44,332 bases of DNA, from positions 1-44,332 of the forward strand of contig JANXRS010000030.1 of the NCBI GenBank assembly GCA_025356745.1. Direction: 5' to 3'. Shown here piece after piece: positions 1 to 44,332 of this stretch. The position numbers and the translations under genes are program-made. The DNA is from Arcicella sp. Its GTDB lineage: Bacteria > Bacteroidota > Bacteroidia > Cytophagales > Spirosomataceae. The notes beneath the pieces are model-generated. The model was given only the letters and a program-made list of their open reading frames with translations. It ran no database searches and was not told the origin of the DNA. How positions within the stretch are numbered: position 1 is the first letter of the stretch; each line of letters opens with the position of its first letter.

Positions 1-347
1 ACCTTTTTACGACCATTGAAAAATGAAGCCGTTTTCAATGCATTTTCGTTGGCTTCTGCCCCTGAATTACAAAGGAAAAGTTCGTAATCTTCATATCCAG
101 AAAGTTCTCCTAATTTTGTGGCTAATTCTTGCTGAATTGGAATATTTACCGAGTTTGAATAAAAGCCTAAATTACTGAGTTGTTCGGTTAATTTTTGAAC
201 GTAATGCGGATGTGAATGCCCAATAGAAATAACGGCATGACCACCGTAGAGATCAAGATATTCAACCCCGTTTTTATCCCATAATTTGCTTCCAAGCGCT
301 TTTATAGGGGTGATGTCGTAAAGTGGGTAAACGTTAAAAAGATTCAT
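1..347 (-). CDS. argD: Acetylornithine aminotransferase family protein, N-terminal part (cut by window edge)
   Basis: The first 115 codons of a fold-type I PLP-dependent aminotransferase are present; the rest lies beyond the left edge. The start ATG is at 345-347 and the protein opens MNLFNVYPLYDI. The stretch GGHAVISIGHSHPHYV and, further on, LFLCNSGAEANENALK are typical of the acetylornithine/succinylornithine/ornithine aminotransferase class, the latter being the cofactor phosphate region. The PLP lysine is not in the window. In Bacteroidota this gene follows argG and argC and makes N-acetyl- or N-succinylornithine in arginine synthesis. Which acyl group is used cannot be told from this part. 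The family call is firm; the ArgD assignment rests on the gene neighbourhood. Confidence 0.85.
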   Translation of the reverse strand, partial: MNLFNVYPLYDITPIKALGSKLWDKNGVEYLDLYGGHAVISIGHSHPHYVQKLTEQLSNLGFYSNSVNIPIQQELATKLGELSGYEDYELFLCNSGAEANENALKTASFFNGRKK

Positions 348-522
348 TTTCTTATGGATATTGACTGTCAGCTTTCGGCTATCAGCATTTTTTGTATAAT
401 TTTTAATCTGCAATTTTAAAGGTTCAAGTAATTGATATTCACATATTTGTACATTTTAACAATACTTGAAAATGGTTAGTTATGCATTGAAAATCATTTC
501 TTCTTTATTTCGCTCACCTTTG

Positions 523-1389
523 CTATTTAGGTCTATGTTTCCCAAATTTGTACCCTAAAGCACCATAAAATTGCCCAAACCATATACTTTGTTGGGCGTA
601 GTCGATGTCGTTTCTACCAGTGGTATGCACATTATTTAAACGGACGAATCCTCCCATCACATCCGTTTGGAAGAAAAACCTTCGGGATAAATCAAAGCGG
701 AGTCCAGTTTTGGCAGAAAGTCCGTAGCCTGCAAAATTAAAATGGTTATTTAATCCAACACCAAAGAGTTTTACATCCGAACGTGGAATCAACGTTCCTG
801 CTCCTACACCCACGAGCCAATCAACTCCTTGAATGTTATTTTTTGCCTTCCAGATACAGTCGTAACGGTCTAATTCTATATGCAAATAATTGAAACCATC
901 CGTATGTTCATAAGTCAAAAAATCTCTTGCAATCACGAATGGTTTATGGTCAAAATCGCCAACGTAGGCAGGATTTATCGCATTTACATCAATGGAAGGA
1001 TTAGAATCTTTGGTTGAAATATGCCCTGTGATACTCGCACTTTGTTCATCCACCATCACATATTTCATGTGGTCAGAACCAATGGAAATAGCCCAATGGT
1101 CATTGAAAAAATAGCCATATCTGAAATTGTATTGAGGAATGGAAATACGAGTAATATCTAAATATTCGGACGTACTAAAAGGTATTGGTAAATCATTTGC
1201 TACAACATTATGGAGCGTAAAATCATAGCCTACACCTTTGAAAGTAATATCAGATTTTGCGTATTCCGAACGGTTATAACCCCAGAAAAAATAGTGTTCA
1301 CCTTTACGGCTGTAGGGTTTTCTATCTTGTCCTAAACTGTTGAATATTAATAAGTTAAATAATAGAATTAATACTAGTGGTTTTTGCAT
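523..1389 (-). CDS. Secreted outer-membrane beta-barrel-like protein of unknown function
   Basis: This 288-residue protein begins with a clear signal peptide (MQKPLVLILLFNLLIFNSLGQ). The mature part is rich in alternating aromatic and polar residues, with short glycine turns and segments such as FRYGYFFNDHWAISIGSD and a last strand GALGYKFGKH, as expected for an outer-membrane barrel. It has no recognised catalytic motif. It sits between argC (37 bases upstream) and argD on the same strand, so it is probably co-transcribed with arginine genes although its role there is unclear. It may be a passenger in the operon. I do not recognise the family beyond a general outer membrane protein fold. Confidence 0.7.
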   Translation of the reverse strand: MQKPLVLILLFNLLIFNSLGQDRKPYSRKGEHYFFWGYNRSEYAKSDITFKGVGYDFTLHNVVANDLPIPFSTSEYLDITRISIPQYNFRYGYFFNDHWAISIGSDHMKYVMVDEQSASITGHISTKDSNPSIDVNAINPAYVGDFDHKPFVIARDFLTYEHTDGFNYLHIELDRYDCIWKAKNNIQGVDWLVGVGAGTLIPRSDVKLFGVGLNNHFNFAGYGLSAKTGLRFDLSRRFFFQTDVMGGFVRLNNVHTTGRNDIDYAQQSIWFGQFYGALGYKFGKHRPK

Positions 1390-1426
1390 TTTGTGGTTAG
1401 TTGTTGATTAGTTATGGAATATAAAT

Positions 1427-2389
1427 TTACATTCCAACCGACTTTAGCCGCAAACCAACCGTTTCATCTAAGCCAAACATTAGGTTCATATTCTGAATTG
1501 CTTGTCCTGACGCTCCTTTGGTTAAATTATCTATCACACTGGTTATCAATAAATTACCTTCGTGAACTTCTAAAGAAATCAAACATTTATTGGTATTAAC
1601 AACTTGTTTCACATCCACAGGTGAATCGCTTAGGTGTGTAAAAGGATGTTCAGCGTAATAGTCTCGGTAAAGCATTTTGGCTTCTTCCAATGTTCCTGCA
1701 AATTTGGTATAAATATTCGCCATAATACCTCTCGTGAAAGTACCACGATACGGAATAAAATTAACCGTTGGTTTCGCTCCTTGAAAAGAGGAAATCACCA
1801 TGCCAATCTCCGTAAGATGTTGATGCGTGAAGGCTTTATAAATAGAAATGTTATTGCTTCGCCACGAAAAATGCCCCGTTGGTGAAAGACTTTGTCCCGC
1901 CCCCGTTGAACCCGTAACCGCCGACACATGAACATCGTCATGAATCAAACCCGCCGAAGCCAGAGGCAACAAAGCCAATTCAATGGAAGTAGCAAAACAA
2001 CCTGGATTCGCCACATGATTTGCCTCAGAAATTTTATCCCGTTGCAATTCCGCCAAACCATACACAAAACCTTCCGATTGGTCACGAAAATCAGTGCTTA
2101 AATCAACAATTTTAACAGCCTTGAATTCGGGATGAGCCGCTAAGAATTTCTTAGATTCTCCGTGTCCAGAGCAAAGAAAAATAACATCAACATCCGTATG
2201 TAATTCGTCTGAAAAAGTTAAATCTGTATCGCCCAATAAATCGGTATGTGTACTGTAAACTGGTTTTCCTGCTTGCGATTTTGAATTTACGTAAACAATT
2301 TCTGCTTCGGGGTGATGGATAAGGATTCTGAGTAATTCGCCTCCTGTATATCCTGCACCGCCTATTATTCCTATTTTAATATTTTTCAT
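1427..2389 (-). CDS. argC: N-acetyl-gamma-glutamyl-phosphate reductase
   Basis: ArgC reduces N-acetylglutamyl phosphate to the semialdehyde with NADPH, the third step of arginine synthesis. The 320-residue length is normal. The N-terminus IGIIGGAGYTGGELLRIL is the dinucleotide-binding loop, and NPGCFAT carries the catalytic cysteine at about residue 131. A histidine-bearing HQHLTEI segment follows, as in the family. The ATG lies only 9 bases after the argG stop, so the two are clearly co-transcribed. The neighbouring argG and argD support the assignment. Confidence 0.96.
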   Translation of the reverse strand: MKNIKIGIIGGAGYTGGELLRILIHHPEAEIVYVNSKSQAGKPVYSTHTDLLGDTDLTFSDELHTDVDVIFLCSGHGESKKFLAAHPEFKAVKIVDLSTDFRDQSEGFVYGLAELQRDKISEANHVANPGCFATSIELALLPLASAGLIHDDVHVSAVTGSTGAGQSLSPTGHFSWRSNNISIYKAFTHQHLTEIGMVISSFQGAKPTVNFIPYRGTFTRGIMANIYTKFAGTLEEAKMLYRDYYAEHPFTHLSDSPVDVKQVVNTNKCLISLEVHEGNLLITSVIDNLTKGASGQAIQNMNLMFGLDETVGLRLKSVGM

Positions 2390-2398
2390 TTTTTATGC

Positions 2399-3595
2399 TT
2401 ATTTCGCAAAATCCGTCACCTTCCGATGAATCATTGTCTGATTTGAAACTATCTTCGAGAATCCTCTTACATCATCGCCCGACCACGAATTATTCATCTC
2501 TCCGTAAGTTCCAAAAATAGACGACATTAAATCAAATTTTGATTCAATTCCAATCATTTGGTAGCGATAAGGTGCCAAATGAATATCCACCGTTCCCGTT
2601 ACGTTTGCCTGCGTATCAGCCAAGAAGGTTTCAAAGTTACGCATTACAGGCTCCAAGAATTGTCCTTCGTGGAGCATTGTCCCGTAAGATTCACCCAAAG
2701 TCTGTTTCCAGTATAATTGTTGTTTCGTAAGCGTATGTTTTTCCAACAAATGATGAGCCTTGATAATCAATAAAGGAGCGGCAGCTTCAAAACCAACCCG
2801 ACCTTTGATGCCAATAATGGTATCGCCTACGTGAATATCACGACCAACGCCATAAGCACCCGCAATGTCCGACAACTTACGAATGACAGCTACGGGCGAA
2901 GAGATTTCTCCGTTAATGCCCACTAATTGCCCTTTTTCAAAATGTAATTTTACCGTTTCCTCACCCGTTTTGGTAACTTGAGTAGGCCAAGCCGATTCTG
3001 GTAAATATCCGTTGGAAGTCAAGGTTTCTTTTCCGCCAACCGACGTTCCCCAAAGTCCTTTATTGATAGAATAAGCAGATTTTGTCCAGTCACGCACAAC
3101 CCCTTTGGCTTTAAGATAATCAATCTCGGCTTCACGAGATAATTTCATGTCACGGATGGGCGTAATAACCTTACAGTCTGGCACCATAATTTGGAAAACT
3201 ACATCAAAACGCACTTGGTCGTTGCCCGCACCCGTACTGCCGTGTGCAATGGCTTTTGCACCTAATTTATTGGCATATTCTGCCACCGCTGTTGCCTGAA
3301 AAACACGCTCTGCCGACACTGAGAGGGGATAAGTGTTATTTTTCAAGACATTACCATAGACCATATATCGAATACAATCGTTATAGTATTTCTCGACAAC
3401 ATCCAAAGCTACATGGCTCGTAACACCCAAACCGTAGGCTTTTTGCTCAATGTCTTTGAGTTCATCGGGCGTGAAACCACCCGTATCCACAAGGGCAGAG
3501 TGGACTTCATAACCACAATCATCGGTTAAATATTTTACACAAAAGGAGGTATCAAGCCCTCCCGAAAATGCTAAGATTACTTTTGGTTTACTCAT
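2399..3595 (-). CDS. argG: Argininosuccinate synthase
   Basis: ArgG joins citrulline and aspartate using ATP to give argininosuccinate. The 398-residue protein has the ATP pyrophosphatase P-loop FSGGLDTS at residues 10-17, and the family segment HGSTGAGNDQVRF, which contacts citrulline and aspartate, appears near residue 120. The length is typical of the family. It is followed by argC after 9 bases and preceded by an unrecognised gene at 3664-4227. Cytoplasmic. In related genomes argG normally follows the GNAT acetyltransferase directly, so the gene between them here is unusual. Confidence 0.97.
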   Translation of the reverse strand: MSKPKVILAFSGGLDTSFCVKYLTDDCGYEVHSALVDTGGFTPDELKDIEQKAYGLGVTSHVALDVVEKYYNDCIRYMVYGNVLKNNTYPLSVSAERVFQATAVAEYANKLGAKAIAHGSTGAGNDQVRFDVVFQIMVPDCKVITPIRDMKLSREAEIDYLKAKGVVRDWTKSAYSINKGLWGTSVGGKETLTSNGYLPESAWPTQVTKTGEETVKLHFEKGQLVGINGEISSPVAVIRKLSDIAGAYGVGRDIHVGDTIIGIKGRVGFEAAAPLLIIKAHHLLEKHTLTKQQLYWKQTLGESYGTMLHEGQFLEPVMRNFETFLADTQANVTGTVDIHLAPYRYQMIGIESKFDLMSSIFGTYGEMNNSWSGDDVRGFSKIVSNQTMIHRKVTDFAK

Positions 3596-3663
3596 TTTTT
3601 ATATAAATGTTGTGTATTTTTTGTTTTGGGATTTCAGGTTCTTTTATAGTTTACTTTTCGATT

Positions 3664-4227
3664 TTAATTTGAAAGAGTATAATATTTCCTTTTTCCTTTA
3701 TCGAATAAATCATTAAATTCTGACCAAAAAGTTTCCCAAAAAGATGATTCCCATTCGTTATAAAATATTCTTTTAGGTTGGTTATCAAAGAATTGCTTAA
3801 CTTCTTCTGCCACTTTCAAGATTTCTCTTGCGTATGTTTTTCTATCAATTTTAATATTTATAGCCTTGAAACAAACAACGTCTTCTGAATTTATGCTAAA
3901 CTGTTTATAAACATTATTAAATGTTACTCTATTATCCTCATGTATTAAATCCCAATCAATACAAATCGGGCAACTTAACATTAGTAATTGTCCACAATGT
4001 AATATTTTCTCACAATATCTTCCTTCTTCGTGATGATATGGCTCAATACTTCTTAATAAACTAAGAGCAGAGGTAGAGATTGTCCAATCTAATCCATCCT
4101 TTTCGCCAACTATAACTTGGTTACCTATGATGATTTCAAACTCTCCATGAGAACATAAATCTGTATGACTTGAATCTTCTGAATCAAGCCAATTTTGGTT
4201 TAGTATTTTTATGGAAAAGATTGCCAT
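3664..4227 (-). CDS. Unrecognised 187-residue cytoplasmic protein inside the arginine cluster
   Basis: I do not recognise this family with confidence. The protein has no signal peptide or membrane segment. It opens MAIFSIKILNQNWLD, contains a CSHGEFEIIIGNQVI strand-like stretch, a CPICIDWDLIHED segment and a charged helical tail (about residues 125-180) rich in Phe, Trp and Glu. Small acidic proteins of this look are often immunity or housekeeping orphan proteins, but nothing here decides it. It lies 68 bases upstream of argG, same strand, and is separated from the GNAT gene by a 220-base stretch with hairpin repeats. This suggests an insertion into an otherwise conserved operon. The coding call is good; the function is open. 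Confidence 0.7.
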   Translation of the reverse strand: MAIFSIKILNQNWLDSEDSSHTDLCSHGEFEIIIGNQVIVGEKDGLDWTISTSALSLLRSIEPYHHEEGRYCEKILHCGQLLMLSCPICIDWDLIHEDNRVTFNNVYKQFSINSEDVVCFKAINIKIDRKTYAREILKVAEEVKQFFDNQPKRIFYNEWESSFWETFWSEFNDLFDKGKRKYYTLSN

Positions 4228-4276
4228 CCCTGTTTTTTATAATTTGCCTTTATTAGTGTTACAAGCCCGCCATCGT

Positions 4277-4292
4277 TTGGTGTTTTCACCAA
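4277..4292. repeat. Small palindrome, copy 1 (core TTGGTG-n-CACCAA)
   Basis: A perfect 6-base stem TTGGTG/CACCAA with a TTTT loop. The same core recurs in a longer form at 4371-4393 with a loop of similar composition. It lies between two minus-strand genes and lacks a following U-run, so it looks more like a dispersed palindromic (REP-like) element than a terminator. Confidence 0.5.
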
Positions 4293-4370
4293 CGACACTT
4301 GCAAAAGCAATCGAACGAATATATTTTATTTGTAACTATTTGATAATCAGTCTTAAATCTATTCTTCCGG

Positions 4371-4393
4371 TTGTTGGTGGAAAACACCAACAA
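4371..4393. repeat. Small palindrome, copy 2 (TTGTTGGTG/CACCAACAA)
   Basis: A perfect 9-base stem with a GAAAA loop, containing the same TTGGTG...CACCAA core as the hairpin at 4277-4292. About 18 bases later (4411-4434) a stretch reading ATTACTTCACTACGTTCGCAA resembles degenerate REP-type sequence seen between genes in several Bacteroidota. That last comparison is from memory and unverified. Confidence 0.5.
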
Positions 4394-4450
4394 AGGCGTT
4401 AAGCTAACAGATTACTTCACTACGTTCGCAATGAAAGAGCTTACAGACAC

Positions 4451-5248
4451 CTACACCACCTGCCTCTTAACCTTCCGCACCTGCATTCTCAAAAACATCT
4501 TTTCCTTAATAGATTTCAATCTTTCCAAAACTTTTACGTCCTTCAAAAAATTCCATTTTTCGTGTTCTTCTTGCTTTTCTTTTAAAGCTTCCGCTTCTCG
4601 TTTTGCCTTATTTTTTTCCCACTCAGGGTCAAAAATCATGCCCGTACATAAGCAATGCTTGCGTTCGGTACGAGTCAGTACGTCATAATTTACGCATGAT
4701 TTACAACCGTTCCAGAAGGCATCATTTACGGGCAATTCCGAGAAAGTAGTTGGTTCGTAGCCTAATTCAGAGTTGATTTTCATGACTGCCAACGAAGTCG
4801 TAATTCCGATAATTTTTGCATCGGGATAATTCGTTCTCGACAATTCAAAAGCTCTCATTTTCACGGCTTTAGCAATGCCATATTTTCGCCATTCGGGCTT
4901 TACGATAAGTCCAGAGTTTGCCACAAATTTGCCGTGTTCCCACGTTTCTACGTAGCAAAAACCAATGAACTGCCCTTCATCGTCAAGGGCAATAATGGCT
5001 TTACCTTCCTGCATTTTATCACGCAGATACTGGGATGAACGCTTGGCGATTCCCGTACCACGTGCTTTGGCGGATTCCTCCATTTCAAAGCAAATAGCGT
5101 CGGCAAGGGATAAATGTTCAGTCGTAGCGACTTGAACAGTATAATTATTAGTTAAAATTTCAGAATTTAATACTTTTTCCACTTTAATGATGAGGTTGCT
5201 AAAATTGTTTTTGTTGATAAAACAAGGTGATAAGTTGCTATGGCTCAA
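4451..5248 (-). CDS. GNAT acetyltransferase, probable N-acetylglutamate synthase of the arginine pathway
   Basis: A GNAT-fold acetyltransferase of 265 residues. The acetyl-CoA site is visible around VKPEWRKYGIAKAVKMRAFE (residues 117-135), preceded by a typical GFCYVETWEHG strand. The region ESAKARGTGIAKRS (59-71) is the usual N-terminal signature of the GNAT enzymes found beside argG in Bacteroidota, where they are taken to make N-acetylglutamate in place of classical ArgA. Four cysteines (182, 185, 199, 201) suggest a metal or structural site, and a charged coiled-coil-like tail follows. The first 35 or so residues look unlike the family. A GTG at 5180-5182 is an alternative start that would remove 22 of them. 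The arginine role is inferred from position. Confidence 0.8.
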   Translation of the reverse strand: MSHSNLSPCFINKNNFSNLIIKVEKVLNSEILTNNYTVQVATTEHLSLADAICFEMEESAKARGTGIAKRSSQYLRDKMQEGKAIIALDDEGQFIGFCYVETWEHGKFVANSGLIVKPEWRKYGIAKAVKMRAFELSRTNYPDAKIIGITTSLAVMKINSELGYEPTTFSELPVNDAFWNGCKSCVNYDVLTRTERKHCLCTGMIFDPEWEKNKAKREAEALKEKQEEHEKWNFLKDVKVLERLKSIKEKMFLRMQVRKVKRQVV

Positions 5249-5737
5249 CGAATTAAGCCGTAGTTTGTTATTAAAAACACGAAAACGATTTCGAGAAATA
5301 TATGTCGCATGGACAAACGCAATAGTTTTAGGGTATCAAACCCTACGGAAGAATGTACACCTAAAGATGGGTGTGGGGATGTATGAATAGGATATAAATT
5401 TTACTTCGTATGGCATTTTCTGTCATGGATTTTTCGACCTTGAAAACCTTTGAAATCGAATAATCATGCAAAGTTTAATAAAACAAAAGGGAAGATGCAA
5501 TATTTTTTTTCAATATTTTATCAATAGCTGTGAACTTTAAGTAGTGAAGTATAAGTTTTATAGCATATTTACAGATTTTTCTTTATTAATATGTATATAC
5601 TTAATGACCTAAAAATCAACAAATTAGCCATTTTTATGAATACAAAAATTTGGATGTTAACATTTTTTTGCTTAAAATTGATTGTTATTTTAATTTAATA
5701 TCTTAATAAACCACAACAAATTATTTAACATTAAAAA
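5249..5737. other. Divergent intergenic region between the arginine cluster and aat
   Basis: About 490 AT-rich bases with no convincing gene. Close to the arginine gene start lie two small hairpins that would fall in its mRNA leader: TAGGGT/ACCCTA at 5329-5345 (loop 5) and ACACC/GGTGT at 5357-5374 (loop 8). No full TTTG/TAnnTTTG promoter could be read for either direction. The part from 5500 to 5735 is extremely AT-rich and presumably carries the aat promoter. Confidence 0.5.
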
Positions 5738-6373
5738 ATGTCTGTTTCTCCCAAAGTACATACCAATAAATTAACCGCCGATGACCTTATTTATGGTTAT
5801 ATGAACGGCATTTTTCCGATGGCAGACACTGACGGAACACTATATTGGTATTCACCTGATCCACGAGCAATAATTCCCATTGATACGTATAAACCGCCAA
5901 AATCTTTACGTCCTGTTATTAATAAAAAGACTTTTGAAGTTCGTATAAATACCAATTTTGAAGGTGTTATGAGAAATTGTGCTGCCGCTCGCAAAGGTGA
6001 TTCTGAGACGTGGATTTCCGAAGAAATTATTGAAGCGTACTGTGAATTAAACAAATTTGGCAAGGCATATTCTGTTGAAACGTATATAAATAACCGTTTA
6101 GTTGGAGGACTTTATGGCGTATCCATTGGAGGGGCATTCTTTGGAGAATCAATGTTTCATACTGTACCTGACGCTTCAAAAATTGCCTTTCATTATTTAA
6201 TGAAAATTTTGAAAAATCAAGATTATGAACTCCTTGATACCCAATTTATTAACGATAATGTCAAACGTTTTGGAGCTATTGAAATTCCGAGAGGCGAGTA
6301 TGTAAAAGCATTGAAAAGTTCGCTCGAAAAACCTTGTTTATTTAGAGAGAAGGGTTTGTGGATTAAGGATTAA
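5738..6373 (+). CDS. aat: Leucyl/phenylalanyl-tRNA-protein transferase
   Basis: Aat moves Leu or Phe from aminoacyl-tRNA to the N-terminal Arg or Lys of proteins, marking them for ClpS/ClpAP degradation (N-end rule). The 211-residue length is normal for the short bacterial form. Family signatures are DLIYGYMNGIFPMAD near the N-terminus, WYSPDPRAIIP, then VGGLYGVSIGGAFFGESMF and the late LLDTQFINDNVKRFGA. Cytoplasmic. It stands alone, divergent from the arginine cluster, with 189 bases to proB. The ATG follows an AT-rich leader without a clear Shine-Dalgarno, as usual in this phylum. Confidence 0.95.
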   Translation: MSVSPKVHTNKLTADDLIYGYMNGIFPMADTDGTLYWYSPDPRAIIPIDTYKPPKSLRPVINKKTFEVRINTNFEGVMRNCAAARKGDSETWISEEIIEAYCELNKFGKAYSVETYINNRLVGGLYGVSIGGAFFGESMFHTVPDASKIAFHYLMKILKNQDYELLDTQFINDNVKRFGAIEIPRGEYVKALKSSLEKPCLFREKGLWIKD

Positions 6374-6501
6374 CTATGAAAGACAAGTTTAAAAAAATTA
6401 TTTATCTGCTAAAATTATTAAGGTGGATAGCGAATCTACTCTGCGTTTCAATAGTGCCATAGTCTTAGTTGTCCTAACGCAAATTGTAACAATCTTATAA
6501 T

Positions 6502-6533
6502 TTTGGACAGAGATAGGATTGTATGTATTTTTG
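6502..6533 (+). promoter_or_regulatory. Bacteroidota-type promoter of proB
   Basis: TTTG at 6502-6505 and TATTTTTG at 6526-6533 are separated by exactly 20 bases. This matches the housekeeping consensus TTTG-N19/20-TAnnTTTG. Transcription would start near 6540, giving a leader of about 22 bases before the ATG at 6563. A second -7-like TAATTTTG lies at 6498-6505 and has no partner at the right distance. Confidence 0.7.
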
Positions 6534-6562
6534 TAGGATAATTTCAATCTTTTATCTAAAAT

Positions 6563-7597
6563 ATGTCTAAACCAATTATTGTCATAAAATTCGGAACAGC
6601 CTCAATTACGCATACAACAGGCGAACTTAATGAAGATATTTTGCAAGAAATTGCTCGCCAAATTTCCATACTTCATACTGATTATCAAATAGTTATGGTT
6701 TCTTCGGGAGCTGTTGGGGCGGGTCGTGGATTTATTAAGAATTATAGAGGAACAATTTCTGAACGAAAGGCTGCAGCTGCGATTGGCAATCCACTTTTAT
6801 TGGCAAAATATACGGAATATTTTTCAAAATACGGAATTACGGTTGCTCAAAGTCTATGCGAAAGGCATCATTTTGCCAATCGAAACCAATTTCTACAATT
6901 GAAAGAAACTTATCAAGAACTCTGGAGAAATGGTGTAATTCCAATTGCCAATGAGAACGATGTAGTAAGCAATTTAGAACTAAAATTTTCGGATAATGAT
7001 GAACTTGCTACCTTAATAGCAACAGGTTTTGGGGCTAAAACTTTGCTTTTATGTACGTCTGTCGGCGGACTTTTGGATGCGGATAAAAACATTATTACTC
7101 ATATCTCAAAGGTAGATTCAGCCGTTTTAGGATTGGCGAATGATGATAAATCTTCCTTGGGTCTGGGTGGTATGATTTCCAAATTGACCTATACGCAATT
7201 GGCTACACGGATGGGTACGCAAGTAGTTATTTTTGGTATGAAAAAGAAAGACGGAATTTTACAAGCCATTAATAATCAAAATGGTACCGTTTTTTCTCCG
7301 CAAGAAGTGGCGTTGAATGCTCGCCAAAAATGGTTGGCTTCGGGGAGTTTAATTGCTGGAAAAGTGCAGGTAGATTCAGGGGCTGTTAAAGCGTTGGAAA
7401 ATCGCAAAAGTTTGTTGGCAGTGGGTATTAAAAAAGTAATTGGCAATTTTGAAAAAGGGGAAGTTTTTGAGGTTTTAGATGAAAAGAAAAACGTCATTGC
7501 CATTGCCCGTGCCAGAGAAAATTCTGGGATAATTTTAGATAATTTAAAGACTCAAAATTTTGAAGTAGCAAATGCAGATGAGATTGTGGTACTTTGA
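6563..7597 (+). CDS. proB: Glutamate 5-kinase
   Basis: ProB phosphorylates glutamate, the first step of proline synthesis. The 344-residue protein opens IIVIKFGTASITHTTGEL (amino-acid kinase fold), has VMVSSGAVGAGRG near residue 45 and PIANENDVVS near residue 130, and the LGLGGMISKL loop. Residues from about 250 to the end resemble a PUA domain, with SLLAVGIKKVIGNFEKGEVFEV, as in full-length ProB. proA is not beside it in this window, although the two are commonly adjacent. It is preceded by a well-formed promoter. Feedback inhibition by proline is a family property and cannot be judged here. Confidence 0.93.
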   Translation: MSKPIIVIKFGTASITHTTGELNEDILQEIARQISILHTDYQIVMVSSGAVGAGRGFIKNYRGTISERKAAAAIGNPLLLAKYTEYFSKYGITVAQSLCERHHFANRNQFLQLKETYQELWRNGVIPIANENDVVSNLELKFSDNDELATLIATGFGAKTLLLCTSVGGLLDADKNIITHISKVDSAVLGLANDDKSSLGLGGMISKLTYTQLATRMGTQVVIFGMKKKDGILQAINNQNGTVFSPQEVALNARQKWLASGSLIAGKVQVDSGAVKALENRKSLLAVGIKKVIGNFEKGEVFEVLDEKKNVIAIARARENSGIILDNLKTQNFEVANADEIVVL

Positions 7598-7826
7598 CAA
7601 TTGAGCGTTGAGTATTATAAAAAAATTATAAATAAAAAGCATTTTTCATTTTCAATATATTGTTAGATTAGGCATTCCATGTGTATTTTCATAGTTAGAA
7701 TTTAAAGGTGAGCCAAAAATTATCATAAAATCTTAATTAATTTTTTTAAGATATTTATTACTTTTAATTCGAAAGGAAGGAAACAAATTGTAGCAAAGTA
7801 TCAAACGCCTTCAAAATAAATAAATC

Positions 7827-8804
7827 ATGAAAAATATTATTATTCTAATTGTAATAATAAATGCTGTCATTTTCTCCTGCAAAGGTCCAACTCCTGAGCC
7901 TGATTCAACACCCATTAAAGAACCTAACGGTGCTTTGGTAGTTAAATTTACCGATTCCCGATTGGAAGGTGTAAGTCCTGACATTACCCTATCGAATGAT
8001 GATATTTTTGCCATTTCCATTAACATAAAAAAAGCTCCTGATGGTAGTAAACCTGTTAAAATGGCTGTTTATATCACGGAAGCATTTGCGAAACGAGGAA
8101 TATTACTTTTGGATAATATAAAATTGAAAGAAATTGATGAACAGACAAAGAGCATAGAGTTAAGTTTACCTCCCATTGGAACGACTATTCATCGAATCAT
8201 CTACATAGATATTACCGATAATAAAGGTAAAATTTCCAGAAAGGCTGCAAATATTTTTTCAACAGCATCTGAACAAATAATTTCTTGGACAAATATAAAT
8301 TTGGGTTTGCAATCAAGTAATTTACCATCAAGATTTTCTTCTTCAACAGGTGATATTTATACCACTTGTGACCTAGATTCTAACCTCAACTTTGTGGATA
8401 TTACCTACGCAACAATCGGTTCATCCTCCATTAAACCAACTTTTTTATCGAACCCTAGGAGAGGTGCTTTGGGATTGGGAGTAACGGCGAGTGATAAAAT
8501 TTGTACAAATGTTTCTGTAGCTGGTGGTACGCCTACTTTTTATGCTCCTATCAACGTTCCGATTGAATTTGAAACGGTTAATAATCTATTTTTGCAGGGC
8601 TTATCCATTCCAAATATTACTCAGGATTTGGCAATTGAAGCGGGAAAAATTTATATGTTTCAAAATTTGAGAGTAACAAAAAATGGAAAAACAGTGGTTC
8701 GAAAAGGAGTAATTAAGATAAATACAATCAGTAATTATTTCCCTACAACGGGTGGGAATATTGTATCGGGATTGGTTAATTTTGATGTGAAAGTGCAGCG
8801 GTAA
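7827..8804 (+). CDS. Lipoprotein of unknown function
   Basis: A 325-residue protein with a lipoprotein signal peptide: a hydrophobic start (MKNIIILIVIINAVIF) followed by the lipobox cysteine in FSCKG. A Pro-rich linker follows (residues about 22-35). The body is predicted mostly beta, with an early GALVVKFTDSRLEG strand and a domain with alternating hydrophobic residues that resembles Ig-like modules of periplasmic or surface proteins. I do not recognise a family. It is converging with the type IX secreted protein at 8842-10620 and is separated from proB by 229 bases, so it is probably transcribed alone. Confidence 0.75.
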   Translation: MKNIIILIVIINAVIFSCKGPTPEPDSTPIKEPNGALVVKFTDSRLEGVSPDITLSNDDIFAISINIKKAPDGSKPVKMAVYITEAFAKRGILLLDNIKLKEIDEQTKSIELSLPPIGTTIHRIIYIDITDNKGKISRKAANIFSTASEQIISWTNINLGLQSSNLPSRFSSSTGDIYTTCDLDSNLNFVDITYATIGSSSIKPTFLSNPRRGALGLGVTASDKICTNVSVAGGTPTFYAPINVPIEFETVNNLFLQGLSIPNITQDLAIEAGKIYMFQNLRVTKNGKTVVRKGVIKINTISNYFPTTGGNIVSGLVNFDVKVQR

Positions 8805-8841
8805 TTTTCTACTATTAGTCCAATAAGTATTATTCTACCGC

Positions 8842-10620
8842 TCACCGAAATAACATAAATGTACCTTTATATTGAAATTCTAAGCGGTCGGGGAAAGGAC
8901 TAATTTTATAGATGTACATTCCTTCTGGTAAGGCTTTATTGCTATCTGTTCCGTCAAAAGGAGAATAGTTACCTTTTGAGTAAAAAACCATATTGCCCCA
9001 ACGATTATAAATTTGAACTTCTGGATTTGGATATACTTCCAATCCTTTCAATTCCCAAAGATCGTTTGTGCCATCGGCATTTGGCGTAAATGCAGTGGGA
9101 ATATATAGTGGTTGATACACCACAATATTAACTTTTCCAACGCCTTTGCAACCTCCACTTGAAGTAACAGTGAGAATATACTCCGTAGTTTGAGCAGGAC
9201 TCGCCACTGGATTTGCACTTGCAGGATTATCCAAGCCCGATACTGGTGACCACGAATAGGTCATACTTTGTTCAATAAAGCCTTTCAAAGTGATATTATT
9301 GCCTTTTCCCAATAAAATATCCGAGACTAAATCTGGTTTGGGGAAATCTTGAATAAAAACTTCTTGCTCGGATGAGCCTTTTAAGCATGGTAGAGAGCCA
9401 TCTAATTGGTAGAGAATTTTATGCTTTCCGAAACCTAATTTTTTATAATCAAAAGTTGTGGCAAAAACTCCGTCAATCTTGAAAGCTCCTCCAGATGGTG
9501 AACCTTTCAAGAGTATAGAGGGATAATCTATTCCACAAACCGATGGAATGGAATCAATAGTTACGGAAGCTGTCTTAAAAAATTCAATTTTCACCACGGG
9601 CGAAGTTGCCATACAACCTTCATTATCCGTAATTTTTACTCGAAAATCTCCCTCTGCTACTACGTCCAATCTTTCCAAAGTACTCACAGCATTTCCTGCT
9701 AAAAGCCATTGGTATTTTTTCATTCCCGCAGGGGCAGATAAAGTAGCAAAATCGCCTTGACAGAGTTGGAATTTTCCCGTATTAGTAGTGATAATTGGCT
9801 TTAAATCAGAAACAGAAATGATGCGTTTTTCTACTAAACTTGGACAACTACCATTCTGAGTAATTTCATACCTAATTTCATGTTTTCCTACTCCTGCCGT
9901 TGATGGATTGAAAGTGCCATTATTAATATCAGTGATTCCTTTTCCTTTGAATTGGCCACCCCTAGGCGTTACAATCAAGTTTATTGAAGAATCCGACAAG
10001 CTACAAAATGGTGGAACTGAATCCAATTTTACGATAATTATGGAAGTATAATCCAATTTGTAAGGAGTTGATTTAGCAGAACACCCGTTGCTGGTAGGGC
10101 TTTGGTCAGTTATTCCTAATTCATAAGTTCCTGCCTTCTTAGCTACAATTTGCACACTTTGTGGAATAGACATTTGCACGTTATCAAAAAACCAAAAATA
10201 TTGAAATCCTGTTTGAAAAGTAGTTTTAAGGATAATGGAGTCTCCTTGACAGATTTGAACTACTTCTCGACTTGGCGTGATTACAGGGATTGGAGGAGAA
10301 GACAATCCAACAATATTTAGTTGATTTGAGATTCTGGAAATACCCGATTTATCAACGGCTAATAAATGATATATCCCTATTTCAGTGGTATTTAAGGTGG
10401 CATTATCAGCATAAGGTACTGCCGACCACCCTGTATTACGTAAAATTTCCCATTTATAACTAACCAAAGAGGCATCACTCGTTGATAATGTTATACTTCC
10501 GTTGGGGCATATACCTGACCCATCCTTTGTAATTACGATGGTCTGTGAGTACGTCAGCCAAGAAATGCACAACAAAAGGAATATTAAAAATATGTTTTTA
10601 AGAAGTATAAATTTAGGCAC
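8842..10620 (-). CDS. Type IX secreted Ig-like repeat protein with CHU_C (gliding-motility type) C-terminal domain
   Basis: A 592-residue secreted protein. A signal peptide (residues about 1-25, ending TYSQ) is followed by several Ig/PKD-like modules with the recurring pattern CxGDxxxL...YxW...GxYxxxxTD, each with a conserved cysteine. The last 90 residues (YIPTAFTPNADGTNDLWE, then VQIYNRWGNMVF, FDGTDSNKALPEGMYIYKI) are the CHU_C domain, the sorting tail of type B cargo of the type IX secretion system. It is therefore expected on the cell surface or released, perhaps acting in adhesion. No enzymatic domain is visible. Transcribed away from the oxidoreductase gene, whose terminator lies at 10743-10778. 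Confidence 0.9.
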   Translation of the reverse strand: MPKFILLKNIFLIFLLLCISWLTYSQTIVITKDGSGICPNGSITLSTSDASLVSYKWEILRNTGWSAVPYADNATLNTTEIGIYHLLAVDKSGISRISNQLNIVGLSSPPIPVITPSREVVQICQGDSIILKTTFQTGFQYFWFFDNVQMSIPQSVQIVAKKAGTYELGITDQSPTSNGCSAKSTPYKLDYTSIIIVKLDSVPPFCSLSDSSINLIVTPRGGQFKGKGITDINNGTFNPSTAGVGKHEIRYEITQNGSCPSLVEKRIISVSDLKPIITTNTGKFQLCQGDFATLSAPAGMKKYQWLLAGNAVSTLERLDVVAEGDFRVKITDNEGCMATSPVVKIEFFKTASVTIDSIPSVCGIDYPSILLKGSPSGGAFKIDGVFATTFDYKKLGFGKHKILYQLDGSLPCLKGSSEQEVFIQDFPKPDLVSDILLGKGNNITLKGFIEQSMTYSWSPVSGLDNPASANPVASPAQTTEYILTVTSSGGCKGVGKVNIVVYQPLYIPTAFTPNADGTNDLWELKGLEVYPNPEVQIYNRWGNMVFYSKGNYSPFDGTDSNKALPEGMYIYKISPFPDRLEFQYKGTFMLFR

Positions 10621-10742
10621 AATTGGAGATATTTTTCTTTTGAAGACAGAATATTTTAAAAATCAGCGATTAGAAAGATATATGTAAATATATCATTTTC
10701 AACGTTTTTTATCAAAATATGTTGCAGATGTAATTATAAAAA

Positions 10743-10778
10743 AATAATCCTCAATAACAGATTTGAGGATTATTTTTT
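10743..10778 (-). terminator. Bidirectional intrinsic terminator
   Basis: A perfect 12-base stem (AATAATCCTCAA at 10743-10754 with TTGAGGATTATT at 10763-10774) and an 8-base loop. It has T-runs on both sides, so it could stop either strand. It lies about 110 bases after the stop of the minus-strand oxidoreductase, which is the most likely gene served. Confidence 0.75.
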
Positions 10779-10887
10779 GTTCAAATATCAGTATTTTTTA
10801 CCAATTTTGAAAGTTCGGTAGGAATAATTGACCCGTTGCTACTACATCGGTTGAGATACGGTTGCAATTAATTTTAAATATTTCCAA

Positions 10888-12177
10888 TCAACTTGGATAA
10901 ACCCACTCTCCTCGATAATCTCTTCGTAATAATTTATTTGCTTCGGGGTCGTTGAGGATAATTTCTTTTTCCCCATCCCAATCAATACTTCTTCCTAATT
11001 TCATGGAAAGATTGCCTAATAAAGCTACATTTGAAGAACGATGCCCAATTTCAATATCCGAAACTGGCAATTTTCCTGATTTAATACTACTTAAAAAATT
11101 AGCCCAAAGTTCTTTAATATTCTGGTCGTCGGGTTTATTTAGTTGTGGATTTTCGTGAATAATTGCTTTATTTTTATTTTCTGGATAAAACGTCCACCCA
11201 TCTTGCCAGCCCATGTGGAAAGTACCTTCAGTTCCGTAAAAATAACAGCCTACATTAGTCTTTTCGGCTTGGTTACCCGCAAACATTCGATGTTCCCATT
11301 CAAGGGTAAAATCTTCAAATTTCCAGACTGCCACTTGGTGGTCGGGCGAATCGGTATTGTCTCGTTTTATAGCTCTACCGCCCGTTGAAAATATTTTTTT
11401 AGGATATTTTTCTTCCGTCCACCACATCACTTGATCCATCCAATGAATGCCCCAATCGCCCAATTGACCATTGGCATAATCCATGTATTGTCTAAATCCT
11501 TTTGGGTGCATTCCTGCATTGTACTTATGCAAAGGAGCAGGACCACACCAGAAATCCCAATCTAATCCTTTAGGCGGTTCGGTTTCGGGAAGCATTTGCC
11601 CTGCTCCTCCGCCGTAATGCACAAAAGCTCTCACCATACCAATTTTTCCCGCTTTTCCCGACTTCAAAAAGTCCATTCCCGATATGTTATGTGGGGATAC
11701 TCTCCTGTGCGTACCTACTTGCACAGTTCGCCCATGCTTGCGAGCAGCATTTACCATGGCTCGACCTTCCATAACAGTATGCCCAACGGGTTTTTCCACA
11801 TAAACATTTGCCCCACTTTCGATGGCAGCAATGCAACAAAGAGCGTGCCAATGGTCGGGTGTGGCGACAATTACGATATCAGGTTTTTCTTTCGCCAACA
11901 TTTCTCGATAATCGTGGTACATTTTGGGTTGGTCAGAAGTTAGTTTTCCTACTTCATCACGGCATTTTTTGAGTTGGTTTTCATCTACATCGCACAGAGC
12001 AACCACCTTGGATTCTCCTGCTTGGATAGCGCACCGCAAAATATTCATTCCCCACCAACCCGACCCTACCAAAGCCGTTTTGTATTGGGCAAAATTATGA
12101 CTCAAAGCGGGCAGAATCGGTAAGGCAGAAAATGCTAAACTTGTAGCGGTGGTTTGAAGGAAATTGCGTCTGTTCAT
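10888..12177 (-). CDS. Tat-exported Gfo/Idh/MocA family oxidoreductase
   Basis: A 429-residue NAD(P)-dependent oxidoreductase. The N-terminus MNRRNFLQTTATSLAFSALP is a twin-arginine signal (RR at residues 3-4), so the enzyme is exported folded to the periplasm with its cofactor. The dinucleotide-binding loop reads TALVGSGWWGMNILRC, a VEKPVGHTV segment carries the conserved lysine of the family, and a GDWGIHWMDQVMWW segment belongs to the C-terminal substrate-binding domain. Such exported members usually act on sugars or inositols, and several have glycosidase activity. The substrate cannot be told here. It stands alone, with a terminator downstream. Confidence 0.9.
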   Translation of the reverse strand: MNRRNFLQTTATSLAFSALPILPALSHNFAQYKTALVGSGWWGMNILRCAIQAGESKVVALCDVDENQLKKCRDEVGKLTSDQPKMYHDYREMLAKEKPDIVIVATPDHWHALCCIAAIESGANVYVEKPVGHTVMEGRAMVNAARKHGRTVQVGTHRRVSPHNISGMDFLKSGKAGKIGMVRAFVHYGGGAGQMLPETEPPKGLDWDFWCGPAPLHKYNAGMHPKGFRQYMDYANGQLGDWGIHWMDQVMWWTEEKYPKKIFSTGGRAIKRDNTDSPDHQVAVWKFEDFTLEWEHRMFAGNQAEKTNVGCYFYGTEGTFHMGWQDGWTFYPENKNKAIIHENPQLNKPDDQNIKELWANFLSSIKSGKLPVSDIEIGHRSSNVALLGNLSMKLGRSIDWDGEKEIILNDPEANKLLRRDYRGEWVYPS

Positions 12178-12364
12178 TTCGTTTTTTTTTCAAAAATAGA
12201 AAAAAGATATTACGTTTTTATCCTGTGTTTGTGTAAAAGCTTACTACTTGATATTACTATTACGCAAACAGATTCAAAAACCTCAATTTCATTTTTTTCA
12301 AAAAACTGTTTACCTTTCAAAAAAAAAGTATTCTAACTGTGTAAACTAAAACATTTTAGAAATC

Positions 12365-12940
12365 ATGAAAAAAAGTATCGTATTATTAAGCTTATTGATA
12401 GCTTTTTCTTTTGTAGCAGTATCCTTTGGACAAGATGAAATTGATTTCGGTAGAACAACACCTGTAATTTCAACCACTGGAAGTCATGGTAATAGAAATC
12501 ATGAAAAACAAATAATATGGAAGGCAGTTTACGTAAATCAAAAGACCGTTATTATTAAATTAATGAAAACTATCGATTGTGCCTATTTACTAAATATCGC
12601 TGCATTTGATGAAAGTGAGCAATTAATACCAATCAATAAAATTGATAAAACACAATTTAAAAAATTGAATATAGCAACAAAGGAAAGTATTATTATAGAA
12701 TTTAAAAAAAACATCAACGAAAACACAAAAATTAAATTTAAACTTGAATGGGATTTGAAACAATGTAATGATACTAATATTTTACCTAAGAGTAATAGTG
12801 CTAGAACATTCGCTCCCTCTTCAAAAACAAGCGAGCCTTCAGTAAGCTATAATTCAGAAGATTACTTTTATTTTCAAGTAAAGAGAATAAGAGACAAAAT
12901 TAAAGATGTAAAAATGCAAGATTCTCCCAATAACGAGTAA
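12365..12940 (+). CDS. Small secreted protein of unknown function
   Basis: A 191-residue protein with a signal peptide (MKKSIVLLSLLIAFSFVAVSFGQ). The mature part is basic and beta-rich up to about residue 140, with two cysteines (in TIDCAYLL and LKQCND) that may pair, followed by a Ser/Thr-rich linker and a short charged helix at the end. I do not recognise a family. It lies just upstream of the TPR-CHAT gene on the same strand, with a strong intrinsic terminator at 12958-13006 between them, so it is probably a separate transcript. Confidence 0.7.
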   Translation: MKKSIVLLSLLIAFSFVAVSFGQDEIDFGRTTPVISTTGSHGNRNHEKQIIWKAVYVNQKTVIIKLMKTIDCAYLLNIAAFDESEQLIPINKIDKTQFKKLNIATKESIIIEFKKNINENTKIKFKLEWDLKQCNDTNILPKSNSARTFAPSSKTSEPSVSYNSEDYFYFQVKRIRDKIKDVKMQDSPNNE

Positions 12941-12957
12941 ATAGTTTGACCCTTTTC

Positions 12958-13006
12958 AGTACAAAACCTCAATAATAGTATATTTTCGAGGTTTTGTACT
13001 ATTTTT
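12958..13006 (+). terminator. Intrinsic terminator after the small secreted protein
   Basis: A perfect 13-base stem (AGTACAAAACCTC at 12958-12970 with GAGGTTTTGTACT at 12988-13000), a 17-base loop, then ATTTTT. The T-run overlaps a TATTTTTG (13000-13007) that could be a -7 element for the following gene, but no matching TTTG was found upstream. Confidence 0.8.
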
Positions 13007-13031
13007 GGAGTACATTTTTTAAATTACTCCC

Positions 13032-15845
13032 ATGAAAATCTTGCACCTTTTAATATTCATTCTTTTTAGTTTTTCATCTTTTACTCAAAACCAACCTTCT
13101 TCCTCGAAAGGTAAAAAGATGATTGATGAAGGTTATCAAAAATTTCTTAAAAATAATTATACACTAGCCATTTTGATTTTTGAAAATGCCGCAAAACAAT
13201 GTCAAATTGATAAAGATACCGCCGAGATTCTCCATGCTTTTAGTATGATTTATGGCGTTTTGAACACGCAAAGTAAACAACGAAATTTTCTCCAATATGA
13301 AAAAGTGTTGATTCCTTATTTATCTAATAAAAATAGTCAAGGAATCAGTATTTGTAATTGTTTAGGAGGAGCTTATCAGTCCAATTCAGATTTTGAAAAA
13401 GCCCAATTCTATTATGAATTAGCCATTAAAAAAATAAAAAGTCAAAAAAAAATTGATGACGAGTTGTTATACCATAGTGGAGTAAATAATAATTTGTTAG
13501 CAGGCTTACAAGTATTGCAAGGAGATTACGAAAAAGGCCTATTTAGTTATCAAGAATCACTCAATAGTTTTATTAAAATTAAAGAAAAATTGCCCTCTGA
13601 TTGGTTGGAAGTAAGTAAAGGATATTCTTTCATTTCAGATTTATATTTAAGGCAAAAACAATATCTTCAAGCAAACCAATTTCTACAAAAAGGTCATCAA
13701 TTCATCCAAAAAGAAGATTTTGATTCTCAAATTAGTTATCATAACACGATGGGGATCTTGCTTAAACCCAGTGCATTAAATAGATCCGACAGTGCTTTAT
13801 ATCACATCCAAGAAGCCTTGAGATTGCAAAGAAAATTCAATCTTGAAAACAAAATGGGCAGAACTTTTGAAATTTTGGGGCAATTGCAATACGAAAATAA
13901 AGAATTTAGTGTTGCCCAAAATAGTTTTGAAAAATCCCTCAATTATCGTTTACCTCAGTTCACTTTTCAAAATATCGCCTCTTCTGAAAAAAATATTGGC
14001 ATGGCTCTGTTTCAACAGAAACAATATTTATTTGCCCTCAATCACTTTCAGAAAGCCCTTCAATATATCTCAACCGATTTTAAATCCAATGATTTTACTG
14101 ATAATCCTAGTATTTCAAAATTGAAATATAAAAATGATGCGATTGAGATTTTGAAGGAAAAAATGGCTTCTTTATTGGCAATTTATCGCATTGAAAAGAA
14201 AACCATTTATTTAAAATCGGCTTTTTCAACAGCAAACACTTCTAAGCAACTAATTGATTATCAAAGAAATAGCTTTCAATTGACAGGTTCAAAGCTATTT
14301 TTGAGCCAACAAGCTCACGATATTTTCGGTTTAGGAATTGAAACCGCTTATCTACTTTTTGAATCTACAAAGGATGAACATTTTTTAGCCGAAGCGTTCA
14401 GATTTTCGGAAAGTAATAAAGCTGTTGTTCTCTATGAATCCGTGAAGGCTTCTCAAGTTTTTAATTTTCAAGGCGTGCCAAATGAGATGCTAAAAAGTGA
14501 ACATAAATTGATAAAAGATATGGCAGTTTTTGAAAATCAAATATATCAAGATGTTCAAAATGAAACGCAGTGGCGTAAAAAACTTTTAGAAACGACCGAT
14601 AAATTGAAACTATTGAAAGATGACTTTGAGAGAAACTATCCTACTTATTTTAAATATAAATACGATACAGAACCTATTACAATTCAAGAAATTCAATTAA
14701 AATTAAAGCCTGACAATCAGGGATTAATTGAATATTTTATTCAAAATAATACCCTGTTTACTTTCTTGATTACGGCAAAAAATATTCATTTTTTTAGACA
14801 AAATTTACCCGAAAATTTTAAGGAAGATATCATTGATTTTAAAACTAAAATTACTGAAAAATCAATCGATGAGCATTACAAAAACTTGTCTCTTGAGATT
14901 TATAAAACTCTATTTCCCGATAATATAAATCGTATTCTTAAGGCTGAAAAAATAGAGACAATAAAAATCATTGTTGATGGTGAACTCAACTATATTCCCT
15001 TTGAAAGTCTGTTTGTTAAACAACCTAAAAGCCTAAAAGAAATCAATATTTATCTGCTCGAAAAATACATTATTGGCTATTTGCCTTCTGCAACGATAAA
15101 TTGGAAAAATACCATTCCTAAAACAGACCAATCTATTTCATTGAAATATCTCGGTTTTGCTCCCAATTATAAAAAATTATTTGATTTGCCTCAAAATCAA
15201 GCGAATGTAGCTTTTTTATCTAACTTGTTTGAAGGAAAATCATTCGTAAAAGAAAAAGGAACAAAGTTCATTTTTGATAAACAATCTCAGAATCGTACAA
15301 AAGTATTACATTTATCCATGCACGCTGGGGCATCTTCAACCGACCCCATGGAATCCTATTTGGCATTCACCAAAGATAGCCTTTTTGTGCATGATATTTA
15401 TGCCCGAAATATCCCCACCGAATTAGCAATTTTGGATGCTTGCGAAACGGGTGTAGGTGTGCTGAACAGTGGCGAAGGCGTAATGAACCTCTCACGGGCA
15501 TTTATGCACGCTGGTAGTCAGGCAGTGGCAATGAGTTTATGGAAATTAACCAGTAGTTCCGAAACTTCGGAAATCATTCGAGATTTTGTTAGTTTAGTGG
15601 AAAATGGCAAACCTAAAGATGAGGCTTTAAGAACTGCTAAACTTAATTATTTGAGTAAATATCGCCAAGATTTAGTGCTTTCCCATCCATTTTATTGGTC
15701 GCCTTTGATTTTGGTAGGCAATGCTGATGCCATTGTGGAAAGGTCTTGGTTTTGGTGGATTTTGAGTGGCGTGGGAATCATATTTTTGATTGGTTTTTGG
15801 GTTTTAAAAAATAATAAACTTCTGAGCTTGTTTACCTTTAACTAA
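13032..15845 (+). CDS. Exported, membrane-anchored TPR-CHAT caspase-like protease
   Basis: A 937-residue protein. A signal peptide (residues 1-18) is followed by a long helical TPR array (about 30-430; for example the repeats FEKAQFYYELAIKKI and YLFALNHFQKALQYI), a coiled linker, and a CHAT domain (about 560-890). The catalytic pair of the family is present: His764 in LHLSMHAG and Cys804 in LDACETG. The following EGVMNLSRAFMHAGSQAVAMSLW is typical CHAT sequence. A single membrane helix near the end (about 911-928) with a short KNNKLL tail puts the protease in the periplasm, tied to the inner membrane. CHAT proteins are cysteine proteases of the caspase clan (separase, Csx29). It is followed by a sigma factor and a membrane protein on the same strand. 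Substrate unknown. Confidence 0.9.
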   Translation: MKILHLLIFILFSFSSFTQNQPSSSKGKKMIDEGYQKFLKNNYTLAILIFENAAKQCQIDKDTAEILHAFSMIYGVLNTQSKQRNFLQYEKVLIPYLSNKNSQGISICNCLGGAYQSNSDFEKAQFYYELAIKKIKSQKKIDDELLYHSGVNNNLLAGLQVLQGDYEKGLFSYQESLNSFIKIKEKLPSDWLEVSKGYSFISDLYLRQKQYLQANQFLQKGHQFIQKEDFDSQISYHNTMGILLKPSALNRSDSALYHIQEALRLQRKFNLENKMGRTFEILGQLQYENKEFSVAQNSFEKSLNYRLPQFTFQNIASSEKNIGMALFQQKQYLFALNHFQKALQYISTDFKSNDFTDNPSISKLKYKNDAIEILKEKMASLLAIYRIEKKTIYLKSAFSTANTSKQLIDYQRNSFQLTGSKLFLSQQAHDIFGLGIETAYLLFESTKDEHFLAEAFRFSESNKAVVLYESVKASQVFNFQGVPNEMLKSEHKLIKDMAVFENQIYQDVQNETQWRKKLLETTDKLKLLKDDFERNYPTYFKYKYDTEPITIQEIQLKLKPDNQGLIEYFIQNNTLFTFLITAKNIHFFRQNLPENFKEDIIDFKTKITEKSIDEHYKNLSLEIYKTLFPDNINRILKAEKIETIKIIVDGELNYIPFESLFVKQPKSLKEINIYLLEKYIIGYLPSATINWKNTIPKTDQSISLKYLGFAPNYKKLFDLPQNQANVAFLSNLFEGKSFVKEKGTKFIFDKQSQNRTKVLHLSMHAGASSTDPMESYLAFTKDSLFVHDIYARNIPTELAILDACETGVGVLNSGEGVMNLSRAFMHAGSQAVAMSLWKLTSSSETSEIIRDFVSLVENGKPKDEALRTAKLNYLSKYRQDLVLSHPFYWSPLILVGNADAIVERSWFWWILSGVGIIFLIGFWVLKNNKLLSLFTFN

Positions 15846-15860
15846 ATAATCCATTCACTA

Positions 15861-15890
15861 TTTGAGAATCGGATAGATTAAGTATATTTA
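15861..15890 (+). promoter_or_regulatory. Possible promoter of the sigma factor gene
   Basis: TTTG at 15861-15864 and TATATTTA at 15883-15890 with an 18-base spacer. The -7 element has one mismatch to TAnnTTTG and the spacing is a little short. The start codon is 33 bases downstream. It is also possible that the gene is read through from the CHAT gene, which ends only 77 bases before the start. Confidence 0.3.
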
Positions 15891-15922
15891 TGTGGCTAAT
15901 TAACCATATAATTTATATAATT

Positions 15923-16465
15923 ATGAATCAAACCGAATTTAGGTCTTTCTATAACGATTGCTGGAAATATTGCAAGCCCCGTTTAAGAAACCTGACAAAC
16001 AATCAAGCCGATATTGATGATGTTTTTTCCGAAGCTATTTCACGCTTTTGGGTGAATGTGCAAAGGGGGAAAATCGCCCATGCTGATAATCATTTCGCTC
16101 TGGTTTATGTGATGGCGAAAAATATGTGGTTGGGTAATTTACGGAAAGAAAAACACTTTATCGGGGTATCTATTGATGCCCGAAAAGGCGAAGATTTTGA
16201 AATACAATTACCTACCGAGGAGCAAAATTTTTTGACCAAAATGATTCAAGAAAAAGACGATTATCAACAAGAAAATAGTATTCACAATGCTTGGGGGAAA
16301 TTGGATGATAAATGTAGAGATTTACTGAATGCAACCATTGTTTATAAAGAAAAACAGGAAGAATTATTGAGCAAAATGAATTTCAAAAACACTGATACTG
16401 TGAAAGCCACGAAGTATAGATGTTTACAATACTTGAAGAAATATTACTACGAAATTGCCGCATAA
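15923..16465 (+). CDS. ECF-type RNA polymerase sigma factor
   Basis: A 180-residue sigma-70 family protein, starting at the second in-frame ATG (MNQTEFRSFY), because the 11 residues before it are hydrophobic and unlike the family. Region 2 is visible around ADIDDVFSEAISRFWVNVQRG, and region 4 around DDKCRDLLNATIVYKEKQEELLSKMNF and the ATKYRCLQYLKKYYY helix, where the second helix would read the -35 element. It lies 77 bases after the TPR-CHAT gene and 5 bases before a one-pass membrane protein that looks like its anti-sigma factor. The family call is good, though region 2 is divergent; the target promoters are unknown. Confidence 0.85.
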   Translation: MNQTEFRSFYNDCWKYCKPRLRNLTNNQADIDDVFSEAISRFWVNVQRGKIAHADNHFALVYVMAKNMWLGNLRKEKHFIGVSIDARKGEDFEIQLPTEEQNFLTKMIQEKDDYQQENSIHNAWGKLDDKCRDLLNATIVYKEKQEELLSKMNFKNTDTVKATKYRCLQYLKKYYYEIAA

Positions 16466-16470
16466 AAATC

Positions 16471-17175
16471 ATGAAAAATAACGACAATACGAACATTATC
16501 GAAGCTTATTTAAACAACGAATTGGCAGGAAATGAACAAATTGCTTTTGAAAATCGGATTGAATTAGAACCCGATTTGCTGGAAGAAATTGTGCTTCATC
16601 GTCAGATTCGGGAATTTGTGAAGGAAAACGAAATCCATAACCTTAAAAGTCAAGTAAAAAATTGGATATTGGAAGAAAAAGAGGACGTAAAAATGAAAAA
16701 AATAGCCTTTTTTTCAAGAACAAATCTCCTCAGAATTGCCGCTTCATTAGTATTGATTTCGGGTTTGGCTTGGCTTTATTTTAATTCACAATCATCTGGT
16801 AATCAATATTTTGCAGAACTCGTTCAACAGAACCCTAGCACACTTCAAGGTAATGACGATAGAAGTAATTGGACACAATTGTTTCGAGAAAAAAAGTACG
16901 CTAAGGTAATTTCGATTTTAAATAAAAAGGAAATAAAAACTTCTGAAGAGGTCTATTATTTGGGATTATCTTACGCTGCCGAAACCAATTATTCAAAAGC
17001 CATTATCCAATTTTCTACAATCATTTTGCAAGATAGTGTGTATGCTGAAAAAGCCAATTGGGCCATGGCATTGGTCTTTTTAAAACAAAATGATGAGAAT
17101 TTAGCAAAGCCTTTATTAGAAAAAATTTCGGATAGCGATTCTGAATTTAGTGAAAAGGCAAAAGATTTGTTATAG
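16471..17175 (+). CDS. One-pass membrane protein with TPR-like periplasmic part, probable anti-sigma factor
   Basis: A 234-residue protein; the ATG at 16471 (MKNNDN), 5 bases after the sigma stop, is preferred over an earlier one inside the sigma gene. The N-terminal 80 residues are cytoplasmic and acidic, with the pattern IIEAYLNNELAGNEQIAFENRI and LLEEIVLHRQI seen in Bacteroidota anti-sigma-like proteins. One membrane helix (about 87-104, RIAASLVLISGLAWLYF) leads to a periplasmic domain of about 130 residues with two or more TPR-like helical pairs (EVYYLGLSYAAETNYSKAIIQF). Gene order sigma then membrane protein fits a sigma/anti-sigma pair. Its periplasmic part is a plausible substrate or partner of the neighbouring CHAT protease. 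That link is inference. Confidence 0.75.
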   Translation: MKNNDNTNIIEAYLNNELAGNEQIAFENRIELEPDLLEEIVLHRQIREFVKENEIHNLKSQVKNWILEEKEDVKMKKIAFFSRTNLLRIAASLVLISGLAWLYFNSQSSGNQYFAELVQQNPSTLQGNDDRSNWTQLFREKKYAKVISILNKKEIKTSEEVYYLGLSYAAETNYSKAIIQFSTIILQDSVYAEKANWAMALVFLKQNDENLAKPLLEKISDSDSEFSEKAKDLL

Positions 17176-17303
17176 GAAAAAATAACTAAATTTTTATTCG
17201 CCAGATTTCAAGATTTTTAGGATTAAAATTTGACATTAAATCCTAAAATTTAACGAATCGAAATTCAGACAGTGTCGCATAAACAAGCATATAAAATAAT
17301 TTT

Positions 17304-17346
17304 AATATCCTGATAATCAATAAATTATTAGGATATTTTTGTTTTT
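17304..17346 (+). terminator. Intrinsic terminator after the sigma/anti-sigma pair
   Basis: A 14-base imperfect stem (17304-17317 with 17324-17337; one opposed G/T) and a 6-base loop, followed by ATTTTTGTTTTT. It closes the CHAT-sigma-anti-sigma transcription unit and separates it from the secreted protein at 17463. Confidence 0.7.
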
Positions 17347-17462
17347 ATTCAAAATTTTTCTAAAAAGGTGTTTACCTCCATTCACTTTCTGTATTCATAC
17401 ATCAGAAAGCAAAAACCAGAATCGGCTGAAAGGATTAGGTTTATTTTTTAAATTATTATACC

Positions 17463-18353
17463 ATGAAAAAATTATTTTCGATTATCGTAATGTTATTGTT
17501 TATTACCAATGTTTTTGCTCAAGAAAGAACAGTTGCAACGCCCAAAACAGAAGCCCTACAAATGCAGGATATTACTTGGGAGACTAATGTTGGCAAAGAG
17601 TGTTTTTGTTGTAGTGATAAAGTTTACAACTTGCCAAAACCTCCTCCAATTTCTGGTTCATCGGTATTGAAATGTACTGAAAAAGCTACTTTCACAACCT
17701 TGAAATGTGAAGGAGCCGTGATTAAATGGAATGTCTCGCCAGCAGTTAGTTTTACTGGACAAGGCACAAATTCAATTACGCTTATGCCCCCCTTTAATGC
17801 GATAAATTACTCTATTTCAGTAGTAATTAAATGTGGGAATAAAGTAGTTGAAAACAAGATAGCAGTTCAAGTTCAGGAAGATAAAAAATGTGTTGCCGAC
17901 TTCAAAGTTTTATCAATCACTGCAAACTCAGCCAATAACGGCTATGAAGTATTGGCAACTCCTACTACAGGTGCTGGTTATATGCATTTTTGGCAATTAT
18001 TACAAGTTTCATCATGCAGCAATGGCACAGTGACGGGTTCAAGCGGTGGATGGTATCTATTTATTAATGTAAATGGTTCAATCAGTACTTCAAATTTAGC
18101 CATATCAGGCGGGCCAACGGGTTATGGTTATCAATATTCAGGGCTTGGAGCGGGCGTTTGTTATCAGATTGTTCATTATATTTATTGCTGTGGACAATGG
18201 AAAAAACAAACTAGTTGCTTCTGTACACCAACACCTTCTGCAAAGAAAATGTATAAAACTAGCGAATTAGAAATTAACTCAAAATTGGAAGATGTTTTGG
18301 AAAAAGATTTACCAAAAGAATTAAAAGCTGCCATGAGAGAAATTAAGGACTAA
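17463..18353 (+). CDS. Cysteine-rich secreted protein with PKD-like modules
   Basis: A 296-residue protein with signal peptide MKKLFSIIVMLLFITNVFAQ. The mature protein has many cysteines in small clusters (ECFCCSD near residue 48, then CTEK, LKCEG, IKCGN, and late IYCCGQW and SCFCTP), giving a probable disulfide-rich fold. The middle (KWNVSPAVSFTGQGTNSITLMPP) has the look of a PKD/Ig-like module. The last 35 residues are charged and helical (ELEINSKLEDVLEKDLPKEL), with no CHU_C tail. I do not recognise a family. It is downstream of the sigma/anti-sigma pair on the same strand, beyond a terminator, so it might be part of that regulon. Confidence 0.7.
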   Translation: MKKLFSIIVMLLFITNVFAQERTVATPKTEALQMQDITWETNVGKECFCCSDKVYNLPKPPPISGSSVLKCTEKATFTTLKCEGAVIKWNVSPAVSFTGQGTNSITLMPPFNAINYSISVVIKCGNKVVENKIAVQVQEDKKCVADFKVLSITANSANNGYEVLATPTTGAGYMHFWQLLQVSSCSNGTVTGSSGGWYLFINVNGSISTSNLAISGGPTGYGYQYSGLGAGVCYQIVHYIYCCGQWKKQTSCFCTPTPSAKKMYKTSELEINSKLEDVLEKDLPKELKAAMREIKD

Positions 18354-18392
18354 TATTCTGGGATTTTAGGAAGCAATAAAACGCAAGAATAG

Positions 18393-18457
18393 TTACCCTT
18401 TTAACTTCCCGAAAAACTCTATTGCGGGTTAAAACTTTCGGGAAGTTAAAAGGGTAA
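18393..18457. repeat. Perfect 22-base inverted repeat
   Basis: Arms at 18393-18414 and 18436-18457 are exact reverse complements, with a 21-base loop that contains GCGGG. The arms start TTACCCTTTTAAC and end CCCGAAA. No U-run follows on the plus strand, so it is not a standard terminator. It lies between the cysteine-rich protein and the DUF3078 gene. Confidence 0.85.
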
Positions 18458-18527
18458 TTCAAAGTCAAGATAAAAGAAACACCAATTGTCACCTCATTCG
18501 TATCATGAAATTTTTAAACTTATCACC

Positions 18528-19451
18528 ATGAAAACGTTATTATCGCTCCTTAGTTTATGTTTCGTTTTTAATATGTATTCCCAAACTGATAGCACGAATG
18601 CCGAACCCGAAATTAAGTGGGAAAAATCTTTTGGCTTGGGTCTGAGTTTGAGCCATACGCTTAACATAAATCCTCCTGCCATTTCTGCTCCCAAAGAAGG
18701 TTTTGGCAGTACTGTCTCGGTTGATGCTATGCTCAATTATATCAAAGAAAATAGCCGTTTCCAGATGAGAAATGATTTATCTTGGACGATGGCATTGTAT
18801 AAAGCTAATAGTCAAATGCCAACTCAAAATACCTCGGATATTCTTTTGACTAATCACGATTTTGCCTTGTCGTTCCAAAAAAGTGGTAATTGGTATTTTA
18901 ACTTAATTTTAAATACGGAAACTTCTATTTTGACCCTTTTTGAGGATAATTATCTTCGTGACCAAAATGCACTCGGACCCATTCAAAGTTTTTTGAATCC
19001 TTACGCTGTTACGATTAATCCAGGCATTAAATATGAAATAAATAAGGGTTTAGGCATTTCTATTTCACCTTACGTATTGAAAATCAGGGGTGTGACGAGC
19101 CAATCCATTGCCGACAAAGATATTTTTTTTCAAGATAAAGACAACAGAATTTTGTCGGATGGACATTACAAAAAGACCTTTCAAGAAGAATTGGGAGCAG
19201 GTTTACAAATTTGGATAGATAAAAGAATTGGCAAATGGCTTGCGATTAATTACAAGATAATTGCCAACTCAAATTATTTAGAAAACATATTCAAAAATGG
19301 CACAATTACGGGACAGTTTACTACTAATTTATTTGTCTACAAAGGCTTTGGCATTACCCACAAGGGGCTTTTGAAAGGTAATTTTGCTCAATCTCCCTTT
19401 AAGCCATTTTACAATCAGGTGATTGTATTGAGTTATAAATTTGCAAAATAA
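18528..19451 (+). CDS. DUF3078 outer-membrane beta-barrel protein
   Basis: A 307-residue protein starting at MKTLLSLLSLCFVFNMYSQ (ATG 18528; a TTG-started longer form gives an unlikely N-terminus). The signal peptide is followed by a barrel-like sequence with the family features IKWEKSFGLGLSLSHT at the N-terminus and FYNQVIVLSYKFAK at the C-terminus. DUF3078 proteins are predicted outer-membrane barrels found mainly in Bacteroidota; their role is not established. It follows the inverted repeat at 18393-18457 and is 58 bases before the lipoprotein gene, so those two are probably co-transcribed. Confidence 0.8.
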   Translation: MKTLLSLLSLCFVFNMYSQTDSTNAEPEIKWEKSFGLGLSLSHTLNINPPAISAPKEGFGSTVSVDAMLNYIKENSRFQMRNDLSWTMALYKANSQMPTQNTSDILLTNHDFALSFQKSGNWYFNLILNTETSILTLFEDNYLRDQNALGPIQSFLNPYAVTINPGIKYEINKGLGISISPYVLKIRGVTSQSIADKDIFFQDKDNRILSDGHYKKTFQEELGAGLQIWIDKRIGKWLAINYKIIANSNYLENIFKNGTITGQFTTNLFVYKGFGITHKGLLKGNFAQSPFKPFYNQVIVLSYKFAK

Positions 19452-19509
19452 AATTGTCTGAATTATGCAAATAAGAACGTCCGACTACATTTTAAAACCT
19501 TTCAAAAAA

Positions 19510-20229
19510 ATGAAACCATATATTTTTTTCCTTCTAATATTTGGCTTACTCATGGCTTGCGAGTCGCCCGATGTATGCATGAGTAATTGTTCCAATAAAC
19601 GCCTTCGTTTTATTGACAATGGAGTCAATTTTAATCGAATTATTTATGATGATAATAATCGTCAAATCAATTATATTAAAGGTATTGTTCCTTTTACTAC
19701 TTATTCTTACAACAATTTGGATGCTAAGAAAACTCAAGGGACTAACATTACAACGTATGTTTTAAATGATGGATTAGTCCCCCATTTTTCATTGGTAATA
19801 TCCTCTGCCACATCATTGTTAAACCTAGTAAATTCATATAGTTATGATGCCGCAGGGCAACTAATTTATAGCAGTGAAACGCAAACGCCTCAAGTTATCA
19901 ATTATTCATATACTTGGCAAAATGGAAACTTGATTTTAACCTCTTTCAAAAAGCAACCTGGCAATATTACTATCTATCTCAAGTATGAGTATTATACCGA
20001 TATTACTAACAGTTTGGGCAATGAATTTGTAGGGCTTCAATTGTTTGGAAAAAGCTCAAAAAATGCAGTAAAACGTATTACACAATCATTTAGTAACGGC
20101 AATCCAATGATTATTACAACCTTTGAGTATAAGAAAGATTTGTGTGGTTGCATTACCTATTCAAAAGAGACAGATAATAATAAAGTTATTACAGACAAAA
20201 CTTATATTTATGAGAAAATTATTGAATAA
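19510..20229 (+). CDS. Lipoprotein with YD-like beta repeats
   Basis: A 239-residue protein from the ATG at 19510 (MKPYIFFLLIFGLLMACESPD), chosen because it gives a normal lipoprotein signal with lipobox LMAC. The body has YSYDAAGQLIYSSE and TYSKETDNNKVITDKTYIYEK, reminiscent of YD-type strands seen in Rhs-like and DUF4595-like proteins of this phylum. A CxCxC-like pattern (DLCGCITY) is near the end. It probably sits in the inner or outer leaflet facing the periplasm or surface. It closes the same-strand run that starts with the CHAT gene, and converges with the lipoprotein at 20305. Confidence 0.7.
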   Translation: MKPYIFFLLIFGLLMACESPDVCMSNCSNKRLRFIDNGVNFNRIIYDDNNRQINYIKGIVPFTTYSYNNLDAKKTQGTNITTYVLNDGLVPHFSLVISSATSLLNLVNSYSYDAAGQLIYSSETQTPQVINYSYTWQNGNLILTSFKKQPGNITIYLKYEYYTDITNSLGNEFVGLQLFGKSSKNAVKRITQSFSNGNPMIITTFEYKKDLCGCITYSKETDNNKVITDKTYIYEKIIE

Positions 20230-20257
20230 ATCAAGCATTAATTTAACAACTAAGTAT

Positions 20258-20298
20258 AAAGTAGGGGGCTTTTGCTATTTGCAAATGTTCCCTACTTT
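20258..20298. terminator. Hairpin between convergent genes, likely weak terminator
   Basis: A 9-base perfect stem (AAAGTAGGG at 20258-20266 with CCCTACTTT at 20290-20298) with a long loop, between convergent lipoprotein genes. It is followed by AGTTTCTC, so the U-tract is poor; both strands could use it. Confidence 0.4.
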
Positions 20299-20304
20299 AG
20301 TTTC

Positions 20305-20730
20305 TCAATTTATCACCAAAGTAGCTGTTGGAGAAGATAAACCAGTTGATTGAGGATATGGATCAACGGAATTCAGTTTAAGAATATAAGTCTTTGTGTT
20401 TACTTTTATTTCGGTTAATTCAGTAATGTCCATTTCTTTCTCACATCCAATACAGACTTTCAAGCCATTAAATTTCTCACTTCCTATCTGCAAATCAAGC
20501 ATAACAATCGCCTCGCCAGCCCGAATACATTGCACATTTTTCGGACAACGACTGTCTTGAATATTTATTAATTTCACAGTAATTAAGCTTGAATTATCGC
20601 TTAAATTGACTGTTTCATTTGCTTTTAATTGGAAATTCTCTCCTAATTTTTTTGAGGCTGCAATTTCTTTGTTAGCACAGCCGATAGTAACAAAACAAAA
20701 GAATAAAGATATTATTAATAGATTTTTCAT
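20305..20730 (-). CDS. Small lipoprotein of unknown function
   Basis: A 141-residue lipoprotein; the ATG at 20728-20730 (MKNLLIISLFFCFVTIGCANK) gives a clear signal with lipobox TIGC, better than an upstream in-frame ATG. The mature part is beta-rich and carries two pairs of cysteines (SRCPKNVQCIRAGEA and VCIGCEK), which may form disulfides or bind metal. I do not recognise a named family. It is separated from the giant adhesin gene by about 415 bases and from the lipoprotein at 19510 by a hairpin. Confidence 0.75.
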   Translation of the reverse strand: MKNLLIISLFFCFVTIGCANKEIAASKKLGENFQLKANETVNLSDNSSLITVKLINIQDSRCPKNVQCIRAGEAIVMLDLQIGSEKFNGLKVCIGCEKEMDITELTEIKVNTKTYILKLNSVDPYPQSTGLSSPTATLVIN

Positions 20731-21145
20731 TTTTTTAGCGTTTAAAAACTGTTTTGTAATAACTGTTTTTTTCATAAAATGGTTGTAATGATGTACAGAA
20801 ATAATATAACGGTAATAATTATGCTTAAATTACTTAAAAAAGAAAGCCCTCAACCAATGGTCCGAGGGCTTTACATACATGGGGTTAAAGTTAGTCTTCG
20901 CTCGCATTGAAAACTTTTCATCTTTTTTATCCCATTTTACTCTTTACTTTATCTTTTATGCTTACAGTCTCTTTTGTCTGTCAAACATTTCAAGCCGATT
21001 TAATTAGTAGAATTAGGGTTAAAATGATTAACTCTGATTTATTTATGTTTTCTAATGCGTAAATAATTCAAATGAAAATCTTCTTTTTTCTAATACCTAC
21101 TCCTACTTTTAAGTCATGAATAATAAATATTCATAACTCATCATT
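20731..21145. other. Intergenic region between small lipoprotein and giant adhesin genes
   Basis: About 415 bases. It holds the adhesin terminator (20843-20872) and AT-rich sequence that presumably carries the lipoprotein promoter on the minus strand. No convincing gene was seen in either strand. Confidence 0.5.
20843..20872 (-). terminator. Intrinsic terminator downstream of the giant adhesin
   Basis: A perfect 9-base GC-rich stem (AAAGCCCTC at 20843-20851 with GAGGGCTTT at 20864-20872) and a 12-base loop. Read on the minus strand it is followed by CTTTTTTA, a good U-tract. It lies about 275 bases after the adhesin stop. Confidence 0.75.
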
Positions 21146-24100
21146 CTACTTCTTACCACTTTTTATTTCAACTAAATACGGTACACATTTGGCTTCGCTA
21201 CATGAGCAAACTACTTGCTGAATTGTTACAGTGTAATCGCTGTAACAATTGTTAGCATTAAATACACGCACGGTGTATGCTTTACCTACATTGGTAGCTG
21301 GATTCTCAATACCAGATTTCACAATTCCGTTTACAGGAATATCTATTGCATCTACGTATTTCTTAGTGCCTGTGTAAGATCCTCCTTCAACAATATCATA
21401 TTTCAATCCTGTGAATAATCCTGCTAATTTAACTGCTCCATCGTTGTTAGAAATGTCTTGATTACAAGTTGAGTTTTGAGCTGTTGCAGTGATTCCTCCC
21501 ATTGGTTTTTCATAAACGATTAGGGTCGACATTACGGTTGCGGTACATCCATCACTTGTAACTGTTACTGTATATACTCCTGCATCCGTTTTCTTAACAT
21601 TCAACAGTTGTGGATTTTGTAAAGAAGACGTAAAACCTTGTGGTCCAACCCATGCGTATGTTAATCCACCCGATACATTCAAAATCAAGTTTTCACCTTC
21701 GCAAACTGGTCCACTAACTGCAGTTGGTGTAAATCCTTTAATTACAGTTATTTTACCTGTCGTTTCGCATCCTCCGTTAGTAACAACTTTCACATTATAA
21801 TCACCTTCTTTCGTTACAGTTATTACTTGACTTGTTGAAGTGAATGAATTTGGTCCAGTCCATGAATAAGTCTCACCACTTATTCCTTTATTGACTGTCA
21901 AATCCGTTGATCTTCCATTACATAAGAATGGTGAACCTGAAATAACTACCGTTGGATTTATCGATTCTATTACGGTAAAAATACCTTTCGAGATACATCC
22001 AGCTACATCAGTTATTGTTACGTTATACGTTCCTGCGGTTGTTACTTCTATACTTGAAGTTGTTGCTCCCCCTGTCCATAAGTACGTTGCTCCTGCTCCG
22101 CCTGTAGCTGTTAAAGTTACTTTACCACCTTTACAGAATGTTACGTTTGCAGTGTTGATTACGGCTGGCGTTACGATTATAATTGCCGTTGATGTTGCTA
22201 TACAACCTGCTTTCGAAGTAACTGTTAAGGTATAAGTACCCGTTGTACTTGGTTTCGTAATGATTGGAGATTGTTCTGTTGAAGTAAACCCACTTGGTCC
22301 CGACCATGCGTAAGACTTTATACCCGATGTTGCAGTTGCACCACCTGTTAAGCTAGTTGAACCGCCTTCACAAACAGTTGCTCCACCTGCATTGATTGAT
22401 AACCCATCATTTACAACTTTCACCGTTCCTACTGCACTACATCCTGCATTTGTTACCTTTACTTGGTACGTTCCTGCCTCAACATTTACTGCTACAGTTG
22501 TTGCCGTGAAGTTACCACTTCCAGTCCATTCAAATGTGCCAGTGCCGTTTGCGGTCAAGGTTACTTTACTACCTGAACAGATGACAGTATCACCAGAGAT
22601 TTTGACCGTTGGATTATTCTTGACAGTCAGGGTGGCAGTTGCCGTTCCAGTACAACCACCTTCGGTTGTTCCAATTACGGTGTAATTTCCTGCTACTGAA
22701 ACCGTTGGAGTCGCACCTATTGCGGTGAATGTTTCTGGACCAGTCCATGAATAAGTTGCACCACCTGTTGCTGTTAAGGTTGTTGTTGCACCTCTACAAA
22801 CTTCTGCCGACGTTGCTTTTATGTCTGCCACAGTTTTAATTTCAACTGTTGAAGTTGCTACGGCTGTACATCCATCTTTCGTTACAATTACTGTGTATAT
22901 TCCTGCATTGCTTACAATCACTTCCTGAGTTGTGCCTGTGAAGTTATTGGGTCCAGACCATGAATAAGTATCTACTACACTGCTTTCTGCTTTCAACTTA
23001 CCACTTACTCCTGCACATAATGTAATTGGATTTACTGTTACTGTTAGAGTTGCTTTAACTGTTACGCTTGTCGTTGCTTGGGCTGTACATCCTGCAGTTG
23101 TTCCAATCACTGTATAAACTCCTGCGTTAGTAATGCTCACTGTTGCACCCGTTGATGAGAAGCCTGTTGCTGACCATGAATAACTATCTGCTCCTGATGC
23201 CGTCAATGTACCTGTTGTTCCTGCACAAATTGATGCCGTTGAGACTGTTAAAATCGGAATTGCTTTAACCGTTACTGATGTTGTAGCTATTCCAGTACAT
23301 TCTCCTCTTCCTTCTACCAAGACTGAATAAGTATAAACTCCTACTGTTGTTGGTATCGGTGTTACTGTTGGATTTTGTACGGTTGAAGTGAAGTTATCGG
23401 AACCTGTCCATGTAAATTTACTACCTGTTACACCGCTTACATTCAAGACAATTGGCTGTCCAGAACAAACTGCTGCAATTGTTGCAATCGTTGGCACTGG
23501 CTTATCATTTACTTCAACTGTAAACGTTGCGATGTATTTACAACCATTAACTTTATCACTAAAAGATACATCATAAGTACCCGCCGTTGTAACCATTATT
23601 GTTGGCGTTATCTCTCCATTTGGAGTCCATTTCCAATCCTTTCCTGTTGCTGTAAAACTCGTTTCCAGCGTTGCCGTTGAACCTTTACATATTCCATAAA
23701 TAATGGGCGGAATTAAGATTATTGGTTGTACAGTCACAAGGGTTGTTGCTGTTGCAGTACATCCATTATTTATAACTGTTACTGTATAAATTCCTGCATC
23801 ATCTCCAGTTGCATTTGGAATAGTTACCTCTGCTCCTGAGGCTGAAAAATTATTTTTACCACTCCAACTGAAGGTGTCGTTTCCAGTAGCAATCAATTTT
23901 ATTGTTCCACCCGTACACGTTATTTCGCTTGTGGCAGTTACCATTGGAAGTGGTCTCACAGTGACATTAGTAGTTGCAATAGCTGTACAACCATTATCAT
24001 CAGTTACTTTTACTTGGTAAAGACCGCCATTAACATTGGTAGCATTGGTTGTTACTATGGGATTTTTGGTGCTTGCTGTGAAATTATTTGCTCCTGTCCA

Positions 24101-26284
24101 TGCGTAAGAAGCAAAGGCTGGATTAACGTCAACTTTAATTTCCGTTCCTAAACAAACTTCTGCTCCTATGGCAGTGGCTATTGGCAAATCATAAACAACT
24201 ACTGAGGTCGTTGCTGTGCCTATACATCCGCCTCCGCCCGATACTGTTACTAAGTAGGTATAAGTACCTGCTGTTGTTGGTCTGGGAATTACCGTCGGAT
24301 TTTGTTGGGTTGAGGTAAAACCATTTGAACCACTCCAAGCATAAGTATTTCCAGTCCCGCCACTTACATTCAACACAATATCTCCGCCTAAACAAATAGG
24401 TGCTACCGGCATAATCGTTGGATTTGGACTGGTATTAATCGTTACACTCGTGGTTGCACTGGCTGTACATCCATTTACGTTCGTAACCGTTACGGTATAA
24501 ATTCCTGCATTTGCAGTTACTGCATTTTGAATGGTTACATCAGCCATTGCTCCAATAAAGACTCCTTTTCCATCTCTCCAGCTATAATTTGTTCCACCAA
24601 TTGCTTTAACTGTTATTGGTGTTCCTGTACAAACTGGACCAGTGTTCGTTGCCGTTGGAACTGGTAATTCATTGACAATTACCGATGTAGTAGCAGTTGC
24701 CGTGCATCCATTTACATCAGTTACTAATACCTTATACGTTCCAGCATCACTTGATACTGCATTGGTAGCTATAGTTGGATTCTGAGATGATGATTTAAAC
24801 ACATTATCTTTTGTCCATGAATAACTATTAAATGCTGGTGATACTTTGATGACAATTGGTTGTCCCACACAAACCGTTGTTCCTGTTGCAGTTGCGCTAC
24901 CAGAAACTCCTGAACATGAATTTGGAATAACAACATTGAAAGGGAAATTATGAATCTCATCACCATTATGAATTAATGAAAGAGCAATCACTTGTCCTTC
25001 TATATTTGCTCCACTAATTTTGTTCAGATTTGCGAAGGGTGCTAATACACTTCCTTCTAATACACTCCCTCTAATAATTAAATTAGAGGCGTTTGGAAAA
25101 TTGAATAATGTATAACCTGCCGTCACAGATGACAAACCTCCCATAGATGGCACCGTAAAAGTAGCTGTTGAGGTCCCCGTAACAGTAATATTAAAAATTA
25201 AAGGCGTTGTTGAAGAAGATCCCCCATTTGAATAATTTATGTTTGTTATATTATTAAAGTCATTTAGACCAATATTTACAACATTAGTTGTTCCCGCTAT
25301 CAGTTTTAGCGTTACTGTCCCTGATGGAGCTCCCGATAAAGGATTACCATTTTGATCCGTAAAAAACAGGTTTTGAGTTAATGAAGCCAACCCCACGGAG
25401 TTTGATTGTAATTGGTTGAACGCCGCACTAAAATCCAAAGAAGTTGAACTACAAACAGGATTATTAGTAGCACTTACTCCAAGTGAAGGTGCACTACTAT
25501 TCAAGTTAATTCTTGGAACGCTATTATAAACATTTGAAGCTGTAACTTGGATGTTTGAAGCAGCACCATTAGGGTCTGTGTACCAAACAGTATTACCAGC
25601 ACAATTACCAATTTTGAGATACCCCCCAGAATTTATCGTTAATCCACTTCCAGAAGAATAAATTATTTTACCTGCCACAACAAGACCAATCTTTACTCCT
25701 CCAACTATGAAAGTACCTGCCGAATTATTAGCTACTCTGTAATCTCCTGCCAAAGTCAAGTCTCCACCAATAGCTACAGCACCTTCAGTTTCGTTCGTGA
25801 TTAAAGTCGCATCGTTTTTAACAAATATGTTAAACCCTCCTGCTGGGGCTGTAGGGTTCTGAGCCAGTGAGCAAAAACTCACAAAAGAGATCATCAGAAA
25901 AAAGAATAATTCTCTCAATCTGATATTTAAGAGATTTTTATTCGTAGTACGATTTCCGAACAAAGCAAGGCTTCTACTGGCGATAAGAACCTTACTAATG
26001 TTAAGGCAAAGGCTGCTCGTAACCAAATTTAAATAGTCATAGTATCTCTTTAAATTATTAGAGCCTTTCAAAATTGAGAAAAATCGTTCTCCGAATAACT
26101 TAGATAAGTTCGAAAGAATTCCATCAAATCCCCACAAAAAAAATCTTGTGAAAATGTACTTGAAAAGATTGATACGGTTATTACGGCCATACGCCGATTC
26201 CGATTTTTCCCCAGTCTGAAACTGTTTCGAATAGGAAACTACGCTATCATAAAATGAAAGCATTGTAGCAGTAAAGTTTTTCAT
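21146..26284 (-). CDS. Giant surface adhesin: choice-of-anchor A domain and 15 Ig-like repeats
   Basis: Using the ATG at 26284 the protein has about 1712 residues; an in-frame TTG at 26341 would add 19. A Lys/Arg-rich presequence of about 120 residues precedes a hydrophobic signal (LFFFLMISFVSFCSLAQ). A choice-of-anchor A domain follows (NIFVKNDATLITNETEGAVAIGG onward, to about residue 460). Then come 15 modules of 70-80 residues with the pattern VCxGxxxxL...YxWxGPxxF...GxYxVTVT..GCTATATTxVTV, each with two cysteines. The last part (about 120 residues) is SprB-like and ends CSCSEAKCVPYLVEIKSGKK, without a CHU_C tail. Such proteins are surface adhesins. An alternative TTG start at 25916-25918 gives a 20-residue signal peptide directly. 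The surface role is inferred from family. Confidence 0.85.
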   Translation of the reverse strand: MKNFTATMLSFYDSVVSYSKQFQTGEKSESAYGRNNRINLFKYIFTRFFLWGFDGILSNLSKLFGERFFSILKGSNNLKRYYDYLNLVTSSLCLNISKVLIASRSLALFGNRTTNKNLLNIRLRELFFFLMISFVSFCSLAQNPTAPAGGFNIFVKNDATLITNETEGAVAIGGDLTLAGDYRVANNSAGTFIVGGVKIGLVVAGKIIYSSGSGLTINSGGYLKIGNCAGNTVWYTDPNGAASNIQVTASNVYNSVPRINLNSSAPSLGVSATNNPVCSSTSLDFSAAFNQLQSNSVGLASLTQNLFFTDQNGNPLSGAPSGTVTLKLIAGTTNVVNIGLNDFNNITNINYSNGGSSSTTPLIFNITVTGTSTATFTVPSMGGLSSVTAGYTLFNFPNASNLIIRGSVLEGSVLAPFANLNKISGANIEGQVIALSLIHNGDEIHNFPFNVVIPNSCSGVSGSATATGTTVCVGQPIVIKVSPAFNSYSWTKDNVFKSSSQNPTIATNAVSSDAGTYKVLVTDVNGCTATATTSVIVNELPVPTATNTGPVCTGTPITVKAIGGTNYSWRDGKGVFIGAMADVTIQNAVTANAGIYTVTVTNVNGCTASATTSVTINTSPNPTIMPVAPICLGGDIVLNVSGGTGNTYAWSGSNGFTSTQQNPTVIPRPTTAGTYTYLVTVSGGGGCIGTATTSVVVYDLPIATAIGAEVCLGTEIKVDVNPAFASYAWTGANNFTASTKNPIVTTNATNVNGGLYQVKVTDDNGCTAIATTNVTVRPLPMVTATSEITCTGGTIKLIATGNDTFSWSGKNNFSASGAEVTIPNATGDDAGIYTVTVINNGCTATATTLVTVQPIILIPPIIYGICKGSTATLETSFTATGKDWKWTPNGEITPTIMVTTAGTYDVSFSDKVNGCKYIATFTVEVNDKPVPTIATIAAVCSGQPIVLNVSGVTGSKFTWTGSDNFTSTVQNPTVTPIPTTVGVYTYSVLVEGRGECTGIATTSVTVKAIPILTVSTASICAGTTGTLTASGADSYSWSATGFSSTGATVSITNAGVYTVIGTTAGCTAQATTSVTVKATLTVTVNPITLCAGVSGKLKAESSVVDTYSWSGPNNFTGTTQEVIVSNAGIYTVIVTKDGCTAVATSTVEIKTVADIKATSAEVCRGATTTLTATGGATYSWTGPETFTAIGATPTVSVAGNYTVIGTTEGGCTGTATATLTVKNNPTVKISGDTVICSGSKVTLTANGTGTFEWTGSGNFTATTVAVNVEAGTYQVKVTNAGCSAVGTVKVVNDGLSINAGGATVCEGGSTSLTGGATATSGIKSYAWSGPSGFTSTEQSPIITKPSTTGTYTLTVTSKAGCIATSTAIIIVTPAVINTANVTFCKGGKVTLTATGGAGATYLWTGGATTSSIEVTTAGTYNVTITDVAGCISKGIFTVIESINPTVVISGSPFLCNGRSTDLTVNKGISGETYSWTGPNSFTSTSQVITVTKEGDYNVKVVTNGGCETTGKITVIKGFTPTAVSGPVCEGENLILNVSGGLTYAWVGPQGFTSSLQNPQLLNVKKTDAGVYTVTVTSDGCTATVMSTLIVYEKPMGGITATAQNSTCNQDISNNDGAVKLAGLFTGLKYDIVEGGSYTGTKKYVDAIDIPVNGIVKSGIENPATNVGKAYTVRVFNANNCYSDYTVTIQQVVCSCSEAKCVPYLVEIKSGKK
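21500..24910 (-). repeat. Tandem Ig-like repeat array within the adhesin gene
   Basis: About 15 degenerate repeats of 210-240 bases, each encoding one Ig-like module. At the DNA level the CCATGAATAAGT/CCATGCGTAAG-type segment (encoding YSW or YAW) recurs many times. The repeats are diverged, which argues for old duplication rather than recent expansion. Confidence 0.8.
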
Positions 26285-26341
26285 AGTAGAAACTTCATTG
26301 ATTTTATTGGGCGGATTGTTTGGGTATCTATCTTCAAGCAA

Positions 26342-27030
26342 TCACAAGAGGTGACTGAACTAAAATTCATTTCAAAAAATAAAAACATGAGGCTAACGAT
26401 ACCGTGAGGACATAGGAATATCATGAGCAGAGAAAATATAAAAATTTTCAAAGCAGACATGCAATACCCTGATAATCAGGATAGCAGAAACGAACTGTTT
26501 TAAATTGTTTTGTAAGGAATCAAGCGTAGAAAGGTCTGTGCGGCAATAACCAATCAAAACGTGCTAATTCATTAAATATAAGATTGAATAATATGAAGTA
26601 AGCAAACTTCATTCACGAAGTGTTAAGAATAGTAGTTATTTTCTATTTTTCAGAAAAAAGCATGAGAAACACGAAATTCACAAGGGCGGTGAATAAAATG
26701 GTGAAATCTACTTTAGTACTTCATTTGGCGGAAATACTGAAAATTAGCGAATTTTCAAATTTTGGTTGTGTGGCTTTTGAATTAGGGGATTAGCTCTGCG
26801 TCAATTTTATCTCCTAGGCGAAAAATTGGATAGATAATTAAACGCTAATTAGAACTACTGCCACAAATAGAATCAATTATTTTTATTAAACAAAATATTT
26901 TACAAGTAATTTTAAATTAATGTTCTTTCAATTTAATTTAGGTAGTTTTAAAGGCTCTAACATAACTATAAAATAAAACGATTTCAACTCATTCTTGGAC
27001 TTAAATTTTCAAACCTCAAATGACCCAAAA
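26342..27030. other. Long intergenic region upstream of the giant adhesin
   Basis: Nearly 700 AT-rich bases between divergent genes. No TTTG/TAnnTTTG promoter pair could be read for the adhesin. It contains a 26-codon open frame (ATG 26423 to stop 26503) and a small palindrome CCTGATAATCAGG at 26468-26480 within it. Nothing else is recognised. Confidence 0.5.
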
Positions 27031-27741
27031 ATGGAAAAAATTACGCAATTTCTAATTTTGATAATTATCATGTTATCTTGCAATTCAACGGAATCAAAAA
27101 TTACTATTTCCCCAAATCCTGCAAGCAATATGAATGAAAATAATCCTAAACGCACTTTCTTGGCTCTCGGTGATTCTTATACTATTGGCCAAAGTGTTGA
27201 TGAAAAAGACCGTTGGGGTAGGCAATTGATTGATTTACTGAAAGATGAGTTCAATATCACAAAACACGAAATTATTGCCCGAACTGGTTGGACGACCGCA
27301 GAATTGATTGATGCTATTGAAGCCAGAAAATTGACAGAACACTACGATATGGTATCTTTACTGATTGGCGTAAATAATCAATATCGTGGACAAAGCCTTG
27401 ATACATACCGAGTTGAGTTTCGACAATTATTAAGTATTAGTACAAAGTTTGCAAAGAATGATGCAAAGAAAGTAGTGGTTTTGTCTATTCCAGATTGGGG
27501 AAAATCGCCATTTGCAGAAGGCCAAAATAAAGAAAAAATTGCTTCTGAAATTAATGCTTTTAACCTTGTGGCAAAAGAAGAATGTAAAAAAATGAACATT
27601 ACTTTTATGGATATTACGGAAATTACTCGTAAAAATACGGATTCATCTATGTTTGCATCTGATGGTTTACATTATTCTGGAAAAATGCACCAACTTTGGG
27701 CAAATGAGGCTTTACAAACAGCGAAGGGCATTTTGAAATAA
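27031..27741 (+). CDS. SGNH/GDSL-family hydrolase lipoprotein
   Basis: A 236-residue lipoprotein starting at MEKITQFLILIIIMLSC (ATG 27031; the longer TTG-started form is unlikely). The lipobox cysteine is residue 17. Block I reads LALGDSYTIGQ with the catalytic serine at 49, block III is the GVNNQY segment, and block V is DGLHYSG with Asp211 and His214, giving a complete Ser-Asp-His set. Family members are esterases, lipases or acetyl-ester hydrolases; the substrate is unknown. Probably periplasmic, attached to a membrane. It is followed 88 bases later by an APH-like kinase on the same strand, a chance pairing as far as can be seen. Confidence 0.9.
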   Translation: MEKITQFLILIIIMLSCNSTESKITISPNPASNMNENNPKRTFLALGDSYTIGQSVDEKDRWGRQLIDLLKDEFNITKHEIIARTGWTTAELIDAIEARKLTEHYDMVSLLIGVNNQYRGQSLDTYRVEFRQLLSISTKFAKNDAKKVVVLSIPDWGKSPFAEGQNKEKIASEINAFNLVAKEECKKMNITFMDITEITRKNTDSSMFASDGLHYSGKMHQLWANEALQTAKGILK

Positions 27742-27829
27742 GTATAGAAGTCAGACGTAGTCAGTTGTAAACAAATTCCATTTGACTATCATTTGACAAA
27801 ATAATACAATTTTATACAACAAAACTAAA

Positions 27830-28894
27830 ATGTCTGAAATCAACATTGATCAAGCTAGTCCAATTCGTCAGGGTGAAGAATTAAATCGCAACGTTCTAAA
27901 CGATTATTTGAAATCGCAACTAACTGATTTTGAAGAAATTACTGAAATAACGCAATTTTCGGGAGGCTATTCTAATCTGACGTATTTGATAAAATCTGGT
28001 TTAGAAGAATACGTTTTGCGTCGTCCGCCATTTGGAGCAAATATTAAATCTGCTCACGATATGGGACGTGAATTTAAGGTTTTGTCTTTGCTGAAACCGC
28101 ACTATCCAAAAGTACCGCAACCCATAATTTTCTGTGAAGATGAATCAATTATGGGCTATCAATTTTATATGATGAAGCGAGTAAAAGGCGTGATTTTCAG
28201 AGGAAAAGATGCTATTAAACTCCAAGTTCCAGCAGAAAAAATGCGACAATTATCTGAGAATCTAATCGATAACTTGGCAGATTTACATTTATTAGCTATT
28301 GAAAAAACGGGCTTAATCAATCTTGGAAAACCCGAAGGCTACGTTATCAGACAAGTGGAAGGTTGGATTGGAAGATACGAAAAGTCTCAAACCGATAATA
28401 TTCCTGCAATGGAAAAAACGGCCGAATGGTTACGCACAAATATGCCTCGTCCACAAATTCCTGCCTTCTTACATAATGATTACAAATACGATAATGTACT
28501 GTTGAATCCAGATGATTTAACGGAGATTTTGGGTGTGTTGGATTGGGAAATGGCCACCGTTGGCGACCCATTAATGGATTTGGGTGCCAGCCTTGCTTAT
28601 TGGTGCGAAGCTGGCGACGGAGATTTTCTTAAATCATTTAATATCACATGGTTAGCTGGAAATTTAACTCGAAATGAGGTAGTAGAAAGATATGCTAAAA
28701 AGACAGAAAGAGACGTTTCAGATATTCTTTTTTACTATGTTTTCGGACTTTACAAAAACGTTGTTATCATGCAACAAATCTACGCACGATGGAAGATAGG
28801 ACTCACCAAAGACCCCCGTTTTGGTGGATTAATTTATGGCATTCATGAATTGTCAAAAATGGCTATTCGGGCAATTGAGAGAGGACAATTATAG
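27830..28894 (+). CDS. APH-like phosphotransferase (ACAD10/YihE type)
   Basis: A 354-residue cytoplasmic protein of the aminoglycoside phosphotransferase/choline kinase superfamily. The N-terminal nucleotide-binding loop is QFSGGYSNLTYLI with YVLRRPPFG after it. The catalytic region reads FLHNDYKYDNVLL (Brenner-type HxDxxxxN) and the metal site is VLDWEMATVGDPLMDLG. These features match the ACAD10-like branch that is found beside acyl-CoA dehydrogenases in bacteria and is thought to phosphorylate hydroxy-acyl-CoA or similar acids. The substrate here is unknown, and no acyl-CoA dehydrogenase lies beside it. It ends before a strong palindrome at 28899-28931. Confidence 0.88.
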   Translation: MSEINIDQASPIRQGEELNRNVLNDYLKSQLTDFEEITEITQFSGGYSNLTYLIKSGLEEYVLRRPPFGANIKSAHDMGREFKVLSLLKPHYPKVPQPIIFCEDESIMGYQFYMMKRVKGVIFRGKDAIKLQVPAEKMRQLSENLIDNLADLHLLAIEKTGLINLGKPEGYVIRQVEGWIGRYEKSQTDNIPAMEKTAEWLRTNMPRPQIPAFLHNDYKYDNVLLNPDDLTEILGVLDWEMATVGDPLMDLGASLAYWCEAGDGDFLKSFNITWLAGNLTRNEVVERYAKKTERDVSDILFYYVFGLYKNVVIMQQIYARWKIGLTKDPRFGGLIYGIHELSKMAIRAIERGQL

Positions 28895-28898
28895 GTTT

Positions 28899-28931
28899 AC
28901 TATAGCTTGAAATGATATTTCAAGCTATAGT
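28899..28931. terminator. Perfect hairpin between convergent genes
   Basis: A 15-base perfect stem (28899-28913 with 28917-28931) and a 3-base loop. It lies just past the stop of the phosphotransferase gene, 3 bases before the stop end of the HupE-like gene (ends at 28934). No long U-run follows, so it may be a bidirectional terminator or an mRNA-stabilising structure. Confidence 0.6.
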
Positions 28932-28933
28932 AT

Positions 28934-29530
28934 TCACTTCCAAAACTCAGCATCCAGAATCAACGTCAAAGCGATTCCTGACACAATTCCTGACACAATT
29001 AAATTCCAATCATGCTTCTTTACCCGAAAAACATCTAACATTAGTGAGCTGATTACCAATACAATAACTACAATTAATAATTGCCCCACTTCTAATCCAA
29101 GATTAAAAGATAACAAAGGCTGCCAGATACTTTGCTCCCTTCCTAAGAGACTTCTTAAATAACTAGAAAAGCCCATTCCATGAATTAAACCAAAAAGCAT
29201 GGCAACTGGATAACGAAAAAGGGAAGATTTTTCGGTTTCATAGGTATATTTAGAGGGTTTATGAAAAAAGTTAATCAAACAAGTCAAAATAATCGTGATT
29301 GGAATTAATAATTCAATCAATTTTGTGCTGTATGTGATAATGTTTAAGGTTGCTAATGCCAAGGTAATGGAATGTCCTATTGTGAAAGCTGTTATTAAAA
29401 ATGCCACCTTTCTCCAATCTTTCAAACGGTGAATGGCACAAAGAGCCACTACGAAAATAATATGATCGTAGCCCTTTAAATCGGTAATATGTTTAAACCC
29501 AAGAGATAAGTAAAGTTGAAAGTCAGACAT
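28934..29530 (-). CDS. HupE/UreJ family membrane protein
   Basis: A 198-residue integral membrane protein with about six hydrophobic helices. The N-terminus MSDFQLYLSLGFKHITDLKGYDHIIFVVALC carries the conserved D-H pair of the HupE/UreJ family; FTIGHSITLALA and the LIHGMGF segment are further signatures with conserved histidines. HupE/UreJ proteins are nickel or cobalt permeases or accessory proteins, but this sub-branch is common in genomes without hydrogenase or urease, and its role is uncertain. It stands alone on the minus strand between two plus-strand genes. A TAATTTTG at 29563-29570 (minus strand) is a candidate -7 element. Confidence 0.88.
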   Translation of the reverse strand: MSDFQLYLSLGFKHITDLKGYDHIIFVVALCAIHRLKDWRKVAFLITAFTIGHSITLALATLNIITYSTKLIELLIPITIILTCLINFFHKPSKYTYETEKSSLFRYPVAMLFGLIHGMGFSSYLRSLLGREQSIWQPLLSFNLGLEVGQLLIVVIVLVISSLMLDVFRVKKHDWNLIVSGIVSGIALTLILDAEFWK

Positions 29531-29682
29531 TTTTGAGTGTGGTTATTTTATTAAATGTTCTACAAAATTATAAAATATATGACGATATTTTCTTTTATAC
29601 ACATGACTATTTGATGATTAAATTGTAAATTAGTATTACCTAATTATTAAAGATATTCTTATCCATTTAAAATACACAAAAT

Positions 29683-31290
29683 ATGAAACCCGACTATATC
29701 ATTATAGGTGCAGGTTCGGCTGGTTGCGTACTGGCAAATCGTCTTTCTGAAAATCCGAAAATTCATGTTCTTTTGATTGAAGCAGGTGGCAAAGATAAAA
29801 ATATGAATATCCATATTCCTGCGGCCTATTCTAAATTGAATTATGACAAAACCTTGAACTGGGATTTTTTTACCGAACCCCAAAAACACGTTTTGAACCG
29901 AAAAATGTACCAACCTCGTGGCAAAACCTTAGGCGGAAGTAGTTCAATAAATTGTATGGCATACATTCGTGGAAATCGGGAAGATTATAATGATTGGGAA
30001 CGTTGGGGAAATAAAGGATGGGGATATGAACAGATGCTACCTTATTTCAAAAAATCAGAGAATAATGAGCAATATGAAAATGAGTTTCACGGTCGTGGAG
30101 GTTTGTTGAATGTTACTATCAATCGTAATATTACGCCCTTAGCTGAAGCATTCGTAAGAGGCAATGTAGAATGTGGAATACTTGAAAATCATGACTTTAA
30201 CGGAAAAAATCAAGAAGGTTCAGGTAAATTTCAGTTTACTATTAAAGATGCTAAAAGACATTCTACGGCTTCAGCTTTTTTAGTTCCTGCTTTGTCTCGA
30301 CCTAATTTAACAGTTTTGACCAATTCATTAACGAAGCAATTAATACTTGAGAATGACCGAGTAATTGGTGTTGAATTCATCAAAGATTCATCAGGAAATA
30401 CGGAGAAAGTTTATGCTGAAAAAGAGGTAATTGTATCGGCAGGAGCGTTTCAAAGTCCACAAATTTTGATGCTTTCAGGTATTGGCAATGCTGACTATTT
30501 GAAAGGTTTTGGCATAGAATCGAAATTACATTTAAAAGGGGTTGGACAAAATTTATCTGACCATCTTTTTGTCAATATGAACGTATTTTGTAACCAACGA
30601 TTAACTTATAACAATGCCGAGCGTTTTCCTTGGGTTTTGGGAAATGCGTTCAAGTATTTTGTCCAAAAACAGGGACCTTTGACTTCAAGTCCGTTGGAAG
30701 CCTGTTCATTTTTCAAAACCCTCCCCGACCTCGACCGTCCAGATATGCAATTTCACTTTGCTCCCGTGATGGGCGAAGATATTCACGATTTGGCGAGTTT
30801 ACCGAAAACTGAAGGATTTACCATTTTACCAACGATTATTAATCCCAAAAGTCGTGGATATGTTGGACTACATTCCAACAAAGCCACCGATGCACCATTA
30901 ATTGACCCCCAATATTTTTCAGATGCGAAGGGTGAAGATTTAGCTACGATGTTAAGAGGCGTAAAAAAGGCAAAAGAGGTACTTTTATCCGAGGCTTTTG
31001 CTCCCTTTAGAACTGAAAATGAATTAAATTTTCCAAGAAATGCCAACACCGACGAAGCATTGATTCAGCATATTTTGAAGACCTGTGAAACCGTTTATCA
31101 TCCCTGCGGAACGTGCAAAATGGGCGTAGATGACATGGCGGTGGTATCACCTAAATCCTTGAAAGTTATAGGCTTGTCTGGTTTAAGGCTAGTTGATGCT
31201 TCCATCATTCCAGTAGTTATTTCGGGGAATACCAATGCTCCTACGATTGCGGTGGCAGAAAGGGCGGCGGATTTAATTTTAAATTCCTGA
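29683..31290 (+). CDS. GMC-family FAD-dependent oxidoreductase (choline dehydrogenase-like)
   Basis: A 535-residue flavoprotein. The FAD-binding loop is YIIIGAGSAGCVLANRLSE; the second signature GGSSSINCMAYIRGN follows near residue 87; and the C-terminal catalytic pair region HPCGTCKMG and NTNAPTIAVAERAAD is present. Members oxidise alcohols such as choline, glycerol derivatives or sugars, passing electrons to the respiratory chain. Without betB beside it a choline role is unsupported. The substrate is open. It has no signal peptide, so it is probably cytoplasmic. It is 84 bases before cysE, and the operon link is uncertain as cysE has its own -7-like element. Confidence 0.92.
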   Translation: MKPDYIIIGAGSAGCVLANRLSENPKIHVLLIEAGGKDKNMNIHIPAAYSKLNYDKTLNWDFFTEPQKHVLNRKMYQPRGKTLGGSSSINCMAYIRGNREDYNDWERWGNKGWGYEQMLPYFKKSENNEQYENEFHGRGGLLNVTINRNITPLAEAFVRGNVECGILENHDFNGKNQEGSGKFQFTIKDAKRHSTASAFLVPALSRPNLTVLTNSLTKQLILENDRVIGVEFIKDSSGNTEKVYAEKEVIVSAGAFQSPQILMLSGIGNADYLKGFGIESKLHLKGVGQNLSDHLFVNMNVFCNQRLTYNNAERFPWVLGNAFKYFVQKQGPLTSSPLEACSFFKTLPDLDRPDMQFHFAPVMGEDIHDLASLPKTEGFTILPTIINPKSRGYVGLHSNKATDAPLIDPQYFSDAKGEDLATMLRGVKKAKEVLLSEAFAPFRTENELNFPRNANTDEALIQHILKTCETVYHPCGTCKMGVDDMAVVSPKSLKVIGLSGLRLVDASIIPVVISGNTNAPTIAVAERAADLILNS

Positions 31291-31312
31291 ATTAATTAAG
31301 CCCGATTATCGT

Positions 31313-31320
31313 TAATTTTG
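31313..31320 (+). promoter_or_regulatory. -7-like promoter element before cysE
   Basis: TAATTTTG matches TAnnTTTG exactly, 54 bases before the cysE ATG; no TTTG at the right distance upstream. A weak promoter or one needing an activator is possible. Confidence 0.4.
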
Positions 31321-31374
31321 TTTAGGATTTTAAGCAAAATATTTTCTTACTTAAATTCCTAAAACTCAAACACT

Positions 31375-32175
31375 ATGCTACCAAAACTATTCTTAGAAAA
31401 TCTTTGCCAAAAGCACTCAAAGCCAAATACTTTCCCCTCCACGTCGGTTGTTAAGGAATTGTTTACAGATATTGTGTTCACTTTATTTCCAGAACAAACG
31501 CAAAAGCATTTTAGCTGTATAGATGAATTGCAAGAGGCTTTTGACCAAATAGAATTACGTTTAACACGCATTTTACGTTCGATGCAACAACATTTGGAAA
31601 GAGATGCAAAAGGCATTGCCAGTGATTATATTCAAGAGATTCCGAATATTTATAATGTTTTATTGACTGATATTCAAGCTATTATGGCGGGTGATCCCGC
31701 CGCTCAAAGTGAATATGAAGTTATCAGAGCGTATCCAGGTTTTTATGCCATTACTTTATACCGTTTGGCCCATGCTTTGTTGAAATTAGATGTGCCAATT
31801 GTACCGAGAATTTTGACGGAATATGCTCATTCTAAAACGGGAATTGACATTCATCCCGGAGCAGAAATCGATGGATATTTCATGATTGACCACGGCACGG
31901 GCGTTGTAATCGGTGAAACAACGTACATCGGCAAAAATGTAAAAATCTATCAAGGTGTAACGTTAGGAGCTTTATCAGTCAGTAAAAGCATGGCTTCGAT
32001 GAAACGCCATCCAACCATTGAGGATAACGTGGTGATATATTCTGGAGCAACAATTTTGGGAGGTGAAACGGTTGTAGGAGCCAATTCTGTCATCGGGGGT
32101 AACGTTTGGTTAACTCGTAGTGTACCCGAAAATACCAAGATTTATCATCAAGAACAGATTAAAATTTTACAGTAA
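31375..32175 (+). CDS. cysE: Serine O-acetyltransferase (EpsC-type)
   Basis: CysE acetylates serine to O-acetylserine, the precursor of cysteine. The 266-residue protein has a helical N-terminal part (about 1-110) and a left-handed beta-helix of hexapeptide repeats (about 150-240), with the family signature DIHPGAEIDGYFMIDHGTGVVIGETTYIGKNV and a GGNVWLTRSVP close. The catalytic His and Asp are in the IDHGTG turn. cysM follows after only 14 bases, so they form a cysteine synthesis operon, ended by the terminator at 33088. Cytoplasmic. The length is similar to other EpsC-type enzymes. Confidence 0.95.
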   Translation: MLPKLFLENLCQKHSKPNTFPSTSVVKELFTDIVFTLFPEQTQKHFSCIDELQEAFDQIELRLTRILRSMQQHLERDAKGIASDYIQEIPNIYNVLLTDIQAIMAGDPAAQSEYEVIRAYPGFYAITLYRLAHALLKLDVPIVPRILTEYAHSKTGIDIHPGAEIDGYFMIDHGTGVVIGETTYIGKNVKIYQGVTLGALSVSKSMASMKRHPTIEDNVVIYSGATILGGETVVGANSVIGGNVWLTRSVPENTKIYHQEQIKILQ

Positions 32176-32189
32176 ATTATCGCTATTTT

Positions 32190-33068
32190 ATGACAATATT
32201 AGATTTAGTGGGCAACACGCCCATCGTTGAATTAAACAGAATTAATCCGAACCCTAACGTTAAGATTTACGGGAAATTAGAAGGACATAATCCAGGTGGG
32301 TCGGTCAAAGACCGTGCGGCTCTGAGCATGATTAAAGGGGCAATTGACCGAGGAGAAATTGAATCAGACATGAAACTGATTGAGGCAACTTCGGGCAATA
32401 CGGGTATTGCTTTGGCTATGATTGCACGGCTGTATAATCTTGAAATTGAACTAGTTATGCCCGAAAATTCTACTCGTGAACGGGTGCTTACCATGGAAGC
32501 TTTCGGGGCAAAAGTGATTCTCACTGCTGCCGAAGAAGGTATTGAGGGTTCACGGGATTATGCAGAAGCACAAGTAAAAAAAGGGGGATATTTCATGCTT
32601 GACCAATTTGGAAATCCTGATAATTATTTGGCTCATTATCGTACCACAGGACCAGAAATTTGGAAAGATACCAACGGAGAAATAACCCATTTTGTTAGTT
32701 CGATGGGAACAACGGGGACCATTATGGGAACGTCCATGTATTTAAAAGACCAAAATCCGAAGATACAAATTGTGGGTTGTCAGCCAACGGAAGGCTCAAA
32801 AATCCCAGGAATCAGACGTTGGTCTAAGGAATATTTACCGATGATTTTTGACGCTGCACGAGTGGACAGAATCATGGATATTTCAGAAACCGAAGCTCGT
32901 ATAATGGCAAACCGTTTGGCAAAAGAAGAAGCAGTTTTTGGCGGAATGAGTAGCGGAGGTTCGGTAGCTGCAGCCGTAAGATTGGCTGAAGAATTAGAAT
33001 CTGGAGTTATCGTTTGTATTATTTGCGATAGAGGCGATAGGTATTTGTCGAGTGATTTGTTTGGGTGA
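32190..33068 (+). CDS. cysM: Cysteine synthase (CysM-like, O-acetylserine sulfhydrylase B)
   Basis: A 292-residue PLP enzyme that joins sulfide (or thiosulfate) with O-acetylserine to make cysteine. The PLP lysine is in PGGSVKDRAAL, and the phosphate-binding loop is ATSGNTGIALA. The late FGGMSSGGSVAAAVR and CDRGDRYLSSDLF close the family pattern. The length fits the B isozyme (about 290-305) rather than the A isozyme (about 320), but the split between CysM and CysK is not certain from sequence alone. It follows cysE by 14 bases and is terminated at 33088-33121. Confidence 0.92.
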   Translation: MTILDLVGNTPIVELNRINPNPNVKIYGKLEGHNPGGSVKDRAALSMIKGAIDRGEIESDMKLIEATSGNTGIALAMIARLYNLEIELVMPENSTRERVLTMEAFGAKVILTAAEEGIEGSRDYAEAQVKKGGYFMLDQFGNPDNYLAHYRTTGPEIWKDTNGEITHFVSSMGTTGTIMGTSMYLKDQNPKIQIVGCQPTEGSKIPGIRRWSKEYLPMIFDAARVDRIMDISETEARIMANRLAKEEAVFGGMSSGGSVAAAVRLAEELESGVIVCIICDRGDRYLSSDLFG

Positions 33069-33087
33069 TTTTCCATTCTCTCATAAT

Positions 33088-33121
33088 AAAAGTCTTGCTG
33101 GGTGAATTAGCAAGACTTTTT
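33088..33121 (+). terminator. Intrinsic terminator of the cysE-cysM operon
   Basis: A perfect 12-base stem (AAAAGTCTTGCT at 33088-33099 with AGCAAGACTTTT at 33109-33120), a 9-base loop and a T-run. It lies 19 bases after the cysM stop. Confidence 0.85.
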
Positions 33122-33187
33122 GTCTTTAGAGCACATTATTACTATAAATATTGTTCTAATTTTATCTATCCAACCTCGAAAAATAGC

Positions 33188-33619
33188 ATGAACACAATAG
33201 AAAATATATTGTTAAACAAGCAAATAATACTCTTCGATGGAGTTTGTAATTTTTGTAATGCTTCCATCAATTTTATTATTGATCACGACCCCGAAAAACG
33301 CTTCACATTTGCCCCCTTACAATCTAAAATTGGGCAGGATATCCTACGTAAATTTAACAAAAATACAGAAGATTTTGATTCTGTTATCTTATTAAAAAAC
33401 AACACTTTATATCAAAAATCTGATGCTGCTTTAGAAATCACTAAATACCTGTCTGGTTTCTGGAAATACCTTGCTATTTTTAAGATATTCCCCACTTTTT
33501 TCCTTAATTTTTTCTATGATATTATTGCCAAAAATCGTTACCGAATCTTTGGAAAAATGGATTCATGCAGAATTCCTACATCCGAGTTGCGAGAAAGATT
33601 TTTAATAGAGAATAGTTAA
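33188..33619 (+). CDS. Thiol-disulfide oxidoreductase of the DCC family (DUF393)
   Basis: A 143-residue protein starting at MNTIENIL (ATG 33188; the upstream in-frame part overlaps cysM and its terminator). The family signature is ILFDGVCNFCNASINFI with the CxxC pair at residues 20 and 23, followed by FAPLQSKIG and DSVILL, which is the thioredoxin-like DCC fold. DCC proteins are small redox proteins; their partners are unknown. It is beyond the cysE-cysM terminator, so it is probably transcribed alone. No signal peptide, so cytoplasmic. Confidence 0.88.
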   Translation: MNTIENILLNKQIILFDGVCNFCNASINFIIDHDPEKRFTFAPLQSKIGQDILRKFNKNTEDFDSVILLKNNTLYQKSDAALEITKYLSGFWKYLAIFKIFPTFFLNFFYDIIAKNRYRIFGKMDSCRIPTSELRERFLIENS

Positions 33620-33779
33620 TAGCGAATACAGAATTGTTAATTTTGTGGTAAATAAATTATGAGAATAGTTAAAGATTAGTCCGATAGTGAACCGTTTAAA
33701 TCACAGACGCATTTCTTTATATTTCCTTTTTATACTTTGGAATAAAACTATTTTCTATTCACTATTAAATGTTAACTAA

Positions 33780-34658
33780 ATGAAAAAAGCATACATTTTC
33801 CCTGGTCAGGGTTCTCAATTCAAAGGTATGGGCAAAGACTTATACGATAATTCAGCCACTGCAAAAGCTCTTTTCGAGCAAGCTAATGATATTTTGGGCT
33901 TCCGAATTACTGATATTATGTTCGATGTAACAGACGAAGAACTCAAACAAACTAAAGTTACCCAACCAGCCATTTTCTTACATTCCGTAATTTTAGCTAA
34001 GGAAACACCTGATTTTCAACCAGATATGATTGCGGGTCATTCTTTAGGCGAATTCTCTGCCTTGGTTTCAGCGGGTTCTTTAACTTTTGAAGATGGTCTA
34101 AGATTAGTCTCAGCCCGAGCCTTAGCCATGCAAAAAGCTTGCGAAGCCAATCCATCAACCATGGCAGCGGTTTTAAATTTATCCGACCAAGTAATTGAAG
34201 ACATTTGTGCCTCAATTACGGACGAAATCGTAGTGGCAGCCAATTATAATTGCCCAGGACAAGTAGTAATTTCTGGTTCAAATGAGGGCGTGGCGAAGGC
34301 AGGAGAGAAATTGAAAGAGGCAGGTGCAAAACGTGTATTACTTTTACCCGTTGGTGGAGCATTTCATTCACCTTTGATGCAACCCGCCCGTGAGGAATTA
34401 GCTACTGCGATTGAATCAACGCATTTTGAGCGTCCATCTTGTCCGATTTATCAAAATATAAATGCTCAACCTTCACAGGATATTACAACGATTAAAGCTA
34501 ATTTAATTGCTCAATTAACGGGAGCGGTTCGCTGGACACAATCGGTACAAAATATGATTGCTGACGGTGCAACAGTTTTTGTGGAATGTGGACCGGGAAA
34601 GGTTTTGCAAGGATTGGTAAAGAAAATTAATGCTGAAGTTGAGACAAGAAGTATTTAA
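33780..34658 (+). CDS. fabD: Malonyl-CoA:ACP transacylase
   Basis: FabD transfers the malonyl group from CoA to acyl carrier protein for fatty-acid synthesis. The 292-residue protein opens AYIFPGQGSQFKGMGKDLY; the nucleophile is Ser88 in GHSLGEF, with the catalytic histidine at about 196 in GAFHSPLM and the VECGPGKVLQGLVKKI close to the end. The length is slightly under the usual 300-315. Other fatty-acid genes are not beside it, though a FabH-like gene lies at 41105. Cytoplasmic. Confidence 0.95.
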   Translation: MKKAYIFPGQGSQFKGMGKDLYDNSATAKALFEQANDILGFRITDIMFDVTDEELKQTKVTQPAIFLHSVILAKETPDFQPDMIAGHSLGEFSALVSAGSLTFEDGLRLVSARALAMQKACEANPSTMAAVLNLSDQVIEDICASITDEIVVAANYNCPGQVVISGSNEGVAKAGEKLKEAGAKRVLLLPVGGAFHSPLMQPAREELATAIESTHFERPSCPIYQNINAQPSQDITTIKANLIAQLTGAVRWTQSVQNMIADGATVFVECGPGKVLQGLVKKINAEVETRSI

Positions 34659-34695
34659 TAAATCAGGCTATATTTTGAATAAAAAAGATAAATAT

Positions 34696-34722
34696 ATGGT
34701 TAGAATCCATATTGGTTAACAC
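34696..34722 (+). repeat. Partial copy of the tRNA-Gln 3' end
   Basis: 27 bases matching the T-arm and 3' acceptor strand of the tRNA-Gln at 34943-34969 in 24 positions (three substitutions), in direct orientation and 247 bases upstream. Nothing resembling the tRNA's 5' half lies before it. It is best read as a remnant of a duplicated tRNA end or of an attachment site. Confidence 0.65.
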
Positions 34723-34823
34723 TTACTTATTCATTTAATTAGAAATACTTATTAGTTAAACTCCACATTCTCAATATTTTAGCTTTTAAGTAAAATAAAA
34801 ATTACTTTTTTTCTAAATTTGAC

Positions 34824-34854
34824 TTGACACATAAAGATTAAAAGCGTAATTTTG
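34824..34854 (+). promoter_or_regulatory. Bacteroidota-type promoter of tRNA-Gln
   Basis: TTG at 34824-34826 (within CTTGACA) and TAATTTTG at 34847-34854, with a 20-base spacer. This fits the phylum's consensus. Transcription would start about 34861, some 35 bases before the mature tRNA. Confidence 0.7.
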
Positions 34855-34895
34855 CATCAGAAATCCAAACAACGTAAGTAAGAAGGAAATCAGAT

Positions 34896-34966
34896 TGACC
34901 GATGGTGTAATGGTAACACAACGGTTTTTGGTATCGTTATTCATGGTTCGAATCCATGTCGGTTAA
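34896..34966 (+). tRNA. tRNA-Gln (anticodon TTG)
   Basis: A 71-base cloverleaf can be drawn. Acceptor TGACCGA pairs with TCGGTTA (one G-U); a 3-base D-stem GTG/CAC with loop TAATGGTAA; anticodon stem ACGGT/ATCGT with loop TTTTGGT, giving anticodon TTG for glutamine codon CAA; T-stem CATGG/CCATG with loop TTCGAAT. The 3' CCA is not encoded. It is followed by an intrinsic terminator and preceded by a good promoter, so it is transcribed alone. Confidence 0.93.
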
Positions 34967-35261
34967 CACAAAGCCTCTCATTTTTGAGAGGCTTTTTTGT
35001 TTTTATGCCCAATCAGCTTTTTAAAGTAGAAATAGCTTATGTTATTATCTAACGAGAGATGCTTAGATACCGTAAAATAATTAAAGCTATAAAAAAAACA
35101 AATAAATGCCTATAATGAAGCTTTATATTTGATTAATAAATTGGTTATCAATAACTTAGCACAAAAATAAGTTGTCATAAAATCTAATTAATTAATCATG
35201 AAAAGAAATATTTTTTTTCTCGTTTTTATCCAGCAACTTCATTTATGTCGTACTGATTAGA
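34967..35261. other. Region between tRNA-Gln and the YncE/phosphoesterase gene
   Basis: After the tRNA terminator there are about 260 AT-rich bases with no gene or clear motif; part of it is the 3' flank of the minus-strand gene ending at 35262. Confidence 0.4.
34970..34998 (+). terminator. Intrinsic terminator of tRNA-Gln
   Basis: An 11-base stem (AAAGCCTCTCA at 34970-34980 with TGAGAGGCTTT at 34985-34995), a 4-base loop and a T-run of six or more. It starts 4 bases after the tRNA. Confidence 0.88.
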
Positions 35262-38057
35262 TTATTTCTTCTTCTTACGACTCTTATATAACCTCGGATT
35301 TGATTGAAATTCTTTTTCCTCCAATTCCTTTTTGTCTTCCTCCTCACGAGTTTTGAAAAGATAATCATCATCATCCATAATGGGCGATTCTTTTAGGGCT
35401 TTCCAATCAAATTTTTCATCAATTGGTGTTAATGCTTTTTGTGGGTCGAAAATACGTACATCTTCATTTATAGCATCATAAGGCGTATAATCAGCTTGGT
35501 TAGTAAAGAAATCAGAAAGGTCAGTTGCTCCTGCGTCGTACTGATTTAAGTAAGGTACACCCAAGACATTCCACATCGTTTTGAAGATACTACCAAAACT
35601 AAAATGTAAATGACTGATGTAATTCTTTTTGGCAAAAGGTGAATAAATTTGTAGAATACTACGATGTGCATCCACGTGGTCAATGCCACCTTGCGAGTCA
35701 TCTTCTGTAACAATAATCATCATATTTTTCCAATAGGGCGTATGACTCAAAAATTCCACAACTCGGCCGACCGCTAAATCATTATCTGCCATGTAACTTT
35801 CTCTGAATGGAAAACCTGCCTTCGGTCTTTCGCCCGCACCGTGGTCGTTTGGAAGCATTAAGGGTACTACTTGAGGCATCGTTTTACCTTCGCCGAGAAA
35901 CTTTTCTTTAAAATCTTTGATGAATACATCCGCTCTAAATTGGTCAGGAATTGCCATATTATAGGTTGGAAATTTCCACTCCGTATTTTTATACATTGCA
36001 TTGGGCAAAGGATAATTTACGCCGTACATTTCACCGCCAAATTTCATCGTCGAATCATTAAAATTTCCTTCTTGTTCCGTTGTAAAACCGTAATTATGAA
36101 AACTGATATTGTGACGTTCAAAATGTTCCCACATCGAGCCATCTTGGTTATAATCTTCAGGGTAAAAACTACCCGATGAACCGTTCAAAGCAAAATGTCC
36201 TGGGGCTTTTGAGTCCTGCTTATAGTCACGTTTACCTCCATAGGCAGCCGACACGTGTGTTTCAGTCCATTCATTTGGATAAACACCTGACAACCAGCGG
36301 TGTCCATCGGCAGAATGGTCGGAGTCAACATAGAAGTTATCAGCCGTTCCAAATCTTTTTGCCAATAACAAATGGTTCGGCATAACAGTACATTTGGCAA
36401 CTTTTTGGGTATTGTCTTTATTTGAAAATGTAGCGTTTATGCCATATCGAGCAATAGATGGGTCGCCATTTCCTTGTTTTATTTGCCCAAAAACTTCATC
36501 GTACGTTCGGTTTTCTTTGGAAATATAAACGATGTATTTTATAGGTGATTCTTTCTCTTTGGGATAGCTTGGAATGGGATTATTTCCATCTCTTCGTTGG
36601 TCTTCAAATTTAAAATTATAGGCAATTGTTTTGGCTGTTTCCGCTGCTAAATCTGCATCTTTCGGAATATCCAAAATCGTTACTGAACCTTTCATTAAAC
36701 TACCAATGTAACTTCCCTCCGCTCCTACTTTAAATTTTGAACCTCCATTAGCTCCTGACCCAAAACCTTTGGCATTTGCCACAACTAATTTTTTATTATC
36801 CTTACTAACTTTCAGCTTGGAAGGAAACCAACCCACGGGCAAATGAGCTAAAACTTTCATAGAGGCAATGTCAATTACACCTACTGCATTAATGCCCGAT
36901 TCTGCCACATAAAGCCTTTTTTGGTCGGGAGAAACTGCCAATCCGAAAGGAATTACCCCTTTCCAACGACCCAAACGATTGTCTAATTGTAGATTAATTG
37001 TGTTGGTAATTTTCCCTAATTTTGGGTCAATTACGGAGATATTATCATTATTGCCGTTACTTACAAAAACAAATTTATCAGTTGCTACCAACGAATTTGG
37101 ACTTGACCCGCCCACTGCTGGGATACCATCAATCATCTCGCCAACTAATATTCCCGTTTTGATTTTGTTGGTAACTTTGGGTTTCCCAGCCATATCATAC
37201 GCCCAAACAGAGAACGATTCAGGAGCATTTGGATCGCCTAATCCTGAAACTTCTTTATCTTCAATTTTCACGCCTTCACGCATCTCTTTAGTATTAAAGC
37301 CAAAAGCAGGTTGTTTCAAATAAGTTTCCTTTTTCGTAAGGTCAAGATTTTTGACTAAACTATATTCAAACATTCCTACGTTGGCTACATAAAGCGATTT
37401 TTCATCGGGCGAAAGCGTAATTCCGAAAGGATAACGCCCCGTTTTTACATTATCAATTACGGTCTTTTTCTTCACATCAATTATTACAATTCTGAAACCA
37501 ATTTGGTCGAGAACATATAGTTTTGAACCATCGGCTGTCATGGTCATATCTCCCAAATAACCATCAGAATAATCTTGGTTATCTAAAGAAATATTACAAT
37601 TTATCTCACCTACTTTTTTACCCGTTTTTATCTCAAAAATAAAGACTTTATTCGTTTGTCCACCCGAAACATATACAAGCCGATTATCAGGAGAAATTGC
37701 CAAGCCCATAAATACAGCAGAGAGTAAGTTATCGTCCGTTTTAGGCGTATTTGGAATTTGATTAATTTGTGGTTTACCCGTAAAAATATTTTGTAAAATA
37801 CTGATAGAGAAAGGATTAGTACCAGAATTAGCGGTTATGATAGTTTTACCATCATGACTCATCACCATACCGTAAGGATGCGGAGCGATGCGGTATGTTT
37901 TCCCCATAGGTTTAATAATTCGACCATTTGGAATGATAGTTTCACCCGCAGGATTAACCACGCAATAACGATTTTCGGCAGGAGCTGAAATACGCCATTG
38001 TGCATGAGAAAAAATTGGAAAAGTACAAAAATAGATAATCACTAAAAATCGTTTCAT
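35262..38057 (-). CDS. YncE beta-propeller and alkaline phosphatase-type phosphoesterase fusion
   Basis: A 931-residue secreted protein. Signal peptide residues 1-19 (ending SHAQ). Residues about 40-470 form a YncE/YVTN-type propeller with repeats of the form SPDxKxLYVAN...VIDIxxxKVxxxLPVG, where surface-exposed blades bind partners or ligands. Residues about 500-900 form a phosphoesterase domain (ENRTYDEVFGQIKQGNGDPS, with a likely nucleophile Thr; DNFYVDSDHSADGHRW; ENDHGAGER), related to acid phosphatases of the alkaline phosphatase superfamily. This two-domain arrangement is common in Bacteroidota and related phyla. The phosphoester substrate is unknown. Transcribed alone. The tail is rich in Lys, which is unusual but not striking. 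Confidence 0.9.
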   Translation of the reverse strand: MKRFLVIIYFCTFPIFSHAQWRISAPAENRYCVVNPAGETIIPNGRIIKPMGKTYRIAPHPYGMVMSHDGKTIITANSGTNPFSISILQNIFTGKPQINQIPNTPKTDDNLLSAVFMGLAISPDNRLVYVSGGQTNKVFIFEIKTGKKVGEINCNISLDNQDYSDGYLGDMTMTADGSKLYVLDQIGFRIVIIDVKKKTVIDNVKTGRYPFGITLSPDEKSLYVANVGMFEYSLVKNLDLTKKETYLKQPAFGFNTKEMREGVKIEDKEVSGLGDPNAPESFSVWAYDMAGKPKVTNKIKTGILVGEMIDGIPAVGGSSPNSLVATDKFVFVSNGNNDNISVIDPKLGKITNTINLQLDNRLGRWKGVIPFGLAVSPDQKRLYVAESGINAVGVIDIASMKVLAHLPVGWFPSKLKVSKDNKKLVVANAKGFGSGANGGSKFKVGAEGSYIGSLMKGSVTILDIPKDADLAAETAKTIAYNFKFEDQRRDGNNPIPSYPKEKESPIKYIVYISKENRTYDEVFGQIKQGNGDPSIARYGINATFSNKDNTQKVAKCTVMPNHLLLAKRFGTADNFYVDSDHSADGHRWLSGVYPNEWTETHVSAAYGGKRDYKQDSKAPGHFALNGSSGSFYPEDYNQDGSMWEHFERHNISFHNYGFTTEQEGNFNDSTMKFGGEMYGVNYPLPNAMYKNTEWKFPTYNMAIPDQFRADVFIKDFKEKFLGEGKTMPQVVPLMLPNDHGAGERPKAGFPFRESYMADNDLAVGRVVEFLSHTPYWKNMMIIVTEDDSQGGIDHVDAHRSILQIYSPFAKKNYISHLHFSFGSIFKTMWNVLGVPYLNQYDAGATDLSDFFTNQADYTPYDAINEDVRIFDPQKALTPIDEKFDWKALKESPIMDDDDYLFKTREEEDKKELEEKEFQSNPRLYKSRKKKK

Positions 38058-38244
38058 TGGTTTTATATTTGTTAGAAACGAAATTTAGGGCTTTGCTTTT
38101 TGATTGGCTAATTTTTGAAGTTATTATTTGGTTAAGTTTCAAAAGGTTACTTTATTTTTAAACTTTATTAATCCTTTATGGGAGTTTTTTTTAATAATTT
38201 ATCATCTAAGTTGTCGAAGAAAAATTTCAACGAAGGCGAAGATT

Positions 38245-38334
38245 ATGGTTAAAAACATCAGCTCCAATCTTGAATATATTATCAGATTAGGAATTCAAGA
38301 TAGTATTCATTCGAGGGAAGAAGAATATGCTTAA
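38245..38334 (+). CDS. Possible 29-residue small protein
   Basis: An ATG at 38245 gives a 29-residue peptide (MVKNISSNLEYIIRLGIQDS and so on) ending EEEYA. It is preceded by an AAGGCGAAG stretch that could bind the ribosome and followed 5 bases after the stop by a terminator-like hairpin at 38340-38371. It has no recognised family. A frame of this length can arise by chance in AT-rich DNA, so this is a weak call. Confidence 0.3.
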   Translation: MVKNISSNLEYIIRLGIQDSIHSREEEYA

Positions 38335-38339
38335 TTTTT

Positions 38340-38371
38340 AAATGCTTTCTAATTGAAATTAGAAGGCATTT
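38340..38371. terminator. Hairpin with T-rich flank
   Basis: A 13-base stem with one G-U (38340-38352 and 38359-38371) and a 6-base loop followed by AATTTT. It is placed between the plus-strand small open frame and the minus-strand Fic gene end (38376), so it could serve either. Confidence 0.5.
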
Positions 38372-38375
38372 AATT

Positions 38376-39467
38376 TTACAATTTCACCTGATACCCAATA
38401 CTTCGTCCACCGCCTTTCATCGTCAAAATCTTCTTTTCCACCAAATCAATTAAATCTCTGGTTGCGGTAGCTTTTGAAGTTTTGGCTATAACCAAATATT
38501 TTCGGGCATTTATGCCACCCACAAACTCATTCTCACCTAATTCCAACATTCGTTTGATAACTTTTTGTTGTCTATCATTTAGTAATGATTTATTCAAATC
38601 AAAAAAAGCTGCTTTTTTGATGGAGAAAAGAATAGTTTGATTAAAATCCCGCTGTGCATCAATAATAACTTGGGAAAAATATTCAATCCAATCATTAATT
38701 TCATTAGAACTTTGTCCTTTTTGTAAAGCTGAATAATATCCATTTTTATTTGATTCAATGGTCTTGGAAATACTCATCAAAATTGGGCGATTTAGGGCTT
38801 GCGAAAGCGTTTTCTCCGCAATAATTCTACCAATCCTTCCATTTCCATCTTCAAAAGGATGGATACTTTCAAAATATAAATGAGCCATTGCTGAACGAAT
38901 TAAAGGGTTTTTAATCGTTATTTTTGATTCATTAAACCACTCAAAAAAGAGGCTCATTTGTTTGGGTAAAATTATTGAAGGAGGTGCTTCAAAATGCACT
39001 TTTTCTCTACCCATTGCTCCAGAAACAACTTGCATAGGTTCTGAGTGCGTTCTCCACTTGCCAATTTCAACCGAATAATTGCCTTGCATCAAGAGTGTGT
39101 GCCAATTAAAAAGCATTTCTTCAGATAAATTTTCCGCATAATTTTCTCTCGAAGAAATCAACAAATTAGCAATTCCCAATGAACGCTGGTCTTTGATAAT
39201 AATAGATTCAGTTAGATAACCCAAATTTTTACGAATAGATGAAATCAAATCAATTCGACTAATAAATTCGCCCTCAATTTCAGAGGTTTTAATGGCTTCA
39301 TTTACCAATAAATTAACAATAGAATCTTCTTTAATTCCTTGCGAAGACGACTTCATAAAACCCTCACTTTCTCCAGAAAGTGTTATAAATTCTATCCACA
39401 ATTTTTCAAAAAGCGATTCATCATATTGAAAATTTGTCCAATCTGTTTGTTGCCAATTATATGTCAT
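38376..39467 (-). CDS. Fic-family AMP transferase with DUF4172 N-terminus and C-terminal winged helix
   Basis: A 363-residue protein. Residues 1-90 match DUF4172, with the inhibitory motif at 61-66 (TSEIEG, the [S/T]xxxE[G/N] signature that blocks the active site). The Fic core carries HPFEDGNGRIGR with the catalytic His203. The C-terminal part (about 290-363, LNDRQQKVIKRMLELGENEF then ARKYLVIAKTSKATATRDLIDLVEKKIL) is winged-helix-like. Fic enzymes AMPylate target hydroxyls; here the inhibitory helix is built in, so the protein should be off by default. Three TGAGCCGA half-sites at its promoter suggest that the winged helix binds there and regulates its own gene. Target unknown. Confidence 0.93.
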   Translation of the reverse strand: MTYNWQQTDWTNFQYDESLFEKLWIEFITLSGESEGFMKSSSQGIKEDSIVNLLVNEAIKTSEIEGEFISRIDLISSIRKNLGYLTESIIIKDQRSLGIANLLISSRENYAENLSEEMLFNWHTLLMQGNYSVEIGKWRTHSEPMQVVSGAMGREKVHFEAPPSIILPKQMSLFFEWFNESKITIKNPLIRSAMAHLYFESIHPFEDGNGRIGRIIAEKTLSQALNRPILMSISKTIESNKNGYYSALQKGQSSNEINDWIEYFSQVIIDAQRDFNQTILFSIKKAAFFDLNKSLLNDRQQKVIKRMLELGENEFVGGINARKYLVIAKTSKATATRDLIDLVEKKILTMKGGGRSIGYQVKL

Positions 39468-39521
39468 GAGCCGATTATTTTACTTATTCGGCTCAAATAT
39501 AACCATTTTTTGAGCCGAATA
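39467..39521 (-). promoter_or_regulatory. Operator-like repeats and -7 element at the fic promoter
   Basis: The 8-base word TGAGCCGA occurs at 39467-39474 (plus), 39488-39495 (minus) and 39511-39518 (plus). The last two extend to a perfect 11-base inverted repeat (39485-39495 with 39511-39521). Read on the minus strand, a perfect TAnnTTTG (TATATTTG) lies at 39494-39501, overlapping the middle half-site. A TTTG partner exists only at a 24-base spacing (39526-39529). A protein bound here would cover the promoter and the fic start codon. Confidence 0.6.
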
Positions 39522-39563
39522 GCCTCAAAACCTCACAAAATCGTTTTTCCCTTATTAATTCCG

Positions 39564-39571
39564 TAAATTTG
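39564..39571 (+). promoter_or_regulatory. -7-like promoter element before rhlE
   Basis: TAAATTTG matches TAnnTTTG exactly, 33 bases before the chosen ATG at 39605. No clear TTTG lies 19-20 bases upstream. It is diverging from the fic promoter. Confidence 0.45.
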
Positions 39572-39604
39572 TGTTTTATCCTTATTAGTACAAAATATAT
39601 TACA

Positions 39605-40855
39605 ATGTCATTTGAATCATTAAATCTTATCGAACCCATCCAAAAAGCCTTGACGGCAGAGGGTTATACAACGCCTACGCCCATTCAAGCTCAGGCAATT
39701 CCAATTATTTTACAGGGAACAGACCTTTTAGGAGTAGCTCAGACGGGTACGGGAAAAACAGCGGCTTTTGCCATTCCGATTCTTCAATTATTACACAAAA
39801 ACCATACTTTTCATAAGGGTAAACGTTCGATAAAAGCCCTCATTATTACGCCTACTCGTGAATTAGCCATACAAATTGATGATAGCTTTGAGTCGTATGG
39901 TAAATATACTGGACTTACGCACACGGTTATTTTTGGAGGTGTAAAACAAGGGAAACAGACCGATGCTTTACAAAATGGCGTGGATATTTTAGTGGCAACA
40001 CCAGGGAGATTATTGGACTTAATTAACCAAAGATTTATTTCTTTGAAAGACATTCAGTTGTTCGTTTTGGATGAAGCCGATCGTATGTTGGACATGGGTT
40101 TTGTTCATGATATAAAGAAAGTACTTGCCATTCTTCCTGAACGTCGCCAGTCTTTGTTTTTCTCAGCAACGATGCCTGTTGAGATTCAGAAACTATCAGA
40201 TAGCATTTTGTACAAACCTCAGAAAGTAGAAGTTACGCCCGTTTCATCTACGGCAGATACAATCAAACAAGCTCTTTATTTTGTTGACAAAAACAATAAG
40301 AATGCCTTATTATTGGACATTTTGGAGGATAAAACGATTGAAACGGCTTTGGTTTTTACTCGTACAAAACACGGGGCGGATAAAGTAGTAAAAACACTTT
40401 TGAAAAGTAATATTAAAGCCGAAGCAATTCACGGAAACAAGGCTCAAAATGCTCGTCAGCGAGCTTTAGAGAATTTTAAGGCAAAAACAACTCGTATTTT
40501 AGTTGCTACCGATATTGCCGCCAGGGGAATTGATGTAGATGATTTGGCTTATGTTATTAATTTTGAAATGCCTAATATTCCCGAAACTTACGTACATAGA
40601 ATTGGTCGTACAGGTCGTGCAGGGGCAAATGGAACAGCTTTTTCATTCTGTGAAACGGAGGAAATTCCGTATTTGAAAGATATTCAGAAATTGATTGGCA
40701 AAAAAATACCAGTTATCGAAAATCATGATTATCCAATGAGTACCATGCCTATTGTGGATGTGCCAAAACCAACGCAACAACAGCATCAAAATAGAGGTGC
40801 CGCCAAACCAAATGAAGCGAATAAGGGGAAGAAAGTTTGGTTTAAGCGGAAGTAA
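39605..40855 (+). CDS. rhlE: DEAD-box RNA helicase, RhlE-like
   Basis: A 416-residue cytoplasmic RNA helicase, starting at MSFESLNLIEPIQKAL (ATG 39605; the 12 residues before it lie over the promoter). Motifs are in order: Q motif TPTPIQAQAIP, I AQTGTGKTAA, Ia TPTRELAIQ, II DEAD, III SATMP, IV-V near VFTRTKHG and ATDIAARGIDV, VI HRIGRTGRAG. A basic tail with Gln/Asn runs ends the protein. RhlE helicases act in ribosome assembly and RNA turnover, and several are cold-induced. The subgroup name is by overall resemblance and moderately sure. Confidence 0.92.
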   Translation: MSFESLNLIEPIQKALTAEGYTTPTPIQAQAIPIILQGTDLLGVAQTGTGKTAAFAIPILQLLHKNHTFHKGKRSIKALIITPTRELAIQIDDSFESYGKYTGLTHTVIFGGVKQGKQTDALQNGVDILVATPGRLLDLINQRFISLKDIQLFVLDEADRMLDMGFVHDIKKVLAILPERRQSLFFSATMPVEIQKLSDSILYKPQKVEVTPVSSTADTIKQALYFVDKNNKNALLLDILEDKTIETALVFTRTKHGADKVVKTLLKSNIKAEAIHGNKAQNARQRALENFKAKTTRILVATDIAARGIDVDDLAYVINFEMPNIPETYVHRIGRTGRAGANGTAFSFCETEEIPYLKDIQKLIGKKIPVIENHDYPMSTMPIVDVPKPTQQQHQNRGAAKPNEANKGKKVWFKRK

Positions 40856-41104
40856 ATAGTGCTTAATAATTTGATTTTGTATGAATAAGATTAAACTATT
40901 TTTCTGACATTTATAAGTTTTATACAAAAAACATGGAAATAGTACAAAAAATTATATAATTATATCAAGTAATATTTGTGTCTTTCCGTGAAAAATTTGT
41001 TCTATCTTTAAACATTGAGTTTCTTTGTAGTCGTTTTTAGTGGTGGGTTTTAAACTTATAAAATCAATCACTAAAAACCATCAACATAGAACTAAAGAAA
41101 ACGA

Positions 41105-42049
41105 ATGTTTATAAATGCAATTGCCAGCTTTTTGCCCGAGCAAATTATTACCAATGCCTATTTTGAACAACTTAATGGACTGACTGACGATTGGATTACG
41201 GAACGTACTGGTATTCGTGAACGTCGCAAAGCCTCAACCCAAGAAAATACGCATACGATGGCGATTGAAGCGGTGGATAAATTAATTCCCATTCTTCCTT
41301 ATGACATTTCTGAAATTGACCTAATCATTGGAGCAACTTACACGCCTTACGATTGTATTTTCACCCTGGGTCATGCTGTTCAGCATCACCTTAACGTCAG
41401 TGAAATTCCTGTAGTAACTATTTCTTCTGCTTGTTCATCTTTGCTGAATGCCGTCGAAATTGTGGAAGGCTATTTTGCTTTAAACAAGGCAACAAAAGCT
41501 TTGATTGTGGCATCTGAACATAACACCGCCTACAACAACGAAGACGACCCTAAGGCAGGACATCTTTGGGGAGATGGTGCTGTGGCGTTATCTATCTCGA
41601 AAACAAGGATTTCTGAAACTGATTGGGAAATAAAAGACGTTCTTACGGCTGGAGCTGCTAACGTGGGAAAAGCCTCTGAAAGTGTTACCTTAAAACCGCT
41701 GGAGAAGGGAATAGTAATGCCCTATGGAAAAGACGTTTTTATAAATGCTTGTACCTATATGCCTAAAGCCAGTTTACAAGTTTTGGAACGTAATAACCTT
41801 ACAATCAGCGACATAAAATATATTGCTCCTCACCAAGCTAATCTTAGAATCTCTAAAAATGTGGCTGGAACCTTGGGTGTTTCAGAAGATGTGATGCTTT
41901 CAAATATTCAGTACTTAGGAAATACAGGGTGTGCGGGATGTGCCATCGTCTTGGATGAAAATAAACATAAATTTGTGAAAGGAGATAAAATTATTGTTAC
42001 CGTTTTTGGGGGAGGATATTCTTACGGAGCGATGCTTTTAGAAATATAA
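41105..42049 (+). CDS. 3-oxoacyl-ACP synthase III family protein (FabH-like)
   Basis: A 314-residue thiolase-fold condensing enzyme. The Cys-His-Asn triad is visible: Cys110 in ISSACSS, His243 in APHQANLRI, and Asn273 in YLGNTGCAG. The N-terminus reads FINAIASFLPEQIITN and DDWITERTGIRERR, as in FabH. FabH joins acetyl-CoA to malonyl-ACP to begin fatty acid synthesis, but this family has many paralogues with other starter units, and no fatty acid genes are next to it, so the exact role is open. Cytoplasmic. A hairpin ending in a T-run lies 190 bases after the stop. Confidence 0.88.
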   Translation: MFINAIASFLPEQIITNAYFEQLNGLTDDWITERTGIRERRKASTQENTHTMAIEAVDKLIPILPYDISEIDLIIGATYTPYDCIFTLGHAVQHHLNVSEIPVVTISSACSSLLNAVEIVEGYFALNKATKALIVASEHNTAYNNEDDPKAGHLWGDGAVALSISKTRISETDWEIKDVLTAGAANVGKASESVTLKPLEKGIVMPYGKDVFINACTYMPKASLQVLERNNLTISDIKYIAPHQANLRISKNVAGTLGVSEDVMLSNIQYLGNTGCAGCAIVLDENKHKFVKGDKIIVTVFGGGYSYGAMLLEI

Positions 42050-42240
42050 ATTTTAATATACTAAATGGTTTATCGTTTAAACATTTCAAGTTAGCATCTG
42101 CCCTCAGTCGCTTTGTTGGATTAATTATTAAGTGTTTTTCATTACTGGTTTAATCGTCAATGATTTTATATTTATCATAGAATACAGACTTCTTTGACAG
42201 TAAAATCTATTTCAAAAGATTCTAGATAGTTAAATTAATA

Positions 42241-42278
42241 GCCGATTCAATTAATTTTGGGTCGGCATTACTTTTTTT
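42241..42278 (+). terminator. Possible terminator after the FabH-like gene
   Basis: A short GCCGA/TCGGC stem (42241-42245 with 42262-42266), extended weakly by AT pairs, then a T-run (42271-42278). It is 190 bases beyond the FabH-like gene's stop. Confidence 0.4.
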
Positions 42279-42329
42279 GTACCTTACGATAATCAAATTA
42301 CTCAACAATCTAAAAATTACAAAATTAAC

Positions 42330-43643
42330 ATGAAAAAAATCATTACTTTAATGGCATTGATTGGGTTTGTTTCGGCAAATTTACAGGGGCAAAATACTAC
42401 AGCCTTAAAAGCCAAAATTGCCCAAAAAGCCGAAAGTCTAGAAGCCAAAGTAGTGGCTTGGAGAAGACATTTTCACCAAAATCCAGAATTAGGTAATCGT
42501 GAATTCAAAACAGCCGAAAAAATAGCTAATCATCTTAAATCCTTAGGAATTGAAGTTCAAACGGGCGTTGGGAAAACGGGTGTTGTCGGCATTCTAAAAG
42601 GTGGAAAACCTGGTCCAGTTGTGGCTCTACGGGCAGATATGGATGGCTTACCTGTGAAAGAAAGGGTAGAAATCTCTTTCGCCTCAAAAGCTATTGGCGA
42701 ATATAATGGACAGCCCGTAGATGTTATGCACGCCTGTGGACACGATACGCACGTGGCGATTTTGATGGGAACGGCTGAGATTTTAGCTTCCATGAAAAAT
42801 GAATTGAAAGGTACTGTCAAATTCATCTTCCAACCCGCCGAAGAAGGGGCTCCCGAAGGCGAAGAGGGTGGCGCCGCTTTAATGATAAAAGAGGGAGTAC
42901 TAGAAAATCCAAAAGTAGATGTAATTTTTGGATTACACATTAACGCCCAAACTGAAGTTGGTAAAATCCGATACCGTCCAGGAGGAACCATGGCGAGTTC
43001 TGACTGGTTTAAAATAAAGGTCAAAGGCAAGCAAACGCACGGGGCAAGTCCATGGCAAGGCGTTGATCCCATTGTAACAGCTTCACAAATTGTGATGGGT
43101 CTTCAAACAATTGTTAGTAGAAATGCGCCACTTACAGAATCAGCGGCAGTCGTTACGGTCGGACAAATTACGGGTGGAGTCAGGAGTAATATTATTCCTG
43201 AGGAAGTGAACATGAATGGAACAATTCGTACGCTCGACCCTGCCGTGCAGGACATGATTCATGCTCGTATAGCTCAAATTGCCACAAATATTGCTCAAAG
43301 TGCAGGAGCAACGGCGGAAGTGAAAATTACAAAAATGTGCCCAATTACATTTAATGATATTGCTTTGACTGAAAAAATGATTCCGACTTTGGAAAGTGTT
43401 GCAGGTAAAGAAAATGTTTCTATCACAGCTGCGGCAACGGGTGCAGAGGATTATGCATTTTATCAACAAAAAGTACCAGGTTTATTCTTCTTTTTGGGGG
43501 GAGCGACCAAAGGAAAACCTGAAAGAGAAACTGCCCCACATCACACTCCTGATTTTTATATTGATGAAGCTGGCTTTGTTTTAGGCATGAAATCCATGGC
43601 AAGTTTAGTGGTTGATTATATGGAAAATGTAAATGTTAAATAA
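42330..43643 (+). CDS. Secreted M20-family metallopeptidase/amidohydrolase
   Basis: A 437-residue exported hydrolase: signal peptide MKKIITLMALIGFVSANLQGQ. The dimetal site signatures of the M20 amidohydrolase branch (hippurate/N-acyl-amino-acid type) are present: RADMDGLPVKE with the first metal Asp, HACGHDTHVAILMG (Cys136, His138), and FQPAEEGAPEGEEGG with the catalytic Glu pair. A dimerisation domain follows (MASSDWFKIKVKG onward). It would remove an N-acyl or N-aminoacyl group from amino acids or small peptides in the periplasm; which one is unknown. Transcribed alone, with a hairpin beyond the stop at 43656. Confidence 0.93.
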   Translation: MKKIITLMALIGFVSANLQGQNTTALKAKIAQKAESLEAKVVAWRRHFHQNPELGNREFKTAEKIANHLKSLGIEVQTGVGKTGVVGILKGGKPGPVVALRADMDGLPVKERVEISFASKAIGEYNGQPVDVMHACGHDTHVAILMGTAEILASMKNELKGTVKFIFQPAEEGAPEGEEGGAALMIKEGVLENPKVDVIFGLHINAQTEVGKIRYRPGGTMASSDWFKIKVKGKQTHGASPWQGVDPIVTASQIVMGLQTIVSRNAPLTESAAVVTVGQITGGVRSNIIPEEVNMNGTIRTLDPAVQDMIHARIAQIATNIAQSAGATAEVKITKMCPITFNDIALTEKMIPTLESVAGKENVSITAAATGAEDYAFYQQKVPGLFFFLGGATKGKPERETAPHHTPDFYIDEAGFVLGMKSMASLVVDYMENVNVK

Positions 43644-43655
43644 GGTTTATACAAA

Positions 43656-43688
43656 AAGGAAAGCTTCGTATAAAACGAAGCCTTCCTT
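43656..43688. terminator. Hairpin between convergent genes
   Basis: A 13-base stem with one A/C mismatch (AAGGAAAGCTTCG at 43656-43668 with CGAAGCCTTCCTT at 43676-43688), between the M20 gene and the minus-strand lipoprotein gene. T-runs are short, so the strength is uncertain, but its position suits a shared terminator. Confidence 0.6.
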
Positions 43689-43712
43689 AAACTAAAGCAA
43701 TATTTTATATGA

Positions 43713-44171
43713 TTATCTTCTTCTTTTCTTCCGTTTTATACGAGGATTGTGAGAATTTGACGTACTGGCTACTGCCTCTTCAGAACTTTTTATTTGCTTA
43801 ATTTTTTCCTCTAAATCATCAATTACACGGGCAGATATTTTTTTACTAGCATCGTTTGCTTCATTCAAAGATTTATATGCCACTTGAAGTTTATCATAAT
43901 CAGACTCCAATTCACCATATTTTTTACTTAAAGATTCAAAGTCATCTTTTCCGTCTTCTTGACATTTTACATAATCTTCGTTTTTACGTTTGAATTGGCT
44001 TTCCATACTGAAACGATAACTACTCAATTCTGCATTTTCTTGACGCTCCTTTTGTACTTGTACTTCTAGCCTACGGGCTTGGTCGTGAAGGTCAGTGATT
44101 TGTTTAGTATCTGTACAACTGGTTATACCCGCAAGTAAGGTTACTAATAAAAATAGGTAAATCTTTTTCAT
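43713..44171 (-). CDS. Coiled-coil lipoprotein of unknown function
   Basis: A 152-residue lipoprotein: signal MKKIYLFLLVTLLAGITSC with lipobox ITSC (Cys19). Residues about 22-130 are almost entirely charged heptad-rich helix (for example DLHDQARRLEVQVQKERQENAELSS and ESLSKKYGELESDYDKLQVA), a long coiled coil. The C-terminus (NPRIKRKKRRR) is strongly basic. Such lipoproteins often bridge envelope layers or bind peptidoglycan, but no specific family is recognised. It stands alone, convergent with the M20 gene. Confidence 0.8.
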   Translation of the reverse strand: MKKIYLFLLVTLLAGITSCTDTKQITDLHDQARRLEVQVQKERQENAELSSYRFSMESQFKRKNEDYVKCQEDGKDDFESLSKKYGELESDYDKLQVAYKSLNEANDASKKISARVIDDLEEKIKQIKSSEEAVASTSNSHNPRIKRKKRRR

Positions 44172-44332
44172 AAAAAATATTTTGGTTATAAATTATTCAG
44201 GTTGAACGCATTTAAAAATGCAATTTTGAGTTTAAAATCAATGAATAGTACAATTTTATAACTGTAATTTTGCCAGAAATAATAAATTGATGAAAATTTG
44301 AATCTGGTTTTAGGTTTATGTTAACATAAATA
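44172..44332. other. Window end, no gene seen
   Basis: AT-rich flank upstream of the lipoprotein gene, which should contain its promoter. The small palindrome GCATTTAAAAATGC at about 44208-44221 is the only notable feature. Confidence 0.4.

Follow-up and report, generated by a model that had tools for sequence, protein, structure and literature searches.

Many Bacteroidota have a caspase-like protease encoded next to a sigma-factor switch and the predicted membrane-bound inhibitor of that switch. In the Arcicella sp. contig analysed here (44,332 nucleotides, hereafter the window), the three partners are an exported TPR-CHAT protein, an ECF-like sigma factor and an anti-sigma-like one-pass membrane protein (Table 1). 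From sequence and structure prediction, we propose that the CHAT protein probably acts in the periplasm, where it would cut the linker of the anti-sigma protein and free the sigma factor for an autoregulated local regulon. The initial annotation had described these as three consecutive genes on one strand. The open reading frame list bears out their positions and strand, and shows three separate genes, with five bases between the sigma gene and the next ATG at 16471. The trio is part of a wider arrangement than was noted, with a subtilase at 23 of 61 family loci and promoter-like sites at neighboring genes.

Table 1 Features of the CHAT locus in the window.
Feature	Position	Strand	Description
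Promoter-like site TGTTTACCT-N14-ATTC	12307..12333	+	Precedes the gene of the 191-aa exported protein
Predicted target, 191-aa exported protein	12365..12940	+	No family match above cut-off
Exported TPR-CHAT protease, predicted	13032..15845	+	Signal-peptide-like start; TPR ~24-474; CHAT 622-897; C-terminal helix 906-927
Promoter-like site TGTTTACCT-N15-ATTC	15829..15856	+	Precedes the sigma gene; overlaps the CHAT 3′ end
ECF-like sigma factor, 180 aa	15923..16465	+	From ATG 15923; kin near CHAT in relatives
Anti-sigma-like one-pass membrane protein, 234 aa	16471..17175	+	Helical head; membrane helix 83-106 (16717-16788); TPR
Candidate scissile bond Arg131-Ser132	16861..16866	+	Predicted; periplasmic linker
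Promoter-like site TGTTTACCT-N15-ATTC	17369..17396	+	Precedes the gene of the 296-aa exported protein
Predicted target, 296-aa exported protein	17463..18353	+	Weak PKD-like match
Possible further target, DUF3078 protein	18534..19451	+	Separate promoter-like site at the L094 orthologue (G074)
Possible further target, exported protein	19465..20229	+	Orthologue also in L032/L094

Profile searches identified the CHAT domain with PF12770 (135.2 bits against a cut-off of 24, residues 622–897) and three TPR_12 stretches in the same protein; this is the single PF12770 match in the source genome, which is 88% complete. By hydropathy alone, the N-terminus is hydrophobic and ends in ...SFTQNQ, while the C-terminus carries a hydrophobic segment followed by KNNK, which the AlphaFold model renders as helix 906–927, in keeping with the membrane helix proposed earlier. 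The protein appears, from these sequence features, to be periplasmic and held at the inner membrane via its C-terminal helix. The catalytic pair had been assigned to His764 and Cys804, and His and Cys are indeed found at these positions; across a divergent set of 82 paired CHAT proteins that includes the window protein, both residues are invariant. A separate observation is that one relative CHAT protein matched BovA weakly (1.7e-05).

Taken on its own, the sigma factor match in the window is weak, because both profile scores lie below their cut-offs (TIGR02937, 40.3 bits, slightly below 42.9; Sigma70_r2, 17.8 bits against 24). Yet the protein belongs to a sigma family that adjoins CHAT in relatives, in line with its earlier assignment to the sigma-70 family. 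One such relative, at locus L134, matches Sigma70_r2 above the cut-off of 24 (41.6 bits), and the relative at L094 gave no match in the profile search. The longest frame of the window gene opens at 15890, and the ATG in Table 1 is the likely start.

The anti-sigma-like gene lies directly 3′ of the sigma gene, and its product combines a head, predicted to be cytosolic, with one membrane helix, as expected of a membrane anti-sigma factor. In the predicted structure, the head helices fall within residues 2–71, the membrane helix spans residues 83–106 and the TPR helices begin at residue 129. The TPR fold match (Z 13.5, rmsd 1.9, 107 aligned) agrees with the TPR-like end described at the outset. 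When the anti-sigma profile was compared with PDB sequences for a Csx30-like inhibitor, the top stretches lay in the TPR part (position 126 onward) among the 60 of 111 matches listed. From the model and hydropathy, we infer that the head is cytosolic and the TPR domain periplasmic. The TPR domains of the CHAT and anti-sigma proteins are thus predicted on the same membrane side, and the CHAT protein could in principle contact the anti-sigma TPR domain as a sensor or scaffold and act with no proteolysis, an idea for which DdvA, with a CHAT domain inside its anti-sigma chain, offers some precedent. However, a scaffold would not need the His/Cys pair that all 82 divergent proteins retain, and we regard this reading as improbable.

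A sigma/anti-sigma-like pair accompanies CHAT at 111 of the 176 distinct loci; in 101 of these it lies within 3 kb. Among random regions, 1 of 20 has such a pair. The adjacency anticipated by the initial annotation is therefore common, and chance neighborhood was rejected on these counts. Neither of the two sequence-level grounds for refutation named at the outset, random co-occurrence and loss of catalytic residues in relatives, was borne out. In the genome_contigs set, however, just 30 of the 77 loci have the pair. The set of 60 family loci was hand-picked from 111 matching genomes, as a rule at each genome's best place, and the 20 phylum loci are the top of a list of 104 matching genomes. 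Loci left out were L094 and L155, which duplicate L032 and L036, and L271, where CHAT is broken; L171 and L253 represent one locus, which lacks the pair and was counted once among the 176. Arrangement varies among 54 family loci: CHAT and the pair are convergent in 25 and divergent in 7, and where they share a strand, the pair precedes CHAT in 18 and follows it in 4. The family subtilases lie directly upstream of CHAT, and all five tested match Peptidase_S8; no such subtilase was found at the other 38 of 61 family loci, and no subtilase motif in the window ORFs.

The linker of the anti-sigma protein outside the membrane carries a conserved dipeptide, which is Arg followed by a small residue if CHAT column 725 is Glu, and Met followed by a small residue where this column is Ala, Ser, Thr or Val. 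Arg-[GSNDA] is found in 58 of 61 non-Met-clade pairs (mean 28.9 and maximum 41 over 1000 shuffles) and Met-[DGSN] in 21 of 21 Met-clade pairs (shuffle mean 9.4, maximum 17). Likewise, Glu occupies column 725 in 58/61 non-Met-clade pairs and 0/21 Met pairs. This pattern was picked after viewing the first 82 pairs, and 27 pairs fetched later were scored with the same pattern: Glu725 coincided with a linker Arg in 17 of 17, and a non-acidic column 725 with Met in 8 of 10 and Leu in 2 of 10, one of the eight Met pairs being probably not a true partner. Among the later loci, the anti-sigma at position 3811 of L281 is distant and probably unrelated, and L285 is a close relative of L077.

In the AlphaFold model, column 725 sits in helix 720–732, by order alpha-1, the helix in which Asp163 of gingipain RgpB is described as binding the P1 Arg and in which TbMCA2 has Asp95 (PMC4357240). 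Column 725 is likely the S1 pocket. That the linker dipeptide tracks this column supports, at the level of sequence, cleavage of the anti-sigma protein by CHAT on the periplasmic side; the suggestion made in the initial annotation is strengthened on this point, while as a whole it is partly supported. The window pair itself is atypical, with Asn725 accompanied by Asp802, and with Arg131 at a predicted helix start, already within the first turn of helix 129–139 in the model. L057 has no clear linker site, and L137 and L167 have Lys.

The Met pairs form a single clade in a quick CHAT tree, so the co-switch amounts to at most two or three events. L264, the second switch, falls outside the Met clade in the best of these quick trees, with one clade not rejected (AU p 0.287), and is a likely, though not proven, independent second co-switch. 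Arg at the matching linker place is also present in several anti-sigma relatives away from CHAT, and linker Arg alone was therefore rejected as a CHAT-specific mark. In these relatives, the Arg mostly lacks a following Gly and the adjoining gene encodes a neighbor of ~300 aa, which gives weak matches to the CHAT profile. Met-type pairs without an adjacent CHAT occur at L210, L222–L225 and L229.

CHAT might belong to the pathway as an effector or in other envelope processing, with release performed by the subtilase or by a DegS- or site-2-like protease (DegS is a serine protease), as the subtilase directly upstream of CHAT at some loci and the Arg kept in some pairs away from CHAT would allow. 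However, most family loci have no such subtilase, and the linker residue tracks the S1 column of CHAT itself, in the later loci too; we consider release by another protease unlikely.

Promoter-like sites such as those of Table 1 are confined to, or concentrated in, the CHAT locus; in two whole genomes there are 3 and 4 exact motif copies, all inside it and none immediately ahead of CHAT. Because the motif patterns were read off these loci, the in-locus matches are partly by construction, and the test is scarcity elsewhere in the genome. A generic test for bipartite motifs common to the regions ahead of sigma and neighbor genes gave no significant result (89 of 121 loci against 80.1 expected), and promoter claims are therefore limited to the named loci. 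There, they suggest regulation by the sigma factor of its own gene and of neighboring exported proteins. In neither the window nor L094 is CHAT itself directly preceded by a promoter-like site, so CHAT is probably made independently, barring read-through from the gene immediately upstream, whose promoter-like site in both loci makes such read-through possible. Were CHAT a mere target or neighbor of the sigma factor without a mechanistic role, this read-through and the variable gene order and orientation would be easily accommodated. The missing site before CHAT, an adjacency far exceeding that of random regions and a correlation between linker and S1 column that neighborhood alone leaves unexplained together speak against it, and we judge it highly improbable.

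We therefore return to periplasmic cleavage by CHAT and outline how it might proceed. The helical head of the anti-sigma protein would retain the sigma factor on the cytosolic side, and the TPR domain would reach into the periplasm. An envelope or surface signal, perhaps sensed by the TPR array of CHAT, would activate the protease, which may then cut the linker between the membrane helix and the TPR domain after Arg or Lys; in a mostly subtilase-linked clade, it may cut after Met or Leu. Cleavage would destabilize the head, probably through additional proteolytic steps like those proposed for other regulated systems; the freed sigma factor would then transcribe its own gene and the adjacent exported-protein genes bearing promoter-like sites.

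With about even confidence, we extend this to a phylum-wide Bacteroidota envelope family, in which cleavage specificity has co-evolved (basic to Met/Leu) between a periplasmic CHAT protease and the anti-sigma protein it cuts. A subtilase would at times be the second protease, and the system would switch on a small island of exported proteins under autoregulation. If true, CHAT-controlled sigma release would be a general principle independent of CRISPR, and the logic of Csx29 and Csx30, hitherto linked with CRISPR, would operate in a widespread envelope pathway. A large, uncharacterised class of bacterial caspase relatives would also gain a likely substrate, and cut site, specificity residue and regulon could be predicted from sequence and tested directly.

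The arrangement is reminiscent of type III-E CRISPR systems, which likewise combine a TPR-CHAT protease (Csx29), a sigma inhibitor (Csx30) and an ECF-like sigma factor (CASP-sigma), and for which autoregulation has been proposed (PMC10028731). Csx29 structures are the best match of the window CHAT model (Z 32.6/32.2, with rmsd above 10), and separase is also among the top matches (Z 28.6). In contrast to Csx29, the window CHAT is predicted to be exported and membrane-anchored. Csx30 is described as being cut between residues 427 and 429, with no essential residue in an alanine scan, although deletion of Met427 stopped cleavage (PMC10028731); the window inhibitor, by comparison, is a one-pass TPR membrane protein, and the family linker has a conserved basic or Met residue. 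The window sigma factor does not match the CASP-sigma family NF041236 (17.2 bits against a cut-off of 100). Consistent with the earlier remark that cas genes are absent nearby, no PADLOC match to Cas7-11/gRAMP or to other cas or defence genes was found among the 13 distinct window proteins scanned, and membership of a defence system was rejected on this basis.

A literature search, extended to ECF54 and DdvA, gave no description of this Bacteroidota trio among the matches listed, and a prior mention is possible. Subtilase and CHAT neighbors are reported for the ECF54 group and proteolytic control is proposed, the group being described there without an anti-sigma factor (PMC8999054); the window, by contrast, has a membrane anti-sigma-like partner, and its ORFs gave no subtilase motif. 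Separase and gingipain R (clan CD) have the caspase fold in common with CHAT, but differ in partners and roles; both are listed as cutting after Arg (gingipains after Arg or Lys), and an acidic S1 residue is shown for gingipain RgpB (PMC4357240). RseA/DegS and EcfO/Reo likewise involve a membrane-spanning anti-sigma factor tied to envelope stress, and the descriptions of EcfO/Reo, as far as they extend here, mention no CHAT protease. Myxococcus xanthus DdvS/DdvA (PDB 8rot, 8rw5) also consists of an ECF sigma factor and an anti-sigma partner that spans the membrane, and the CHAT domain of DdvA aligns with the His and Cys motifs; DdvA, however, unites CHAT and anti-sigma in one chain of 991 residues, whereas the window encodes them as separate genes.

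The trio is real and conserved. The initial annotation had described three consecutive genes, encoding a TPR-CHAT protein, a sigma factor and an anti-sigma-like protein, and this description was borne out by ORF and gap checks. After a signal-peptide-like start, the CHAT protein has a TPR array, a CHAT domain that contains His764 and Cys804, and a membrane helix at the C-terminus; the confidence of its AlphaFold model is high (mean pLDDT 89.3, pTM 0.89). The top matches of this predicted fold among solved structures were Csx29/TPR-CHAT (7y83_D, Z 32.6, rmsd 11.1, 587 aligned; 8eey_B, Z 32.2), then separase (5u1s_A, Z 28.6), the transmembrane anti-sigma factor DdvA (8rw5, Z 23.5) and gingipain R (4ief_B, Z 19.1). 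The large rmsd presumably reflects the long, bent TPR part, an array that is likely the sensor of the signal. The anti-sigma-like protein (model mean pLDDT 84.7, pTM 0.57) is predicted to have a helical head, a membrane helix at 83-106 and, starting at residue 129, a TPR domain.

Of 200 genomes from the family Spirosomataceae, 111 encode a relative of the CHAT protein (E <= 1e-20). Counting a pair where a sigma gene is directly followed by an anti-sigma-like gene inside the fetched flanks, we found one at 54/61 CHAT loci of the family set, 30/77 of the genome_contigs similarity set, which contains many short contigs, 13/20 of the phylum set and 14/19 of the last, family-weighted set. The survey of conserved adjacency that the initial annotation had called for thus yielded a pair at 111 of 176 distinct CHAT loci, with one locus common to two sets counted once, and 101 of the 111 lie <= 3 kb from CHAT. 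Twenty random family-genome regions contained one pair, its anti-sigma match weak (E 2e-7). The 54 family loci differ in orientation. In 25 the pair and CHAT are convergent and in seven divergent; in the rest they share a strand, with the pair upstream in 18 and downstream in four, including the window. Record titles and tree labels place paired loci in, among others, Flavobacteriaceae, Saprospiraceae, Bacteroidales and Cytophagales, as well as on one Ignavibacteriota contig where sigma and anti-sigma matches are weak.

At 23 of the 61 family loci, the gene immediately upstream of CHAT is subtilase-like, as recognized by a GTSxA-type motif; all five such genes tested matched the Peptidase_S8 profile. 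By eye, about half of these proteins have no hydrophobic N-terminus, so the subtilase may reside in the cytosol, on the other side of the membrane from CHAT. In two loci, the 461-479-aa proteins encoded after a sigma gene have a barrel-like C-terminus by eye, reminiscent of the Reo anti-sigma factor described in PMC13114119.

Coordinates of the trio and of associated features
Feature	Locus	Position	Remark
TPR-CHAT gene	window	13032-15845	
ECF-like sigma gene	window	15923-16465	
Anti-sigma-like gene	window	16471-17175	
Terminator-like inverted repeat, then T-rich sequence	window	12960-12998	by eye; between 191-aa gene and CHAT
Predicted sigma target	L094	12652-13353	in nearest relative; 233-aa exported protein, glycine-zipper-like stretch near C-terminus
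Second, Met-type sigma/anti-sigma pair of own genome	L210	G000:C63:1-5422	no CHAT on the 5.4-kb contig
Sigma gene, then 461-479-aa protein	L036	10544-11929	one membrane helix; near CHAT genes
Sigma gene, then 461-479-aa protein	L063	13378-14817	one membrane helix; near CHAT genes
506-aa anti-sigma-like protein	L166	506-2026	several repeated head modules apparently precede membrane helix
Subtilase-like gene upstream of CHAT	L036, L040, L041, L043-L045, L047, L048, L051, L052, L054, L056		family loci
Subtilase-like gene upstream of CHAT	L058-L060, L064, L065, L072-L074, L076, L086, L090		family loci

His and Cys are invariant in 63/63 CHAT proteins of the family set and in 82/82 paired CHAT proteins; relatives therefore keep the catalytic residues, whose loss would have spoken against the initial reading. 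A simple hydropathy scan found a hydrophobic C-terminus in 62 of the 63, the exception being the second CHAT of L087, and we infer a periplasmic placement.

The anti-sigma proteins are widely divergent, yet the linker after the membrane helix holds a candidate cut site: 58 of 61 pairs have Arg followed by G/S/N/D/A (Arg-small) there. Shuffling the linkers gave a mean of 28.9 and a maximum of 41 (1000 runs), and downstream TPR segments carry the pattern in 14/61. L057 has no clear site, and L137 and L167 have Lys. The remaining 21 pairs all have Met followed by D/G/S/N (Met-small; shuffled mean 9.4, maximum 17). Met-small is also present in 2/61 Arg-group and Arg-small in 4/21 Met-group pairs.

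The linker type correlates with CHAT column 725, which is Glu in 58 of the 61 Arg-group pairs (two have Asn, one a gap); the 21 Met-group pairs all carry Ala, Ser, Thr or Val there. Column 762, two before His, is Ala/Ser (one Gln) in the Arg group, whereas it is Phe/Tyr/Leu/Ile in the Met group; further columns, such as 846, also separate the groups. In the model, 725 is predicted within helix 720-732, and 762 and 802 end the strands before His764 and Cys804, respectively. In the consulted part of a clan CD review, S1 specificity sits in alpha-1/L1, L4 and L5; Asp163 on alpha-1 of RgpB is salt-bridged to P1 Arg, and the potential S1 pocket of TbMCA2 comprises Cys92 and Asp95 (alpha-1), Ser156 (L3) and Asp211 (L4) (PMC4357240). 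Judged by order and distance to His/Cys, columns 725, 762 and 802 appear to match these places. Column 725 is Asn in the window and its nearest relative, but both have Asp802 and retain an Arg-Ser, which fits an acid coming from the other S1 position.

We scored 27 pairs from later loci with the same linker pattern. All 17 with Glu725 have Arg-small. The ten with non-acidic 725 have Met-small in eight and Leu-Gly in two, one of the ten also having Arg-Ala further on; one Met-small pair (L281, at 3811) is unlikely to be the partner of CHAT. One locus, L264, combines Ala725 with Met-Ser; the best tree puts it apart from the Met clade, and an AU test does not reject a single clade (p 0.287). Apart from L264, the Met type forms one clade, so independent co-switches are few.

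Some results count against this reading, as linker residues also occur away from CHAT. Among 20 regions picked for anti-sigma relatives distant from known CHAT places, three turned out to contain CHAT (L217, L220 and L226). Several other regions, beside a ~300-aa neighbour, retain Arg near the corresponding place, mostly with no Gly after it; L227 has Arg-Gly on a stretch where no CHAT turned up. Met-type pairs with no adjacent CHAT occur in the own genome (L210) and at L222-L225 and L229, L223 being adjoined by a subtilase; L222-L225, from other genomes of the genus, resemble L210. At least one genome, G088, has such a pair (L222) plus a subtilase-CHAT elsewhere (L036).

Promoter-like motifs are confined to the locus or rich in it. 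The 4.57-Mb own genome has three matches to TGTTTACCT-N14/15-ATTC, every one within the trio locus, preceding the genes for a 191-aa exported protein, the sigma factor and a 296-aa exported protein. The nearest relative's genome (G074, 5.4 Mb) has four, each of them inside the corresponding locus. Reversing the pattern gave no match in either genome, and shuffled windows averaged 0.01. In neither locus does a site lie directly before CHAT; the next gene upstream carries one in each. The terminator-like repeat before CHAT means that CHAT may have its own promoter. In the Pelagihabitans genome of L119, TGTTAACC-N15/16-CATAAA has five matches, four in the locus region (reversed control, one). In five Aquimarina genomes, GGTAACAW-N13-15-ACATWAA has 8, 18, 7, 10 and 8 matches, of which 6, 8, 5, 3 and 6 lie within ~26 kb of CHAT (reversed controls 2, 1, 1, 1 and 0); in the L132 genome, no site precedes the sigma gene. 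Predicted Aquimarina targets include a protein bearing a type IX secretion tail and RHS-repeat proteins. A generic motif test covering 121 loci gave no significant result.

The trio is most likely a periplasmic CHAT-controlled sigma switch. In the mechanism we propose, the anti-sigma head would bind the sigma factor, CHAT would cleave the linker, the head might then be broken down further, and the promoter-like motifs would drive transcription. Our literature search, with key ECF and DdvA papers outside its reach, found no account of a CHAT/sigma/anti-sigma trio in Bacteroidota, and a prior mention is possible. In passages of a review, ECF54 neighbourhoods contain a subtilase and CHAT, with no anti-sigma factor (PMC8999054). 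In type III-E CRISPR, as reported in part of PMC10028731, Csx29 cuts Csx30, which inhibits CASP-sigma. In Myxococcus xanthus, excerpts of two reports name DdvA as the anti-sigma factor that acts on DdvS (PMC4374960), and DdvS as the regulator of an island carrying CBASS and CRISPR-Cas systems (PMC12288465). The DdvA chain includes a CHAT domain, which aligns with the His and Cys motifs.
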